DNA of 64,000 bases, taken from NCBI RefSeq assembly GCF_013620825.1, contig NZ_NJIC01000047.1, positions 61,244-125,243 on the forward strand. The letters are read 5' to 3'. The notes under the pieces were generated by a model. That model saw nothing but the letters and a program-made list of their open reading frames with translations, did not search any database and was not told where the DNA came from. Both the position numbers and the translations under genes were made by a program. The DNA comes from Rhodanobacter sp. PCA2 (GTDB lineage Bacteria > Pseudomonadota > Gammaproteobacteria > Xanthomonadales > Rhodanobacteraceae). Below, piece by piece: positions 1-64,000 of this stretch (the first letter of the stretch is position 1; every line of letters begins with the position of its first letter).

Positions 1-1421
1 GCGCGACGCTGGCTGCTTGATCACGGCCTGGACGCCGAGGCGCGCCTCGCCGCGCAACAGCCGGACGACGAGCACGGCGCGGAGCTGGCCGACGCGGCCG
101 CGGACGAACCGGCCGCCGCACCCGCGCTGCCGCCGCTGGGGCGGCGCCTGTTCGACGCGCTGCTGCTGCAGCTGCCCGCCTCCACCGAGGCGGTGGAAGA
201 CCTGCTGCTCGCCGGCGTGGCGCCGATCCGTTCGGCCCAGACGCGCGCGCGCGCACGCCGTTGCAACTGGCCGCGGTGAACGGCCACGGCGCATTGCTGC
301 AAGCCCTGCTGGCGCGCGGCTGCGATCCCAACAGCCGGGACCGCGAGGGCCGCACGCCGCTGTTCAACGCGCTGGAGCACGGCGAAGCCGCGCTGCCGCT
401 GGTGCGCGCGCTGATCGCCCACGGCGCCGACGCGGAAGCGACCGACGCCAACGGCGAGACGCCGCTGGGCCTGGCGCTGGAACACCCGGCGATCGAACGC
501 TGGCTGGACTGGGGCCATTGGCCGCGCCCGCTGCGCCCCTTGCGCGCGGGCGACCTGCCCGCCGCGGCGCAGGCCGGCGCGCTGGTCGCGGTGCAGCGGC
601 TGCTGGAACTGGGCTTTCCGGTCGACACCGTGGACAGCCACGGCGCCAGCGCGCTGCTGCACGCCGGCGGCGCGGGCCACGGCGAGATCGCCGCCAGCCT
701 GCTGGACGCCGGCGCCGATCCCGCGCTGGCCGCGGCGAACGGCATCACCCCGCTGGCCGCGGCGGTGGCCGGCGGCCGCGAGGGCACGGCGGCGCTGCTG
801 CTGGAGCGCAAGGCCGAGGTCGACCAGCGCCTGCCGAACCAGAGCACCGCGCTGATGGTGGCCGCCGCGACCGGGCGCCCCGAACTGGCCGAGGCGCTGC
901 TCGCCGCCGGCGCGGACGTCAACGCCGTGGACACGCGCGGCCACAGCGCGCTGCATGCCGCCGCGCAATACGGCTTCGAGCACACCGACAGCCTGCGCGC
1001 GCGGCGCCTGCTCGACGTGCTGCTGAAGCACGGCGCCACCGTCAACCACGCCGACAGCGAGGGCAAGACCGCCCTGCTGTTGCTGCTGGGCGCCCAGGCG
1101 CGCCCCGGCAGCGCCTGCGACGCCACCCATCTGGGCGCGCTCGCCCCGGTGCTGCTGGAAGCCGGCGCCGACGTGGCGCACGCGGACCAGCGCGGCGTCA
1201 CCGCCTTGCACGCCTGCGCGATGCACGCCCTGCTGTCGCCGGCCCGGGTGCTGCTGTCGCGCGGCGCGGATCGGGCCGCCGTCGATGCGTTCGGCCGCAC
1301 GGCGGCCGACGTGGCGCGCCAGCTGGGCTACGTGGACATCGCCCACGAACTGGCCGTGCGCAGCAGCGCGATCCCCAGCGTGCGGCAGACGCTGCGCCAG
1401 CCGGCCCAGCCGGCGGAATGA
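1..1421 (+). pseudogene. Ankyrin-repeat protein, 5' truncated by the window and frameshifted
   Basis: Tandem ankyrin repeats run to the TGA at 1419-1421, with repeated GRTPL/GxTPL and LLxxGADxN-type helices (for example near 700-760 and 890-940). Bases 1-240 read in frame 1 as the same kind of protein (start RRWLLDHGLDAEARLA), but that frame stops at 271-273. The repeat consensus (RTPLQLAAVNGHG) resumes from about 252 in frame 3. The switch lies in a CG dinucleotide run at 242-253. A TTG at 261 could only begin inside a repeat, so an intact upstream reading is more likely. Ankyrin proteins bind partner proteins; no partner is evident. The gene is either a phase-type variant, a decayed gene, or a sequencing error. 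Confidence 0.75.
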
Positions 1422-1452
1422 GCGTCCGGGCCCGCGCGGCCCGGGCCGTCCC

Positions 1453-2532
1453 TCAGGCCACCTCGGCCTGCCGGTGCGCATGCCGCAGCGACGGCAGGCC
1501 GCGCCAGGCATCGGCGACCTGCTCCACGCCGAGTTCGTCCACGCGCGCAGCGTGCGGCGGACCGCCGAGCACCGTCACCCAGCCACCCGGCGCGGCGCGC
1601 GGCGCCCAGTGCGCGGGCGATGCCGCGCCGAACATCACCACCAGCGGACAGCCCATCGCGGCGGCGAGGTGGGCCGGCCCGGTGTCCACCGAGACCATGC
1701 TGTGCGCGCAGGCCAGCAGCGCCTTGAGCCGTCCCAGCGGCAGGTCATCGGCCACCGATACCACGGACTCACTCGCCGCGATGGCGCGGATGCCTTCCAG
1801 GTAGTCGGCCTCGCGCGGGCTGCCGCACAACAGCACGCGCGCCGAGGGCAGCGTCTCCAGGATCGTCCACGCCAGCGCCGCCCAATGCTGCAGCGGCCAC
1901 GCCTTGTCGTCGTCCGCGATCGCGCGCACGCCGTTCCAGCGCAGCGTGCGCTTGTTCGCGGGCTGCAGCAGCACCAGCGGCCGGTCGTGCAGCCCGCGCG
2001 CCTGCAGCCAGCGCGCGCATTCCGCCCGCGCCACCACATCGACCTGCAACTGCGGAGCTGCGCCGGGATCGACGGCCAGCGCATCGCAGCGCCCGCGGAA
2101 CGCGGGCGGCGTGCAATCGCCGAAACGCAGCAGGTGGTCGACCCAGTGCTCGCGTTCGCGCAGCGGCGTGTCCAGCAGCCAGGCGCGATGCGCCGCCGGC
2201 ACGCCGGCCAGGCCCAGCGCGCGCCGTATCCGCAGCAGCGCACGCGGCTGCGGTTCGCAGATGTACACCGGTGCGTTGCGGCGCTCGTGCAGCCAGCCGA
2301 TCGCGCGCCAGTGCTCGCGGCTGACCAGCAGCGGACGGCGCGGCGCCCGCAGCGCGAACACGTCGGCCACCTCGGGCTGGTCCGCATAAAGCCCGGTGGG
2401 CCACGCGCCTATTGCCAGCAGGTCGCAGGGCTGGCCGTAGCGCTGCTGCAACTTGTGCAGCAGGGGTTGCAGCAGCACGGTATCGCCGAGGCGGCCGTAG
2501 CGGATGACGAGCGGGCACGGAGAGGCAGGCAT
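1453..2532 (-). CDS. Glycosyltransferase family 9 (heptosyltransferase-like)
   Basis: 359 residues. The N-terminal strand-loop IRYGRLGD (about 10-17) and the C-terminal SVDTGPAHLAAAMGCP block (about 281-296) are the two hallmarks of GT9, the family of ADP-heptose:LPS heptosyltransferases. The D-TGP-AH block binds the nucleotide-sugar. By family, it would add heptose or a related sugar to LPS core at the inner face of the inner membrane. The acceptor cannot be read from the sequence and no other LPS genes flank it. It is convergent with the ankyrin gene and on the same strand as the antiporter gene upstream, about 100 bases apart. Confidence 0.85.
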   Translation of the reverse strand: MPASPCPLVIRYGRLGDTVLLQPLLHKLQQRYGQPCDLLAIGAWPTGLYADQPEVADVFALRAPRRPLLVSREHWRAIGWLHERRNAPVYICEPQPRALLRIRRALGLAGVPAAHRAWLLDTPLREREHWVDHLLRFGDCTPPAFRGRCDALAVDPGAAPQLQVDVVARAECARWLQARGLHDRPLVLLQPANKRTLRWNGVRAIADDDKAWPLQHWAALAWTILETLPSARVLLCGSPREADYLEGIRAIAASESVVSVADDLPLGRLKALLACAHSMVSVDTGPAHLAAAMGCPLVVMFGAASPAHWAPRAAPGGWVTVLGGPPHAARVDELGVEQVADAWRGLPSLRHAHRQAEVA

Positions 2533-2628
2533 GCCCGGTCGAACGCCGCATGCCGGGCCTCCGTTGACGGCAGGAACTTGCGGCGCAAGAGCTTGTATCG
2601 AAACGTAAAATCAGCCGCCGCGCCGCGC

Positions 2629-4473
2629 TCAATCGGTGCTGGTCAGCGGCGTGTCCGGATCGCGTTCGCGCGCCTGCCGCGCGGCGGGTTCGGCATCCGC
2701 CTCGAACAGTTTTTCCAGCTCCGCCACCGCCTCGCGGGTGGTCTGCACCAGCTTGGCCTCGTCGTCGTAGACGAGGTATTGCGTCTTGATCAATTCGGAG
2801 TCCTGGCGACGGAAACGCTCCACGCGATCCATCGCGCGCTCCGGCGTCATGCCCAGCGCGATCAGCGCCTGCTTGCTCATCTTCAGGCTGGAGTACAGCG
2901 TCTCGCGGATCGGCTCCTCGATGCCCAGGTCCATCAGGCGCCACACGTGCTGGCGGTTGCGCGCGCGCGCCACGATCTTCAGGTGCGGATACATGCGCCG
3001 CACCACGCGCGCCACGTGCAGGCTGGATTCCGGATCGTCGCTGGCCAGCACGAACACCTCGGCCTTGTCCGCCTGCGCCGCGCGCAGCAGCTCCGGCCGC
3101 GCCGGATCGCCGTAGAAGATGTCGCTCCAGCGGCCGAAGCGGCGCACCAGGTCCACCTGCTCGACCGAATGGTCCAGCGCCACGAACGGCACGCCTTCGG
3201 CGCGCAGGATGCGCGACACGATCTGCCCCATGCGGCCGTAGCCGGCGATGATCACCCGCGGCGAATGCGCCACGATGGTGTCGAAGTCCCGCGCCGGCTT
3301 GCGCACCTTGTGCGCGCCCAGCAGCTTCGCCAGCGCGGACACCAGCAGCGGGGTCAGCGCCATCGACAGCGTGATCGCCAGCACCAGCAGGTTGTGCTGC
3401 TCCGCGCTGATCAGCTTGCGCTCGTCGGCGAGCTTGAGCACCACGAACGCGAACTCGCCGCCGCAGGCCAGCAGCACCGCGAGGCGCAGCGCGTCGCCGG
3501 GCTCCAGCGCGCCCACGATGCGCCCCAGCGGCCACAGCAGCGCGCCTTTCAGCAGCAGCAGCGCGGCCACGATCCCGAACACCAGCAGGGGTTGGTGCAG
3601 CAGCAGCGAGATGTCCATCGACATGCCCACGCTGATGAAGAACAGGCCCAGCAGCAGGCCCTTGAACGGTTCGATGTTGGATTCCAGCTCGTGGCGGTAT
3701 TCCGAATCGGCCAGCAGCACGCCGGCGAGGAAGGCGCCCAGCGTCACCGACACGCCGGCCACTTCCATCAGCAGCGCCACGCCCATCACCACCAGCAGCG
3801 CGGTGGCGGTGGACACCTCGACCGCGTCCGCCTTCGCCACGAAGCGGAACACCGGCCGCAACAGGTAGCGGCCGCCCACGATCACGGCCACGATCACGCC
3901 CACCGTGCGCAGCGCGCCGACGAGATCGAAGCCGTGGGTGTCCGCGCCGCTGGCCAGCAGCGGCACCGCGGCGATCAGCGGAATCGCCGCCAGGTCCTGG
4001 AACAGCAGGATCGCGAACGCCTGCCGTCCGTAGGCGGTCCCGGCCTCCTTGCGCTCGCCCAGTATCTGCAGGCCGAACGCGGTGGAGGACAGCGCCAGGC
4101 TGCCGCCCACGATCATCGCCGCGCCGGGCAGCATGCCCAGCAGCTGCCACGCGATCACGCCGATCACCGCACTGGTGGCGAGCACCTGCAGCAGGCCGGT
4201 GCCGAACACCTGTCGCCGCATCACCCACAGGCGCTGCGGCGACAGCTCCAGGCCGATCACGAACAGCATCAGCACCACGCCGAACTCGGAGATCGTGGCG
4301 ATGCCCCCGGTGTCGCTCACCAGGCGCAGCGCCTGCGGCCCTATCGCCATGCCGGCCAGGAGATACCCGAGTACCGAACCGAGCCGGAACCGCTTGGTCA
4401 GAGGCACCGCGATCACCGTGGCCAGCAGGAACACCACGGCGACCTGCAGGAAATGATGGCTGTCCACGCGCAC
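2629..4473 (-). CDS. CPA2-family K+/H+ antiporter with TrkA-N domain (Kef-type)
   Basis: 614 residues. About 12 hydrophobic segments cover residues 8-390, including the FQDLAAIPL segment (158-166) with the conserved Gln-Asp of CPA2 exchangers and the GLFFISVGM helix. A Rossmann TrkA-N/RCK domain begins at about 404 with GYGRMG (411-416), followed by a short charged tail. KefB/KefC proteins have this layout and carry out glutathione-adduct-gated K+ efflux coupled to H+ entry, which protects against electrophiles. No KefF/KefG partner quinone reductase is adjacent, so gating is uncertain. It may share a transcript with the GT9 gene. Confidence 0.88.
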   Translation of the reverse strand: MRVDSHHFLQVAVVFLLATVIAVPLTKRFRLGSVLGYLLAGMAIGPQALRLVSDTGGIATISEFGVVLMLFVIGLELSPQRLWVMRRQVFGTGLLQVLATSAVIGVIAWQLLGMLPGAAMIVGGSLALSSTAFGLQILGERKEAGTAYGRQAFAILLFQDLAAIPLIAAVPLLASGADTHGFDLVGALRTVGVIVAVIVGGRYLLRPVFRFVAKADAVEVSTATALLVVMGVALLMEVAGVSVTLGAFLAGVLLADSEYRHELESNIEPFKGLLLGLFFISVGMSMDISLLLHQPLLVFGIVAALLLLKGALLWPLGRIVGALEPGDALRLAVLLACGGEFAFVVLKLADERKLISAEQHNLLVLAITLSMALTPLLVSALAKLLGAHKVRKPARDFDTIVAHSPRVIIAGYGRMGQIVSRILRAEGVPFVALDHSVEQVDLVRRFGRWSDIFYGDPARPELLRAAQADKAEVFVLASDDPESSLHVARVVRRMYPHLKIVARARNRQHVWRLMDLGIEEPIRETLYSSLKMSKQALIALGMTPERAMDRVERFRRQDSELIKTQYLVYDDEAKLVQTTREAVAELEKLFEADAEPAARQARERDPDTPLTSTD

Positions 4474-4563
4474 TCCGGTTCGATCGCGAGGCCCGATTAT
4501 TCCACGCGGCCATGTTCAGGAGAGGTGGTGCCGCCCGGCGCCGCCGCATGGGATCATGCCGGC

Positions 4564-5358
4564 ATGAAGATTTTCGTCGCCCTCGCCGCGCTCGCCCTCG
4601 CGCTGGTCGCCCCGCTGCATGCGCAGGACGGCATCCCGGTCTACGGCTACCGCGTGGTGCACAGCTACCCGCACGATCCCAGGGCCTATACCGAAGGCCT
4701 GCTCTATCTGGACGGCCGCCTCTACGAGAGCACCGGCCAGGTCGGCAGCTCCAGCGTGCGCAAGGTGGACCTCGCGACCGGCAAGGTGCTGCAGCAGTCG
4801 CCCACGCCCTGGCCGGCCTACGGCGAAGGCATCGCGGTGTGGAAGGACCGGCTGATCCAGCTCAGCTGGCAGGACCACGTGGGTTTCGTCTACGACCTCG
4901 CCACGCTGAAGCCGCAGGCGCGCTTCGCCTATCCCGGCGAAGGCTGGGCGCTCACCAGCGACGGCGAGCGGCTCTACATGAGCGACGGCACGCCGGTGAT
5001 CCGCATCCTCGATCCCGACACGCTCAAGCAGACCGGCCGGATCGACGTGACGGCAGACGGCCAGCCGCTGCAGAACATCAACGAGCTGGAATGGGTGAAG
5101 GGCGAAATCTTCGCCAACGTATGGCTCACCACGCGCATCGCGCGCATCGACCCGGCCAGCGGCAAGGTGGTCGGCTGGATCGAGCTGGCCGGGCTGGGGC
5201 CGAAGCCGGAGCAGCTGGCCGATCCGACCAACGACGTGCTGAACGGCATCGCCTGGGACGCGAAGCACGACCGCCTGTTCGTCACCGGCAAGTGCTGGCC
5301 GCGGCTGTACGAGATCAAGCTCACCGCGCCCAGCACTAGGTCCGCGCGGCGGCGGTGA
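4564..5358 (+). CDS. Glutaminyl-peptide cyclotransferase (glutamine cyclotransferase), secreted
   Basis: 264 residues. ATG 4564 opens a clear signal peptide (MKIFVALAALALALVAPLHA, cleavage after residue 20). The mature part follows the plant/bacterial type QC beta-propeller: HSYPHDPRAYTEGLLY near the start, then WPAYGEGIAVW, GEGWALTSDG, INELEWVKGEIFANVW and DVLNGIAWD. The enzyme cyclises N-terminal Gln to pyroglutamate on exported proteins. Xanthomonas campestris QC is the best studied bacterial homologue. The much longer upstream reading in this frame crosses the antisense antiporter gene and is not credible. Confidence 0.9.
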   Translation: MKIFVALAALALALVAPLHAQDGIPVYGYRVVHSYPHDPRAYTEGLLYLDGRLYESTGQVGSSSVRKVDLATGKVLQQSPTPWPAYGEGIAVWKDRLIQLSWQDHVGFVYDLATLKPQARFAYPGEGWALTSDGERLYMSDGTPVIRILDPDTLKQTGRIDVTADGQPLQNINELEWVKGEIFANVWLTTRIARIDPASGKVVGWIELAGLGPKPEQLADPTNDVLNGIAWDAKHDRLFVTGKCWPRLYEIKLTAPSTRSARRR

Positions 5359-5479
5359 TCAGCCGGCGCGGATGCGCCGCATCGCGCTGGCGCGGGGCGA
5401 CAGGTTAACCCGTTCGGCGCCTGGCCGGAACGGAAGCGGCCACCGGCCGCAGCGCGATCCGCATTCAAAGGAGCATCCC

Positions 5480-5860
5480 ATGCCACTCGTCCGCATCTCC
5501 CTGCGCCGCGGCAAGTCCGCCGCCCACCTCGCCGCCCTGCGCAACGGCATCTACGCCGCCATGCGCGACACGTTCGACGTGCCGGAGCGCGACCGCTTCA
5601 TCCTCATCCACCAGCACGAGGCGGAGGAGTTCGACTGCGATCCGGACTATCTGGGCATCGCGCGCAGCAGCGACCTGGTGATCGTGCAGATCGCCTGCAA
5701 CGACACGCGCACGCTGGAGCAGAAGCAGGCGCTCTACCAGCGCGTCGTCGAGAATCTTGCAGCCGATCCCGGCCTGCGGCCCGAAGACGTGTTCATCAAC
5801 CTGCTGGAAACGGCGAAGCAGAACTGGTCGTTCGGCAACGGCATCGCGCAGTACGCGTGA
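5480..5860 (+). CDS. Tautomerase family protein
   Basis: 126 residues, preceded by AAAGGAG at 5467-5473 (7 to 12 bases before ATG 5480). It begins Met-Pro (MPLVRISLRRGKS): in the tautomerase superfamily the exposed Pro2 is the catalytic base. The later DxxDYLGIxRSxDLVIVQI and GLRPEDVFINLLE blocks match the larger Tautomerase_2-like group found next to many redox or hydrolase genes. The substrate is unknown. It stands alone between the QC gene and the antisense hydrolase. Confidence 0.8.
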   Translation: MPLVRISLRRGKSAAHLAALRNGIYAAMRDTFDVPERDRFILIHQHEAEEFDCDPDYLGIARSSDLVIVQIACNDTRTLEQKQALYQRVVENLAADPGLRPEDVFINLLETAKQNWSFGNGIAQYA

Positions 5861-5878
5861 ACGTGGCGCGGCGCCGGC

Positions 5879-6814
5879 TCAGTGGGGCAGCACGCCCAGG
5901 CCGCGCATCCACTCGTCGGCCAGGTCGGTCCAGCGGGTGATGGGCTTGTCGGTGCGGCGCACGCCGAACGCATGGCCGCCGTGCGCATAGAGGTGCATCT
6001 CCGTGGGCACGCCGGCCTGCTTCAATCCGGCGAAATAGACCAGCGCCTGCTGCACGCCGTCCACGTCGTCGTCCTCGGCCTGCACGATGAAGGTGGGCGG
6101 CGTGTCGCTGGTGACCGGCACGTTGGGATTCAGCTTGCCGTTCTCCAGCGCGAGATGCCCCGGGTAGATCGCCATGGCGAAATCCGGGCGCACGCTTTCC
6201 TTGTCGGCCGCGTCCACCGGCTTGTACAGGCGCTTGAAGTGCGTGCTGATCTCCGCCACGAGGAAACCGCCGGCGGAGAAGCCGACCACGCCGACCTTGT
6301 GCGGATCGACATGCCATTCGGCGGCGCGGGAACGTACCAGCCCCATCGTGCGCTGCACGTCTTCCAGCGCCATCGTCGGCACCTGGTAGTTGTGCGGGCG
6401 GCTGTTGGTACGCCAGTCGTAGGGCGCACCCGGCACGCGGTACTTCAGCAGCACGCAGGTGATGCCGCGCGAAGTCAGCCAGTCGCAGATCTCGGTGCCT
6501 TCGAGGTCGATGGCCAGGATCTCGAAGCCGCCGCCAGGAATCACCACCACCGCGGCACCGGTGTTCTTCCCCTGCGGCGGATACACCGTCATGGTGGGCC
6601 GCGACACGTTGCTGATCGCGGTCACGTGCTTGCCGGCGAGCAGGTCGGGGCTGGTCTTCACCGTCTCCGGCCCCGGCATCGCCCGCATGTCGGGCGGCGT
6701 GCCTGGCCACAGCGGGATCTGCGCGTGGCCGGCGGCGGGCTGCCAGACCTCGGCCCCGGCCGGCAGGCTGGCGCAGGCGAACAACAGGCACAGCGGCATC
6801 AGCCAGGTTTTCAT
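5879..6814 (-). CDS. Secreted alpha/beta hydrolase (BD-FAE/esterase-lipase type)
   Basis: 311 residues. The start at 6814 gives a signal peptide (MKTWLMPLCLLFACASLPAGA); upstream extension to 6979 would overlap the end of hemB. Motifs are the oxyanion HGG-like segment VVVIPGGGFEILA (about 90-102), nucleophile elbow GFSAGGFL, acid QAEDDDVDG, and His in YAHGGHAFG. These proteins deacetylate or de-esterify carbohydrate or xylan-type esters in the periplasm. No CAZy gene flanks it, so the substrate is open. It follows hemB on the same strand after 136 bases. Confidence 0.82.
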   Translation of the reverse strand: MKTWLMPLCLLFACASLPAGAEVWQPAAGHAQIPLWPGTPPDMRAMPGPETVKTSPDLLAGKHVTAISNVSRPTMTVYPPQGKNTGAAVVVIPGGGFEILAIDLEGTEICDWLTSRGITCVLLKYRVPGAPYDWRTNSRPHNYQVPTMALEDVQRTMGLVRSRAAEWHVDPHKVGVVGFSAGGFLVAEISTHFKRLYKPVDAADKESVRPDFAMAIYPGHLALENGKLNPNVPVTSDTPPTFIVQAEDDDVDGVQQALVYFAGLKQAGVPTEMHLYAHGGHAFGVRRTDKPITRWTDLADEWMRGLGVLPH

Positions 6815-6950
6815 GCTGCTCCCTCGCCGCGGCGCCGGGCCGGGGCTGGATGGTAGTGGCGGCATTCGGACGAATGCCGCCACCATCATGCAGCGCATTG
6901 CGGACGCGGGGCGGCCGCCGGCATGGATTTTTCCGGGCAGGCCGCGCCGG

Positions 6951-7973
<1,023 letters not shown>

Positions 7974-8113
7974 TTAGCGCCGCGCACGGCCCGGCACGGC
8001 CGGCGCGGGCGGTTTGCCGCAGCGCCGCATGCCGCAACGAAACCGCTACATGGAACACACGCCACGCATACGGCGTTCAGTACAGGCTCGCGACACCCCC
8101 GCGAGGCTCCGCC

Positions 8114-9775
8114 ATGAAAACTCTTGCGAATCGCGTCCTCCATGCCGGCCACCCGCTTCCGGCCGGGGCACGCTACCTGGGCCCGCACACCAGCCGCAGC
8201 CCGATCGGCGTCACCGTGGTGCTGCGCCGCATGGGCGCGCAGCCGCCACCCGCGCCGGCGGCCTGGCCGCATCCCCCGCGCTGGCCGCGCGGCGAGTTCG
8301 GCGCGCACTGCGGCGCCGATCCGGCAGACATCGACTGCGTGCGCAACTACGCCACCTCGCACGGTCTGGTGGAAACCGGCTGCGAACCGCATCGGCGCGT
8401 GCTGCACTTCAAGGGGTCCGTGGACGCGCTGCAGCGCGCATTCGGCGTGCAGCTGGGGCGCTACCGGCTGCCCGGCCAGCGCAGCTACGTGGTGGGTTGC
8501 GAACACGCCCCCGCGCTGCCGGCGGACGTGGCGCCGTCGGTGCTCGCCGTGCTGGGGCTGGATCGCCGCCCGGTGGCGAAGCCGCACTTCCGCAAGGCGC
8601 TGGCGGCACCGCACCAGACCTATACCCCGCCCGGGATCGGACAGCTTTACAACTTCCCCGCCAACACCGACGGCAGCGGCCAGTGCGTGGCGCTGATCGA
8701 GCTGGGCGGCGGCTTCAGCCAGGCCGACCTCACCACGTACTTCAACGGGCTGGGCATCGCCACGCCGCCCACGGTGACGGCGGTGTCGGTGGCCGGCGGC
8801 AAGAACGCGCCCGGCGGCGCAGCCGACGCGGAGGTGATGCTGGACATCGAGATGGTGGGCGGCCTCGCGCCCGGGGCGGCAATCGCGGTGTACTTCGCGC
8901 CGAATACCGACCAGGGCTTCTACGAGGCGATCTCGCAGGCCGCGCACGATGCGCAGCTCAAGCCCTCGGTGATCTCGATCAGCTGGGGCGGCCCGGAGGA
9001 CAGCTGGAGCGCGTCCTCGCTCGCCGCGATGCAGAGCGCGCTGGCGGACGCCGCCGCGATGGGCGTCACGGTGACCGCCGCGTCCGGCGACAGCGGCTCC
9101 GGCGACGGCGAAACCGACGGCCAGCCGCACGTGGACTTCCCCGCCTCCAGCCCCTATGCGCTGGGTTGCGGCGGCACCACGCTGACCGCCAGCGCCGGCA
9201 CGATCAGCAGCGAAGTGGTGTGGAACGACACCGCCAGCAACAACGGCGCCACCGGCGGCGGCGTCAGCATCGACTACGCGCTGCCCACCTGGCAGCAGGG
9301 CAGCAAGGTGCCGCAGGCGCCCGGCGGCTACGCGGGGCGTGGCGTGCCCGACGTGGCTGGCAACGCCGATCCGCTCACCGGCTACCAGGTGCGCGTGGAC
9401 GGCCAGGACGAGGTGATCGGCGGCACCAGCGCGGTGGCGCCGCTGTGGGCCGCGCTGCTGGCGCGCTGCAACCAGGCGCTGGGCCGCGCCGTGGGCGACG
9501 TGCATGCCGCGCTGTACCAGGTCGGCACGACGGCGTTCCGCGACATCACCCAGGGCAACAACGGCGCCTACAACGCAAGCACGGGCTGGGATGCCTGCAC
9601 CGGGCTTGGCAGTCCAGACGGCCAGATGCTGCTGACCGCGCTCACCGCGCAGAACCCGCCCGTCACGGGCTCGCCCGCTCCGACGCCCGCGCCTGCCCCG
9701 ACGCCCGCTCCGGCGCCTGCACCCGCGCCACCGCCCAAACCGGGCAGGCATCACCGCAAGCACAAGCACGGCTGA
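8114..9775 (+). CDS. S53 family peptidase (sedolisin/kumamolisin-like) with low-complexity C-terminal tail
   Basis: 553 residues. An N-terminal pro-kumamolisin activation domain (about 15-155; IGVTVVLRR, DxxCVRNYATSHGL) is followed by the subtilisin-fold domain. Sedolisin catalytic residues can be placed: Glu and Asp in AEVMLDIE (E-x3-D), oxyanion Asp in ASGDSGSGDG, and Ser in GGTSAVAPLWAAL. The Ca2+-site region is near DITQGNNGAYNASTGWDACTGLGSP. The tail after about 515 is Ala/Pro/Thr repeats ending in a His/Lys-rich segment. Family members are acid-active endopeptidases, self-processed after export. No clear signal peptide is visible at the N-terminus (MKTLANRVLHAGHPLPAG). Confidence 0.92.
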   Translation: MKTLANRVLHAGHPLPAGARYLGPHTSRSPIGVTVVLRRMGAQPPPAPAAWPHPPRWPRGEFGAHCGADPADIDCVRNYATSHGLVETGCEPHRRVLHFKGSVDALQRAFGVQLGRYRLPGQRSYVVGCEHAPALPADVAPSVLAVLGLDRRPVAKPHFRKALAAPHQTYTPPGIGQLYNFPANTDGSGQCVALIELGGGFSQADLTTYFNGLGIATPPTVTAVSVAGGKNAPGGAADAEVMLDIEMVGGLAPGAAIAVYFAPNTDQGFYEAISQAAHDAQLKPSVISISWGGPEDSWSASSLAAMQSALADAAAMGVTVTAASGDSGSGDGETDGQPHVDFPASSPYALGCGGTTLTASAGTISSEVVWNDTASNNGATGGGVSIDYALPTWQQGSKVPQAPGGYAGRGVPDVAGNADPLTGYQVRVDGQDEVIGGTSAVAPLWAALLARCNQALGRAVGDVHAALYQVGTTAFRDITQGNNGAYNASTGWDACTGLGSPDGQMLLTALTAQNPPVTGSPAPTPAPAPTPAPAPAPAPPPKPGRHHRKHKHG

Positions 9776-9873
9776 GCGGATGTTTCCGCACCATACGTAT
9801 GCAGATAGTGGACGCGCACCGGCCTGACAAGGCACGCTTGTCCTTTGTGCCACGTCACAGGGTTCCTCCCCCG

Positions 9874-10887
9874 ATGCCCCACGGAAACGCCTCCACCCTG
9901 CTTGCCGATCTGGGCGGCACCAATGTGCGCTTCGCACTGGCCGGCCCGGATGCCACCTCGCCCCTGGTCATGGACAGCATCCGGCGTTACCGGGTGAAGG
10001 AATTTCCCTCGCTGGCCGATGCCGCGCGGCAGTACTTCGCCGACACCGGCCGCAGCGCGTCGCAGGCGGTGATCGCCGCGGCGGGCCGCATCGCCGGCGG
10101 CGAGACGGTGAAGGTCACCAACAACCCGTGGGCGATCGTGGCGCATGCGCTGCAGGCCGAACTGGGCATGCGCGCGGTGCACCTGGTGAACGACTTCGCC
10201 GCGCAAAGCATGGCGGTGCCGCTGCTGGCCGCCGACAGCCTGCTGCCGGTGGGCGCGCTGTCCGCGCCGAAACTGGACGGCACGCAGCCGCAGACCTTCG
10301 TGGTGATGGGCCCGGGCACCGGCCTGGGCGTGGCCGGCCTGCTGTGGCGCGACCAGAAGTGGATCGTGCTGGAAAGCGAAGGCGGCCACGCCGGCTTCGC
10401 CGCGCACACCACCGAGGACGTGGAGATCCTGCACCGGCTCAACGCGCGCTTCGGCCGCGTCTCCAACGAGCGCATGATCTGCGGCAACGGCCTGGTCAAC
10501 CTCTACCTCGCGCTGGCCGACATCGCCGGCCAGCCGGCCGAGGAATACACGCCCGAAGACATCACCGCGCGCGCCGAGGACGGCAGCGACCCGCTGTGCG
10601 TGCGCACGGTGGAAACGCTGGCCGGCATCTTCGGCAGCGTGGCCGGCGACCTGGTGCTGAGCCTGGGCGGCTGGGACGGCGTCTACCTCACCGGCGGCGT
10701 GCTGCCCTTCCTGCTGCCGTGGCTGCACCGCGGCGGTTTCCGCGAACGCTTCGAGGCCAAGGGCCGCTTCCGCGAAACGATGGAGCGCGTGCCCACGCTG
10801 GCCATCGTGCATCCCGAGCCGGGCCTGCTGGGCGCGGCGGCGATCGCCTTGAGCGCCGCCGGCCAGAGCCTGCAACTGCCGCACTGA
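9874..10887 (+). CDS. glk: Glucokinase (ROK-independent, GLK family)
   Basis: 337 residues. ATG 9874 precedes the ATP phosphate-binding motif LLADLGGTNVRFAL (9-22). Further blocks are KVTNNPWAI, LVNDFAAQSMA, MGPGTGLGVA and ESEGGHAGFA, then LTGGVLPFLLPWL (adenosine motif). These fit bacterial GLK-family glucokinase, which phosphorylates glucose to glucose-6-phosphate in the cytoplasm. It is followed after 61 bases by a HAD phosphatase and then an NdvA-type exporter on the same strand, so a loose sugar operon is possible. Confidence 0.93.
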   Translation: MPHGNASTLLADLGGTNVRFALAGPDATSPLVMDSIRRYRVKEFPSLADAARQYFADTGRSASQAVIAAAGRIAGGETVKVTNNPWAIVAHALQAELGMRAVHLVNDFAAQSMAVPLLAADSLLPVGALSAPKLDGTQPQTFVVMGPGTGLGVAGLLWRDQKWIVLESEGGHAGFAAHTTEDVEILHRLNARFGRVSNERMICGNGLVNLYLALADIAGQPAEEYTPEDITARAEDGSDPLCVRTVETLAGIFGSVAGDLVLSLGGWDGVYLTGGVLPFLLPWLHRGGFRERFEAKGRFRETMERVPTLAIVHPEPGLLGAAAIALSAAGQSLQLPH

Positions 10888-10948
10888 AACTTCCCGCTCG
10901 CATCGCGCGCGACCGCACGCCCTGCCCCGTCCGTTGCAAGGAATCCCC

Positions 10949-11632
10949 ATGTCCCGCCGCGACCACGCCTTCCTGTTCGACCTCGACGGCACCCTCGTCG
11001 ACAGCGTCTACCAGCACGTGCTGGCGTGGAAGGAAGCGCTGGATGCCGAAGGCATCGACCTCTCCGTGTGGCGCATCCATCGCCGCATCGGCATGAGCGG
11101 CGGCCTGTTCACCCGCATGCTGCTGCGCGAGACCGGCCAGGACATCGGCGAGGAGCGCCGCATCCGGCTGTACGACGCCCATGCCGAGGCCTTCAACCGC
11201 CTGCACGCGCAGGGTGCGGTGAAGCCGCTGCCCGGCGCGCGCGAACTGCTGGACTACCTCACCGCCGAGGACATTCCCTGGGCGATCGCCACCAGCGGCC
11301 AGCTGCGCACCGCGATCCACAACCTCGAGGCGCTCGGCGTCGACCCGTCCAGGGTGCCGGTGGTGACCCGCGACCAGGTGCGCCACGCCAAGCCCGATCC
11401 CGACCTGTTCCTCGCCGCCGCCGAACGGCTGGGCGTGGACATCACCCGCGCCATGGTGGTGGGCGACAGCGTGTGGGACATGCTCGCCGCGCAGCGCGCC
11501 CGCGCGCTCGGCATCGGCGTGCTCTCCGGCGGCTATGGCGAGGACGAACTCGCCCGCGCCGGCGCGTTCCGCGTGTACGAGGATCCGGCGGACATGCTGA
11601 GGCGCATCGACGAGGTGGCGGCGCGCGGCTGA
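10949..11632 (+). CDS. HAD family hydrolase (phosphatase/phosphoglucomutase-like)
   Basis: 227 residues. HAD motif I is FLFDLDGTLVDS (D11 and D13), motif II is ATSGQLRT, motif III is K in RHAKPDPDLFL, and motif IV is VVGDSVWDM. The helical cap is type C1 as in beta-phosphoglucomutase and sugar-phosphate phosphatases. ATG 10949 has AAGGAAT eight bases upstream; a TTG at 10934 is less likely. Neighbours (glucokinase, glucan-type exporter) suggest a sugar-phosphate substrate, but this is inference. Confidence 0.85.
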   Translation: MSRRDHAFLFDLDGTLVDSVYQHVLAWKEALDAEGIDLSVWRIHRRIGMSGGLFTRMLLRETGQDIGEERRIRLYDAHAEAFNRLHAQGAVKPLPGARELLDYLTAEDIPWAIATSGQLRTAIHNLEALGVDPSRVPVVTRDQVRHAKPDPDLFLAAAERLGVDITRAMVVGDSVWDMLAAQRARALGIGVLSGGYGEDELARAGAFRVYEDPADMLRRIDEVAARG

Positions 11633-11685
11633 GTCCGCTGCGCGCCATCCGGGGACGCTGAACAGGCTTCAAGGAGAACCGGCCC

Positions 11686-13448
11686 GTGCCCATTCTGCGG
11701 CTGTACGTGCGCGTGCTCGCCATGCTCGCCCCGGAACGCAGGCTGGCGATCGCGCTGGCCATCGCCAACCTTGCGCTGGCCGGCGTGTACTTCCTCGAAC
11801 CGCTGCTGTTCGGCAAGGTGGTGGATGCGCTCTCGTCGCCGCAGGCCGGCGCCGCGCCGCGACTGATCGCGCTGTGGGCGCTGGCCGGCTTCGGCGGCGT
11901 GACGGCGGCCGTGTGGACCTCGCTGCATGCCGATCGCCTCGCGCACCGGCGCCGGCTGGCCGCCATCGCGGCGTTCTTCGAGCACGCCGCCGCGCTGCCG
12001 CTGGCCTTCCACGGCGAGTACCACACCGGCCGCCTCGCGCGCATCATGAACAACGGCGTCAGCAACCTGTTCAACCTGTGGCTGAGCTTCTTCCGCGAGC
12101 ACCTGGCCACCTTGCTGTCGATCATCGTGATGGTGCCGCTGGCGCTGTCGATGAACTGGAAGCTGGCGCTGCTGATGATCGCGCTGATGCTCAGCTTCGC
12201 GATCTCCAACGCGGTCACCGTGCGGCGCACGCACAAGGCGCAAGGCGAAGTCGAGGAGCTGCACAACGAGATCGCCACGCGCGCCGGCGACGTGTTCGGC
12301 AACGTCACCGTGGTGCAGAGCTTCACCCGGCTGCGCAACGAAGCCGCCGCGATGAAGGCCATGATGGCGCGCGTGCTGGCCGCGCAGTATCCCGTGCTGC
12401 GCGGCTGGGCGATCCTTTCGGTGCTGAACCGCGCGGCCAGCACGCTGACCATCGTGGCGATCTTCGCGCTCGGCGCCTCGCTGCACGCGCGCGGCGAGAT
12501 CACGGTGGGCGGCATCGTCAGCTTCGTCGGCTTCGCGATCATGCTGATCGGCCGGCTCGAACAGTTCGCCAGCTTCCTCTCCAGCCTGTTCTTCCAGACG
12601 CAGTCGCTGCAGGACTTCTTCGCCGTGCTGGACGCGCGCCCGACGATCGTCGACGCGCCCGGCGCGACCGCGCTGCCGCGCGTGCGCGGCGAGGTGGTGT
12701 TCGACAAGGTGAGCTTCGGCTACGACCCGGTGCAGCCGGCGCTGCACGACCTCAGTTTCCGCGCGGCGCCGGGCGACACCATCGCCCTGGTCGGCCCCAC
12801 CGGCGCGGGCAAGAGCACCGTGCTGAGCCTGCTGTATCGCGCCTACGACCCGTCCGGCGGCACGGTCGCCATCGACGGCCACGACATCCGCGGCGTCACG
12901 CTCGATTCGCTGCGGCAGAACATCGGCGTGGTGTTCCAGGACCCGGGCATGTTCTACCGCTCCATCCTCGACAACCTGCGCGTGGGCAAGCCGGACGCCG
13001 ACCTTGCCGAGATCGAGAGGGCGGTCGCCGCGGCCGAGGCCGCCGCCTTCATCGCGCGCAAGCCGGAAGGACTGGAAACCCTGGTCGCCGAGCGCGGCCG
13101 CTCGCTTTCCGGCGGCGAGCGCCAGCGTCTCGCGATTGCCCGCGCGATGCTCAAGGACGCGCCGATACTGGTGCTGGACGAAGCCACCAGCGCGCTGGAC
13201 AACGCCACCGAGGTGCGCATCCAGCGCGCGCTCGACACGCTCACCCGCGGCCGCACCACCTTCGTGATCGCGCACCGCCTGTCCACGGTGCGCAACGCGG
13301 ACCTGATCCTGGTGCTGGAAAACGGGCGGCTGGTGGAACAAGGGCGCTTCGACGAACTGATCCGCCAGGGCGGCCTGTTCGCGCGGCTGGCCGAGGACGG
13401 CAAGTTCGCGCCGGACGCTGCAGAGGCCCGCAGCGCGGAAGCGGCCGA

Positions 13449-13452
<4 letters not shown>
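11686..13452 (+). CDS. ABC transporter, fused permease/ATPase, NdvA-like (glucan exporter family)
   Basis: 588 residues starting with GTG 11686, with a strong AAGGAGA (11671-11677). The transmembrane domain (about 20-300) contains the HTGRLARIMNNGVSNLFNLWLSFFREHLATL region typical of NdvA/ChvA cyclic beta-1,2-glucan exporters. The ATPase domain shows Walker A GPTGAGKST (about 370), Q-loop VFQDPGMF, signature LSGGERQRLAIARA (about 474), Walker B VLDEATSALD and H-loop IAHRLSTVRNAD. No glucan synthase (NdvB) gene is nearby, so the exported molecule is not certain. The stop overlaps the last four bases of the antisense helicase gene. Confidence 0.87.
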
Positions 13453-16490
<3,038 letters not shown>

Positions 16491-16617
16491 AACGCCGAGC
16501 TTAGCAGGCTCATGCGGGAGTTCGCGTGCACAAACGCGCGTTCAGGTATGGACAGGGGGGCGGTCCGATCCCCGCGCGTGGCCGGCCGGCGGCCGCGACA
16601 CGCGGGCCGCCTGACGC

Positions 16618-17643
16618 TCAGGCGTTGCCGAACAGCCCGCGCGGATATTCCGGCTTCTGCTCGCGCGCCATCAGCAGCTTCAGCCCCTCGGCCGGGGTGA
16701 CCTCGCCGTGCAACACGGCGCGCACGCCGGCGCTGATCGGCAGGTCCAGCGCGTGCTGGTCGGCCAGACGGGCGACCTCGTCCGCGGTGAGCACGCTTTC
16801 CACCACCTGGCCGATCTGGCGCACCGCCTCGTCGATGGCGATGCCCTTGCCGAGCGCGAGGCCCAGCCGGCGGTTGCGCGACAGGTCGCCGGTGCAGGTG
16901 AGCACCAGGTCGCCGAGGCCGGACAGGCCGATCAGGGTTTCCGGCCGCGCGCCCAGCGCCACGCCGAGGCGCAGCATCTCGTTCATGCCGCGGGTGATCA
17001 GGCCGGCGCGGGCGTTGAGGCCCAGGTTCATGCCGTCGGCGATGCCGGTGGCCACCGCCAGCACGTTCTTCATCGCGCCGCCGAGTTCGGCGCCCAGCAT
17101 GTCGCCGCCGGTGTAGGCGCGCAGGTTGGGCGCGTGCAGCAGGTTGGCGACGCGCTGCGCGCAGGCGGCATCCTCCGAATGCACGGTGACCGCGCTGGGC
17201 AAACCGGCCGCCACTTCCCTGGCGAACGAAGGCCCGGTGATCACGGCCGCCGGGCTGCCCGGCAGGCGCTTGGCCACCAGCTCATGCAGGAAGCGCCCGG
17301 TGCCGGGCTCGAAGCCCTTGGTGGCCCAGGCGATCGCCGCGCCCGCGTCGAGCAGCGGCGCGACGTCCTCCAGCATCGAGGCGAAGGCGTGGCTGGGCAC
17401 CACCAGCAGCACGATGGCGGCGCCATGCACCGCGGTGGCCAGGTCCGGCTCGTAGCGCAAGGCTTCCGGCAACTCGATGCCCGGCAGGTAGCGCTGGTTG
17501 CAGCGGGCCGCGGCCATTGCCGCCAGGGCGGCCGGATCGCGGCCCCACAGCCGCGTCGGCACGCCGTTGCGCGCCGTCAGGGCGGCCAGCGCCGTGCCCC
17601 AGGAACCGGCACCGAGTACCGCCAGGGTCGGATGCTGCGTCAT
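16618..17643 (-). CDS. gpsA: Glycerol-3-phosphate dehydrogenase [NAD(P)+]
   Basis: 341 residues. N-terminal Rossmann [14 protein letters not shown] (8-21) binds NAD(P)[39 protein letters not shown] (catalytic Lys) and [23 protein letters not shown] are signature blocks. It reduces dihydroxyacetone phosphate to sn-glycerol-3-phosphate for phospholipid synthesis, feeding PlsB, which is also encoded in this window. It lies 9 bases downstream of secB on the same strand, the usual gammaproteobacterial order. Confidence 0.96.
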
Positions 17644-17652
17644 GCGGCTGGC

Positions 17653-18165
17653 TCAGCTGTTGAGCGTGGCCGGGGCGTCCCCGCCGCCGGCCATGCGGCG
17701 CTGCTGCTCGGCGTACAGGGCGTCGAAGTTGATCGGCTGCAGCAGGAACGGCGGGAAGCCGCCCTCCAGCACCATCGACGAGATCACCTGGCGCGCGTAG
17801 GGGAACAGCAGGTTCGGGCAATAGCTGCCGATCACGCCGGAGAGGTCGTTCTCGCCGAAGCCGGAGATGCCGAACAGGCCGGCCTGCTCCACCTCGGCCA
17901 GGTAGGCGGTGCGCTCGCCCAGGGTGCAGGTCAGGGTGACGCTGAGCACCACTTCGTACAGGTCGTTGCCCAGGTCCATGGCCTTGTGGCCCAGGTTGAG
18001 CTGCACCTGCGGCGCGGTCTGGTCGCTCTCGCCGGAGAACTCCTGGAAGATCTGCGGCGCGCCGGGCACCTCGAAGGACACGTCCTTCACGTAGATCTTC
18101 TGCAGCACCAGCTGCGGCTGGTTGCCCTGCGCGCTGGCCTGGCCGTTGGCGATGACTTCTGCCAT
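17653..18165 (-). CDS. secB: Protein-export chaperone SecB
   Basis: 170 residues. The blocks LVLQKIYVKDVSFEVPGAP, FGISGF (SecA-contact area), LGSYCPNLLFPYAR-type IGSYCPNLLFPYARQVIS and GGFPPFLLQPINFDALY are diagnostic of SecB. The cytoplasmic tetramer keeps preproteins unfolded and hands them to SecA. It is transcribed divergently from rpmB and precedes gpsA. Confidence 0.96.
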   Translation of the reverse strand: MAEVIANGQASAQGNQPQLVLQKIYVKDVSFEVPGAPQIFQEFSGESDQTAPQVQLNLGHKAMDLGNDLYEVVLSVTLTCTLGERTAYLAEVEQAGLFGISGFGENDLSGVIGSYCPNLLFPYARQVISSMVLEGGFPPFLLQPINFDALYAEQQRRMAGGGDAPATLNS

Positions 18166-18263
18166 GGGGATTCCTCTGTAGGTCTGGCGTAATTAAAGAG
18201 GTCGATTGTTTCATACCTGCCGGCCCCATGGATACGCGCCGATGACGCGGTTTGGCCGACGGA

Positions 18264-18293
18264 TTGCGCACGGGCCTGTTTTTGCGGGATAAT
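18264..18293 (+). promoter_or_regulatory. Probable sigma70 promoter of rpmB-rpmG
   Basis: TTGCGC at 18264-18269 and GATAAT at 18288-18293 are separated by 18 bases. Transcription would start near 18300, about 160 bases before the rpmB start codon. No other well spaced pair was seen closer to the gene. Read by eye only. Confidence 0.55.
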
Positions 18294-18299
18294 GCACGG

Positions 18300-18459
18300 C
18301 TTGTCATTGCCGACCCGAGCCATTCGGGGAGTCCGCCACGCGATGCGGACCTTGCGGCGAAGCAGGCGCAACACCCTCCAGCATCGCGTGGCGCATGGCG
18401 CCGCTGGGCCGATGTCGCCCTGGCCAACGGGCGGTCTACGGAACATCACGGAGCTCATC
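18300..18459 (+). promoter_or_regulatory. Long structured 5' leader of rpmB-rpmG
   Basis: The segment between the probable promoter and rpmB holds a small hairpin (CCCGA 18314-18318 with TCGGG 18324-18328). It also holds a perfect 13-base inverted repeat, CGCCACGCGATGC at 18334-18346 and GCATCGCGTGGCG at 18381-18393, enclosing 34 bases. A leader of this length and structure could allow feedback by L28, L33 or another r-protein, or it could be transcript-stability structure. No known leader family was recognised. Confidence 0.45.
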
Positions 18460-18696
18460 ATGGCCCGCATTTGCCAAGTCACCCAAAAGGGTGTGCAGAC
18501 CGGCAACAACGTCTCGCACGCCAACAACAAGACCCGTCGCCGCTGGTTGCCGAACCTGCACGAGCGCCGCTTCTGGGTCGCCAGCGAGAACCGCTGGGTC
18601 AAGCTGCGCGTTTCCAACCACGCGCTGCGCACCATCGACAAGAAGGGCATCGAGGCCGTGATCGCCGAGCTGCGTGCCCGCGGTGAGAAGGTCTGA
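18460..18696 (+). CDS. rpmB: 50S ribosomal protein L28
   Basis: 78 residues from ATG 18460. The start [21 protein letters not shown] and the block [14 protein letters not shown] are the L28 signature. Only Cys5 is present, so no zinc ribbon (C-minus type). It binds the large ribosomal subunit near the E site. It is followed by rpmG after 11 bases, the standard two-gene operon. Confidence 0.97.
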
Positions 18697-18707
18697 GGAG
18701 AACAGTC

Positions 18708-18875
18708 ATGGCCAAAGGTGCAAACGACAAGATCCGCCTGATTTCTTCGGCCGGTACCGGCCACTTCTACACCACGCAGAAGAACAAGAAGAACACGCCG
18801 GAAAAGTTCGAGTTCAAGAAGTACGATCCGGTCGTGCGCAAGCACGTGATCTACAAGGAAGGCAAGATCAAGTAA
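18708..18875 (+). CDS. rpmG: 50S ribosomal protein L33
   Basis: 55 residues, ATG 18708 with GAGGAGAA at 18695-18702. [21 protein letters not shown] and [19 protein letters not shown] are the classical L33 sequence. It has no cysteines, so it is the zinc-independent (C-minus) form. It is the second gene of the rpmB operon, closed by the terminator at 18921-18951. Confidence 0.97.
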
Positions 18876-18920
18876 GCCCGCCCCGGGCGGAACGCATCGC
18901 CGTTCCGTCCATGCGTGGAG

Positions 18921-18951
18921 CGAAAACCCCGGCCCTGTGCCGGGGTTTTCG
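18921..18951 (+). terminator. Rho-independent terminator of rpmB-rpmG
   Basis: CGAAAACCCCGG (18921-18932) pairs perfectly with CCGGGGTTTTCG (18940-18951) around a 7-base loop, giving a 12-pair stem followed by TTTG. It lies 45 bases after the rpmG stop. Confidence 0.85.
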
Positions 18952-19209
18952 TTTGTGGGGTCCGCCGGGCCGCGCGTTCAGCAAGCGCCCGTCCGCCCCA
19001 TGCGGCCACGCCGTCTGCCGAGTCCCTTTTGCGTTGCGCGGACGATCCCGCATCGAGAATCTGGTTGTCTCTCACGATCTGCTTCGGCGCGCGTCACGAC
19101 TCCGCCTGGCGGTTGTCACGCCGCAACGCGCAATGGCATCATCGAACCACGTCCAGGCCGTTCCGCCCGGCATTGCGCCGCGCGGCCCCGACTCGAAGAA
19201 ACCGACCCC
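18952..19209. other. Intergenic stretch between rpmG terminator and TetR gene
   Basis: About 260 bases after the terminator (334 bases between the two genes). No convincing gene, tRNA or hairpin was seen. The short readings here have no recognisable product. It must contain the TetR-gene promoter, but no clear -35/-10 pair stood out. Confidence 0.4.
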
Positions 19210-19854
19210 ATGCCCGCCGCCACCAGCCCCAACCGGCCGAGCCACGCACGTGCCCGCCGCAAGCACGGGCCGCCGGTGGACAAGTACGATTCGCGCCGCG
19301 CCGAACTGGCCGATGCCGCGCTGCAGACGCTGGCCGAAATGGGCTACGCCCGCACCAGCCTGCGCGAGATCGCGCAGAACTCGGTGTTCTCGCACGGCGT
19401 GCTGCACTACTACTTCCAGGACAAGCTGGACCTGATCACCTGCAGCATCCGGCAGTACAAGAGCAAGTGCGCCACCCGCTACGACCAGGTGGTTGCCGAG
19501 GCACGCACCCGCGAGGAACTGGTGGCCGGCTTCCTCGACAAGATCGAGGACACCATCCGCCACGAGGCGCAACTGCATTGCCTCTGGTACGACCTGCGCT
19601 CGCAGGCGCTGTTCGAGCCGGGCTTCCGCGAAGACGTCGCCGTGATCGACCAGAAGCTGCAGGACATGATCTGGCGCGTGGTGACGCGCTACACCGAACT
19701 CGGCGGCCAGACGCCCAAGGTCTCGCCCGGCATCGCCTACGCCATGCTGGACGGCCTGTTCCAGAAGCACCTGCTGCAGCACATCAGCGGCAAGCCCGAA
19801 GCGATCCCGGAACTGCTGGTGCAGATTCGCGGCACGTTGCCTTTGTTGGCCTGA
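19210..19854 (+). CDS. TetR family transcriptional regulator
   Basis: 214 residues from ATG 19210. After a basic 25-residue N-terminus, the DNA-binding domain reads AALQTLAEMGYARTSLREIAQNSVFSHGVLHYYFQDKLDLI (shown here as one region, about 36-77), with the YYF-x-DK end typical of TetR. The C-terminal ligand domain (80-214) is all-helical. The effector is unknown. Neighbours are unrelated in function (r-protein operon, DUF3016 gene), so its target cannot be inferred. Confidence 0.87.
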   Translation: MPAATSPNRPSHARARRKHGPPVDKYDSRRAELADAALQTLAEMGYARTSLREIAQNSVFSHGVLHYYFQDKLDLITCSIRQYKSKCATRYDQVVAEARTREELVAGFLDKIEDTIRHEAQLHCLWYDLRSQALFEPGFREDVAVIDQKLQDMIWRVVTRYTELGGQTPKVSPGIAYAMLDGLFQKHLLQHISGKPEAIPELLVQIRGTLPLLA

Positions 19855-19987
19855 GCCGTCGCTCGAACCCGCGGCGCCCATGCAACCGCGACGGAAGCGC
19901 GCACCCATGCACGCCCGTACACCGCAACGGCGCCTGGACGTTATCGTTGGGTATCCGGGCTGCATGCCCACGCCGAGGAAAGCCGCC

Positions 19988-20539
19988 ATGAAATGCCGGA
20001 CCACCCTGCAGTTGCTGCTTGCCGCGATGACGCTGCTCGGAATGCCCGCGATGGCCGCGGCCGCGACGCCTCCCGCGGCCACTGCGGATACCGCGACTGC
20101 CGCGAACGTCACGGTCACCTACGACCAGCCCGAGAAGTTCACCGAGACGCGCAAGCTGCGCTCGCTGGCGCCCACGCGCCTGGACGACGGCTACCTGAAG
20201 ACGCTCAAGACCTACATCGAGACCCGTGCCGGCAAGATGCTGCCGCCGGGCGACCGGCTGGACATCGTGGTGACCGACATCGACCGCGCGGGCAGTTTCG
20301 AGCCGTGGCGCCGGGGCACGATGCAGGAGGTGCGCATCATCAAGGACATCTACCCGCCGCGCATCGACCTGCATTTCCGCCTGCTCGACGCCAGCGGCAA
20401 GGTGATCCGCGAGGGCGAGCGCAAGCTGCGCGATCCGGGCTTCATGTCCAGCGGCGGCGCGACTTCGAGCAACGACAGCCTGCGCTACGAGAAGGCCCTG
20501 CTCGACCGCTGGCTGCGCAAGGGTCCCGACCAGCTCTGA
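19988..20539 (+). CDS. DUF3016 domain-containing periplasmic protein
   Basis: 183 residues. A signal peptide (about 1-26, ending AMAAAA) is followed by a single domain with VTVTYDQPEKFTE, LDIVVTDIDRAGSFEPW, VRIIKDIYPPRIDLHFRL and the C-terminal YEKALLDRWLRKGP. This matches the DUF3016 family of small exported proteins in Xanthomonadales and related groups; function unknown. It ends before a shared terminator with the convergent desaturase. Confidence 0.8.
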   Translation: MKCRTTLQLLLAAMTLLGMPAMAAAATPPAATADTATAANVTVTYDQPEKFTETRKLRSLAPTRLDDGYLKTLKTYIETRAGKMLPPGDRLDIVVTDIDRAGSFEPWRRGTMQEVRIIKDIYPPRIDLHFRLLDASGKVIREGERKLRDPGFMSSGGATSSNDSLRYEKALLDRWLRKGPDQL

Positions 20540-20573
20540 ACGCGCCGGTGGTCGAAGTCTGATCGTCCCAAAC

Positions 20574-20602
20574 GAAAGGCCCGCCTTGAAGGCGGGCCTT
20601 TC
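20574..20602. terminator. Bidirectional terminator between DUF3016 and desaturase genes
   Basis: GAAAGGCCCGCC (20574-20585) and GGCGGGCCTTTC (20591-20602) form a perfect 12-pair stem with loop TTGAA. T- and A-rich edges allow function in both directions, as expected between convergent genes ending at 20539 and 20626. Confidence 0.8.
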
Positions 20603-20625
20603 TCGTGCTGGCGATGGATGCCGGA

Positions 20626-21816
20626 TCAGGCGGCAACCGCGTAGCTCCTGAGCCTGCCGGCGAATTCCTGCAGCGAACGGATGCCGCTCTGCTCGGCCTC
20701 GACGATCCACTGCTGCAGGCCCTTCAGCGCCTGGTCGGCGCCGCGCTGCTCCATCAGGGCGGCGAGGCGGCTGCGGAAGTCGCACACGGTGCGCAGGGTC
20801 GGGCGCTTGGCCAGCACGGCCTGCAGCTTGCTGCTGCCGTCGCTGTCGAGCCAGCGGCCGCCGTCGGCCAGCGCGCGGCGCAGGCGGCGCGGCACCGACT
20901 TGATGCTTTCGCCGGCGTGCTGCGCCTCGTCGCGCAGGGTGGGCACGATCACGTTGCGGTAGTAGTCGGTCATCGCCTGGAAGCGATGGGTGAGCAGGGC
21001 CTTCAGCGTCTCGGCGTCGGGCAGCGGCACGTTGGGGCGCACGTCGAGCGTGGGCGCCACGCGCAGCACCTTGGCGAGGCCCACGGCGCGCAGGCCGCAG
21101 ATCGCCGCCCAGCCGATGTCGAACTCCCACTTGCGCAGCGCGAACTTCGCCGAGCTGGGGAAGGCATGGTGGTTGTTGTGCAGCTCCTCGCCGCCGATCC
21201 AGAAGCCCCACGGCAGCAGGTTGCGCGAGGTGTCGGCGCTCTCGAAGTTGCGGTAGCCGGCCCAGTGGCCGATGCCGTTGACGAAGCCGGCGGCCCAGAA
21301 CGGGATCCAGATCATCTGCACGGCCCAGATCGCCGCGCCGATCACGCCGAACAGCGCGAGGTCGATCACCAGCATCAGCGCCGGGCCCCAGTACGGATGC
21401 CCGCCGTAGACCTTGCGCTCCACCCAGTCGTCCGGCGCGCCGCGGCCGTACTGCTGCATGTCTTCCTTCGAGGCGCAGGCGTCGCGGTACAGCGAGACGC
21501 CGTCCCAGAACACCTTCTTGATGCCGTAGATCACCGGGCTGTGCGGATCTTCCTCGGTCTCCACCTTGGCGTGGTGCTTGCGGTGCACCGCCACCCACTC
21601 GCGGGTGACCATGCCGGTGCTGAGCCAGCCCCAGAAGCGGAAGAAGTGCGCAAGCACGGGGTGGAAATCCACGCCGCGATGGGTCTGGCTGCGATGCAGG
21701 TACAGCGTCACCGTGAAGATGGTGAGCTGGGTCACCACCAGCAGGTAGACCAGCATGCCCATCCAGCTGGCGTGCGTCAGGCCGCTGGACAGGAAGTTCA
21801 GCACGGTATCGAACAT
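20626..21816 (-). CDS. Fatty acid desaturase (delta-9 acyl desaturase type)
   Basis: 396 residues. Four hydrophobic segments and three histidine boxes are visible: HRSQTH (41-46), HRKHH (78-82) and HNNHH within ELHNNHHAFP (about 215). These bind the di-iron centre of membrane acyl-CoA/acyl-lipid desaturases. The C-terminal 170 residues are soluble and helical, longer than in plain DesA. The product is unsaturated fatty acids made aerobically for membrane fluidity. It is divergent from the ABC operon, sharing a 150-base region. Confidence 0.9.
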   Translation of the reverse strand: MFDTVLNFLSSGLTHASWMGMLVYLLVVTQLTIFTVTLYLHRSQTHRGVDFHPVLAHFFRFWGWLSTGMVTREWVAVHRKHHAKVETEEDPHSPVIYGIKKVFWDGVSLYRDACASKEDMQQYGRGAPDDWVERKVYGGHPYWGPALMLVIDLALFGVIGAAIWAVQMIWIPFWAAGFVNGIGHWAGYRNFESADTSRNLLPWGFWIGGEELHNNHHAFPSSAKFALRKWEFDIGWAAICGLRAVGLAKVLRVAPTLDVRPNVPLPDAETLKALLTHRFQAMTDYYRNVIVPTLRDEAQHAGESIKSVPRRLRRALADGGRWLDSDGSSKLQAVLAKRPTLRTVCDFRSRLAALMEQRGADQALKGLQQWIVEAEQSGIRSLQEFAGRLRSYAVAA

Positions 21817-21966
21817 CGTGAAAAGACTCGGGTGAAAGTGAGGGCAGTCTAGAAGGGGATTCCCATACCCGCCAGCATGTTAGGGCGTGATGGTTTGTGC
21901 TTTCGTTAAACCGGTCCGTGAAGGCGACCGGTTGTATGAAGGTGGGGCCGCATCGACAATCGCGCA

Positions 21967-22728
21967 ATGACTGCCGCCCTCTCCGCCGCACCGCCCGTGC
22001 TGCAACTCGACCGCGTCACCCGCCGCCGCGCCGGCCGGGTCGCCGTGCAGGACCTGAACCTGGAACTGGCGCCCGGCCAGGTGCTGGGCCTGCTCGGCGT
22101 GAACGGCGCGGGCAAGTCCACCACGCTGTCGATGATCGCCGGCGCGCTGCGCCCGGACGCGGGCGCCATCCGCCTGAATGGCGAGGATTTTCTGGAGCGC
22201 CCCGAGCTGGCGCGGCGCCTGGTCGGCTGGCTGCCCGAACGCGCGCCGGTGTGGCCGGAGCTCAGCGTGACGGAGCACCTGGACGCCCATGGACGCCTGC
22301 GCGGCCTGCACGGTGCGGCGCTGCGCGAAGCCCGCGGGGCCATCATCGAACGGCTGGAGCTGCAGCCGCTGGCGCGGCGGCTGGCGGGCATATTGTCGCA
22401 GGGCCAGCGCCAGCGCCTGGGACTGGCCTGCGCGCTGCTGCACCGCCCCGCCCTGCTGGTGCTGGACGAGCCGGCCAACGCGCTCGATCCCGTGCAGGTC
22501 GGCGCGCTGCGCGAGCTGATCCGCGAACAGGCCGCCGCGGGCACGGCGGTGATCCTGTCCACCCATGTGCTGGTCGAAGTGACCGCGGTGTGCGATCGCG
22601 TGGCGATCCTGCACGAGGGACGCCTGCACCACGACGGCCCGGTGAGCGCCGACGACCATGCCGCGCTGGAGCGCCGCTTCTTCGGGATCGCGATGCAGGG
22701 CGCCACCCCGGCGGCGTGCGCCGCATGA
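21967..22728 (+). CDS. ABC transporter ATP-binding protein (GldA-like)
   Basis: 253 residues. Walker A GVNGAGKST (about 46-54), signature LSQGQRQRLGLACALLH (a Q replaces the first G of LSGGQ), Walker B LLVLDEPANALDP and H-loop STHVLVEV. It is the first gene of a run with ATGA or TGATG overlaps: ATPase, permease, GldG-like, DUF4340 and mutM. That layout matches Gld/Nos-type ABC-2 exporters annotated as gliding motility-associated. In non-gliding proteobacteria the role is unknown. Confidence 0.88.
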   Translation: MTAALSAAPPVLQLDRVTRRRAGRVAVQDLNLELAPGQVLGLLGVNGAGKSTTLSMIAGALRPDAGAIRLNGEDFLERPELARRLVGWLPERAPVWPELSVTEHLDAHGRLRGLHGAALREARGAIIERLELQPLARRLAGILSQGQRQRLGLACALLHRPALLVLDEPANALDPVQVGALRELIREQAAAGTAVILSTHVLVEVTAVCDRVAILHEGRLHHDGPVSADDHAALERRFFGIAMQGATPAACAA

Positions 22729-23480
22729 CGCTGCTCGCGGTGTTCCGTCTCGAACTGCGCCGCCTGCTGGTGCAGCCGCTGGCCTGGGTGCTGCTGGCCC
22801 TGGGCCTGGCCTGGCTGGGCTGGTGTTTCACGCGCCTGCTGGGCGATTTCCTGGCCGGCGAGATCCAGCGCGCGGCCCAGCCGGATGGCCCGGGTTACGT
22901 GGATCTCGTGGCCGTGCCGCTGCTCGGCCAGCTCGCCCAGATCGCCTTCCTCGTGGTGCCGCTGCTGGCGATGTCCACGCTGGCCGGCGAACGCCGCAAC
23001 GGCACGCTGCCGCTGCTGTTCGCAGCCGGCGTGCCGGCCTCGCGCATCGTGCTGGGCAAGTACCTCGCCTTGCTGCCATGGCTGCTGGCGTGGCTGCTGC
23101 TGACCCTGGCGATGCCGCTGGCGCTGGCGCACGCCACCACGCCGGACTGGGGCAAGCTGGCCGCCGCCACGCTGGGCATTGCCCTGATGCTGGCCGCGCT
23201 CGCCGCACTCGCCGTCGCCGCTTCCGCCTTTACCTCGCACCCGGCGATCGCGGCCGTGGTGGCCCTGCTCCTTGGCCTGGCGCTGTGGACGGTGAACCTG
23301 GGCGCGCAGATGGCCGGCATCGACGGCGGCGCCATCAACTGGCTGGCGATGAGCACGCACGGGCAGAACCTGCTGCGCGGGCTGGTCTCCACCGCCGACA
23401 TCCTGTGGTTCGTGCTGCTGGTCGCGGTCTGCCTCGCCATCGCCACGCGCCGGCTCGCGGCCGACAAGGAGCGTGGCTGA
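22725..23480 (+). CDS. ABC-2 type permease (GldF-like)
   Basis: 251 residues with six hydrophobic segments (about 17-37, 60-85, 107-130, 138-163, 170-195, 225-245). The cytoplasmic motif TLAGERRNGTLPLLFAAGVPASRIVLGKY is the ABC-2 coupling-helix region. It starts four bases inside the stop of the ATPase gene (ATGA), showing translational coupling. It forms the membrane channel with the preceding ATPase. Confidence 0.86.
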   Translation: MTLLAVFRLELRRLLVQPLAWVLLALGLAWLGWCFTRLLGDFLAGEIQRAAQPDGPGYVDLVAVPLLGQLAQIAFLVVPLLAMSTLAGERRNGTLPLLFAAGVPASRIVLGKYLALLPWLLAWLLLTLAMPLALAHATTPDWGKLAAATLGIALMLAALAALAVAASAFTSHPAIAAVVALLLGLALWTVNLGAQMAGIDGGAINWLAMSTHGQNLLRGLVSTADILWFVLLVAVCLAIATRRLAADKERG

Positions 23481-24835
23481 TGCAGCGCCTGTGGAAACGC
23501 CTCGACGGCTGGCTGTTCGCGCTGCTGCTGCTGGCCGGCGCCGGCGCCATCGGCTACCTCGGCACGCGCTACGCGCACGTGGCCGACTGGACCGCGAACG
23601 GCCGCCTGAGCCTGTCGCCGCAGAGCCGCGCCGTGCTGGCGAAGCTGGATGGCCCGGTGGAAATCGTCAGCTACGCGAACCCGCAGGGCGACCTGCGCGC
23701 CCAGGTCGCCGGCTTCCTGCAGCGCTACGAGCAGGCGAAGCCCGACCTCGCCCTGCGCTTCGTCGATCCGCAGCAGGACCCGGCGAAGATGCGCGAGCTG
23801 GGCATCGCCGTGGACGGCGAGATGATCCTGCACTACCGCGGCCACGAGCAGCGGCTCACGGAACTCTCCGAGCGCAGCGTGACGAACGCGCTGGAGCGGC
23901 TGATCCGCGGCAACGACCGCATCGTGGCCTTCGTCACCGGCGACGGCGAACGCCTGCCGGCCGGTGAGGGCAATGCCGACATGGGCAGCCTGATGGGCCT
24001 GCTCACGCAGAGCGGCCTGCGCACGGTGCCGCTGAGCTTCACCCAGGCCGCCGCCGTGCCGCAGGGCACCGACCTGGTGGTGCTGGCCAGCCCCACCGCC
24101 GCGCTGCCGGCCGGCGCGGCGCAGGCGCTGGTCGCCTACGTGCGGGACGGCGGCAACCTGCTGTGGCTGCGCGATCCGGCGAACGGCGACCTGGCCCTCA
24201 CGCCGCTGGCCGATGCGCTGGACATCCAGGTGCTGCCGGGCGTGCTGGTGGACGGCGGCGGTGCCGCGCTGGGCCTGGACGACCCGCGCCTGCTGGCGGT
24301 GGGCATGTATCCGCCCAACCCGATCACCCGGGGCTTCCGGCTCGCCACGCGCTTCCCGCAGGTGGCCGCGCTGGCGCGCACCGGCACGGGCGGCTGGACG
24401 GCCACGCCGCTGCTGCGCTCCGGCGCGCAGAGCTGGACCGAGTTCCACCCCATCGACAATACCCATCCCTCGGCGATCCGCTACGACGCCGCGGCCGGCG
24501 AGCTGAAGGGGCCGCTGGACTTCGGCTTCGCGCTGAGCCGGCTCTCGCCCAGCCCGGACAAGCGCGAGCAGCGCGCGGTGGTGGTCGGCGACGGCGACTT
24601 CCTGTCCAACGCCTACCTCGGCGAAGGCGGCAACCGCGCGCTGGGCGAGCGCATCTTCAACTGGCTGCTCGGCGACGACGCCCTCATCGATCTGCCGCGC
24701 GAAGGCGTGCCCGACCGCGTGCTGTGCATCGGCCAGGGCGAACTCAACGTCGTGAGCATCGGCTTCATGCTGGTGCTGCCGCTGCTGCTGCTCGCGATCG
24801 GTGCGCTGATCGCCTGGCGCCGGCGCCGCGCATGA
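23480..24835 (+). CDS. GldG-family auxiliary protein of ABC transporter
   Basis: 451 residues. One N-terminal membrane segment (about 12-30), a large periplasmic part, and a C-terminal segment (about 424-444) followed by RRRR. The periplasmic part shows SLSPQSRAVLAKLDGPVEIVSY, RFVDPQQDPAKMRELGI and VVVGDGDFLSNAYLGEGGNR, matching the GldG/ABC_transp_aux family related to IFT52. It starts at TGATG, one base shared with the permease stop. The partner role in the exporter is inferred from synteny. Confidence 0.82.
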   Translation: MQRLWKRLDGWLFALLLLAGAGAIGYLGTRYAHVADWTANGRLSLSPQSRAVLAKLDGPVEIVSYANPQGDLRAQVAGFLQRYEQAKPDLALRFVDPQQDPAKMRELGIAVDGEMILHYRGHEQRLTELSERSVTNALERLIRGNDRIVAFVTGDGERLPAGEGNADMGSLMGLLTQSGLRTVPLSFTQAAAVPQGTDLVVLASPTAALPAGAAQALVAYVRDGGNLLWLRDPANGDLALTPLADALDIQVLPGVLVDGGGAALGLDDPRLLAVGMYPPNPITRGFRLATRFPQVAALARTGTGGWTATPLLRSGAQSWTEFHPIDNTHPSAIRYDAAAGELKGPLDFGFALSRLSPSPDKREQRAVVVGDGDFLSNAYLGEGGNRALGERIFNWLLGDDALIDLPREGVPDRVLCIGQGELNVVSIGFMLVLPLLLLAIGALIAWRRRRA

Positions 24836-25326
24836 AGCGCACGGCGCGCGGCCGGCTGTACCTGCTGCTGGGCGTCGCCGCCCTGTTCGCGCTGGCGCTG
24901 TGGCAGTGGCGGCGCGATGCGCGCGACGCGCCGGGCACCCTGCTCGCGCTCGATCCCGCCGCCATCACGCAGGTGACGTTGCAACTGGGCGATGCGCCCG
25001 CCACGCACTACGCGAAACGCGACGGCCACTGGTGGCGCGATGATGGCCAGCGCGCCGACGACCGCTACGTGGAAACGCTCGCCGCCGCCGCGGCAGCGCC
25101 TGTGCTGCAATGGCGCGCCGGCGCCGATTTCGACGCCGCGAAGATCGGCCTCGAACCGCCGCACGCCGTGCTGAGCCTCGACGGCCAGCGCCTCGCCTTC
25201 GGCGCGATGTCGGCCACCGGGCCGCAGTGCTACGTGCAGGCCGGCGCGCGCGTGGCGCTGGTCTCGCTGCGCTACATGCCGAAGGCGCCGCAGCAGGACC
25301 ACGTCGAGCTGTCCGGGGCGCACTGA
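24832..25326 (+). CDS. DUF4340-like membrane-anchored protein, short form
   Basis: 164 residues with one N-terminal membrane anchor (about 8-24). The repeated-unit pattern [24 protein letters not shown] and [15 protein letters not shown] resembles one copy of the DUF4340 repeat, which usually occurs two or more times in proteins encoded after GldG. It overlaps GldG by four bases and mutM by one. Function is unknown. The short length suggests a reduced member. Confidence 0.6.
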
Positions 25327-26153
25327 TGCCCGAGCTGCCCGAAGTCGAAACCACCCGCCGCGGCATCGCCCCGCACCTCACCGGCCGGCGCGTGACGGCG
25401 GTGATCCTGCGCCGGCCGGACCTGCGCTGGCCGATCCCGCCCGAGGTCTCCGCACTGCTGCCCGGGCAGCGCATCGAGATCGTGGAACGCCGCGCGAAAT
25501 ACCTGCTGCTGCACACGCCAGCCGGCAGCGCGCTGCTGCACCTGGGCATGAGCGGCATGCTGCGCGTGCTGCCGCCCGACGTGCCGGTGGGCCTGCACGA
25601 CCACGTCGACATCGCGCTGGCGCGCGGCGCGCACGAAGGCCCGCGCGTGCTGCGTTTCACCGACCCGCGCCGCTTCGGCTGCCTGCTCTGGCAGCCGCCC
25701 GGCGCCACCCACGAACTGCTCGCGAAGCTCGGCCCCGAGCCGCTCACCGACGCCTTCGACGGCGACCTGCTGTGGCACGTGTCGCGCGGCCGCAAGGCGG
25801 CGGTGAAGCTGTTCCTGATGGACAACGCCGTGGTGGTGGGCGTGGGCAACATCTACGCCAGCGAGGCGCTGTTCGCCGCCGGCATCGACCCGCGCCGCGA
25901 AGCCGGCAGCGTGTCGCGTGCCCGCTACGCACGGCTGGCCGCCGAGGTGAAGCGCATCCTCGCCCACGCCATCGAACGCGGCGGCACCACGCTGCGCGAC
26001 TTCCTCGCCCCCGACGGCGCGCCCGGCTATTTCTTCCGCGAATTGATGGTCTACGGCCGCGCGGGCGAACCGTGCAAGGTCTGCGGCACGGCGATCCGGC
26101 AGACCGTGCTGGGCCAGCGTTCCACGTTCTGGTGCCCGCGCTGTCAGCGTTGA
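25326..26153 (+). CDS. mutM: Formamidopyrimidine-DNA glycosylase
   Basis: 275 residues. The catalytic start [13 protein letters not shown] gives Pro2 (Schiff base nucleophile) and Glu3. Lys in RAKYLLL, the helix-two-turn-helix [14 protein letters not shown], and the zinc finger CKVC...CPRC (C250, C253, C270, C273) complete the enzyme. It removes 8-oxoguanine and cleaves the abasic site. The start overlaps the DUF4340 stop by one base, so the repair gene is translationally tied to the ABC operon. Confidence 0.96.
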
Positions 26154-26314
26154 ACGGCCGGCGTTTCCCAGAGGAAACGGTGTAACCACGGATTGCCGGC
26201 TACACGTCGCGGCGCAAGGCGCTCAACATGAGCGCCATACCGAACACACACGCACAAGACCGGGACGCCCTGCCGTTCCGCGGGTTCGGCTTTTCTTTTT
26301 GCGGAGAAACGTCC

Positions 26315-26914
26315 ATGAGCAACGCCGTGATCGAACATCTCAAGAAGCGCCGCACCCAGTACGCGCTGGGCCGCAACCTTGGCATGTCCAAGGAAGCCCT
26401 GAACAGCCTCATCCAGGAGGCCATCAAGCACACGCCGTCGTCGTTCAACTCGCAGAGTTCGCGTGCGGTGATCCTGTTCGGCGAACAGAGCGTGAAGTTC
26501 TGGGGGCTGGCCAAGGAAGCCCTCGCCAAGATCGTGCCGGCCGATGCGTTCGCGCAGACCGCCGCCAAGCTCGACAGCTTCGCCGCCGGCGCGGGCACCG
26601 TGCTGTTCTACGAGGACCAGGACGTGGTGAAGGGCCTGCAGGAGAAGTTCGCGCTGTATGCGGACAACTTCCCGGTGTGGTCCGAGCAGTCGGACGGCAT
26701 GGCGCAGTTCGCCGTGTGGCTGGCGCTGACCGAGGCCGGCATCGGCGCCAGCCTGCAGCATTACAACCCGCTGGTGGACGATTCCGCCCGTGCGGCCTGG
26801 AACGTGCCGGCTTCGTGGAAGCTGCGTGCGCAGATGCCGTTCGGCTCGCACGAGAACGGCTTCGGCGAGAAGGCCTTCATGGACGACGGCCAGCGCTTCA
26901 TCGTCGCCGGCTGA
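26315..26914 (+). CDS. Nitroreductase family protein (Frm2/YdgI-like)
   Basis: 199 residues from ATG 26315, with GCGGAGAAACG upstream. The FMN-binding pattern begins LKKRRTQYALGRNLGMSKE, then IKHTPSSFNSQSSRAVIL, FYEDQDVV and LALTEAGIGASLQHYNPLVDD. This is the small nitroreductase subfamily that includes yeast Hbn1/Frm2 and lactococcal CinD, reducing nitro compounds or quinones with NAD(P)H and often linked to oxidative or lipid stress. It is a single gene ending at a strong terminator. Confidence 0.88.
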   Translation: MSNAVIEHLKKRRTQYALGRNLGMSKEALNSLIQEAIKHTPSSFNSQSSRAVILFGEQSVKFWGLAKEALAKIVPADAFAQTAAKLDSFAAGAGTVLFYEDQDVVKGLQEKFALYADNFPVWSEQSDGMAQFAVWLALTEAGIGASLQHYNPLVDDSARAAWNVPASWKLRAQMPFGSHENGFGEKAFMDDGQRFIVAG

Positions 26915-26934
26915 GTTCTCGCGTCATGCCTGCG

Positions 26935-26961
26935 AAGAGGGCGGCCCATGGCCGCCCTCTT
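26935..26961. terminator. Terminator between nitroreductase and the convergent unknown gene
   Basis: AAGAGGGCGGC (26935-26945) pairs with GCCGCCCTCTT (26951-26961) around CCATG, followed by TGTTT. It serves the plus-strand nitroreductase (stop 26914) and perhaps the opposing gene ending at 26988. Confidence 0.8.
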
Positions 26962-26987
26962 TGTTTCGGCGACAGGCCGCGGCCAGG

Positions 26988-27764
26988 TCAGAACGGCCAG
27001 CGGAACTCCACGTGCCGGTTGTTGAACTCCGGGTCGTCGAGGCTGCCGCCCGGCTGCGCGACCAGCGCCTGCTGCATGCCTTCCACCTCCAGCGCCTGGC
27101 CGGCGGCGAAGCGTGTGCCCAGCGCCTGCATCTCCACCAGCTTCTCGCACAGCACGCCGGCGCGATCCAGCTCGTGCGCGGGGATCTGGCGGAAGCTGAG
27201 GTCGGGGCGGCCGAACTTGCGCAGGCCGCGGGTGTGCACCCAGGAACGGTCGCCGCCCGGCTCGTCGCTGCGCAGGATCAGCACGTGGTTGCGCGGCGGC
27301 GCGCCGCCCGGCACCAGGTAACGCGCGCGCCATGCGTCGGCGTCGAACAGGCCCATGATCTGCGGGTCGAGGATCGCCCGGCCGCCGATGTCGAGCAAGG
27401 CGGCAAGCACGCCCAGGGTGTCGCGCAGGTAGTCGAGGCTGGGGCCGTCCTTCAGCTGGCCGCGCACCACCAGCACCTCGGGCGCGGTGCGCGCCTGCTC
27501 GTATGCCTCGGGCGCATCTTCGCGCATGATTTCGCCCAGCGTCCCGGACAGCGGATAGCCCTCCCACTTGCGCAATTCCAGGTTCTGGAAACGCTTGAGG
27601 TCCACGCCAGCGGGCAGGCCGGGGCTGCCGTAGCGGCGCGCCGGGATCACCAGCTCGTGCGGGTCGAACTTGCCGAACACGAAGAACTGCAGCAGCGCGT
27701 CCTCGTCGGTGCCGGGTTGCCAGTAGGGGCGCGGCCATTCGGGGGTTTGCGGTGCGTCGGTCAT
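26988..27764 (-). CDS. Conserved-looking protein of unknown function
   Basis: 258 residues, soluble, without signal peptide or membrane segment. I do not recognise the family. Features that look conserved are ILDPQIMGLFDADAW, HVLILRSDE, HTRGLRKFGRPDLS and an N-terminal aromatic-rich segment (WPRPYWQPGTDEDALLQFFV). The base composition and codon pattern fit its neighbours. It is on the same strand as tdk, 70 bases downstream of it, and may be co-transcribed with tdk. Confidence 0.65.
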   Translation of the reverse strand: MTDAPQTPEWPRPYWQPGTDEDALLQFFVFGKFDPHELVIPARRYGSPGLPAGVDLKRFQNLELRKWEGYPLSGTLGEIMREDAPEAYEQARTAPEVLVVRGQLKDGPSLDYLRDTLGVLAALLDIGGRAILDPQIMGLFDADAWRARYLVPGGAPPRNHVLILRSDEPGGDRSWVHTRGLRKFGRPDLSFRQIPAHELDRAGVLCEKLVEMQALGTRFAAGQALEVEGMQQALVAQPGGSLDDPEFNNRHVEFRWPF

Positions 27765-27834
27765 TTGCCTGCCTTGGTCGGGAGATATCGCTGCTCGCCA
27801 GCCATATCGCGGTGAGGGAGTGGGCCGGAGGCCA

Positions 27835-28485
27835 TCAGCCGTCCTGGCTGCGCGGAGCCAGTTCGCCCAGGGGAAGCACCGCCTGCTGCAGTTCGATGCG
27901 GCCGTGGCCCTCGGTGATCTTCTTGAACTCGGCGCGGCTTACCGAGACATAGCGGTCGTTGCCGCCGATCTCAACCTGCGGGCCGTCGGTGACCGCGCGA
28001 CCCTGTTCGTCCACGCGCACCACCATGGTGGCCTTGCTGCCGGTGTGGCAGATCGTCTTGATCTCCTGCAGCTCGTCGGCCCAGGCCAGCAGGTAGCGGC
28101 TGCCCTCGAACAGCTCGCCGCGAAAATCGGTGCGCAGGCCATAGGCCAGCACCGGAATGCGGAGATTGTCCACCACGTCGGTGAGCTGCCAGGCCTGCGC
28201 CCGGGTGAGGAACTGCGCCTCGTCCACGAACACGCAGTCCAGCGTGCCGTGCGCGGCGACGTCGGCCTCGACCAGGGCGAGCAGGCTTTCCTCGCCGCCG
28301 AAGCGCCGCGCGTTTGCCTTCAGGCCGATGCGCGAGGCCACCACGCCCTCGCCAAAGCGGTTGTCCAGCGCCGGCGTGAGGATCAGGGTCCGCATGCCGC
28401 GCTCGTGGTAGTTGTACGCGCTCTGCAGCAGCGTGGTGGTCTTGCCGGCGTTCATCGCCGAATAATAGAAATAGAGCTTGGCCAT
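27835..28485 (-). CDS. tdk: Thymidine kinase
   Basis: 216 residues. P-loop [15 protein letters not shown] (8-22), magnesium DEAQFL motif (about 90-95), lasso/thymidine region [28 protein letters not shown] (cited here as one region), and the C-terminal KATMVVRVD block identify the bacterial type-II enzyme. It phosphorylates thymidine to dTMP in the salvage pathway. It is divergent from rep. Confidence 0.95.
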
Positions 28486-28611
28486 GGCGGTACGCGGCGT
28501 TCGTGGACGTGCATGGTAGCGCGGCTGTCATCCGTCCATGCTGCCGCCGGCGTCCGGGCCGCCGGCGCCGCTCTGCTACCATCGGCCGCCGCCTCACGCC
28601 ACGCTGCACCC

Positions 28612-30594
28612 ATGCTCAATCCGCAACAACTGGCCGCCGTCGAACACTGCGACACGCCGCTCCTGGTGCTGGCCGGCGCCGGCTCGGGCAAGACCAGCGT
28701 GATCACCCAGAAGGTCGCGTACCTGATCCAGCGGCGGAAGCTCGCCGCGTCGAAGATCGCCGCGATCACCTTCACCAACAAGGCCGCGCGCGAGATGCGC
28801 GAGCGCGTGGGCAAGCTGGTGTCGACCGATGACGCCGCCGCGCTCACCGTCTGCACCTTCCACGCGCTGGGGCTGAAGTTCCTGCAGATCGAGCATGCGC
28901 GCGCCGGCCTGCGCCGCGGCTTCTCCGTGCTCGACGCGGACGACAGCGAGGGCATCGTGAAGGAGCTGGCGCCCAAGGGCGCCAAGCCCGACGTGCTGCA
29001 CGGCCTGCGCAACCTGCTGGGTCGCGCCAAGAACGCGGGGCTGTCGCCGGGGGAGGCGCTGGCCGCCGCGCGCAGCCCGCGCGAGCTGGAGGCGGCGACG
29101 ATCTACGAGATGTACCAGCAGCGCCTCGCCACCTTCAACGCGGTGGACTTCGACGACCTGATCCGGCTGCCGCTGCGCATCCTGGAAACCGACGAAGACT
29201 GCCGCAACGCGTGGCGCGAGCGGCTGCGCTACCTGCTGGTGGACGAATACCAGGACACCAACGACGCGCAGTACCGCCTGCTCAAGGCGCTGGTCGGCGA
29301 GCGCGGCGGCATCACCTGCGTGGGCGACGACGACCAGAGCATCTACGCATGGCGCGGCGCCAACCCCGAGAACATCGACCAGCTCGGCCGCGACTGGCCG
29401 AACCTGCGCGTGATCAAGCTGGAGCAGAACTACCGCTGCGGCAAGCGCATCCTGCGCGCGGCGAATGCGCTGATCGCCAACAATCCGCATGCGCACGAAA
29501 AGAAGCTGTGGAGCGAGCACCCGGAAGGCGCGCCGATCCGCGTGCTGGAATGCAAGGAAGCCGGGCACGAGGCCGAGAAGGTGGCCTCGATCGCCACCAC
29601 CCTGGCCGAGAGGCACAAGGCGCGCTGGCACGATATCGCCATCCTCTACCGCGGCAACTTCCAGGCGCGGCCGCTGGAAATGGCGCTGCGCCTCGCGCGC
29701 ATCCCGTATCACCTCACCGGCGCGCTTTCCTTCCTCGACCGCGCGGAGGTGAAGGATCTGCTCTGCTACCTGCGCCTGCTCGCCAACCCCAGCGACGACG
29801 CCGCCTTCCTCCGCGTGGTGAACGTGCCGAAGCGCGAGATCGGCGCCACCACGCTGGAAAAGCTCGGCCAGTTCGCGCAGTCGAAGCATTGCTCGCTGCT
29901 GGAAGCCACGCGCAGCGACGGCGTGCTGCGCCAGCTTTCCCCGCGCCCGGCCGCCGCGCTGGCCGCGTTCTCCGACCTGCTGGACGAACTGCGCAGCGCC
30001 TCGCTGCACGAGAGCGCGGCGGACCTGGTCGAGCGCATCCTGAAACGCACCGGCTACGCGGCCCAGCTTGCCGCCGCCACGCCGGACGCTTCCGTGCGCG
30101 AACGCAAGCTCGGCAACCTGCGCGAACTCACCGAATGGTTCCGCGCCATGCAGAAAGGCGACAGCGCCGGCGACCTCGCCGCCCAGCTCGCCCTGCTCAG
30201 CCACGCCGACCGCGACGACCCCGGCAACGCGGTGCGCATGATGACCCTGCACGCGGCCAAGGGCCTGGAATTCCGCTTCGTCTTCATCGTGGGCTGCGAG
30301 GACGGCACGCTGCCGCACGACGGCGCCATCGACGAGGGTCGCATCGACGAGGAACGCCGCCTGATGTACGTGGGCATCACCCGCGCCAAGGAGCTGCTGA
30401 CCCTGTCCTGGTCGGCGAAGACGAAGCGCTACGGCGAGGTGCACGCGAACCAGCCCAGCCGCTTCCTGCAGGAACTTCCGCAGGCCGACCTGCACTGGCA
30501 GGGCAAGGACCCGGACGCGGACAAGGAGGCGGTGCGCGAGACCGCCGAATCGCACATGGCGCGGATCAAGGCCATGCTGGCCGCCCCTGGTTGA
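28612..30594 (+). CDS. rep: ATP-dependent DNA helicase Rep (UvrD/Rep family, SF1)
   Basis: 660 residues. Start MLNPQQLAAVEHCDTPLLVL leads to Walker A AGAGSGKT (21-28), Ia ITFTNKAAREM, motif II LLVDEYQDTND, III GDDDQSIYAWRGA, IV YRGN, V VRMMTLHAAKGLEFRFVFIVG and VI YVGITRAKELL. Length and the QNYRCGKRILRAANALI segment favour Rep over UvrD. It unwinds 3'-5' and clears protein blocks ahead of replication forks. ATG 28612 begins directly at the family's N-terminus. Confidence 0.95.
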   Translation: MLNPQQLAAVEHCDTPLLVLAGAGSGKTSVITQKVAYLIQRRKLAASKIAAITFTNKAAREMRERVGKLVSTDDAAALTVCTFHALGLKFLQIEHARAGLRRGFSVLDADDSEGIVKELAPKGAKPDVLHGLRNLLGRAKNAGLSPGEALAAARSPRELEAATIYEMYQQRLATFNAVDFDDLIRLPLRILETDEDCRNAWRERLRYLLVDEYQDTNDAQYRLLKALVGERGGITCVGDDDQSIYAWRGANPENIDQLGRDWPNLRVIKLEQNYRCGKRILRAANALIANNPHAHEKKLWSEHPEGAPIRVLECKEAGHEAEKVASIATTLAERHKARWHDIAILYRGNFQARPLEMALRLARIPYHLTGALSFLDRAEVKDLLCYLRLLANPSDDAAFLRVVNVPKREIGATTLEKLGQFAQSKHCSLLEATRSDGVLRQLSPRPAAALAAFSDLLDELRSASLHESAADLVERILKRTGYAAQLAAATPDASVRERKLGNLRELTEWFRAMQKGDSAGDLAAQLALLSHADRDDPGNAVRMMTLHAAKGLEFRFVFIVGCEDGTLPHDGAIDEGRIDEERRLMYVGITRAKELLTLSWSAKTKRYGEVHANQPSRFLQELPQADLHWQGKDPDADKEAVRETAESHMARIKAMLAAPG

Positions 30595-30667
30595 CGGACC
30601 GGCGGTCGCCTTTCATTGTGTCGCCGGCGACCGGCCGCCTCTCCATCCCGGCGCCAGGGGACATTCC

Positions 30668-32269
30668 GTGATCGACTCGACCCGGGCTTACGCCAAGCTC
30701 GTCGCCGCCTTCGACCAGCACGACTGGCCGCGGGTGCAGCAGCGCGCGGCCCAACTGCTGAGCGCCGCACCGGACGACGCCCGCGTGCACTTCATGGCCG
30801 GCGTCGCCTGCATGGAGGCGCGGCAGGTGCAGCGCATGCCGAAGGCGCTGGAACACCTGCTGAAAGCCACCCACCTCGAACCGCGCCGCGCCGACTACGT
30901 CGCGCAGTACGCCAGGGCGCTGGCGCTGACCCGCCGGTTCCGCGAGGCGCGCCTGGTGGCCGACCGCGCGATGACCTTGTCGCCCGACGACGCCCAGGTA
31001 CTGGACACGCTGGGCATGGTCTACCGGCAGGCGAACGCGCTGATGCAGTCGGCGAATGCGTTCCGCCGCGCCGTGGCGCTGGCGCCCGGGCATGCGATCG
31101 CCCACCTCAACCTCGCCTATTCGCTGAACGCATTGGGCGACGCCGAAGGGGCGGAGCACGAGCTGGAAGCCTGCATCCGGATCGAGCCGCGCCATTGGTA
31201 CGCGCACCTGCTGCTGGCCCAGCTGCAGCGGCAGACAGGGGAGCACAACCACATCGCGCGCATGCGCGAACTGCTGCAGGCCCACGGCGAGGACCCCGGC
31301 GCGCAGCTGCTGCTCAACATCGCCCTGGGCAAGGAATGCGACGACCTCGCCGACTACCCCGCCGCGTTCGGGCACTACACGCGCGGCAACGCGGCCGGCC
31401 GGCGCATGCGCCCCTATGCCTCCGCGCGCGACGAGGCGATGTTCGACGCGCTGATCCGCGCGTTCCCCGCGGTCGACACCGAAGCGCCCGCGGGCGATCC
31501 CACGCACGAACCGATCTTCGTCATCGGCATGCCGCGCACCGGCACCACCTTGCTGGACCGCATCCTGTCCAGCCATCCCGACGTGCGCTCCGCCGGCGAG
31601 CTGCAGAACTTCCCCGCCCAGATGCAGCGCGCCTCCGGCTGCGCCACCGCCCTGCTGGGCGAAGCGGACCTCGCCGCGCGCACCCGCCACATCGACTGGC
31701 AGCAGCTGGGCGCGGCGTATCTCGCCAGCACGCGGCCGGTCAGCGGCGGGACGCCGCGCTTCATCGACAAGATGCCGCACAACTTCCTCTACGCCGGCTT
31801 CATCGCCCGCGCGCTGCCGAACGCGAAGATCGTCTGCCTGCGCCGCGACCCGCTGGACACCTGCGTCGGCAACTTCCGCCACCTGTTCGAGAACGAATCG
31901 GGCTTCTACGACTACTCCTTCAACCTCGACGACATCGGCCGCTACTACCTGCAGTTCGACCGCCTGATGGCGCACTGGCGCAAGGTGCTGCCCGGCCGCA
32001 TCCTGGAACTGCCGTACGAATCGCTGGTGGAGAACACCGAAGCCGCCGCGCGCGACGTGCTGGCGTTCTGCGAACTCCCCTGGGACGACGCCTGCCTGCG
32101 CTCGGAAACCAACACCGCGCCGGTCAACACGCCGAACGCCTGGCAGGTGCGCACGCCGATCTACCAGCGCGCGATCGGCCACTGGCGCCACTACGAACCC
32201 CAACTGCGCGACCTGCGCTGGCTGCTGGCCAGCGCGGGCGTGGGCGTGGGCGTGGGCACGACAGCCTGA
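30668..32269 (+). CDS. Tetratricopeptide-repeat sulfotransferase
   Basis: 533 residues, GTG start at 30668. Residues 1-260 are TPR helices (for example VLDTLGMVYRQANALMQSANAFRRA and LNLAYSLNALGDAEGAEHELEA). The sulfotransferase domain follows with the 5'-phosphosulfate loop IGMPRTGTTLLDRIL (about 286-300) and the 3'-phosphate site IVCLRRDPLDTCVGNF. It would transfer sulfate from PAPS to an unknown acceptor, possibly a protein given the TPR part. It is convergent with a TonB-dependent receptor, a pairing often seen in this order. Confidence 0.88.
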   Translation: MIDSTRAYAKLVAAFDQHDWPRVQQRAAQLLSAAPDDARVHFMAGVACMEARQVQRMPKALEHLLKATHLEPRRADYVAQYARALALTRRFREARLVADRAMTLSPDDAQVLDTLGMVYRQANALMQSANAFRRAVALAPGHAIAHLNLAYSLNALGDAEGAEHELEACIRIEPRHWYAHLLLAQLQRQTGEHNHIARMRELLQAHGEDPGAQLLLNIALGKECDDLADYPAAFGHYTRGNAAGRRMRPYASARDEAMFDALIRAFPAVDTEAPAGDPTHEPIFVIGMPRTGTTLLDRILSSHPDVRSAGELQNFPAQMQRASGCATALLGEADLAARTRHIDWQQLGAAYLASTRPVSGGTPRFIDKMPHNFLYAGFIARALPNAKIVCLRRDPLDTCVGNFRHLFENESGFYDYSFNLDDIGRYYLQFDRLMAHWRKVLPGRILELPYESLVENTEAAARDVLAFCELPWDDACLRSETNTAPVNTPNAWQVRTPIYQRAIGHWRHYEPQLRDLRWLLASAGVGVGVGTTA

Positions 32270-32303
32270 AACAGCCGGAATCATCAGCCAATGCAACGAA
32301 AAA

Positions 32304-32329
32304 GCCCGGGCTCCTCGTGGAGCCCGGGC
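32304..32329 (-). terminator. Terminator of the TonB-dependent receptor gene
   Basis: GCCCGGGCTCC (32304-32314) and GGAGCCCGGGC (32319-32329) form an 11-pair stem with a 4-base loop. On the minus strand the stem is followed by a run of five T (complement of AAAAAG side, 32299-32303), 23 bases after the receptor gene stop. Confidence 0.85.
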
Positions 32330-32351
32330 CGAATTCCCGCAAGGGGACAGA

Positions 32352-35270
32352 TCAGAACTTCTGGTTGTACTGCACGTAGATGTAACGGCCCAGATCCAGC
32401 ATGGGGTCGAGGTAGGTCGAGCTGTTGTTGGAAACGTTGAAGGTAATGGGCGGGTGCTTGTTGAACATGTCGCGCATGCCCACGGCGACGCTGGCATTCC
32501 AGGGCAGGCTGTAGCGACCCTGGATGTCATTCATCACCACCGCACCGATGCGGTCGGCGCCCGTGCCATAACCCCAGTTCACGCTGTTGTAGTTCGGCAT
32601 GTTGCAGTGGTCGGTGGAATCGAAGCACTGGTCGAGGAACGCACCGTAGTAGCGCAGGCCCCAGGTGGCGCCCCAATTGCCCAGCTTCCAGTCCACGCCA
32701 AGGTTGGCGCGCCAGCGCGGGTAGCTCCACTGGCCCGCATAGTTGATCGCCTGCGCACCCGGAGCGCTCTCCGTGGTGTATTCATGCAGGTAGTTGGCGT
32801 CCAGCGTCACCACGAACTGGCCGAAGGAGTACTGCGGCAGGCGGTAGTTCATGCCGAAGGTATACCCCGAAGTCTTCATCCAGCCCAGGTTCGCGGTACC
32901 TTCGTGCAACCCCACCACCTGGCCCTGCGCATCGCGGCCGAACTGGTTGCAGAACGCCTGCACCGCGTACTGGTAGCACTGCGTCAGCGTGTAGTCCGCG
33001 GAAATGCCCGTGACCACGTTGCGGATCAGGATGTCGTAGTAGTCCAGCGTGAAGTTCAGGCCTTCGACGTAGTGCGGGCTGTAGACCAAGCCCATCGTGC
33101 GAGTGATGCTGTGTTCGGGCTGCAGGGCGGTATTGCCAGTGTTAATCCAGAATGGCGTGGTGCTCTGGCTATCGCGGATCGTCACCGGCTGACCGGCCGT
33201 ATCGAGCTGGTGGAAGCTGGTCGGCGACAGGCCGGCGGCGGCACAGTTCTTGGCCACCGTGGTGTTGCTCAGAAAACCAATATTGGGATTCGCGTCGCAC
33301 GGGTCGGTGTAGTGGTCGAACGACTGCGAACCGCCGCCGTACAGGTCGCTGATCGTCGGCGCACGGAAGCCCTTGGCAAAGGTAGCGCGCACCTTCAGGT
33401 CATCGAACGGTACGTACTGCAGGCTAAACTTGTTGTTGGTGGTGCTGCCGAAGTTGCTGTAGTGCGAGTAGCGGCTGGCCACGTCGAACGACAGCTCCTT
33501 CACACCCGGCAGATCCTTCAGCACTGGGGCGCTGAACTCGACGTAGGCTTCGTTGAGGCTGTAGCCGCCCGAGGTCGGCCCGGACACCAGGTCTGTGGTG
33601 TAGCCCTGCGCCGCCATCGAGTCTGGGGTGTTGTAACCACTGATGTCGCGATGGTCGATGCCTGCCGCAAAGCTGAAGGTGCCCGCATTGAACGGCATAT
33701 CGAACAGGCCGCCGGTGATGTTGGCGCTGAACTCCTTGTTGATGCTCTGCATGGTTTCCTGCTCGAGCGCATTGATGTATTTCAATGCAGCCGCCGTCGA
33801 GGCGCTCGGGCCGCCCAGGATATCGAACGGCACGCAGGAGCTCAGCGCGATCGGAGCAGCCGCCGTGCCGCACTGCACGACGCCTGCGGAGTTCAGGAAG
33901 GAGGGGCCGAGAGCGCTTTGCAGGTTCGGCAGGTTCAGGTTGCCCGAGAGTCGGGTGTTGACGTCGTACTTGTTGTAATCGAAGCCCACGTCCCAGTCCC
34001 AGGGGTTCTGGCCAACCATGAACTCGCCATTGAAGCCCGCGTCGAAGTGCAGGGATTTGCTGGACTCGTTGCTGGTGCGCGGCAGTTCGATGGTGCGCCG
34101 AACGACGTTCAGATCCGTGCCGGGAATCGGGTTGTAGTAGCTGTCGCCGCTCAACTTGACCATCGGATTGAGGCCCTCGACCAGTGCGGCCGAATTGAAC
34201 GGATAACCCGCAACCTGCGTCGAGGAGTTGCGTTCGGCGTACATGCCCGTCGCGCTGAACGTGATGTTGTCGGTGATGTTGTAGGTGCCCCTGGTGAAGA
34301 TCGACTTCAGCTGCGAGGGCAACTGCTCCATCATCTGCAGCGTCGGGTCGAAGCGGTCGTCCGTGGTCACGCCACCGTGGTAATTCGCCAGATTCCGCGA
34401 ATCCGCACCCACGCCTTGACCATCCCAACTGCCCGTGTGATTGAGCACGTACGTCTTGCCGCCATTGCTGAAGCGACCCCACGGACCGGTGCCGCTCAGA
34501 CCGAGCATGCCGAAATCCGGGCCGTACTGGAACCTGGTGAGGCGGCGCGACGAGGCCCAGACCGGCTCGGTCTTGTTGAACGTGGCCGCAAACACGAGGG
34601 ACGACTTGTCCGTGGTGTTGCCCATCGTGAACGAATAGGCTTGCTGGCTGCCGTCGCCGACCTGCTGGTTGCGACCCATGGAACCATTGAACTCGGCACC
34701 CTGGTAACGATCCTTCAGGATGATGTTGACCACGCCGGCAATGGCGTCAGAGCCGTAGATGGCCGAAGCACCGTCCTTCAGCACGTCGATGTGGTCGATC
34801 AGCGAGGCCGGGATGGTCGACAGGTCGGTAAAGCCCTGCAGACTGGTCATCCAGCGCTTGCCGTTGACCAGCACCAGGGTGCGGTTCTCGCCGAGGTTGT
34901 AGAGGTTGATGTACTGGCCGCCCTGCTCGGTGTTGGCGAGCAGCACGGACGACTTGCTGAAGGTGGGCGCCCCGGCGATGGTGATGTTCTGCAGGATGTC
35001 GCCGACGGTGGTCAGGCCCGTCTTCTGGATGTCGGCCTGGGTGATGGTGAACACCGGTTGCGCGGTTTCCACATCGACGCCGCGGATGCGCGAACCAGTC
35101 ACCGTGACAGCTTGCAGATTCTTGGCGTTGCCCGTATCCGGCGTTTGCTCGGCTTTCTGGTTCCGCTGCTGGCTGGACGGCGCCGCGCCGTGGGTGTCCT
35201 GCGCGTACGCAGAAACGGAACCAACCGCCATGGCCGCAACGATGGCCATAGCGAGTTTCGACTTGATCAT
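32352..35270 (-). CDS. TonB-dependent receptor (outer membrane)
   Basis: 972 residues from the ATG at 35270, which opens a signal peptide (MIKSKLAMAIVAAMAVGSVSAYA). Extension to 35369 would destroy it. TonB-box-like VTVTGSRIRG (55-64) and the plug (LQNITIAGAP, VLVNGKRW, IDHIDVLKDGASAIYGSDAIAGVVNIILK; regions near 95-210) precede the 22-strand barrel (DLKVRATFAKGFRAPTISDLYGG, EHSITRTMGLVYSP) ending in Phe. This large class with Asn-rich early barrel strands imports carbohydrates, peptides or siderophores using TonB energy. The substrate is unknown. SD GGGGAG lies 12 bases upstream. Confidence 0.92.
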   Translation of the reverse strand: MIKSKLAMAIVAAMAVGSVSAYAQDTHGAAPSSQQRNQKAEQTPDTGNAKNLQAVTVTGSRIRGVDVETAQPVFTITQADIQKTGLTTVGDILQNITIAGAPTFSKSSVLLANTEQGGQYINLYNLGENRTLVLVNGKRWMTSLQGFTDLSTIPASLIDHIDVLKDGASAIYGSDAIAGVVNIILKDRYQGAEFNGSMGRNQQVGDGSQQAYSFTMGNTTDKSSLVFAATFNKTEPVWASSRRLTRFQYGPDFGMLGLSGTGPWGRFSNGGKTYVLNHTGSWDGQGVGADSRNLANYHGGVTTDDRFDPTLQMMEQLPSQLKSIFTRGTYNITDNITFSATGMYAERNSSTQVAGYPFNSAALVEGLNPMVKLSGDSYYNPIPGTDLNVVRRTIELPRTSNESSKSLHFDAGFNGEFMVGQNPWDWDVGFDYNKYDVNTRLSGNLNLPNLQSALGPSFLNSAGVVQCGTAAAPIALSSCVPFDILGGPSASTAAALKYINALEQETMQSINKEFSANITGGLFDMPFNAGTFSFAAGIDHRDISGYNTPDSMAAQGYTTDLVSGPTSGGYSLNEAYVEFSAPVLKDLPGVKELSFDVASRYSHYSNFGSTTNNKFSLQYVPFDDLKVRATFAKGFRAPTISDLYGGGSQSFDHYTDPCDANPNIGFLSNTTVAKNCAAAGLSPTSFHQLDTAGQPVTIRDSQSTTPFWINTGNTALQPEHSITRTMGLVYSPHYVEGLNFTLDYYDILIRNVVTGISADYTLTQCYQYAVQAFCNQFGRDAQGQVVGLHEGTANLGWMKTSGYTFGMNYRLPQYSFGQFVVTLDANYLHEYTTESAPGAQAINYAGQWSYPRWRANLGVDWKLGNWGATWGLRYYGAFLDQCFDSTDHCNMPNYNSVNWGYGTGADRIGAVVMNDIQGRYSLPWNASVAVGMRDMFNKHPPITFNVSNNSSTYLDPMLDLGRYIYVQYNQKF

Positions 35271-35333
35271 GATCTTGGTGCTCCCCGTTAATATCCAATA
35301 TTGAAATCCCGTCCTGGATCGAATATCGCGCTC

Positions 35334-35356
35334 CCGCATCGGCTTGTCCGATGCGG
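35334..35356 (-). promoter_or_regulatory. Hairpin in the 5' leader of the TonB receptor gene
   Basis: CCGCATCGG (35334-35342) and CCGATGCGG (35348-35356) form a perfect 9-pair stem with a 5-base loop, 64 bases upstream of the receptor start codon. If transcription starts in the AT-rich region beyond it, this is in the mRNA leader. No known riboswitch class was recognised. Confidence 0.4.
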
Positions 35357-35471
35357 AAGTCCTCTGCACGATTCGACGGATTCAAGCCACGACTCAACGC
35401 CGCGGATTCAATACTTATCACGCACCTTAACGGGGAAACAACACTTTTCAGGCTTTTTTTCTGCAAAACTC

Positions 35472-35511
35472 GATAATCGAATTATCTTGCTGCATTAATC
35501 GCATTATCTTG
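35472..35511. promoter_or_regulatory. Tandem repeats 22 bp apart upstream of the TonB receptor gene (candidate operator)
   Basis: TAATCGAATTATCTTG (35474-35489) and TAATCGCATTATCTTG (35496-35511) differ at one of 16 positions and are spaced by 22 bp, two helical turns. The first copy also contains the inverted repeat GATAAT-CGA-ATTATC (35472-35486). The surrounding 35420-35560 is strikingly AT-rich for this genome and also holds GATATAAT at 35515-35522. It lies 200-240 bp upstream of the receptor start. The binding protein is unknown. Confidence 0.45.
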
Positions 35512-35558
35512 TTAGATATAATCGTTATTTATTGCGTTGTGTCTTTTCTTGCGAGTAA

Positions 35559-36593
35559 TCAAATCATCCGCTGCGCTTCCAGCTCGCCCTTGAGGTAGGC
35601 GTAGTAGATCGGCGCGGCGATCACGCCGGCCAGGCCGAAGGCGGCTTCCAGCAGCAGCATCGCGATCAGCAGTTCCCAGGCCCGCGCATGGATCTGCGCA
35701 CCCACGATGCGGGCGTTGAGGAAGTATTCGAGCTTGTGGATCACGATCAGGAAGCCCAGCGCGGCGATGCCCACGCCCAGCGAAATGGACAGCGCGGCGA
35801 TCGTGATGGCGGTGTTGGAAAACAGGTTGCCGACCACCGGCAGCAGCCCGACGATGAAGGTGACCGCCACCAGCGTCTTGGACAGCGGCACATGGATGCC
35901 CAGCAGCGGCAGGACGCCGAGCAGGAAGATCGCGGTGAGCGCGGTGTTGACCAGCGAGATCTTGATCTGCGCGAACACGATGTCGTGGAACGCCACGGCC
36001 AGCCGCTGGCAGCGCTGGCCCAGCGCCGCGGACAGCGGCCCCAGCTGGTGCGCCGGCCGCGTGCGGCTGAGCGCCACGATCGCGCCGAGCACCAGGCCGA
36101 TCAGGATGTGCACGAACGCGCGCGCCGCCTCCTTGCCCGCGAGCTGCAGGGTCACCGCATGCTTTCGCGCCAGGTCGACCACGCCGTCGCGCAAGTCGTC
36201 CACGCTGTCGGGCAGATGGTCGACCAGCATCACCGGCAGTTGCTGGCGGGCCTTTTCCACCAGTGGCATCAGCTGCTGCTGCCACAGCAGTTCGGGATTG
36301 CCCAGCTCGCTGCGGAAGAAAGTGATCGCCCCGAGTATCAGCAGTATCAGCAGGCCCACCACCACCGCGCCCAGCACCGCCACCACCACCACCCGGGCGC
36401 GGTCGCCGGGGATGCGCCGCCCCAGCAGCGGCACCGCCGCCTGCACCAGCTCGTAGACCAGCAGGCCGGCCAGCAGCGCGGCGAGCAGGTGCAGGTGCAG
36501 CACCAGCCACAGCCCGACACCCGCGACCACGTAGCTGACGGTGCGGATGGCAGTGGACTCGGCGCGGGGCGCGACGGGCGTCGGATCGTTCAT
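35559..36593 (-). CDS. AI-2E family transporter (PerM/UPF0118)
   Basis: 344 residues with seven to eight hydrophobic segments: two close N-terminal pairs (about 18-45, 62-88), a long amphipathic middle (100-210) and a C-terminal bundle with VTFIVGLLPVVGNLFSNTAIT, the most conserved part of the AI-2E_transport family. Members include TqsA and sodium/proton exchangers of halophiles. Actual substrate varies and is unknown here. It sits upstream of the TonB receptor gene on the same strand, separated by 288 bases containing the candidate operator. Confidence 0.88.
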   Translation of the reverse strand: MNDPTPVAPRAESTAIRTVSYVVAGVGLWLVLHLHLLAALLAGLLVYELVQAAVPLLGRRIPGDRARVVVVAVLGAVVVGLLILLILGAITFFRSELGNPELLWQQQLMPLVEKARQQLPVMLVDHLPDSVDDLRDGVVDLARKHAVTLQLAGKEAARAFVHILIGLVLGAIVALSRTRPAHQLGPLSAALGQRCQRLAVAFHDIVFAQIKISLVNTALTAIFLLGVLPLLGIHVPLSKTLVAVTFIVGLLPVVGNLFSNTAITIAALSISLGVGIAALGFLIVIHKLEYFLNARIVGAQIHARAWELLIAMLLLEAAFGLAGVIAAPIYYAYLKGELEAQRMI

Positions 36594-36792
36594 GCGGGTT
36601 CCGGCGATAACGGGGACGGCCGCCAGTCTGTCAGCCCGGCATGGCGGCAGCCAAGCCCGCCTGCCCTGTTCCGGATCGGCGCATGACCCGTACGGCCCGT
36701 CGCAACCGCCCGGCGGAGACTGCCCGGCGCTTTCATGTCACTGTCGTAAAATCCTGCAAGACTCGCGCACCCTTTCCGGAGACACCTGCCTC

Positions 36793-37692
36793 ATGCGCCC
36801 ACACCTGCCGCTGGTTCTGGCCCTGTCCGCCCTGCTCGCCGGCTGCGCCGCCGCACCGTCGCGCCCCGCGCCCACGCCTGCACCGGAAACGGCTCCGGCT
36901 CCGGCCCCGGTGGCCGCCGTCGCCGCCAACGACAATCTCAATGCCGTGGCGTGGACGCAGACCGCGATCGAGCACGACCTGATCTTCATCCAGACCTTCC
37001 GCGATGCCGAGGCGCGCCTGTTGCCGGCGCTGCGCGACCCGAAGTGGGACGCGCTGTCCAAGGAGGACCGCCAGGTCTCCGCCGCCGGCCTGCCGCCGGC
37101 CGTGGTGCTGGACATCGACGAAACGGTGCTGGACAACTCGCCCTACCAGGCCCGGCTGGTGAAGAGCGGCGGCCAGTACAACGAGGCCACCTGGGCCGAG
37201 TGGTGCAAGGAGGAAGCCGCCCGCGCCCTGCCGGGCGTGGTGGCCTTCACCCAGTTCGCCGCCAAGCACGGCATCGCGGTGATCTATCTCTCCAACCGCG
37301 CCAAGGACCTGGACACCGCCACCGTGGCGAACCTGCGCAAGCTGGGCCTGCCGGTGGCCGGCCCCGAGGCCTTCCTGGGCCTGGGCACCATCCTGCCCGG
37401 CTGCGAGCAGGTGGGCACCGAGAAGGGCTGCCGCCGCCAGCTGGTGAGCCGCAACTACCGCGTGCTGATGCAGTTCGGCGACCAGATCGGCGATTTCGTC
37501 GACGTCGTCGCGAACACGGCGGCGGGTCGCAAGCAGGCGGTCGCGAACTACATGGACTGGGTCGGCACGCGCTGGTTCGTGCTGCCCAACGCCACCTACG
37601 GCTCGTGGGAGCCGGCGCTGTTCAACAACGACTGGAGCGCGCCGCTGCCCGAGCAGCGCCGTCAAAAGCTGGAAGCGCTCCGGTATAACTGA
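36793..37692 (+). CDS. Lipoprotein acid phosphatase / 5'-nucleotidase, e(P4) family (HAD class B-C type)
   Basis: 299 residues. Lipobox LLAGC (C18) after a signal peptide, then a Pro/Ala linker to about 47. HAD motif I VVLDIDETVLDN (about 104-115), motif II IYLSNRAKD, and C-terminal RNYRVLMQFGDQIGDFVD (the DDxxD-type site). Haemophilus e(P4) dephosphorylates NMN and other nucleotides at the outer membrane. Expected location is the outer membrane, facing the periplasm. It is followed by a candidate sRNA locus. Confidence 0.9.
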   Translation: MRPHLPLVLALSALLAGCAAAPSRPAPTPAPETAPAPAPVAAVAANDNLNAVAWTQTAIEHDLIFIQTFRDAEARLLPALRDPKWDALSKEDRQVSAAGLPPAVVLDIDETVLDNSPYQARLVKSGGQYNEATWAEWCKEEAARALPGVVAFTQFAAKHGIAVIYLSNRAKDLDTATVANLRKLGLPVAGPEAFLGLGTILPGCEQVGTEKGCRRQLVSRNYRVLMQFGDQIGDFVDVVANTAAGRKQAVANYMDWVGTRWFVLPNATYGSWEPALFNNDWSAPLPEQRRQKLEALRYN

Positions 37693-37727
37693 TTAAAAAC
37701 ATCGAGTTACAACGACAAACCAAAGTA

Positions 37728-37756
37728 TTGCTTTAGATTTAACGGCCAAGTAATAT
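37728..37756 (+). promoter_or_regulatory. Probable sigma70 promoter of the intergenic RNA
   Basis: TTGCTT (37728-37733) and TAATAT (37751-37756) lie exactly 17 bases apart inside an AT-rich stretch (37690-37760). The predicted start is about 37763. Confidence 0.5.
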
Positions 37757-37762
37757 TTGTCG

Positions 37763-37863
37763 CGCCTACCTGCTGCTGACCACCGTGTTCCCGCAGGCAA
37801 GGCCATTTCCCTTCCGGCCCAGCCGGATTACCCCGTGAGGCCAACGCCCGCGGGGTTTTCTTT
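37763..37863 (+). ncRNA. Candidate small RNA of about 100 nt
   Basis: A segment between the e(P4) gene and an unknown lipoprotein gene has its own promoter (37728-37756) and an intrinsic terminator. Predicted stems: CCTGC (37769-37773) with GCAGG (37793-37797), extended by GCC/GGC; CCGGC (37814-37818) with GCCGG (37822-37826); and the terminator stem (37831-37855) followed by TTTTCTTT. No open reading frame with a ribosome site was seen in it. Single-stranded parts are C-rich. It is not SRP RNA, 6S RNA or tmRNA by its sequence. It could instead be a 5' leader of the next gene, ending in an attenuator. Confidence 0.45.
37831..37863 (+). terminator. Intrinsic terminator, imperfect stem with T-rich tail
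   Basis: CCCCG (37831-37835) pairs with CGGGG (37851-37855), an inner GGC/GCC pair set (37839-37841, 37846-37848) closes loop CAAC, and TTTTCTTT follows at 37856-37863. It ends the candidate sRNA or read-through from the e(P4) gene. Confidence 0.6.
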
Positions 37864-38028
37864 GGGCGGTGCGTTCGCCTTCGGGCCGGCCCGTCAATCG
37901 CCACGCCATCCGCGACGACAGCGCCTGCAAATTTGTGCGCCCGACGCTTGTCCCTCCCTGCCGCGCCCCGTACCCTGACCCGTCGTCGCGCCGTCGGCGC
38001 CGCCCTCCCCGTATCGCGAGACCTGCCC
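37864..38028. other. Gap before the lipoprotein gene
   Basis: With the RNA locus this forms the 336-base interval 37693-38028. In this last part I see no gene, hairpin with a T-run or clear promoter. It must hold the promoter of the lipoprotein gene. Confidence 0.4.
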
Positions 38029-38958
38029 ATGCATTTCCGTCCCCTGCGCGCCCTGCTGCCCCTGCTCGCCGTGCTGGCGCTCGCCGCCTGCCACAACAAG
38101 GACGAAGCGTCCCAGGTCGGCGGCAGCACGCCGGAAGCGGCCGTGCAGGGCTCGATCGACCTGCTCAAGGCCGGCGACTTCAACGGCCTGTGGAAGCACG
38201 CGGTGCCGGCGGCCGACTACGCCACCTTGCGCGCGGACTGGAGCCGCCATTCCGCGGAGCAGCCGTCGGTCAACGCCGCGGACAAGGCGAAATTCGACGA
38301 GGCCGTGCACAAGCTCACCGCCCCGGACGCCGAGACCCAGCTCTACGCCGAACTGCAGCCCAAGCTGGTGCAGATGGAACAGCAGTACAAGGACCAGCTG
38401 CCGGTGCTGATCAGCGTGGGCGACGCCCTGCTGAAGAACGGCGTGGCGCAGAACCAGAACCTGGACACCGAGCAGAAGGCCCAGGCGAACCAGTTGCTGG
38501 ACGTGGTGGTGCCGTGGGCGCAGCAGGCGCCGTGGTTCGACCAGGCCAAGGCGAAGCAGGCCGTGGGCGTGGTGGTGGCCGCCGCGCGCAAGCTGGACCT
38601 CAAGAGCCCGGAGCAGCTGCGCACGATGGACTTCGACACCGCGATGGCGAAGTACACCACCGGTTACGCGGGCCTCAAGCAGGTGCTGGCGATCTACGGC
38701 CTGCCGGTGGACGAGGCGCTGAACTCGGCCAGGCTCAGCACGCTGTCCAACAAGGACGGCCGCGCGGTGGTGAAGGTGGACTACACCCTGCTCGGCAAGC
38801 CGCTTTCCGCCGAATCGACCCTGGTGCAGCAGGACGGCCGCTGGTACAGCGAGGCGATGATCCGCAACGTGCGCGAGGCGCACGAGCGCCTGCAGCAGCC
38901 GGCCACCGCCGGCGACACGGTGCTGCCGGCCGGCGCCGGCTCCGTCGCCAGCCCCTGA
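38029..38958 (+). CDS. Putative lipoprotein of unknown function
   Basis: 309 residues. The signal peptide ends in lipobox LALAAC (C21), so it is probably a periplasm-facing lipoprotein. The next residues (HNKDEASQ) do not have Asp at +2, so outer-membrane sorting is expected. Residues 33-60 (STPEAAVQGSIDLLKAGDFNGLWKHAVP) and 235-290 (VVKVDYTLLGKPLSAESTLVQQDGRWYSEAMI) look like the two halves of an NTF2/DUF4878-like fold around a helical middle. I cannot name the family with certainty. Confidence 0.7.
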   Translation: MHFRPLRALLPLLAVLALAACHNKDEASQVGGSTPEAAVQGSIDLLKAGDFNGLWKHAVPAADYATLRADWSRHSAEQPSVNAADKAKFDEAVHKLTAPDAETQLYAELQPKLVQMEQQYKDQLPVLISVGDALLKNGVAQNQNLDTEQKAQANQLLDVVVPWAQQAPWFDQAKAKQAVGVVVAAARKLDLKSPEQLRTMDFDTAMAKYTTGYAGLKQVLAIYGLPVDEALNSARLSTLSNKDGRAVVKVDYTLLGKPLSAESTLVQQDGRWYSEAMIRNVREAHERLQQPATAGDTVLPAGAGSVASP

Positions 38959-38970
38959 GGATTCGCCGTC

Positions 38971-38994
38971 CCCGGCGCCGCGAACGGCGCCGGG
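38971..38994 (+). terminator. Very stable hairpin after the lipoprotein gene
   Basis: CCCGGCGCCG (38971-38980) and CGGCGCCGGG (38985-38994) give a 10-pair GC stem with loop CGAA, 13 bases after the stop. There is no T-run, so it may be a weak terminator or an mRNA 3'-end protector. Confidence 0.4.
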
Positions 38995-39057
38995 ACGAGG
39001 ATGCGTTCTCCACACGCCCGGGCATGGTTTCAACGGGCAAGCCGATAGAATAGGCGG

Positions 39058-41763
39058 ATGCAGAACATTTCCACCGCGGACACCCCCCGTCGCCGCACCC
39101 CCTGGTGGTTCCACCTGGCCGGGCAGCTGCTGCAACCCTGGGTGCGCATCCGCCGCGATCCGGCCGAACCCACCACCTTGCTCAAGGCCGGCGTGCCGGT
39201 GTGCTACGTGATCGAGCGCGACGGCTTTTCCGACGCGCTGATCCTCGACCGCGCCTGCCGCGAGGCCGGCCTGCCCGGCCCGTTGCAGCCGCTGGCCGGC
39301 ACGCGCCGCAAGCGCTCGGTGTTCGCGCTGATGCGCCGCGACGGCTGGCTGTTCGGGCGCAAGCGCCACCGCTCGCCGAACGAGCCGCTGGGGCAGCTGG
39401 TGCATTCGCTGGAAGGCATGCCCGACCGCGACATCCAGATCGTGCCGGTGTCGATCTACGTGGGCCGCGCGCCGACCCGCGACTCCGGCTGGTTCAGCGT
39501 GCTGTTCTCCGAGAACTGGGTGATGGTGGGCCGCTTCAGCCGCCTGCTGGCGCTGCTGCTGAACGGCCGCGACACCGTGGTGCATTTCGCCACGCCGGTG
39601 TCGCTGCGCGAGGTGCTGGCCGAGTCCGGCGAGCTGCCGCCGCCGCGCTTCGCGCGCAAGCTGGCGCGCGTGCTGCGCACCCACTTCCGGCGCATCCGCG
39701 CCGCGGTGATCGGCCCCGACCTCTCGCACCGCCGCACCGTGGTGGACGACGTGCTGCGCGCCGAGCCGGTGCGCGCGGCGATCGCCGCCACCGCGGCCAA
39801 GGAGAAGATCAGCAAGGCCAAGGCCTGGCGCCAGGCGCAGAAGATGATGCTGGAGATCGCCGCCGACTACTCGCACCCGGTGGTGCGCTCAGTGTCGTTC
39901 CTGCTGTCCAACTTCTGGAACAAGCTGTACGACGGCATCGCGATGCACCACTTCGACAAGGCCCGCGCCGCCGCGCCGGGCTACGAGGTGGTGTACGTGC
40001 CCAGCCACCGCAGCCACACCGACTACCTGCTGCTGAGCTACCAGCTGCACATGTCCGGCGTGGTGCCGCCGCACATCGCCGCGGGCGTGAACCTCAACCT
40101 GCCGCTGATCGGCCCCATCCTGCGCCGCGGCGGCGCGTTCTTCATGCGCCGCACGTTCAAGGGCAACGCGATGTACTCGGTGATCTTCAACGAGTACATG
40201 GCGCAGCTGATCGACCGCGGCGTGCCGATGGAATACTTCATCGAGGGCGGCCGCTCGCGCACCGGCCGGCTGCTGGCGCCGCGCGCCGGCATGCTGGTGA
40301 TGACGGTCCGCGCGTTCCTGCGCGCGCCGCGCCGGCCGGTGCTGTTCCAGCCGGTGTACGTCGGCTACGAGAAGCTGATGGAGGGCAAGAGCTACGCCGG
40401 CGAGCTCAGCGGCCAGCCCAAGGAGAAGGAATCCCTGATCGGCCTGCTCAAGGGCCTCAAGGTGCTGCGCCAGCGCTACGGCCACGTGGCGCTGAACTTC
40501 GGCGAGCCGATCGAGCTGACCCCGCTGCTGGACGCGGCCAGCGCCGACTGGCGCAGCGCCGGCGGCGACCCCGACACCCGCCCCGAATGGCTGAGCGGCG
40601 TGATCGACCGGCTGGCCGAGAAGATCCAGGTCAACGTCAACCGCGCTGCCGACGTCAACCCGATCAACCTGCTCGCGCTGACCCTGCTGGCCACGCCCAA
40701 GCACGCGATGGCCGAGGGCGACCTGCTGGCGCAGCTGGAGCTCACCAAGTCGCTGCTGCAGGAGCTGCCCTACTCCGACCGCATCACGCTGACCCCGATG
40801 GACCCGGCCGGCATCATCGCCTACGGCGAGCAGATGGGCTGGATCCGCCGCATCCGGCATCCGCTGGGCGACGTGCTGGACGTGGAAGGCGAGCAGGCGG
40901 TGCTGCTCAGCTACTTCCGCAACAACGTGCTGCACCTGATGGCGCTCGCTGCCTGGGTGGCCTGCTGCTTCCTCAACAACCGGCGCATGTCGCGCGCCTC
41001 GGTGCAGCGGCTGGGCCGCATCATCTATCCGTTCCTGCAGGGCGAACTGTTCCTGCCCTGGGACGAGGCGGGTTTCGGCGCGCAGCTGCAGGCCACCATC
41101 GACTTCTTCGTGCGCCGCGGCCTGCTCGAGGCCACCGGCGACGGCCGCATGCTGGAGCGCGGCCCCGGCCAGGAGGACGGCGCGTTCCAGCTCAAGGTGA
41201 TCGCCCGCAGCCTGATCCAGGCGTTCGAGCGCTACTACATCGCGATCGCCGCGCTGGTGAAGCACGGCCCGCACACGCTCTCCAGCGGCGAGCTGGAAAC
41301 CACCTGCACGCTCACCGCGCAGCGGCTGGCCCTGCTCAACGAGCTCAGCGCGCCGGAGTTCTTCGACAAGGCGCTGTTCCGCGGCTTCATCCAGAAACTG
41401 CGCGAGCGCCGCATCGTCTGGAACGACGACAACGGCAAGCTCGACTACGACAGCTCGCTGGAAGACATGGTGCGCGACGCGCGGGTGATCCTGTCGCGCG
41501 AGATGCGCCACTCCATCCTCAAGATCACGCCGGGCGGCGAACGCGATGCCGCCGCCGAGGAGGCGCTTCCCGAAGCCGCGACCGCGACCGCCGCATCGCC
41601 CGAACCGCCGGTGCAGGCCGCCGACGCCGGCGCGGAACTGCACCAGCGCCATGTGGCGGCCGAGCAGGCCAGCCACCAGGCCGCGCCGCCCCCCGCGGAG
41701 ACCGCCGACGCCGACGCCACCACCGGCGAACAGGAAGGCACGCAGCGCGACCTGCCGCTGTAG
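39058..41763 (+). CDS. plsB: Glycerol-3-phosphate 1-O-acyltransferase
   Basis: 901 residues. The acyltransferase core shows [13 protein letters not shown] with catalytic H317 and D322, [27 protein letters not shown] and [20 protein letters not shown], the four PlsB blocks. It attaches the first acyl chain to sn-glycerol-3-phosphate at the inner membrane. The last 80 residues (from about 822) are Ala/Pro/Glu/Thr-rich, probably disordered and longer than usual. The next gene on the strand is ubiE. GpsA, encoded at 16.6-17.6 kb, makes its substrate. Confidence 0.95.
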
Positions 41764-41801
41764 CCGCCTGTTCCCACCCCTTCACCGGACCGCATGACGC
41801 C

Positions 41802-42551
41802 ATGAACGAGCAGCCCACCACCCACTTCGGATACCGCGACGTGCCCGTCGCCGACAAGCAGAAGCTGGTCGGCCAGGTGTTCACCTCGGTCGCCCGCAAC
41901 TACGACCTGATGAACGACCTGATGTCGTTCGGCATCCACCGGCTGTGGAAGCGCCACTTCGTGGCCGTCAGCGGCGTGCGCAAGGGCGACCGCGTGCTGG
42001 ACCTCGCCGGCGGCACCGGCGACATCGCCGCCCTGCTGAAGCCGGTGGTGGGCGAGCAGGGCGAGGTCGTCGTCGGCGACATCAACGCCGCGATGCTCGG
42101 CGTGGGCCGCGACCGCCTCACCGACCGCGGCCTGGTCGGCGGCCTGCGCTGGGCGCAGCTCAACGCCGAATGCCTGCCCTTTCCCGACAACAGCTTCGAT
42201 GCGGTGACCATGGCCTTCGGCCTGCGCAACGTCACCGACAAGGACAAGGCGCTGGCCGACATCTGCCGCGTGCTCAAGCCCGGCGGCCGCGCCCTGGTGC
42301 TGGAGTTCTCGCGCGTGCAGAGCGAGCTGTTCAACAAGCTCTACGACTTCCACTCGTTCAAGGTGCTGCCGAAGCTCGGCCGGCTGTTCGCCGGCGACGC
42401 CGACAGCTACCAGTACCTCGCCGAATCCATCCGCAAGCACCCGGACCAGGAAACGCTGAAGGGCATGATGGAGCGCGCCGGCTTCGGCCGGGTCGAGGTG
42501 CGCAACCTCAGCAACGGCATCGTGGCGATCCACCGGGCCTACAAGTTCTGA
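41802..42551 (+). CDS. ubiE: Ubiquinone/menaquinone biosynthesis C-methyltransferase UbiE
   Basis: 249 residues. The start [33 protein letters not shown] (region 6-38) and SAM-binding [10 protein letters not shown] (about 67-76) are diagnostic. Further conserved blocks are [20 protein letters not shown] and the C-terminal [12 protein letters not shown]. It C-methylates the quinone ring precursor. It sits 38 bases after plsB and 10 bases before the TMEM175 gene, so co-transcription is likely. Confidence 0.96.
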
Positions 42552-42561
42552 GGGACGACGC

Positions 42562-43200
42562 ATGAGCCACGGCGCACAACAACTCGAACGGCTGAAGACG
42601 TTCTCCGACGGCGTGTTCGCGATCGCGATCACGCTGCTGGTGATCGAGGTGCATGTGCCGCGGCTGGACACGCTCGACGACGGCGCCTACCTCGCCGCGC
42701 TGGCGAACCTGCTGCCCAGCTTCATGGGCTTCATCCTGAGCTTCCTCGCCATCGGCGCGCTGTGGATCGCGCACCACCGGATGTTCGGCGTGCTGGCCGG
42801 CTACGAGCCCAGGCTGATGTGGCCGAACATGCTGCTGCTGATGGTGATCGCGTTCATGCCGTTCGCCACCGCGCTGATGAGCTCCAACCCGCTGGCGCGC
42901 GTGCCGGAGGTGTTCTACTCGTCCACCCTGCTGGCCGCCGGATTGCTGCAGCTGTGCCTGTTCCAGCTCGCGCTGCGGCCCGGGCGGATCCGCGACGGCG
43001 CGCCGCCGGAAGAGGTCAACGCGCTGCGCTGGCGCACGCTGGCGCTGCCCACGGCGGCCACCGCCGCCTTGCTGGCCGCGCCGCACATCCCGGGCAAGAA
43101 CAACATCCTGCTGCTGGCCATCCCCTTGCTCGCCCGCATCTACGCCGCGGTCGGCCGCCGCCGCGCCCTGCGGCGGATGAACGCGGCCGTGCCCGACTGA
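42562..43200 (+). CDS. TMEM175/DUF1211 family potassium channel-like protein
   Basis: 212 residues, six hydrophobic segments. The first helix carries RLKTFSDGVFAIAITLLVIEV (9-29 region), the FSDGVFAIxxTLLVLxI signature that forms the selectivity filter in bacterial TMEM175 tetramers. LWIAHHRMF after the third segment is also typical. Known bacterial members are leaky K+ channels. The physiological role is unclear. It directly follows ubiE. Confidence 0.85.
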   Translation: MSHGAQQLERLKTFSDGVFAIAITLLVIEVHVPRLDTLDDGAYLAALANLLPSFMGFILSFLAIGALWIAHHRMFGVLAGYEPRLMWPNMLLLMVIAFMPFATALMSSNPLARVPEVFYSSTLLAAGLLQLCLFQLALRPGRIRDGAPPEEVNALRWRTLALPTAATAALLAAPHIPGKNNILLLAIPLLARIYAAVGRRRALRRMNAAVPD

Positions 43201-43208
43201 CGGCACGG

Positions 43209-43222
43209 TTGATCCAGATCAG
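43209..43222 (+). promoter_or_regulatory. FNR/DNR-type box upstream of the DUF2249-FmdE pair
   Basis: TTGAT-CCAG-ATCAG matches the CRP/FNR-superfamily consensus TTGAT-N4-ATCAA at 9 of 10 positions. Its centre (43215.5) would lie at -41.5 for a start at about 43257, and TATGTT (43245-43250) then falls at the -10 position. That is the geometry of a class II FNR/DNR-activated promoter. Confidence 0.6.
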
Positions 43223-43279
43223 TGGCCGGGCGCGGGGCCGGGCCTATGTTGGTGCTCCCTTTCCAGCGAGCACGCAGCG

Positions 43280-43546
43280 ATGTCCTCCGACACGGTCTTC
43301 GAGCAGCACACCCATCTTTTCGACGCCCGCGGCGTGGCGCGGCGCTTCCGCCACTCGGCGATCTTCGGCGCGATCGGCGCGCTGCGCTCGGGCGAGACGA
43401 TGCGCTTCGTCAACGACCACGACCCGATTCCGCTGATCGCCCAGCTGCGCGAGCGCCTCGGCGACCACCTCACCGTGACCTACCGCCAGCGCGACGCCGA
43501 CGCGGTGGTGATCGACTTCGGCATCGTCGGCCTGCCGGAGGACTGA
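43280..43546 (+). CDS. DUF2249 domain protein
   Basis: 88 residues. The pattern LDARGVARRFRHSAIFGAIGALRSGETMRFVNDHDPIPL (region 14-52) is the DUF2249 core, a small TusA-like fold in which the usual DxR and HDPxPL parts are visible. DUF2249 proteins are often encoded with denitrification, NO-response or hemerythrin genes; biochemical role unknown. Its stop overlaps the next start (TGATG), and the upstream FNR-type box suggests induction under low oxygen or NO. Confidence 0.82.
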   Translation: MSSDTVFEQHTHLFDARGVARRFRHSAIFGAIGALRSGETMRFVNDHDPIPLIAQLRERLGDHLTVTYRQRDADAVVIDFGIVGLPED

Positions 43547-44160
43547 TGCACCACCCGGCGTTCTTCGACGTCGCGCCACGCATCCTGGTGCGCGACCCGC
43601 TGGCCGAGCTGCTGGGCGCCGCCGAGGGCGGCCTGCTCGAATACCGCTACATCGACGCGGTGCGGCTGGCCGGCCACTCCTGTCCCACCGTGGCCGGCGC
43701 GTGGCTGACGGCGCGCGCAGCGCTGCGCGCCCTGTATCCCGACGAACCGGCCGAGCGCGGCGGCATTGCGGTGCGCATGCCGGCGCCGGCCAGCGAGGGC
43801 GTCACCGGCGTGATCGCGCAGGTACTCACCCTGGTCACCGGCGCCGCGGCCGACAACGGCTTCCACGGCATCCGCGGCCGCTACGCGCGGTACGGCCTGA
43901 TGCACTTCGCGGATGCGCCGGACGGCCAGCCCATACGCTTCGACCGCCGCGACAACGGCACGGCGGTCGCGGTGGAACTGGATCTGGCCAGCGTGCCGCC
44001 CGCGCGGGAAACGCTGGCGCTGATGGGCGCGGCGATGCAGCCGGACGCCACCGCCGCGCAGCGCGCCGCGTTCGGCACGGCGTGGCAGGAACGCGTGCGC
44101 CGCCTGCTGCTGGAACACGCCGACGACCCCGCCGTGGTGCGCGTGCGGCTGCTGGCCTGA
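43546..44160 (+). CDS. FmdE-like protein
   Basis: 204 residues. The motif LAGHSCPTVAGAWL (42-55; H44, C46) is the metal-site signature of the FmdE domain first noted in molybdenum formylmethanofuran dehydrogenase operons; bacteria without methanofuran also carry it. NGFHGIRGRYARYGLM and IRFDRRDNGTAVAVEL follow. The TGATG junction with the DUF2249 gene indicates a two-gene operon. Function is unknown; a redox or NO-linked metal protein is an inference from the FNR-type box. Confidence 0.75.
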   Translation: MHHPAFFDVAPRILVRDPLAELLGAAEGGLLEYRYIDAVRLAGHSCPTVAGAWLTARAALRALYPDEPAERGGIAVRMPAPASEGVTGVIAQVLTLVTGAAADNGFHGIRGRYARYGLMHFADAPDGQPIRFDRRDNGTAVAVELDLASVPPARETLALMGAAMQPDATAAQRAAFGTAWQERVRRLLLEHADDPAVVRVRLLA

Positions 44161-44188
44161 GCCCGCGACGCGCCCCGCGGCCGGCGGC

Positions 44189-44878
44189 TCAGGACGCGCG
44201 CAGATCCTGCAGCACGGCGCCCGCGCGACGCGCCTCCTCCTCGTGCTCCGGATCGCGCCAGGGCTCGGCCAGCGCCGCGGCGTACCACTCGCGCATCGCG
44301 GGCAGGTCGAGCAGGCGCTGCACGTAGGCCATCGCGGCAGCGCCCGGCTGCAGGCCGTAGCTCTGGATGCGGAAGGCCACCGGCGCGTAGAACGCATCCA
44401 CCGCGGTGAAGGCCTTGCCGGCGAGGAAGGGCCCGCCGAAGCGCGCGAGTCCCTCGTTCCACAATTCGTCGATGCGCGCCACGTCCTTGCGCAGCGCCTC
44501 GGCGGGTGCATCGATGCGCACGCGGACGCCGCAGTTCATCGTGCAGGCGTTGCGCAGCGCGGAAAAGCCGGAATGCATCTCGGCGGCGGCGCAACGCGCC
44601 CACGCGCGGGCCTGGGCATCCGCCGGCCACACGCCGGGATGGCGCTCGGCCACGTATTCGGCGATCGCCAGCGAATCCCACACCACGGTGTCGCCGTCGC
44701 GCAGGCACGGCACCTTGCCGGTGGGCGAGAACGCGCGGAACGCGTCCCAGTTCACGCCGGCGCCGCCGACGAAGGGCACCAGCTTCTCGTCGAACGGAAT
44801 GCCCAGCCCGCGCAGCAGCACCCACGGGCGCAGCGACCACGACGAGTAGTTCTTGTTGGCGATCCAGAGCTGGTACAC
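44189..44878 (-). CDS. Glutathione S-transferase family protein
   Basis: 229 residues. A GTG start at 44878 has AAGGAG six bases upstream. The thioredoxin-like N-terminal domain begins YQLWIANKNYSSWSLRPWVLL with Ser12/Ser13 near the catalytic position, then GKVPCLRDGD (cis-Pro) and VVWDSLAIAEYVAE (gamma-Glu binding). The C-terminal helical domain follows from about 90. Similar to the YfcF/zeta-like bacterial GST group. It is the gene downstream of the EamA exporter on the same strand. Confidence 0.88.
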   Translation of the reverse strand: MYQLWIANKNYSSWSLRPWVLLRGLGIPFDEKLVPFVGGAGVNWDAFRAFSPTGKVPCLRDGDTVVWDSLAIAEYVAERHPGVWPADAQARAWARCAAAEMHSGFSALRNACTMNCGVRVRIDAPAEALRKDVARIDELWNEGLARFGGPFLAGKAFTAVDAFYAPVAFRIQSYGLQPGAAAMAYVQRLLDLPAMREWYAAALAEPWRDPEHEEEARRAGAVLQDLRAS

Positions 44879-44907
44879 GCGGCACTCCTTGTACGGGGGA
44901 GAAACGT

Positions 44908-45831
44908 TCAGGACGGCTTGCAGGCCTCGGCCAGCGCCACCGGCGCCGCAGGCGCAGGACGGCGTCGCGCATTCGCCAGCACCACGCCGGCTATCACCAC
45001 GGCGCCGCCCGCCAGCACCATCGCACCCGGCACCTCGTGCAGCCACACCCAGCCGATCGCGATGGCGATCGGCGGCGACAGGTAGATGAAGCTGGACACG
45101 CGCGACGCGCTGGCGCGATGCACCGCGACGTTCCACGCGAGATAGCCCACGAAACTCGGCGCGATGCCCAGCCACAGCAGCGCGACGATGTGCGACCACG
45201 GCGCCGCCGCCAGCGCCTGCGACAGGCCGCTCGCGAACGGCAGGCAACCCAGCGTGCCGGCGAAGAAGGTGAAGGCGGTGACCGCCAGCGTGCCCGAACG
45301 CGCGAACAGCGGCTTCTGGCCCACGAAATAGATCGCCGAGGCCAGCACGCATACCAGCACCAGCAGCGCCTTCGGATCGGCCTCGACCTTCTGCCCGCTC
45401 GCCAGCACCACCAGCACCGTGCCCGCCAGCGCCACCGCGAGGCCGGCCCAGGTGCGCAGGCTCAGCCGCTCGCGCAGCCACAGCGCCGACACCGCCGCGG
45501 TGGCCGCGGGCACCAGGCAGATCAGGATCGCCGCGGTGCCGCTGGCGATGCGCGTTTCCGCCCAGTTGAGGCAGACGTGGTATGCGGTGAGGCCGATCAA
45601 CCCCAGCACGAACAGCCGCGGCCAGTCGCGCAGCGCCGGCAGCGGCACGCGCTTCGCCGCCAGCAGCGCCGCGAAGCACAGCGAGCCGATCGCGAGACGC
45701 GCGAACGCCACTTCGCCCGGCGTGAACGAGGCCAGCGCGTAGGCGATCGCCGCATACGCCGACGACCAGGTGAGCAGGGCGACGGCGATGCAGACGAGGG
45801 CACGCGCGTCGAGGCGCTCGGTGGCGCTCAT
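44908..45831 (-). CDS. EamA/DMT family transporter
   Basis: 307 residues, ten hydrophobic segments in two five-helix repeats. LLTWSSAYAAIAYALASFTPGEVAFARLAIGSL begins repeat one, and the second EamA repeat starts near LLVLVCVLASAIYFVGQK. Family members export amino acids, purines or drugs; the substrate is not evident. A start at 45852 is also possible. It is divergent from an Lrp/AsnC regulator across 116 bases, a common exporter-regulator arrangement. Confidence 0.88.
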   Translation of the reverse strand: MSATERLDARALVCIAVALLTWSSAYAAIAYALASFTPGEVAFARLAIGSLCFAALLAAKRVPLPALRDWPRLFVLGLIGLTAYHVCLNWAETRIASGTAAILICLVPAATAAVSALWLRERLSLRTWAGLAVALAGTVLVVLASGQKVEADPKALLVLVCVLASAIYFVGQKPLFARSGTLAVTAFTFFAGTLGCLPFASGLSQALAAAPWSHIVALLWLGIAPSFVGYLAWNVAVHRASASRVSSFIYLSPPIAIAIGWVWLHEVPGAMVLAGGAVVIAGVVLANARRRPAPAAPVALAEACKPS

Positions 45832-45947
45832 GGATGGGGATTCCGGCATGGGGAGAGCGCATCGTAGTCTTGCGGGCGAGATGGCGGAATAATGCATCGA
45901 CGGGCCTGCGCAACGCTTCGCCTTCGATCGAAATGAAACAGGAGCCC

Positions 45948-46448
45948 ATGGCTTTGGAATCGAAACCCGAATTGGACGCCAAAGACTGGCAACTGCTGGA
46001 AGCCCTGCAGCGCGACGCGCGCCTGGGCTACGCCGAACTGGGCCGCAAGGTGCGCCTGTCCGCACCCGCCGTGGCCGAGCGCGTGAAGCGGCTGGAGGAA
46101 GCCGGCGTGATCGCCGGCTACCGCGCCGTGGTGGAACCGAAGCGGCTGGGCTACCGCATCGAGGCGATGGTGCGACTGCGCTGCGACGGCGGCATCTGCG
46201 CGCGCATCGGCCCCATCGTCGCCGACATCCCCGAGGTGCTGGACTGCCGTCGCCTCGCCGGCGAGGACTCCGCGCTGCTGCGCGTGGTGGCGATGTCGAT
46301 CGGCCATCTGGAAAGCGTGCTCGACCGCCTGCTGAAGATCCACGCCAGCGTCAGCACCACGACGCTGGTGGTGCTGCAGGCGCCGCACGCGAACCGCCCG
46401 CTCACCCGCACGATGTGGGAGGCGGCGCGAAAACTTCCGCTGGACTGA
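45948..46448 (+). CDS. Lrp/AsnC family transcriptional regulator
   Basis: 166 residues, ATG 45948 with AGGAG upstream. Winged helix-turn-helix LDAKDWQLLEALQRDARLGYAELGRKVRLSAPAVAERVKRLEEAGVI (region 9-55) is followed by the RAM ligand domain (about 70-150). Lrp-like proteins sense amino acids. The divergent EamA gene is the most likely target, by position only. Confidence 0.9.
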   Translation: MALESKPELDAKDWQLLEALQRDARLGYAELGRKVRLSAPAVAERVKRLEEAGVIAGYRAVVEPKRLGYRIEAMVRLRCDGGICARIGPIVADIPEVLDCRRLAGEDSALLRVVAMSIGHLESVLDRLLKIHASVSTTTLVVLQAPHANRPLTRTMWEAARKLPLD

Positions 46449-46589
46449 GCCGCGTCGGAAAAACCTCACCGTCCCGCGGCATGCGCGCGCGGCAGCCACG
46501 CCCGCGTCATGCAAGTAAGGTACTCATCCCGGAATCCCCATCCGCGCCCAGCGCATACTTCCTCCCCTGTTGCCGCAGAGCGAACCGCC

Positions 46590-48287
46590 ATGACCGACAA
46601 ACTGCCGCCCGTCCCCACCGCCGCCGATGCCGACGACGCGCCTGCCGATCCCGCCAGGCGCAAGCTGCTGGGCGGCATGGCGCTGGCCGGCGCCGCGCTG
46701 GCCGTGGGCGGCGGTCAGGTGGTCGCGGCCGATGGCGGCCATGCCCGCAGCGCCAGCGACCGCGCGCTGGACGCCGCGCTGCGCAAGCACATCCGCCACG
46801 TGGTGGTGATCTACGCCGAGAACCGCAGCTTCAACAACCTGTTCGGCGATTTCCCCGGGCTGGCGCAACCGCTGTCGGCGCTCGCGCCCGAGCAATACCG
46901 GCAACGCGACCGCGACGGCCGCGTGCTCGAAACCCTGCCGCCGATCTGGCACGGCCTGATCCCGCACAAGCAGGTGCTGTACGGCCGCGAGTACCAGATC
47001 GGCGAGGAGGCGATACACGGGCTGACCAACGCGCCGTTCGCGCTGGTCACGCCGGAGGGCGAACCGCTGCCGCAGGCGCTGGTCACGCGCGACCTCATCC
47101 ACAGCTTCTACAACAACCAGCTGCAGATCAACGGCGGCAGGAACGACGGCTTCGTGGCCTGGGGCGACAGCGGCGCGCTGGTGATGGGGCGCTACGGCGA
47201 CAGCGCGGACAAGCTCGCGCTATGGCAACTCGCGAAGCAGTTCACGCTGTGCGACAACTTCTTCATGGGCGCGTTCGGCGGCTCCTTCCTCAACCACCAT
47301 TACCTGATCGCCGCGCAGGCGCCGTACTTCCCGCACGCCGACCAGGGCCCGGCGAAGTTCCAGATCACCGAGCTGGAAGGCGACGACCCCACCGGCATCC
47401 GCCCGAAGCTGGCCGAGGATTCGCCCGCCAGCGCGATGCAGGGCCGGCCGAAGTTCGCCTCGCGCATGGCGCTCACGCCCGACTTCTGGGCGGTGAACAC
47501 CATGGGCCCGCCGTATGCGCCGGCCTTCACCGACGATCCGAAGAACCCGCTGCTGGCCGACCCCGCCGACCCCAGCACGCTGCCGCCGCAGTCGCACGCC
47601 ACCATCGGCGACCGGCTCAGCGCGAAGGGCATCGACTGGGCGTGGTACGCCGGCGGCTGGCAGCTGGCGCTGGACGGCAAGGGCGTGCGCGGCACCCGCG
47701 ACAGCTTTCCGTACGCGCCGAACTTCCAGATCCACCACCAGCCGTTCAACTACTTCGAGGCGTTCGCGCCCGGCACCCGCGCGCGCGCGCAGCACCTGCG
47801 CGACGGCGGCACCGGCAGCACCGCGGCCACCAGCCGCTTCATCGCCGACATCGAACGCGGCACGCTGCCGGCGGTGGCGTTCTACAAGCCCCAGGGCGAC
47901 CTCAACATGCACGCGGGCTATTCCGATGTCTCCGCCGGCGACGCGCACATCGTGCAGATCATCGAGGCGCTGCAGAAGAGCCCGCTGTGGCCGCACACCA
48001 TGGTGGTGATCACCGTGGACGAAAACGGCGGCTGGTGGGACCACGTGGCGCCGCCCAGGGGCGACCGCTGGGGGCCGGGCACGCGCATCCCCGCGCTGGT
48101 GGTCTCGCCGCACGCGAAGCGCGGCCACGTCGACCACACCGTCTACGACACCGGCTCGGTGCAGCGCTTCATCAACCGCCGTTTCGGGCTGGACCCGCTG
48201 CCCGGCATCGCGCTGCGCGACAAGGCCATGCGCGACGCCGGCGGACCGCCGCCCGGCGACCTCACCAACGCCCTGCAATTCGGTTGA
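46590..48287 (+). CDS. Phosphoesterase/acid phosphatase of the phospholipase C superfamily (AcpA-like), Tat signal
   Basis: 565 residues. Twin-arginine start PARRKLLGGMALAGAALAVGGG (R23, R24) suggests Tat export of a folded, metal-loaded enzyme. The phosphoesterase domain begins HVVVIYAENRSFNNLFGDFPG (metal and nucleophile region) and contains GGSFLNHHYLIAAQAP, YKPQGDLNMHAGYSD and ITVDENGGWWDHVAPP (metal-binding DENGG...DH). It follows the acid-phosphatase branch such as Francisella AcpA more than haemolytic PLC. It is followed after 5 bases by the pip gene. Confidence 0.85.
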   Translation: MTDKLPPVPTAADADDAPADPARRKLLGGMALAGAALAVGGGQVVAADGGHARSASDRALDAALRKHIRHVVVIYAENRSFNNLFGDFPGLAQPLSALAPEQYRQRDRDGRVLETLPPIWHGLIPHKQVLYGREYQIGEEAIHGLTNAPFALVTPEGEPLPQALVTRDLIHSFYNNQLQINGGRNDGFVAWGDSGALVMGRYGDSADKLALWQLAKQFTLCDNFFMGAFGGSFLNHHYLIAAQAPYFPHADQGPAKFQITELEGDDPTGIRPKLAEDSPASAMQGRPKFASRMALTPDFWAVNTMGPPYAPAFTDDPKNPLLADPADPSTLPPQSHATIGDRLSAKGIDWAWYAGGWQLALDGKGVRGTRDSFPYAPNFQIHHQPFNYFEAFAPGTRARAQHLRDGGTGSTAATSRFIADIERGTLPAVAFYKPQGDLNMHAGYSDVSAGDAHIVQIIEALQKSPLWPHTMVVITVDENGGWWDHVAPPRGDRWGPGTRIPALVVSPHAKRGHVDHTVYDTGSVQRFINRRFGLDPLPGIALRDKAMRDAGGPPPGDLTNALQFG

Positions 48288-48292
48288 ACGCC

Positions 48293-49246
48293 ATGCGCGA
48301 GCTGTATCCCGAGATCGAACCCTTCCGCACCCGCCGCCTCGCCGTCGATGCGCGGCACAGCCTGCACGTGGAGGAATGCGGCACGCCCGGCGCACTGCCG
48401 GTGCTGTTCCTGCACGGCGGCCCCGGCGCGGGCATCGCGCCCTACCATCGCCGCTTCTTCGATCCCGCGCGCTGGCATGTGGTGCTGTTCGACCAGCGCG
48501 GCGCGGGGCAATCGACGCCGTTCGCCGACCTCGTCGACAACACCACCGCACACCTGGTGGCCGACATCGAGGCGCTGCGCGAGGAACTCGGCATCGAGCG
48601 CTGGGTGGTGTTCGGCGGCTCGTGGGGCTCCACGCTGGCGCTGGCCTACGCCGAGGCGCATCCCGAGCGCGTGCTGGGCCTGGTGCTGCGCGGCATCTTC
48701 CTCGCCCGCGACGAGGAGCTGCGCTGGTTCAACGAGGTGGACGGCGGCGCGCGCTACATCTTCCCCGAACGCTGGGCGCGCTTCCGCGATTTCATTCCCG
48801 AGGTCGAGCGCGGCAACATGATCGAGGCGTACTGGCGCCGCCTCGACAGCAGCGACGAAACCCTGCGCCTCGCCGCCGCGCAGGCCTGGAGCGCCTACGA
48901 GGGCGGCAGCACCACGCTGCTGCACGATCCGGACGCCGACGGCGATTTCACGGAGCCGCACAAGGCGGTGAGCCTTGCACGACTGGAGGCGCACTACTTC
49001 CGCCACGGCATGTTCCTCGAACCGGACCAGCTGCTGCGCGACGTGGCGAAGCTGCGGCGCATTCCCGCCACCATCGTGCATGGCCGCTACGACATCATCT
49101 GCCCGGTGAAGACCGCCATCGACCTGCACACGGCGTGGCCGGAGGTGGAACTGCGCATCGTGCTGGCCGGCCACAGTGCGGCCGACCCGGCCATCGTCGA
49201 TGCGCTGGTGCAGGCCACCGACAAGCTGGCGGATCGCTACGGCTGA
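48293..49246 (+). CDS. pip: Proline iminopeptidase
   Basis: 317 residues. HGGPGAG (41-47) oxyanion motif, FDQRGAGQSTP, nucleophile elbow GGSWGS (S110), VHGRYDIICP (Asp) and LAGHSAADP (His) are the S33 family catalytic set. It releases N-terminal proline from peptides in the cytoplasm. The tail overlaps the antisense DUF2894 gene by 10 bases. Confidence 0.92.
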   Translation: MRELYPEIEPFRTRRLAVDARHSLHVEECGTPGALPVLFLHGGPGAGIAPYHRRFFDPARWHVVLFDQRGAGQSTPFADLVDNTTAHLVADIEALREELGIERWVVFGGSWGSTLALAYAEAHPERVLGLVLRGIFLARDEELRWFNEVDGGARYIFPERWARFRDFIPEVERGNMIEAYWRRLDSSDETLRLAAAQAWSAYEGGSTTLLHDPDADGDFTEPHKAVSLARLEAHYFRHGMFLEPDQLLRDVAKLRRIPATIVHGRYDIICPVKTAIDLHTAWPEVELRIVLAGHSAADPAIVDALVQATDKLADRYG

Positions 49247-49902
49247 GCGGGCGGCGTAGTCGCCGGCTTCTTCCGCCGACTGCCGCCCGCGCGCGCCGGC
49301 TTGCGGGCCATCGCAGCGCCATCGGCATCGCCGCTGGCGACGACCTTGCCGGCGGCGTGCTCCATCCACGTCAGCACGTCGGCATACGCGACGAAGTGCT
49401 GCAGGTATTCCGGCGAGACATCGCGCATCAGCGTCATGGCGCGGTAGGCGAGCACGCGGGAATGCAACGGGCCGGCATCCTCGGGCAGCGAATCCAGGCA
49501 CTGCCGCAGCAGGCTGTCGATGCGGATGCGGCTCCACAGTTGCTGGAACTCGTCCAGCGCCGGCATGGGCGCGATGTCGGCGACGATGGTTTCGGCACGC
49601 GCGTGCACCATCGACACGGCTTGCGGCACGCCATCCAGCCGCGGGGCGTTGGCGAATTGCGCCAGCAGTTGCTGCATCGGGCTTTCGTCGACGTGGCGCG
49701 GCAGCGTGGCTTCAGACTGATCGGCGAGCAACCCGGCGTAGGCATCGGCCAGTTCCTGCAGGCGCGCATCCAGTTGCTTGCGCACCAGTCCGTCATGGCG
49801 CAGTGCGCGCCGCGCCATCGCGTCCATCAACACGAAGCGCAACGGATCGATGTGGTCGGCGCCCTGCTCGCGCCAGGCCGCCAGTCGCGCGTGGACGTCC
49901 AT
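49237..49902 (-). CDS. DUF2894 domain protein, last gene of stator-like operon
   Basis: 221 residues. The N-terminal MDVHARLAAWREQGADHIDPLRFVLMDAMARRA (region 1-33) is typical of DUF2894. The rest is helical, ending in a Lys/Arg/Pro-rich tail (SRRKKPATTPPAQP). It has no membrane segment and no known function. It starts one base after the stop of the OmpA-like gene and is always seen as a companion of DUF3348-DUF802-OmpA in my knowledge of these clusters. Confidence 0.8.
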   Translation of the reverse strand: MDVHARLAAWREQGADHIDPLRFVLMDAMARRALRHDGLVRKQLDARLQELADAYAGLLADQSEATLPRHVDESPMQQLLAQFANAPRLDGVPQAVSMVHARAETIVADIAPMPALDEFQQLWSRIRIDSLLRQCLDSLPEDAGPLHSRVLAYRAMTLMRDVSPEYLQHFVAYADVLTWMEHAAGKVVASGDADGAAMARKPARAGGSRRKKPATTPPAQP

Positions 49903-49903
49903 C

Positions 49904-50545
49904 TCAGTGCGCACCGGTCTTGCTGCGCGGGATCGGCGCGATTTCCACGCGGCGGTTCTTCGCACGGCCGGCGGCGCTGTCGTTGGAACTGACCGGCTGC
50001 TCGGCGCCGAACGCGGCGGCGAACACCGACGGGGCCGGCACGCCATCGGCGATCAGCGCGCGCGTCACGGTGAGCGCGCGCGCGGCGGACAGCTCCAGGT
50101 TGTCGGCGAAGCGCGCGTTGGCCACGCGCACCGGCTGGTTGTCGGTGAAGCCACTGACCATCAGGATCTCGTCGCGCGCCGAAAGATATCCGCGCAAGGG
50201 CGCGGCGAGGCTTTGCAGCAGGTCGCGGCCTTCCGGCTGCAACTGGTCGGAATTGAGCGCGAACAGCACGCTGCCGCTGATGCCGATGCGTCCATCGACC
50301 AGGGTCACGCGCCCGGCGGCCAAGGGCGCGGCCAGCGCCTGCTCCAGCGTCTTGAGGCGGGCGGCATCGGCCTGGCGCTGCTTCACTTCCTGGTCCAGCC
50401 GGTTGTGCAGCAACAGCTGGATGCCGATGACGCTGGCCAGGATCAGCACGAAGGCGCCCAGCAACACCGACATCAGGTCGCCGAACGCGGCCCAGGTGGT
50501 GGCGCCGGATTCGGCGCCGGGCTCGAACTCGATCTCGTCGCTCAT
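49904..50545 (-). CDS. MotB/OmpA-like protein with membrane Asp, stator-like subunit B
   Basis: 213 residues. A short cytoplasmic N-terminus leads into one membrane helix, TTWAAFGDLMSVLLGAFVLIL (16-36), with a single acidic residue, D23, placed like the proton-binding Asp of MotB (FVDLMT pattern). A periplasmic linker is followed by an OmpA/MotB peptidoglycan-binding domain with SGFTDNQPV (Asp) and NLELSAARALTV (Arg). Its ATG overlaps the DUF802 stop by four bases. The sequence suggests a peptidoglycan-anchored partner of the upstream membrane protein. Confidence 0.85.
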   Translation of the reverse strand: MSDEIEFEPGAESGATTWAAFGDLMSVLLGAFVLILASVIGIQLLLHNRLDQEVKQRQADAARLKTLEQALAAPLAAGRVTLVDGRIGISGSVLFALNSDQLQPEGRDLLQSLAAPLRGYLSARDEILMVSGFTDNQPVRVANARFADNLELSAARALTVTRALIADGVPAPSVFAAAFGAEQPVSSNDSAAGRAKNRRVEIAPIPRSKTGAH

Positions 50546-52704
50546 GCGCCGGCGGGCTCGGCGTCGTTGCGCGCGCCGGCGAGCTGCTGCAGCTCGCCGA
50601 TGATCTGCTTCTGCGAGAGCATGCTCAGCTCGATCACCTCGCGCGCCTGCGCCACGTAGTAGGCGAGCTGCTCGTCGCTGCGCGCCAGCGACTTGTCCAG
50701 CGCCGCCTCGATGCCTTGCAGGCGCTCGTTCAATGCCGCGGTGGACTGGCCGAACGACTGCACCGCGCCGCCGAACGCCTCGCCGAGGCTGGCCACTTCC
50801 ACTGCGCTGCCGGTGACGTGGGCCGCGGCCGCGTCGAGCCGGCCGGCTTCGCTTTCCACCTGCGCGCTGAAGCGGCTACCGACGCGCTCCAGCAGATCGG
50901 CCGAGGTGGCGACCAGCGCGTCGATGGCGCCGCGCTGTTCGGTGGAGGCGTGATTGACCGCGTCGAGCAGGGTCTGCAGGGTTTCCAGCAGGCGGCCGCG
51001 TTCCTCCAGCATGGCGGTGTCGCGCACCATGCTGTCGGACAGCTTCTGCCGCAATTCGGCCACCACTTCGGCCGCGGCGCGCGGCGCCTCGGAGGCGGTG
51101 GCGACCAGCCGCGAAATCTCGGCCAGGGTGTCGCGTGCCTGCGCCTGCGCCTGTTCGCCCATCGCCTGCGCGGTCTTCTCCAGCGTGGCGCAAACCTGCT
51201 GCTGGTGCGCGGCCACCTGTTCGCTGCCCTGCTCCCAGCGCTGGCCGAACTCGCCGGTCAACGCGGCGAAGGCATCGCGCCATTCGGCAAGGCGCTCAGC
51301 ATCGCGTGCTTCCAGCGCAGCCTGCAATTCGCCGTGCGAACGTTGCAGCGACTGGATCATCGCGTCGCTGCGCCCGGCGAAGGCCGACTGCAGATCGCCG
51401 TGCGATTGCTGCAGGCTGTCGATCAAGGCACGGGAGCGCTGGTCGAAACCGGCCGAGGCTGACGCCCACGCTTCTTCGTTGCGCCGCGCCAGCGCATCGT
51501 GCGCCTCGTGCTGGCGCGCGAGCGCGCCGTTCCACGCTTCGGCCGTGCGGGCCGTGTTGTCTTCCAGCCGCGCTGCCACGCCGTCCACCAGCGCGGTCGA
51601 GCGCTGCTCGAAGGTGGCGGCGAACTGCTGCAAGGCCTGCCGCAGATCGTCGGAGAGCGCCGCATTGCCGCGCTGCTGCTCGGCGACGGCGGCGCTCCAG
51701 CTTTCGCGGGCCGCACCAGCCGCGCCTTGCACGGTGCTGTCGAGGCCGTCGAGCTGCTTGCGCACGGCTTGTTCGATGGTGGCATGCAGACGATCGGACT
51801 GCGTGGCCAGGCCAGCCATGGTGCTGTCCACCACCGGCTGCAACGCGGCGCCGACGGCGTTGGCTTGCCGGGCGATGCCGTCGTGCAAGGCCTGCTGCAG
51901 CGTGGAAGCCAGTTGCGTGTACGCCGCTTCGGTGCGCTGGTGGAAGGCCTGCTGGCCTGCCTGCAGGCGTTCGCCCGCGGCCTGCTGCTGGCGTTCCAGC
52001 GTGTCGGCCAGCGTCTGCAGGCGATCCACCAGCACCGGCATCAGCGCGTTCTGTTCCTGCAGCAGGCGGAAGGTCTCGCGGCGCTGCGTCGATGGCGAAC
52101 GATGAGCGAGGTGCGCGGCGATGCCGGCATCCAGTTGCTGCACGGCCAACGCGCGTTCGCGCCGCAGCAGCGCCGACAACAGGCCCAGCGCCGCCGAGGT
52201 CGCCACGCCGGCAATCGACGTGCCGAAGGCGAAGCCCAGGCCCTTCACCGGCGCGGCCAGCGAGCTGCGGATGGCGTCGAGATCGGTGGCGCTTTCCAGC
52301 GCGAGTCCGGTGCCGCGCAAGGTGGCCATCATGCCCAGCAGGGTGCCGAGCATGCCCAGCAGCACCAGCAGGCCCACGAGGTAGGGCGTCAACGCCGGCG
52401 CCGGCAGGCCCACGCGTTCGCCTTCGACGCGCAGCCGCACGCTGTTGCGCAGGCCGGGCTGCAATTGCGAGAGCCAGCCGCCGAGGTTGCCGGCCGCGTC
52501 GCCGATGGACGGCAGCGCGCGCAGCAGCGTGGCGGTGGCCTGGCGGTAACGCAGCAGTTCGAACGTGCCGGCGAGATAGCAGGCGGCGATCAAGGCGGCG
52601 ACGGCGGCGGCCAGCGTGTGGTTGCCGAGGTAGCCGATGCCGATCCAGCACACGACCAGCAGGCCGGCAAGGAACACGACGGGGACGAGGAAATTTCTGT
52701 GCAT
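50542..52704 (-). CDS. DUF802 protein: MotA/ExbB-like membrane part plus long coiled-coil tail
   Basis: 720 residues. Four membrane helices are predicted by eye (about 6-26, 30-50, 106-128, 152-181). Helix 3, YLVGLLVLLGMLGTLLGMM, and helix 4, VKGLGFAFGTSIAGVATSAALGLL, resemble the pore helices of MotA/TolQ/ExbB. Residues 190-700 are an almost continuous Ala/Gln/Glu/Arg-rich heptad-like helix, including a short internal repeat (LQQSHGDLQ and LQRSHGELQ, about 423-465). Start at 52704, two bases after the DUF3348 stop. Function is undescribed; a stator-like role is inference. Confidence 0.82.
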   Translation of the reverse strand: MHRNFLVPVVFLAGLLVVCWIGIGYLGNHTLAAAVAALIAACYLAGTFELLRYRQATATLLRALPSIGDAAGNLGGWLSQLQPGLRNSVRLRVEGERVGLPAPALTPYLVGLLVLLGMLGTLLGMMATLRGTGLALESATDLDAIRSSLAAPVKGLGFAFGTSIAGVATSAALGLLSALLRRERALAVQQLDAGIAAHLAHRSPSTQRRETFRLLQEQNALMPVLVDRLQTLADTLERQQQAAGERLQAGQQAFHQRTEAAYTQLASTLQQALHDGIARQANAVGAALQPVVDSTMAGLATQSDRLHATIEQAVRKQLDGLDSTVQGAAGAARESWSAAVAEQQRGNAALSDDLRQALQQFAATFEQRSTALVDGVAARLEDNTARTAEAWNGALARQHEAHDALARRNEEAWASASAGFDQRSRALIDSLQQSHGDLQSAFAGRSDAMIQSLQRSHGELQAALEARDAERLAEWRDAFAALTGEFGQRWEQGSEQVAAHQQQVCATLEKTAQAMGEQAQAQARDTLAEISRLVATASEAPRAAAEVVAELRQKLSDSMVRDTAMLEERGRLLETLQTLLDAVNHASTEQRGAIDALVATSADLLERVGSRFSAQVESEAGRLDAAAAHVTGSAVEVASLGEAFGGAVQSFGQSTAALNERLQGIEAALDKSLARSDEQLAYYVAQAREVIELSMLSQKQIIGELQQLAGARNDAEPAGA

Positions 52705-52706
52705 GG

Positions 52707-53414
52707 TTACCGGGTGCGCAGCGCTGCAAGCAGGCCGTCGATGGGGTGAAAGCGAACCTCCAGCTCGGCCAGCAGCGCCATGCGCATGTCCTGGCGGAAC
52801 CGCGCCAGCCAGGGGCCGGCGGCGGAGGCATCGTCCGGCGCATCGGCGCCGGTGGCATGGGGAGCGCCCGCTGTGCGCAGGCGCCTGTAGTGCTGACCAA
52901 GCAGAGCGGGCACGCGCGCCAGCAGCATCTGCTCGCGCGGGCTGAGCACGACCTCCATCACCGCGTCCACCTCGGCCAGCCGCGCCTTGGCGGGCGACTG
53001 GCGCGCGAGCGCGTCGCGCAGGCGGCCGCGCAGCTGGCCCGTGGCCGCCTGCATCGCGCGCTGCGCGGCCATGCAGTGCTGGCGATAGGGCTGGTAGTCG
53101 TCGTCGATGGTCGGGGCATCCTTGCGTGCGGGCGGGGCCGGATCGATGTCGGCATCGATGGATTGCCGCAGCACGCCGCGCAGGCGCGCGCATTCGGCGG
53201 CGTGGCCGTCCTCGCCCTCCGCATCGTCCTCGACGCCGGCAACACCGCCATCCAGCGCGCGCGACAGCACAAGGGCGCGGTTCCAGTCGAACCAGTCGGC
53301 CAGGCGCTCGGTGAGCACCGGCGGCGTGCGCGGCAGGTCGGCATCGCCGAAGCGTGCCAGCAGGCGGATGAACGCCGGGCCTGGTGCGGGCGTGCGGGGG
53401 GAAGCTTTCGCCAT
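52707..53414 (-). CDS. DUF3348 domain protein, first gene of stator-like operon
   Basis: 235 residues from ATG 53414; a start at 53471 is possible. FIRLLARFGDADLPRTPPVLTERLADWFDWNRALVLSRAL (region 16-55) is the DUF3348 hallmark. The middle is acidic and the C-terminus is helical with FRQDMRMALLAELEVRFHPIDGLLAALR. No membrane segment is present, so it is probably cytoplasmic. It is translated just ahead of DUF802. Confidence 0.8.
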   Translation of the reverse strand: MAKASPRTPAPGPAFIRLLARFGDADLPRTPPVLTERLADWFDWNRALVLSRALDGGVAGVEDDAEGEDGHAAECARLRGVLRQSIDADIDPAPPARKDAPTIDDDYQPYRQHCMAAQRAMQAATGQLRGRLRDALARQSPAKARLAEVDAVMEVVLSPREQMLLARVPALLGQHYRRLRTAGAPHATGADAPDDASAAGPWLARFRQDMRMALLAELEVRFHPIDGLLAALRTR

Positions 53415-53427
53415 GAATCCGGAGCTG

Positions 53428-53442
53428 AAAATGGGCCATTTT
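53428..53442. promoter_or_regulatory. 15-bp palindrome before the stator-like operon
   Basis: AAAATGG-G-CCATTTT is a perfect 7-bp inverted repeat with one central base, 14 bases upstream of the DUF3348 start at 53414 and in the divergent gap to the M1 peptidase. It could be an operator. If translation instead starts at 53471 it is coding. Confidence 0.35.
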
Positions 53443-53633
53443 ACACGGCCCAACCGCCCGACCGTCCCCATCTGCGAGCCGGAAGCCGTACCGGTTCAGC
53501 AAGGCGCTCCGCAACGCTCGTGCAGCGCGAACCGGCCGCGCGGCCGTTCGCCGACGCCCCGCCTTCCGCCACGGGCCATGCGGGGGCCTCCGATGGCATA
53601 CTCGCGGCTTTCCAGCATTCCCGGAGCTGCCGC

Positions 53634-55508
53634 ATGCGCCTGCTTCCCTTCCTCGCCCTCGGCGCCCTGATGCTGCCGCTGGCCGCCCGCGCCAACGACC
53701 CGAACTCGTATGCCCAGCCCGACCAGGTGGTGGTGACGCATCTCAATTTGGACCTGAAGATCGACTTCCCGCACAAGCAGCTGGACGGCGTGGCCACGCT
53801 GAAGCTGGACTGGAAGAACCCGAAGGCGTCGGCGCTGGTGCTGGACACGCGCGACCTGAAGATCGGCTCCATCGCTGCGGTGGAGCCGAATGGCAAGACC
53901 AGCGCGCTGAAGTACGCGCTGGCGCCCGCCGACAAGGAGCTGGGCAGCAAGCTCACCATCGAGACGCCGAAGCATCCGGCGCAGGTGCGCATCACCTATG
54001 CCACCTCGCCCGATGCCTCCGGCCTGCAGTGGCTGCCGCCCGCGCAGACGGCAGACAAGAAGGCGCCCTTCATGTTCTCGCAGTCCGAGTCCATCCACGC
54101 GCGCTCCTGGGTGCCGCTGCAGGATTCGCCGGCGATCCGCTTCACCTACGACGCCCACGTCAGCGCGCCGAAGGACATCCGCGTGGTGATGAGCGCGCTC
54201 AACGACGCGAAGCATCCGCTGGACGGCAGCTTCCGCTTCGACCAGCCGCACCCGATTCCCTCCTACCTGCTGGCGATCGCCGCCGGCGACATCGCGGTGA
54301 AGGAAACCGGGCCGCGCTCGGCGGTGTATGCGGAACCCTCCGTCGTCGACGGCGCCGCGCGCGAGTTCGCCGACACCGAGAAGATGATCGACACCGCGGA
54401 ATCGCTGTACGGCCCGTACCGCTGGGGCCGCTACGACCTGCTGGTGCTGCCGCCCTCCTTCCCTTACGGCGGCATGGAAAATCCGAACATGACCTTCGCC
54501 ACGCCGACGATCATCGTGGGCGACAAGAGCCTGGTCAGCGTGATCTCGCACGAGCTGGCGCATTCCTGGTCCGGCAACCTGGTGACCAGCGCCTCGTGGC
54601 GCGACATCTGGCTCAACGAGGGCTTCACCACCTACGTGCAGGGCCGCATCACCGAGGCGCTGTACGGCAAGCGCCAGGCCGACGAAGAGGCGCTGCTGTC
54701 CGCGCGCGCACTGGAGAAATCCATCGGCCATATGCCGGCGAACTCGCAGAAGCTGGCGCCCGATCCGCGCGGCGTGGGTGCCGACGATGCGCTGTCCGAC
54801 GTGGCCTACGACAAGGGCTCCTGGTTCCTGCGCACGCTGGAGCAGAAGTTCGGCCGCGAGCATTTCGACGCCTACCTCAAGGGCTATTTCGACCACTTCG
54901 CCTGGCACAGCATCACCACCGAGCAGATGCTGGCGTGGCTGAAGCCGAACCTGATCGAGAAGTACCCCGGCAAGATGAGCTGGGACGAAGTGCAGCAGTG
55001 GGTCTACGGCACCGGCATCCCCAAGGATGCGCCGCTGCCGGATTCGCCGCGCTTCGACATGATCGACAAGGAGCGCGGCGCCTTCCTCGCCGGCACCCTG
55101 CCCGCCGCCAAGCTGGACGCGAAGGACTGGAACACCCAGGAGTGGATGTACTTCCTCGACCGCCTGCCCGACGCGCCCAGGCTGGAGCAGATGCAGCAGC
55201 TCGACGCCGCCTGGCACCTCACCGGCACGCACAACGCCGAGATCGGCATGCGCTGGTACGTGCACGCGATCGCCGCCGGCGACAAGGCCGCATGGCCGGC
55301 CGCCGCCGAGCACATGACGCGCATCGGCCGGCTCTACCTCACCATGCCGGTGTACGGCGCCTTCGCGAAGACGCCCGACGGCCTCGCCTACGCACAGCAG
55401 GTCTACGCCAAGGCGAAGGACGGCTACCACCCGCTGACCCAGCAGGCGGTGGAGCGGCTGTTCGCCAAGGCCGGGGCGAAGGCGAAGCAGCCCGCCGCGA
55501 AAAACTGA
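53634..55508 (+). CDS. M1 family metallopeptidase, exported
   Basis: 624 residues. ATG 53634 gives a signal peptide (MRLLPFLALGALMLPLAARA). The M1 site is complete: exopeptidase GGMEN (279-283), zinc HELAH (306-310) and the third ligand in WLNEGFTTYVQG (E329). The C-terminal domain (about 470-610) is the helical leukotriene-A4-hydrolase type. It is a periplasmic aminopeptidase acting on peptides. It is divergent from the stator-like operon. Confidence 0.93.
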   Translation: MRLLPFLALGALMLPLAARANDPNSYAQPDQVVVTHLNLDLKIDFPHKQLDGVATLKLDWKNPKASALVLDTRDLKIGSIAAVEPNGKTSALKYALAPADKELGSKLTIETPKHPAQVRITYATSPDASGLQWLPPAQTADKKAPFMFSQSESIHARSWVPLQDSPAIRFTYDAHVSAPKDIRVVMSALNDAKHPLDGSFRFDQPHPIPSYLLAIAAGDIAVKETGPRSAVYAEPSVVDGAAREFADTEKMIDTAESLYGPYRWGRYDLLVLPPSFPYGGMENPNMTFATPTIIVGDKSLVSVISHELAHSWSGNLVTSASWRDIWLNEGFTTYVQGRITEALYGKRQADEEALLSARALEKSIGHMPANSQKLAPDPRGVGADDALSDVAYDKGSWFLRTLEQKFGREHFDAYLKGYFDHFAWHSITTEQMLAWLKPNLIEKYPGKMSWDEVQQWVYGTGIPKDAPLPDSPRFDMIDKERGAFLAGTLPAAKLDAKDWNTQEWMYFLDRLPDAPRLEQMQQLDAAWHLTGTHNAEIGMRWYVHAIAAGDKAAWPAAAEHMTRIGRLYLTMPVYGAFAKTPDGLAYAQQVYAKAKDGYHPLTQQAVERLFAKAGAKAKQPAAKN

Positions 55509-55514
55509 CGCAAC

Positions 55515-55547
55515 CTGCCCCGCTCCCTTGCGCAGGGAGCGGGGCAG
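55515..55547 (+). terminator. 13-bp GC-rich hairpin after the M1 peptidase gene
   Basis: CTGCCCCGCTCCC (55515-55527) and GGGAGCGGGGCAG (55535-55547) pair perfectly around 7 bases. It is just after the stop and 22 bases before the next start. It has no T-run, so it may separate the two genes' expression by partial termination or 3'-end protection. Confidence 0.45.
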
Positions 55548-55569
55548 CCACCCTGCCGGAACCGACCCG

Positions 55570-56556
55570 ATGCCCACCACCGACACCTCCACCCGCCCGC
55601 TGTGGCAGCGCATGCTGCTGCGCCGGCTGAAGTTCCTCGCCATCGTGGTCGTGGCGCTGGGCGTGCTGCTGGGCGGCAGCTACCTGTTCGCGCCGCAGTG
55701 GCTGTTCCGCGCCAACATCGCCCGCGAGGCGATGGCCGCGCACCTGGAAAAGCACACGGTGCAGGCCGGCGACACGACCTGGTCGTACTACGAAGGCGGC
55801 CAGGGGCCCACCATCGTGCTGCTGCACGGCTTCGCCGACGGCAAGGATGTGTGGCTGCCGCTGGCCAAGGAACTCACTCCGCACTTCCATCTCGTCATCC
55901 CCGACCTGCCGGGCTGGGGCGAGTCCTCGCGCGACATGCGCGCGAGCTACAACATCGACGCGCAGGCCGCGCGGCTGCAGAGCTTCGTGCAGACGCTGGG
56001 CCTCGGCCGCTTCCTGCTGGTGGGCCACTCGATGGGCGGCGCGGTCGCCGGCACCTACGCCGCCGAGCACCCCGAGCACGTGGGCGAGCTGGCCCTGCTC
56101 GACGCGTTCGGATTGAAGTTCGACGAGAACGACTTCGCCCGCGAGACGCTGGCGGGCAAGAACCCGTTCGTGTTCTCCGACCGCGCCGGTTTCTGGCATG
56201 CGGCGGACATGGTCTTCGAAAAACGCCCGACGATCCCAGGCCGCTTCGTCGACGTGCTGGTGGCGCGCAACGTGAAGGACCACGCCTTCATCGAGAAGGT
56301 GCTGGCCGAACTGCGCGAGCCCTCGCAATACCTCGCCGTGCAGAACCGTCTCGACCAGCTCACCATGCCGGTGCTCGGCCTGTGGTGCCACGACGACAAG
56401 GTCATCGACATCTCCGCGCTGGACGGCCTGCGCAACGGGCTCACCCACGCTCCGGCGATCAGCACCAGCACGCTCAATGGCTGCGGCCACATGCCGGAGC
56501 TGGAGAAGCCCGAGGAAACCGCGCGCATCCTCACCGCGTTCGCGCTGTCGCACTGA
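55570..56556 (+). CDS. Membrane-anchored alpha/beta hydrolase
   Basis: 328 residues. One membrane anchor (about 20-42) precedes the hydrolase fold. LLHGFADGKDVWLPLAKEL is the oxyanion region, GHSMGGAVAG holds nucleophile S154, HDDKVID the acid, and CGHMPELEKPEE the His. The layout matches lipase/epoxide hydrolase-like proteins such as Moraxella lipase 3. Substrate unknown; an ester or lipid on the periplasmic side is plausible. Confidence 0.85.
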   Translation: MPTTDTSTRPLWQRMLLRRLKFLAIVVVALGVLLGGSYLFAPQWLFRANIAREAMAAHLEKHTVQAGDTTWSYYEGGQGPTIVLLHGFADGKDVWLPLAKELTPHFHLVIPDLPGWGESSRDMRASYNIDAQAARLQSFVQTLGLGRFLLVGHSMGGAVAGTYAAEHPEHVGELALLDAFGLKFDENDFARETLAGKNPFVFSDRAGFWHAADMVFEKRPTIPGRFVDVLVARNVKDHAFIEKVLAELREPSQYLAVQNRLDQLTMPVLGLWCHDDKVIDISALDGLRNGLTHAPAISTSTLNGCGHMPELEKPEETARILTAFALSH

Positions 56557-56659
56557 GCGCAGCGCCGTCCCGGAAGCCAGGCCCCGGCAGCCGACGCCTG
56601 GCGCTGTTCGGATTGTTGTGCCGGTTCGGCCCGCTGCCGGCAAGCGACGCTTCAGACGA

Positions 56660-57277
56660 TCAAAGCAGGCCCGGAATCAACGCCCGGGTGGTGCGCATGT
56701 AATCCACGTAGCGACTGCCGAAGCGTTCGCGCATCCATGCTTCCTCGTGGCGCAGCTTGAACCAGAACGCGACCGCGGCCAGCGCCAGCACCAGCAGTCC
56801 GCGCCACTGGCCGAACACCAGCGCGGTGCCCAGCAGGCCAAGCAGGATGCCGGTGTAGATCGGATGCCGCACCCAGCGATACGGGCCGGCCACCACCAGC
56901 TCGTGGTCCTGCTTCAGCTGCACCGTGGCGCTCCAGTTGCGCCCCAGCGTGACGCGCGCCCAGCAGGCGAAGCCCAGGCCCGGAAGCAGCAGCGCCAGGC
57001 CCAGCCAGTGCCACGCCGCCGAGGGCGGCAGGAAGCGCAGCCACAACCACACCACGCCCGCGCCGGGCGGCCCCATGAACAGCAGGATCACGGCGAGCAC
57101 CAGCGGCACCCGGTACACCAGCATCCCGCCCAGGCTGTCCACCCGCGCGGCGCGCTTGTTGCCCAGCGCGCCCACCGACCAGTACAGCAGCCAGGCCAGC
57201 CAGATCGCGGCGACGGCGATGGTCCAGGGAGAGGACACGGCGACGGTTTCCACGCGGACGATGCCGCCAGCATGCAA
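56660..57277 (-). CDS. Isoprenylcysteine carboxyl methyltransferase-like membrane protein
   Basis: 205 residues, five hydrophobic segments. The C-terminal block LVVAGPYRWVRHPIYTGILLGLLGTAL and the final HEEAWMRERFGSRYVDYMRTTRALIP are the ICMT/PEMT SAM-binding signature. Bacteria lack prenylated CaaX proteins, so the acceptor is another small lipid-soluble molecule or is unknown. It stands alone. Confidence 0.85.
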   Translation of the reverse strand: MHAGGIVRVETVAVSSPWTIAVAAIWLAWLLYWSVGALGNKRAARVDSLGGMLVYRVPLVLAVILLFMGPPGAGVVWLWLRFLPPSAAWHWLGLALLLPGLGFACWARVTLGRNWSATVQLKQDHELVVAGPYRWVRHPIYTGILLGLLGTALVFGQWRGLLVLALAAVAFWFKLRHEEAWMRERFGSRYVDYMRTTRALIPGLL

Positions 57278-57474
57278 CGTCGCCGCGCGATGATCGAGTG
57301 CGGGCGCCTACTCCGTTCAGCGAAACGCCACGCGGGCGCAGGCCGGAGCGCATGGATGCGCGACTGCGGGCGGCGGGCAGGCCAGCGGCCTGTTCCATCC
57401 CTGTCTCAGCGGCGGAGATTTCCCGCGGCTAGCATGCGCACGATATTCCGCTGACGGACTTCGGGGAGCGCACG

Positions 57475-58638
57475 ATGCTGAACACTCTGGCGGTCGCGAA
57501 CTATCGTTCGATCCGCTCGCTGGTCGTGCCGCTGGGGCGGCTCAACCTGGTTACCGGCGCGAACGGCAGCGGGAAGTCCAACCTCTACCGCGCGCTGCGG
57601 CTGCTGGCGGAATCGGCCGGCGGCGGCGTGGTGGGCGCGCTGGCCCGCGAAGGCGGCCTGTCTTCCGTGCTGTGGGCCGGCCCCGAACGCATCTCCGGGC
57701 GCATGCGCCGGGGCGAGGTGCCGGTCCAGGGCGTGGTCCGGCAACAGTCCGTGGGCCTGAAGCTGGGTTTCGCCGGCGAGGACTTCGGCTACGCCATGGA
57801 CCTCGGCTTTCCGCCGCCACCGAACCGGCCCGCGTTCGCGCTGGACCCGGAGTTCAAGCGCGAGGCGATCTGGAGCGGCCCGTTCCTGCGCGCGTCCAAC
57901 ACGCTGGTCGACCGCCGCGGTCCGCTGGCGCGCGTGCGCGATGCGCGCGCCTGGCGGGTGGTGTCCGAGCATCTCGATGCGTTCGAGAGCCTGCTCACCC
58001 AGGTGGCCGATCCGGAGCGTGCGCCGGAGGCGCTGCGCGTGCGCGAGTCGATCCGGGCATGGCGCTTCTACGACCATTTCCGCTCGGATCGCGAGGCGCC
58101 GGCGCGGCAAGCCCACTGGGGCACGCGCACGGTGGTGCTGGGCCACGATGGCGCCGACCTCGCCGCGGCCTGGGAAACGATACGCGAGATCGGCGACCCG
58201 GCGGCGCTGGACGCCGCGGTGGAGGACGCGTTTCCCGGGGCGAAGGTGGACATCGCCGCGTACGACGGCCGCTTCACCCTGCTGTTTTCGCAGCACGGCC
58301 TGCTGCGGCCGCTTTCCGCGATGGAGCTGTCCGATGGAACGCTGCGCTACCTGCTGTGGATCGCCGCGCTGCACACGCCACGGCCGCCGCCGCTGATGGT
58401 GTTGAACGAGCCCGAGACCAGCCTGCATCCCGACCTGCTGCCCGCGCTGGCACGCCTCATCATCCACGCCGCCACGCGCAGCCAGGTGTGGGTGGTGTCG
58501 CATGCGTCGCGCCTGATCGCCGCGCTGGAGGCGGCTCCCGACTGCCGCACGATCACGCTGGAGAAGGACTTCAGCGAGACCCGCGTGGCGGGGCAGCGCG
58601 AGCTGGACGAACCGGCCTGGTATTGGCCGGAACGCTAG
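57475..58638 (+). CDS. AAA family ATPase, RecF/SMC-like (AAA_21)
   Basis: 387 residues. Walker A GANGSGKSN (28-36) follows NYRSIRSLVVPLGRLNLVTG, the RecF-like start. The signature ELSDGTLRYLLW and Walker B LMVLNEPETSLHPDLL (N in place of the usual D before Glu) come late, then the H-loop WVVSHASRLIAAL. No coiled coil long enough for an SMC and no nuclease or TOPRIM domain. These single ATPases are common in proteobacteria and their role is unknown. No toxin, nuclease or reverse transcriptase gene accompanies it. Confidence 0.8.
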   Translation: MLNTLAVANYRSIRSLVVPLGRLNLVTGANGSGKSNLYRALRLLAESAGGGVVGALAREGGLSSVLWAGPERISGRMRRGEVPVQGVVRQQSVGLKLGFAGEDFGYAMDLGFPPPPNRPAFALDPEFKREAIWSGPFLRASNTLVDRRGPLARVRDARAWRVVSEHLDAFESLLTQVADPERAPEALRVRESIRAWRFYDHFRSDREAPARQAHWGTRTVVLGHDGADLAAAWETIREIGDPAALDAAVEDAFPGAKVDIAAYDGRFTLLFSQHGLLRPLSAMELSDGTLRYLLWIAALHTPRPPPLMVLNEPETSLHPDLLPALARLIIHAATRSQVWVVSHASRLIAALEAAPDCRTITLEKDFSETRVAGQRELDEPAWYWPER

Positions 58639-58753
58639 GCGCCGCCCGCCGCCGGAAGAATCCGCGCAGGCCGGTCGATTTGCCGCCGCCCCGTTCGTCG
58701 TTACCGCAAAGGCCAGGTGCCGGCGCGGCATCGCCACCATCGAGGAGAAAACC

Positions 58754-59155
58754 GTGAGCAGACAGGTATTCATCAACCTTCCGGTCGCCGACCTTTCGCG
58801 CTCGGTCGCGTTCTTCGCCGCGCTCGGCTTCGCACGGAATCCGCAGTTCAGCGACGACGCCGGCGCGTGCATCGTGGTCAGCGACACGATTTCGGTGATG
58901 CTGCTCACCCACGTCCGCTTCCGCGACTTCACGCCCAGGGCCGTGTGCGACACCAGCAAGGCGGTGGAGGTGCTGCTGTCGCTCAGCTGCGCCAGCCGCG
59001 AAGAAGTCGACAGCCTGGTCGCGAAGGCGATCGCCGCGGGCGGCTGGACCTACGACGAGCCGGAGGATTTCGGCTTCATGTACACGCACAGCTTCATCGA
59101 CCCGGACGGCCACGGCTGGGGGCTGCTGCACATGAGTCCCGCGCCGGCGCCGTAG
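58754..59155 (+). CDS. VOC/glyoxalase superfamily protein
   Basis: 133 residues with GTG start at 58754 and GAGGAG at 58742-58747. VFINLPVADLSRSVAFFAALGF and HSFIDPDGHGWGLLHM are the paired beta-alpha-beta modules of the VOC fold. It resembles the extradiol-dioxygenase-like or glyoxalase-like group with few metal ligands conserved. Function is not assignable. Confidence 0.82.
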   Translation: MSRQVFINLPVADLSRSVAFFAALGFARNPQFSDDAGACIVVSDTISVMLLTHVRFRDFTPRAVCDTSKAVEVLLSLSCASREEVDSLVAKAIAAGGWTYDEPEDFGFMYTHSFIDPDGHGWGLLHMSPAPAP

Positions 59156-59166
59156 CGACCGGCGGC

Positions 59167-59562
59167 TCAGGCGTGGCCGGCCGGACCGGCACCGGTGATC
59201 TGGCGCTGCATGTGGTCGAGGTACTGGTCCAGCTCCGTCGCGTTCGCGAAGACCTCGTGCAGCGGCACCGCCTTCACGATGTCGAACACCTTGCGCACCT
59301 GCGGCTGCGGGTTGAGCAGCAGCGTGTTGCCGCCGCGGGCGCGCATGCTCTTGCGCACCATCGCGATGCTGCGCAGGCCGGCGCTGCTGATGTACTCCAG
59401 CGCGGACAGGTCCAGCACCACGGTGCCGCCTTCCGCCACGCGCGGCAGCACGTCCAGCATGGCCCGGTCGAAGTCGTTGAAGGTCTGGGCGTCGAGCCGG
59501 CCGTGCAGGTGCAGGGTCGTGCGCGCAGGGGATTCGCTTTCAGTGTTCAGGCTGAATGTCAT
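59167..59562 (-). CDS. STAS-domain anti-sigma factor antagonist-like protein
   Basis: 131 residues. VVLDLSALEYISSAGLRSIA (49-68) is the STAS phosphorylation loop; S60 aligns with the phosphorylated Ser58 of SpoIIAA. The fold continues with NTLLLNPQPQVRKVFDIV. In partner switching, a kinase phosphorylates this serine and a PP2C removes it. The gene overlaps by 23 bases the upstream gene that encodes both such domains, so it is very likely its substrate. Confidence 0.88.
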   Translation of the reverse strand: MTFSLNTESESPARTTLHLHGRLDAQTFNDFDRAMLDVLPRVAEGGTVVLDLSALEYISSAGLRSIAMVRKSMRARGGNTLLLNPQPQVRKVFDIVKAVPLHEVFANATELDQYLDHMQRQITGAGPAGHA

Positions 59563-61876
59563 GGCCGGATTCCGCAGGTGCAGGGTGGAGGAAGCGCAGC
59601 AGCAGGTGGTTGCCCTGCTCGTCGTGGCTGTAGCTGAGTTCGCTGGCCATGGCGCGTACCAGGTGGATGCCCAGGCCGCCGACCACGTCGGCGTCGGCCA
59701 GGTCGCCGGTGAGGTTGGGCGCCGGCGCCTGCAACGGATCGAACGGGCGGCCGTCGTGGTGCAGCTCGACCACCACCGCATCCTCGACCCGGCGCAGGTG
59801 CAGGCCGATCCGGTGCTGCAGACCGTCGTCGCGGCCGTGCTCCACCATGTTGACCATGAGTTCCTCCAGCACCAGGCGGATGTCCTCGCGCACCGCGGGC
59901 AACACGCCCTGGGCGCGCAGCGAGGCCTCGCAACGCTCCAGCGTGGCGAATACCTCGTCCATCGACGCCTCGATCGTCAGGTCCAGCATGTGCGCGTTCC
60001 CGTCGGCCAGCGCATGATGCCAGTTCAGCGCGAGGACGGTGATGTCGTCGGCCTGTGCGGCGCCGGCGGCGAAGCGGTCGACCTCGGCCAGCAACCCGTC
60101 CGCCAGTTCGGCGGAGGCGCATGACGCAGCCTGTCGCAGGCAGGCGAGCAGGCGTTCGACGCCGAACATCTGCCCGTCCGTGTCGCTCGCCTCGGTGATG
60201 CCGTCGGTGTAGAGCATCAGGGTCTGGCCGGGCTGCAGCCACAGCGTGCGGGCGGGATAGCGCGCGTCCTCGTCCAGCCCCAGCGCGGCGCCGGTCTCCA
60301 GCTCGAGCAGCCGCGCGCCGTCCGCGTCGCACAGCACGGGCGGTTCGTGGCCGGCGCTGGACATCACCAGCTCGCCGGTGGACGTGTCGAGCATGCCGCA
60401 GGACAGGCTCACGAACATGCAGTTCTCGTTGTGGCGGCACAGTTCGAGATTGAGCATGGCGAGCAGGTGCTGCGGCGAGCGAGCGCGGGGCGCGAGCGCC
60501 TTCGCCAGCGTGATCGTGCGCGCCATGAACAGCGCCGCGGGAATGCCCTTGTCGGACACGTCGCCCACCATCACGCAGAAGCGCCGTTCGCCCAGCATGA
60601 AGTAGCTGTAGAGGTCGCCGCCCACCGCGCGCGCCGGCCGCAGCAGCGCGCGCAGCTCGAAATTCTCGCAGCGGGCGTCGATGTAGTGCTCGCCCGGCAG
60701 CAGCGCGGTCTGGATCTGGTGCGCGATGTCCAGCTCGCTGGCCAGGCGCTGCTGTTCCTTCGCGTTGCGCGTCAGCTCCGCGATGTGCAGCGCCAGCTCC
60801 CTGCGCATGCGGTCGAACGCGTGCGTCAGCCGGCCGACTTCGTCGGGGAAGCGCGCGCGCGGCAATTCGAACGCAAGCGCGCCGCGCGCCACCTGCTCGG
60901 CGCGCGTGGCCAGCGTGCCCAGCGGGGCGAGCGTGCGGCGCGTCGCCAGCAGCGTGATCGCCGCCACCGCCAGCAACGCGAGCAGCCCCAGCAGCAGCAC
61001 GCGCATGAACGCCTGGCGCACCCCGGCGTAGATCATGGCCTCCGGCATGGCCAGGCCAAAACTCCAGTGCGTGCCTTCGACGGGAAACAGGTAGATCCAC
61101 ACCGGCTTGCCGCCGGCCTGCGGATTCTGAGCGATCGCCAGCCGCACGCGGGCGGTGCCCGGTTGCGCCAGCGCACGCAGCAGCGCGGGATCGCCGCGCT
61201 GGCCGACCATGGCGGGATTGTCGTGCGCGAGATAGGCGCCGCCCTCGTCCAGCACGAACGCGTAGGCGCCCGGAGGTTTGCGCAACTCCCCGAGTATGAG
61301 GTTGAGCCAGTCCAGCGAGACGTCGGCGTTGATCAGGCCGATGGCCTGGCCGTCGCGCTGGATCACGGCCGAGTAATTGACCAGCTCGCGCCTGCGCGAC
61401 AGCGAATGGAAGTGCCGCTGCCAGCAACCTTGCGCGCAGTGCAGCCCCACGCGGAACCAGTTCGCCTCCCAGTACGGCTTGGGGTCCTTGCGCATGTCGC
61501 GCCAGCCCAGCGAACCGTCGTCCTGCCGATTGACGAAGGGCGACTCCGGCGGGTTGTCCGCCGCGGGCACGAAGGCCGCCGCCAGCCCCGACAGGTCGGT
61601 GTTGCGCGCGAGCGCGTCGCGCAACAAGGCCTCGGCATCGCCCGAGCGCGTCGCCATCGCGGTGGCCAGCGTCCGCGAGGTGTCGGCCACGCGGGCCAGC
61701 CGCTGTTCGATGCGCGCGCCCGCCTCGCCCGCCAGCGCCGTGGCTTCGCCGTGCGCCTGCCGCAGGATCTCTCCGCTCACCAGGTAGAACAGCAGGCCGC
61801 CGGCGATCGCGAGCACCACCAGGGAGCCGGCAAGCACCCACAACGACAGCCGCGAAGCGATGCTTCGGAACAACAT
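59540..61876 (-). CDS. Sensor protein: periplasmic sensor, HAMP, SpoIIE PP2C phosphatase, anti-sigma HATPase
   Basis: 778 residues from ATG 61876, chosen for the GGGGGA six bases upstream; a start at 61903 would add nine residues. Membrane helices at about 10-35 and 290-315 flank a Cache-like sensor. HAMP follows (about 312-365). The PP2C domain (about 395-615) contains AVGGDLYSYF, MVGDVSDKGIPAALFMA and ADDITVLAL, which bind metals. The C-terminal HATPase (about 635-765) has N-box EELMVNMVEHG and G-box VVGGLGIHLVRAM. It thus has both the kinase and the phosphatase of a partner switch, acting on the adjacent STAS protein. Confidence 0.9.
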   Translation of the reverse strand: MLFRSIASRLSLWVLAGSLVVLAIAGGLLFYLVSGEILRQAHGEATALAGEAGARIEQRLARVADTSRTLATAMATRSGDAEALLRDALARNTDLSGLAAAFVPAADNPPESPFVNRQDDGSLGWRDMRKDPKPYWEANWFRVGLHCAQGCWQRHFHSLSRRRELVNYSAVIQRDGQAIGLINADVSLDWLNLILGELRKPPGAYAFVLDEGGAYLAHDNPAMVGQRGDPALLRALAQPGTARVRLAIAQNPQAGGKPVWIYLFPVEGTHWSFGLAMPEAMIYAGVRQAFMRVLLLGLLALLAVAAITLLATRRTLAPLGTLATRAEQVARGALAFELPRARFPDEVGRLTHAFDRMRRELALHIAELTRNAKEQQRLASELDIAHQIQTALLPGEHYIDARCENFELRALLRPARAVGGDLYSYFMLGERRFCVMVGDVSDKGIPAALFMARTITLAKALAPRARSPQHLLAMLNLELCRHNENCMFVSLSCGMLDTSTGELVMSSAGHEPPVLCDADGARLLELETGAALGLDEDARYPARTLWLQPGQTLMLYTDGITEASDTDGQMFGVERLLACLRQAASCASAELADGLLAEVDRFAAGAAQADDITVLALNWHHALADGNAHMLDLTIEASMDEVFATLERCEASLRAQGVLPAVREDIRLVLEELMVNMVEHGRDDGLQHRIGLHLRRVEDAVVVELHHDGRPFDPLQAPAPNLTGDLADADVVGGLGIHLVRAMASELSYSHDEQGNHLLLRFLHPAPAESGHDIQPEH

Positions 61877-62065
61877 GGCGCGTCCCCCTGCAGACCCCGC
61901 CATTCAGCCACGCGCGATCCCGTCCCGGCAAGCACGTGGCAAGGCTGTTTGTGCGCTGCGTCTCGCTTGGGCGCGCGGTGCTGCGGCCGGCTTGCAACGC
62001 CCTTGAAACAACACGCGCAGGCGGGTGGGACGGCAGTGCTGCCACGCCGCTCAGCCGGCGCGGTT

Positions 62066-62836
62066 TCAATCCGCGACGTCGGCCACCAACCGGTCGAGTT
62101 CCGCCTTCAGCGTGGCGCCGTTGACGCGCAGCCAGTCGCGCTGTTCGCCCCACTCGGGCAGCAGCTGGCTCACCTGCGCCCAGAAGCGCGGCGCGTGGCT
62201 GCGCACGCGCAGGTGGCAGAGTTCGTGCACCAGCACGTAGCGCAGCGCGGCGGGCGGGGCGAGCGCGAGCGCGAGATCGAGGTTGATGCGATCGCGGGTG
62301 TCGAGGCTGCCCCACAGGCTTTTCATCGGGCGCACCTTGAGCGCGGTGGGCGCGAGGCCCAGCTGCGGCACGTAGAACGCGAGCCAGCGCGAGACGTCGC
62401 GGCGGATCAGCGATTCCAGGTGCGAGGCGAGCAGGCCGCGCGCCACCGGCAGCGCGCGGGTGTGCGGGCGCGGGATCACCAGGGTGAGGCCGTCGGGTTG
62501 CGCCTCGATCTTCGGATAGGCGCCCTCGGCCCAGTCCAGCGTGGCCAGCTCGCCGCGCAGCGGCAGCGTGGTGGCGTGGCCGACGCGCAGCGGGGGCAGC
62601 GGCTTCACGATCAGGTTGAGTTCGTCGAGCTTCTGTTCCAGCCAGTCGGCGTGGTGGCGCAGGAAGGCGCTGACCTGGGCCGGATGGGTGCCGTCGGGGT
62701 AGGTCACGCGCGCGCCCTTGGGCGTGACGGTGAGGCGCAGCCGGCGCGCACGCGGGTGGGCGGCCTTGAGCACGCGGATGATGTTGCCGCCTGCGGTCGC
62801 CAGTTCCAACCAGTCGCCTTCGAGATGCTGCGCCAT
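62066..62836 (-). CDS. YgjP-like M48/DUF45 metallopeptidase
   Basis: 256 residues. The zinc motif HELCHLR (H204, E205, H208) sits in RYVLVHELCHLRVRSHAPRFW, with a third ligand downstream, and KSLWGSLDTRDRINLDLAL is the family block before it. Start at 62836 follows an ATG in front of AQHLEGDWLELA. YgjP-type proteins accompany UvrD/HsdR genes in E. coli relatives; biological role unclear. Confidence 0.88.
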   Translation of the reverse strand: MAQHLEGDWLELATAGGNIIRVLKAAHPRARRLRLTVTPKGARVTYPDGTHPAQVSAFLRHHADWLEQKLDELNLIVKPLPPLRVGHATTLPLRGELATLDWAEGAYPKIEAQPDGLTLVIPRPHTRALPVARGLLASHLESLIRRDVSRWLAFYVPQLGLAPTALKVRPMKSLWGSLDTRDRINLDLALALAPPAALRYVLVHELCHLRVRSHAPRFWAQVSQLLPEWGEQRDWLRVNGATLKAELDRLVADVAD

Positions 62837-62967
62837 GATCCTGCTGCCTGCCCAACCGGTGACAGGCCGTCGGTCGGCCTGCCCGGACGGACAGTATGCG
62901 GGGAGACCCTTACCCCTGTGCAAGGGCCGTGAATGGCAGGGCCGCCAGGCCTTGCCCGGCGCCAGTC

Positions 62968-63885
62968 TCAGCCGTCGGCGGGACGAGGAAGGCCGAACCA
63001 TTCCTCCAGTTTGGCCAGCAGGCGCTCCAGTTCCAGGGTGAGCAGGGCGAAGCCGGCGTCGGCTTCGGCGGACGCGTCCTCGAAGCTGTCGCCAAGCTCG
63101 TCCATCACCACGTCGAGGAACTTCAGCTTGCGCACGATCAGGTCTTCGCCCAGCACGAAGCTGATGCGGTCGTCGAACACCAGGCCGAGCTGGAACACCT
63201 GCTTGCCGTTGCGCAGGTGCTCCTTCACCTCGTCGGCATCCAGATCCTGCCGGCGGCACTTCGCGATGGCGCCGGTGGCGGTGGCGGGATCGCGCAGCTC
63301 GCACTCGTCGCCCAGCGCGAGGCCGGCGGGCAGGCCGCCGGTGGCGAGCCAGTCGGTCATCAGCACGCGCGGGCCTTCCTCCGGCGCCAGCGGCACGGCG
63401 GGAAAGCTGCCCAGCGCCTCGCGGATCTGGCTGAGCGCGTTCTCCGCGCTCTTGCGGCTGGAGGTGTCCAGCACCAGCCAGCCATGTTTCTGATCGACGT
63501 AGGCGGACATGCGCGAACTGCGCACGAAGGCGCGCGGCAGCAGCTCGGTGAGCAGGTCTTCCTTGATGCGCTTGCGCTCGCGCCCGCCCACCTTGCGGCC
63601 TTCCTCCTCGGCGATCTTGCGCACCTTGCGCTGCAGTTCGTCGTTGACCACCGCGGCGGGCAGCAGCTTGTCCTCGCCGCCCACGGTGAGCCAGGTGCAG
63701 TGCTTCACCGCGTGGGTGAGCGGCGCATCCTCGCCGCGGCCGACCGGCGGCACGAAACCCTTGGTGAACATCTCCAGCGGGCCGCAGGGGCGCAGGCGGT
63801 GTTCGCCCAGCACCTCGTCCAGGCGCTTGAGGTCGTCGGCGACGGCGGGGGAAAAGCGGAACAGGGTGAGGTTGCGGAAGAACAT
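62968..63885 (-). CDS. rdgC: Recombination-associated protein RdgC
   Basis: 305 residues. MFFRNLTLFRF at the start, GFVPPVGRGEDAPLTH, ERKRIKEDLLTELLPRAF and LMTDWLATGGLP are RdgC blocks. The ring dimer binds double-stranded DNA and modulates RecA, limiting excessive strand exchange. It lies upstream of the YgjP-like gene on the same strand. Confidence 0.94.
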   Translation of the reverse strand: MFFRNLTLFRFSPAVADDLKRLDEVLGEHRLRPCGPLEMFTKGFVPPVGRGEDAPLTHAVKHCTWLTVGGEDKLLPAAVVNDELQRKVRKIAEEEGRKVGGRERKRIKEDLLTELLPRAFVRSSRMSAYVDQKHGWLVLDTSSRKSAENALSQIREALGSFPAVPLAPEEGPRVLMTDWLATGGLPAGLALGDECELRDPATATGAIAKCRRQDLDADEVKEHLRNGKQVFQLGLVFDDRISFVLGEDLIVRKLKFLDVVMDELGDSFEDASAEADAGFALLTLELERLLAKLEEWFGLPRPADG

Positions 63886-63945
63886 GGGACATCCAGTGAA
63901 AACGCGACGAAAACGCAGTCCGCACTGAGCACGGGCCCGAAGGGC

Positions 63946-63977
63946 CGGAGTCGAAACATGGGGACGTTTCGACTCCG
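63946..63977. repeat. 12-bp inverted repeat near the window end
   Basis: CGGAGTCGAAAC (63946-63957) and GTTTCGACTCCG (63966-63977) pair perfectly around 8 bases. Shorter GC hairpins flank it (GGGCCCGAAGGGCC and CCCGCTGCGCGGG). It is upstream of rdgC, so it could be a bidirectional terminator for the unseen next gene or a dispersed palindromic element. The neighbour is outside the window. Confidence 0.5.
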
Positions 63978-64000
63978 CCCGCTGCGCGGGCTGCGCTCAA

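Follow-up and report, generated by a model that had tools for sequence, protein, structure and literature searches.

Zorya systems and related stators

The MotAB, ExbBD and TolQR stators share with ZorAB, the membrane pair of the Zorya defence systems, both the arrangement of their helices and an Asp in the B subunit, and the OmpA domain occurs as it does in MotB. Zorya systems of types I and II form 5:2 complexes in which the Asp of ZorB packs against a ring of ZorA Ser/Thr residues, and both require the ZorA tail, peptidoglycan binding and separate effectors (PMC11890865).

Type III Zorya was defined in 2021 from 6,401 loci with DUF3348 (ZorF) and DUF2894 (ZorG) (PMC8565338). The representative was cloned from Stenotrophomonas nitritireducens DSM 12575 (NZ_LDJG01000021.1), with E. 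coli as the host of the expression plasmid. In this host, every one of the three systems examined in that study significantly lowered the plaquing of at least one phage (PMC8565338). The names of the two accessory proteins are reversed in PADLOC-DB 2.0.0, in which DUF3348 is ZorG and DUF2894 is ZorF, and the text of PMC8565338 has 'zorBC' where zorAB was apparently intended. Both proteins are referred to here by their family.

Identification of a type III Zorya operon in Rhodanobacter

The window, i.e., the whole stretch of 64,000 nucleotides of Rhodanobacter sp. PCA2 that was analysed, carries at 49237-53414 on the minus strand four tightly packed genes in the order DUF3348-ZorA-ZorB-DUF2894 (Table 1). 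DUF3348 and zorA are separated by a 2-nt gap, zorA and zorB share a 4-nt ATGA overlap, and a 1-nt gap lies between zorB and DUF2894. The coordinates and gene order given by the earlier note, which had described a minus-strand run of four genes with gaps or overlaps of a few bases, are thus exact (junctions of +2, -4 and +1 nt).

Table 1. Features of the type III Zorya operon of Rhodanobacter sp. PCA2 and of its flanks (positions in the window)
Feature	Position	Strand	Remarks
DUF3348 protein (ZorF in PMC8565338; ZorG3 in PADLOC-DB)	52707..53414	-	235 aa; PF11828 E 4.1e-75; PDLC00658 1.9e-80
ZorA (type III), 4 membrane helices and long cytoplasmic coiled tail	50542..52704	-	720 aa; PF05650/DUF802 E 3e-23; PDLC00650 E 0, 1056 bits
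ZorB (type III), 1 membrane helix and OmpA peptidoglycan domain	49904..50545	-	213 aa; PF00691 E 2.4e-17; PDLC00651 1.9e-106
DUF2894 protein (ZorG in PMC8565338; ZorF3 in PADLOC-DB)	49237..49902	-	221 aa; PF11445 E 2.6e-42; PDLC00652 1.7e-60
ZorA T121 codon, TM3 pore threonine	52342..52344	-	T in 81/81; aligned to GT of 8VVN ZorA
ZorA T162-S163 codons, TM4 pore ring	52216..52221	-	T and S in 81/81; aligned to TS of 8VVN ZorA
ZorA variable tail middle, residues 201-519, Trp-punctuated modules, DUF802 repeats	51148..52104	-	
ZorA conserved tail tip, residues 520-720	50545..51147	-	from identity profile; likely output or partner surface
ZorB D23 codon, predicted ion-carrying aspartate	50477..50479	-	D in 80/80 ZorB, window included
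Flanking alpha/beta hydrolase, serine aminopeptidase-like	48311..49246	+	convergent; 10-nt overlap with operon end; marks insertion site
Flanking M1 family aminopeptidase (translated from just past start codon)	53637..55508	+	divergent; PF01433 7.8e-43; marks insertion site

All four gene products are best matched by the PADLOC models for type III Zorya (E values 2e-60 to 0). The sequence features diagnostic of this type are present: the zorA-zorB pair is flanked by the DUF3348 and DUF2894 genes, ZorA combines a MotA/ExbB-like membrane core with a long cytoplasmic tail, and ZorB includes one membrane helix, a conserved Asp and an OmpA domain. The genome scan also returned the contig of the tested S. 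nitritireducens system (locus L036). In global alignments, the identity over aligned columns between the products of this contig and those of the window is 75.7% for DUF3348, 83.6% for ZorA, 90.0% for ZorB and 61.6% for DUF2894. Both operons encode four proteins of the same families in identical order, with 62-90% identity per protein, but they differ in their flanks and in the ZorA tail, which is 78 residues shorter in Rhodanobacter (720 versus 798 aa). The comparison set comprised 80 relatives, the best of 454 confirmed, in addition to the window. Both DUF3348 and DUF2894 are present, and the gene order DUF3348-ZorA-ZorB-DUF2894 is kept, in 79 of these 80; the remaining one (L076) is a contig which ends inside ZorA.

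Based on the PADLOC type III calls and on the close orthologue in the tested S. nitritireducens locus, the machine is of a known kind. The earlier description of it as uncharacterised and of unknown job finds no support, since type III Zorya was defined in 2021 and is protective against phages in E. coli (PMC8565338). The locus is a close relative of a published, experimentally tested system, and we assign a probability of roughly 0.8 to the operon being a type III Zorya anti-phage system. Activity against phages would be extended to the Rhodanobacter locus by homology with one published orthologue, plasmid-borne in E. coli.

The motor core

Hydropathy analysis of ZorA revealed four membrane stretches (about residues 5-23, 30-48, 109-127 and 162-180), and that of ZorB a single stretch (residues 24-42) with D23 at its edge; no membrane stretch was detected by hydropathy in the DUF3348 and DUF2894 proteins. 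The motifs FGDLMS and NLELSAARA are both present in ZorB. These results confirm the four membrane helices that had been read in the second protein, as well as the single helix, D23 (at the helix edge), FGDLMS and the OmpA domain with NLELSAARA in the third. The conservation of D23 among homologues, on which the earlier interpretation depended, is complete in the 80 ZorB sequences compared (79 relatives and the window), and ZorA residues T121, T162 and S163 are also invariant (Table 1).

A profile of the ZorA membrane core had a sole match in the PDB at an E value of 0.1 or less, the type I ZorA of Shewanella (PDB: 8VVN; E value 9e-5), and this match spans the GT and TS pore motifs. The ZorB profile matched 48 PDB chains, mostly OmpA-type domains, which are shared with MotB, and among them 8VVN_B (E value 3e-7 for the whole chain, span 9-206, with no single stretch under the limit). 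The Pfam model MotA_ExbB (PF01618) matched the window ZorA below its gathering cut-off (10.1 versus 22.9 bits; E value 0.71), as did the NCBIfam models ZorA_1 (23.5 of 190 bits) and ZorA_2 (27.9 of 100 bits), while PF01618 matched all ten sequences of a set designated A1 at an E value of 1 or less (best 0.015). Because the MotA_ExbB, ZorA_1 and ZorA_2 matches lie under the cut-off, the kinship to MotA is visible only via ZorA. The proposed resemblance of helices 3 and 4 to MotA/ExbB is thus upheld through the ZorA models and 8VVN, but the direct comparison with MotA_ExbB stays below the threshold. The locus is further set apart from MotAB, ExbBD and TolQR in that no flagellar or Tol/Ton partner is encoded among the ten other window proteins typed, which agrees with the earlier remark that no flagellar gene is nearby.

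The long cytoplasmic tail and the ion-site Asp are held in common with types I and II (Shewanella 8VVN and Sulfuricurvum 8VVI; PMC11890865), and the ZorA pore helices and ZorB of the type I pair 8VVN match those of the Rhodanobacter locus. However, Zorya I and II carry ZorC/ZorD or ZorE, and the Rhodanobacter operon has DUF3348 and DUF2894 instead; no ZorC, ZorD or ZorE was found among the four operon proteins or the ten other window proteins scanned. In addition, the tip of the Rhodanobacter ZorA tail is strongly matched by type III models alone. In toto, the homology and the invariance of D23 and of the pore Thr/Ser residues support the earlier suggestion of a peptidoglycan-anchored, ion-driven motor of the A5B2 type, akin to ZorAB and with DUF3348 and DUF2894 as partners.

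The ZorA tail

The tail of ZorA comprises about 520 residues and is strongly periodic in hydropathy, with a windowed power of 5.14 as compared with 2.17 (sd 0.34) in shuffled sequences, none of 500 of which was as high. The peak corresponds to 3.64 residues per turn (mean of 15 representatives; 3.63-3.66 when taken singly) and not to the 3.5 of a heptad. Because of this period, the tail is not a canonical heptad coil; of the helix of about 500 heptad-rich residues that had been proposed to follow the membrane part, the length and the strong periodicity are retained, but the heptad is not.

Conservation along ZorA, expressed as the identity to the window averaged over blocks of 40 residues, is 0.58-0.60 in the first 80 residues, 0.75-0.90 in residues 81-200, which include the third and fourth membrane helices, 0.23-0.58 in the middle (residues 241-520), and 0.69-0.81 in residues 521-720, i.e., close to that of TM3/TM4. 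Trp spacings of 62 (162 occurrences), 15 (139 occurrences) and 55 residues (80 occurrences) recur in the tail middle of the 81 proteins, and the total length of ZorA tracks the number of Trp residues (r = 0.98; 80 proteins). Among 13 of the proteins, the tail has been extended by repetition of units whose size differs with the lineage: 131 residues in two Achromobacter, 80 in one Burkholderia, 87 in Cupriavidus, 149 in Burkholderiaceae bacterium 16, 62 in Xanthomonas phaseoli, 29 in Lysobacter and 40 in Xanthomonas bonasiae.

Fifteen classes of tail length were obtained from the 76 of 81 proteins with both landmarks, the other five being dropped for the absence of one landmark. With the period of 3.64, the 14 length differences from the shortest class deviate from whole numbers of turns by a mean of 0.064 turns (0.25 expected; worst 0.27), and none of 20,000 random sets was as low, the classes being related by descent and not independent. 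When periods from 3.40 to 3.78 were scanned in steps of 0.02, the next best gave 0.174 turns. The fit is poorer between neighbouring classes (mean 0.094 turns, with one misfit at 0.40). The plain reading of these sequences is that the tail would form one continuous helical seam from the membrane to the tip, which has been lengthened mostly in phase, so as to constitute a shaft of variable length with a fixed end piece. This structural reading is no demonstration of rotation. The conserved tip (residues 520-720) is likely to be the output or partner surface.

The DUF3348 and DUF2894 partners and a proposed mechanism

The DUF3348 protein is predicted to be all-helical (AlphaFold2 pTM 0.71), as is the DUF2894 protein, which was poorly modelled (pTM 0.40, low). 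Neither has a clear PDB relative by sequence or by fold, and a re-check of DUF3348 yielded generic bundles only. Scans of the two proteins with the PADLOC, Pfam and NCBIfam models detected no nuclease, no helicase and no other family of enzymes, and the residues that are invariant among 41 relatives of each include no recognised catalytic motif.

The homology with types I and II suggests an inner-membrane motor of five ZorA and two ZorB, tethered to the peptidoglycan, in which ions may pass ZorB D23 and the ZorA Thr/Ser ring and thereby turn ZorA against the peptidoglycan-bound ZorB. Judging from their sequence, the five ZorA tails would be bundled into a coiled shaft, long, uninterrupted and almost straight, through which the motion would reach the conserved tip. 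There DUF3348 and DUF2894, in place of ZorC, ZorD or ZorE, may be held or released and, as adaptor or effector, might block either the phage as it enters or the cell that it has infected.

The discussion in PMC11890865 suggests a nuclease-recruiting mechanism for all Zorya subtypes, and types I and II have DNA-acting partners. Neither partner in type III resembles a nuclease by sequence; the two might recruit a host nuclease, gate an ion leak or act themselves. The passages on type III Zorya in PMC8565338, PMC11890865, PMC12584637, PMC11953036 and PMC13064858 yielded no account of its mechanism, which may be treated elsewhere. A further, less probable reading is a nuclease-free Zorya, in which the motor drives a register-locked modular shaft and the tip, together with DUF3348 and DUF2894, is the effector. 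On this view, defence would depend on mechanical work, on sequestration or on ion flux, and not on recruited DNA cutting.

The lack of any detected nuclease, helicase or other catalytic family in the two partners would also suit a gated ion leak, in which infection opens ZorAB and the cell depolarises, DUF3348 and DUF2894 acting merely as gates. This agrees with the proposal in PMC8565338 that ZorF and ZorG regulate ZorAB, and with an earlier one, reported in the same paper, of ZorAB as a proton channel in abortive infection. However, the presence of a conserved tip of about 200 residues far from the pore, and of tail insertions which nearly preserve the phase, suggests that the shaft carries an output, and types I and II depend on both the tail and separate effectors (PMC11890865). 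We therefore regard a mere leak as rather unlikely.

One report on expression of type III Zorya in a native host was found, and its outcome is ambiguous. When Burkholderia cenocepacia K56-2 was infected with phage Bcep176, significant changes within the Zorya III operon were confined to its first one or two genes, and in the available text of PMC12584637 Zorya III is not among the systems called transcriptionally active by the authors.

Distribution and mobility of the operon

The distribution was surveyed in one genome per species using DUF3348 as the marker, which ZorA adjoins in all 31 loci checked. DUF3348 was found in 80 of the 195 genomes of the window's family, with one copy per genome in every positive, in 143 of 296 genomes of a second family of the order, in 6 of 13 genomes of a further family (one as a 37-position fragment), and in 8 of 370 genomes drawn across the class, own genome included. 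Type III Zorya is common in the Xanthomonadales and Burkholderiales genera met here.

Within the genus of the window, the operon is present in 8 of the 12 genomes that are at least 90% complete. In six of these, that of the window among them, it occupies a single site, with an S33-type hydrolase gene on one side and an M1 aminopeptidase gene on the other; two have divergent copies elsewhere. The four genomes without the operon nevertheless contain both flanking genes, and the operon-less intervals hold other genes, several of them GGDEF/EAL-like as judged by eye. The interval between hydrolase and M1 aminopeptidase (loci L112-L115, L118, L119 and L121) is a variable site in the genus, often with GGDEF/EAL-like genes, and in L118, L119 and L121 the operon sits on the hydrolase side. 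Two genomes of the same genus (L123 and L124) carry a divergent type III operon at other sites (ZorA 57-59% identity).

In a quick tree of 80 rows, with SH-aLRT support only, the clade of the window groups with Stenotrophomonas (starred sets of 9 and 14 rows), apart from other Rhodanobacter. The split suggests, and would fit, a transfer across families, the direction of which is unsettled and of which the split alone is no proof. Clustering with blastn, in which distant homologous flanks count as different, resolved 76 left flanks into 29 clusters and 77 right flanks into 31, while flanks are common to members within the Xanthomonas, Achromobacter and Stenotrophomonas groups. Among 120 of the 179 heuristically called neighbouring ORFs at 30 loci, PADLOC matches at an E value of 1e-10 comprise 13 families with one member each; neighbours of the operon are rarely defence genes. 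No copies were found in collections of phages and of viral contigs at the search sensitivity applied.

Two neighbours may be mentioned individually. In one relative, a neighbouring ORF matches DpdJ (E value 0), an instance of a type III operon with a further defence gene close by. In the window, an AAA_21 (AbiEii-type) ATPase is encoded at 57475-58638 on the plus strand, about 4 kb from the operon; it has many PADLOC matches (best HEC-01A, E value 5e-46) and may represent either a second gene for defence or simply an ATPase of ordinary function.

The scattered presence, the many sites and the tree split, taken with the flanks shared within groups, the few defence neighbours and the lack of detected phage copies, indicate an operon that seems to be accessory, to move rarely and then to stay. 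Several of these observations would also be expected of a lineage-specific envelope or stress stator, i.e., a Tol/Exb-like housekeeping device that protects E. coli from phages as a side effect of the overproduction of the motor. The spread of the operon is narrow (8 of 370 genomes across the class but 41-48% of species in two families), all 80 positives of the window's family have a single copy, flanks are the same within the Xanthomonas and Achromobacter groups, and both the few defence genes among the 120 ORFs and the viral collections point the same way. The type III Zorya of R. solanacearum serves in PMC13064858 to illustrate defence systems that are highly conserved and of the core type, and the transcriptional response in B. 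cenocepacia is weak (PMC12584637). A housekeeping role is nonetheless improbable in our judgement: more than half of the species in these two families lack the operon, as do four sister genomes in which both flanking genes are present, its flanks fall into 29 and 31 clusters, the tree suggests transfer across families, and the tested orthologue protects against phages (PMC8565338). A variant of a flagellar or gliding stator, for which the MotB-like OmpA domain might speak, is scarcely credible, as the best matches are to type III ZorA and ZorB, MotA_ExbB is below the cut-off, and no motility gene is present among the ten other window proteins typed.

Implications for Zorya immunity

Zorya illustrates clearly how a rotary motor of the flagellar type can serve immunity. 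As the type III operon is without a recognisable nuclease, it is a natural and sharp test of nuclease recruitment versus another route. The new detail added here is a Trp-punctuated modular tail with a period of 3.64; it joins a constant membrane core to a conserved tip and changes in length by steps of nearly whole turns. Together, the conserved tip and the turn-wise variation in tail length provide concrete sites for cutting and testing.
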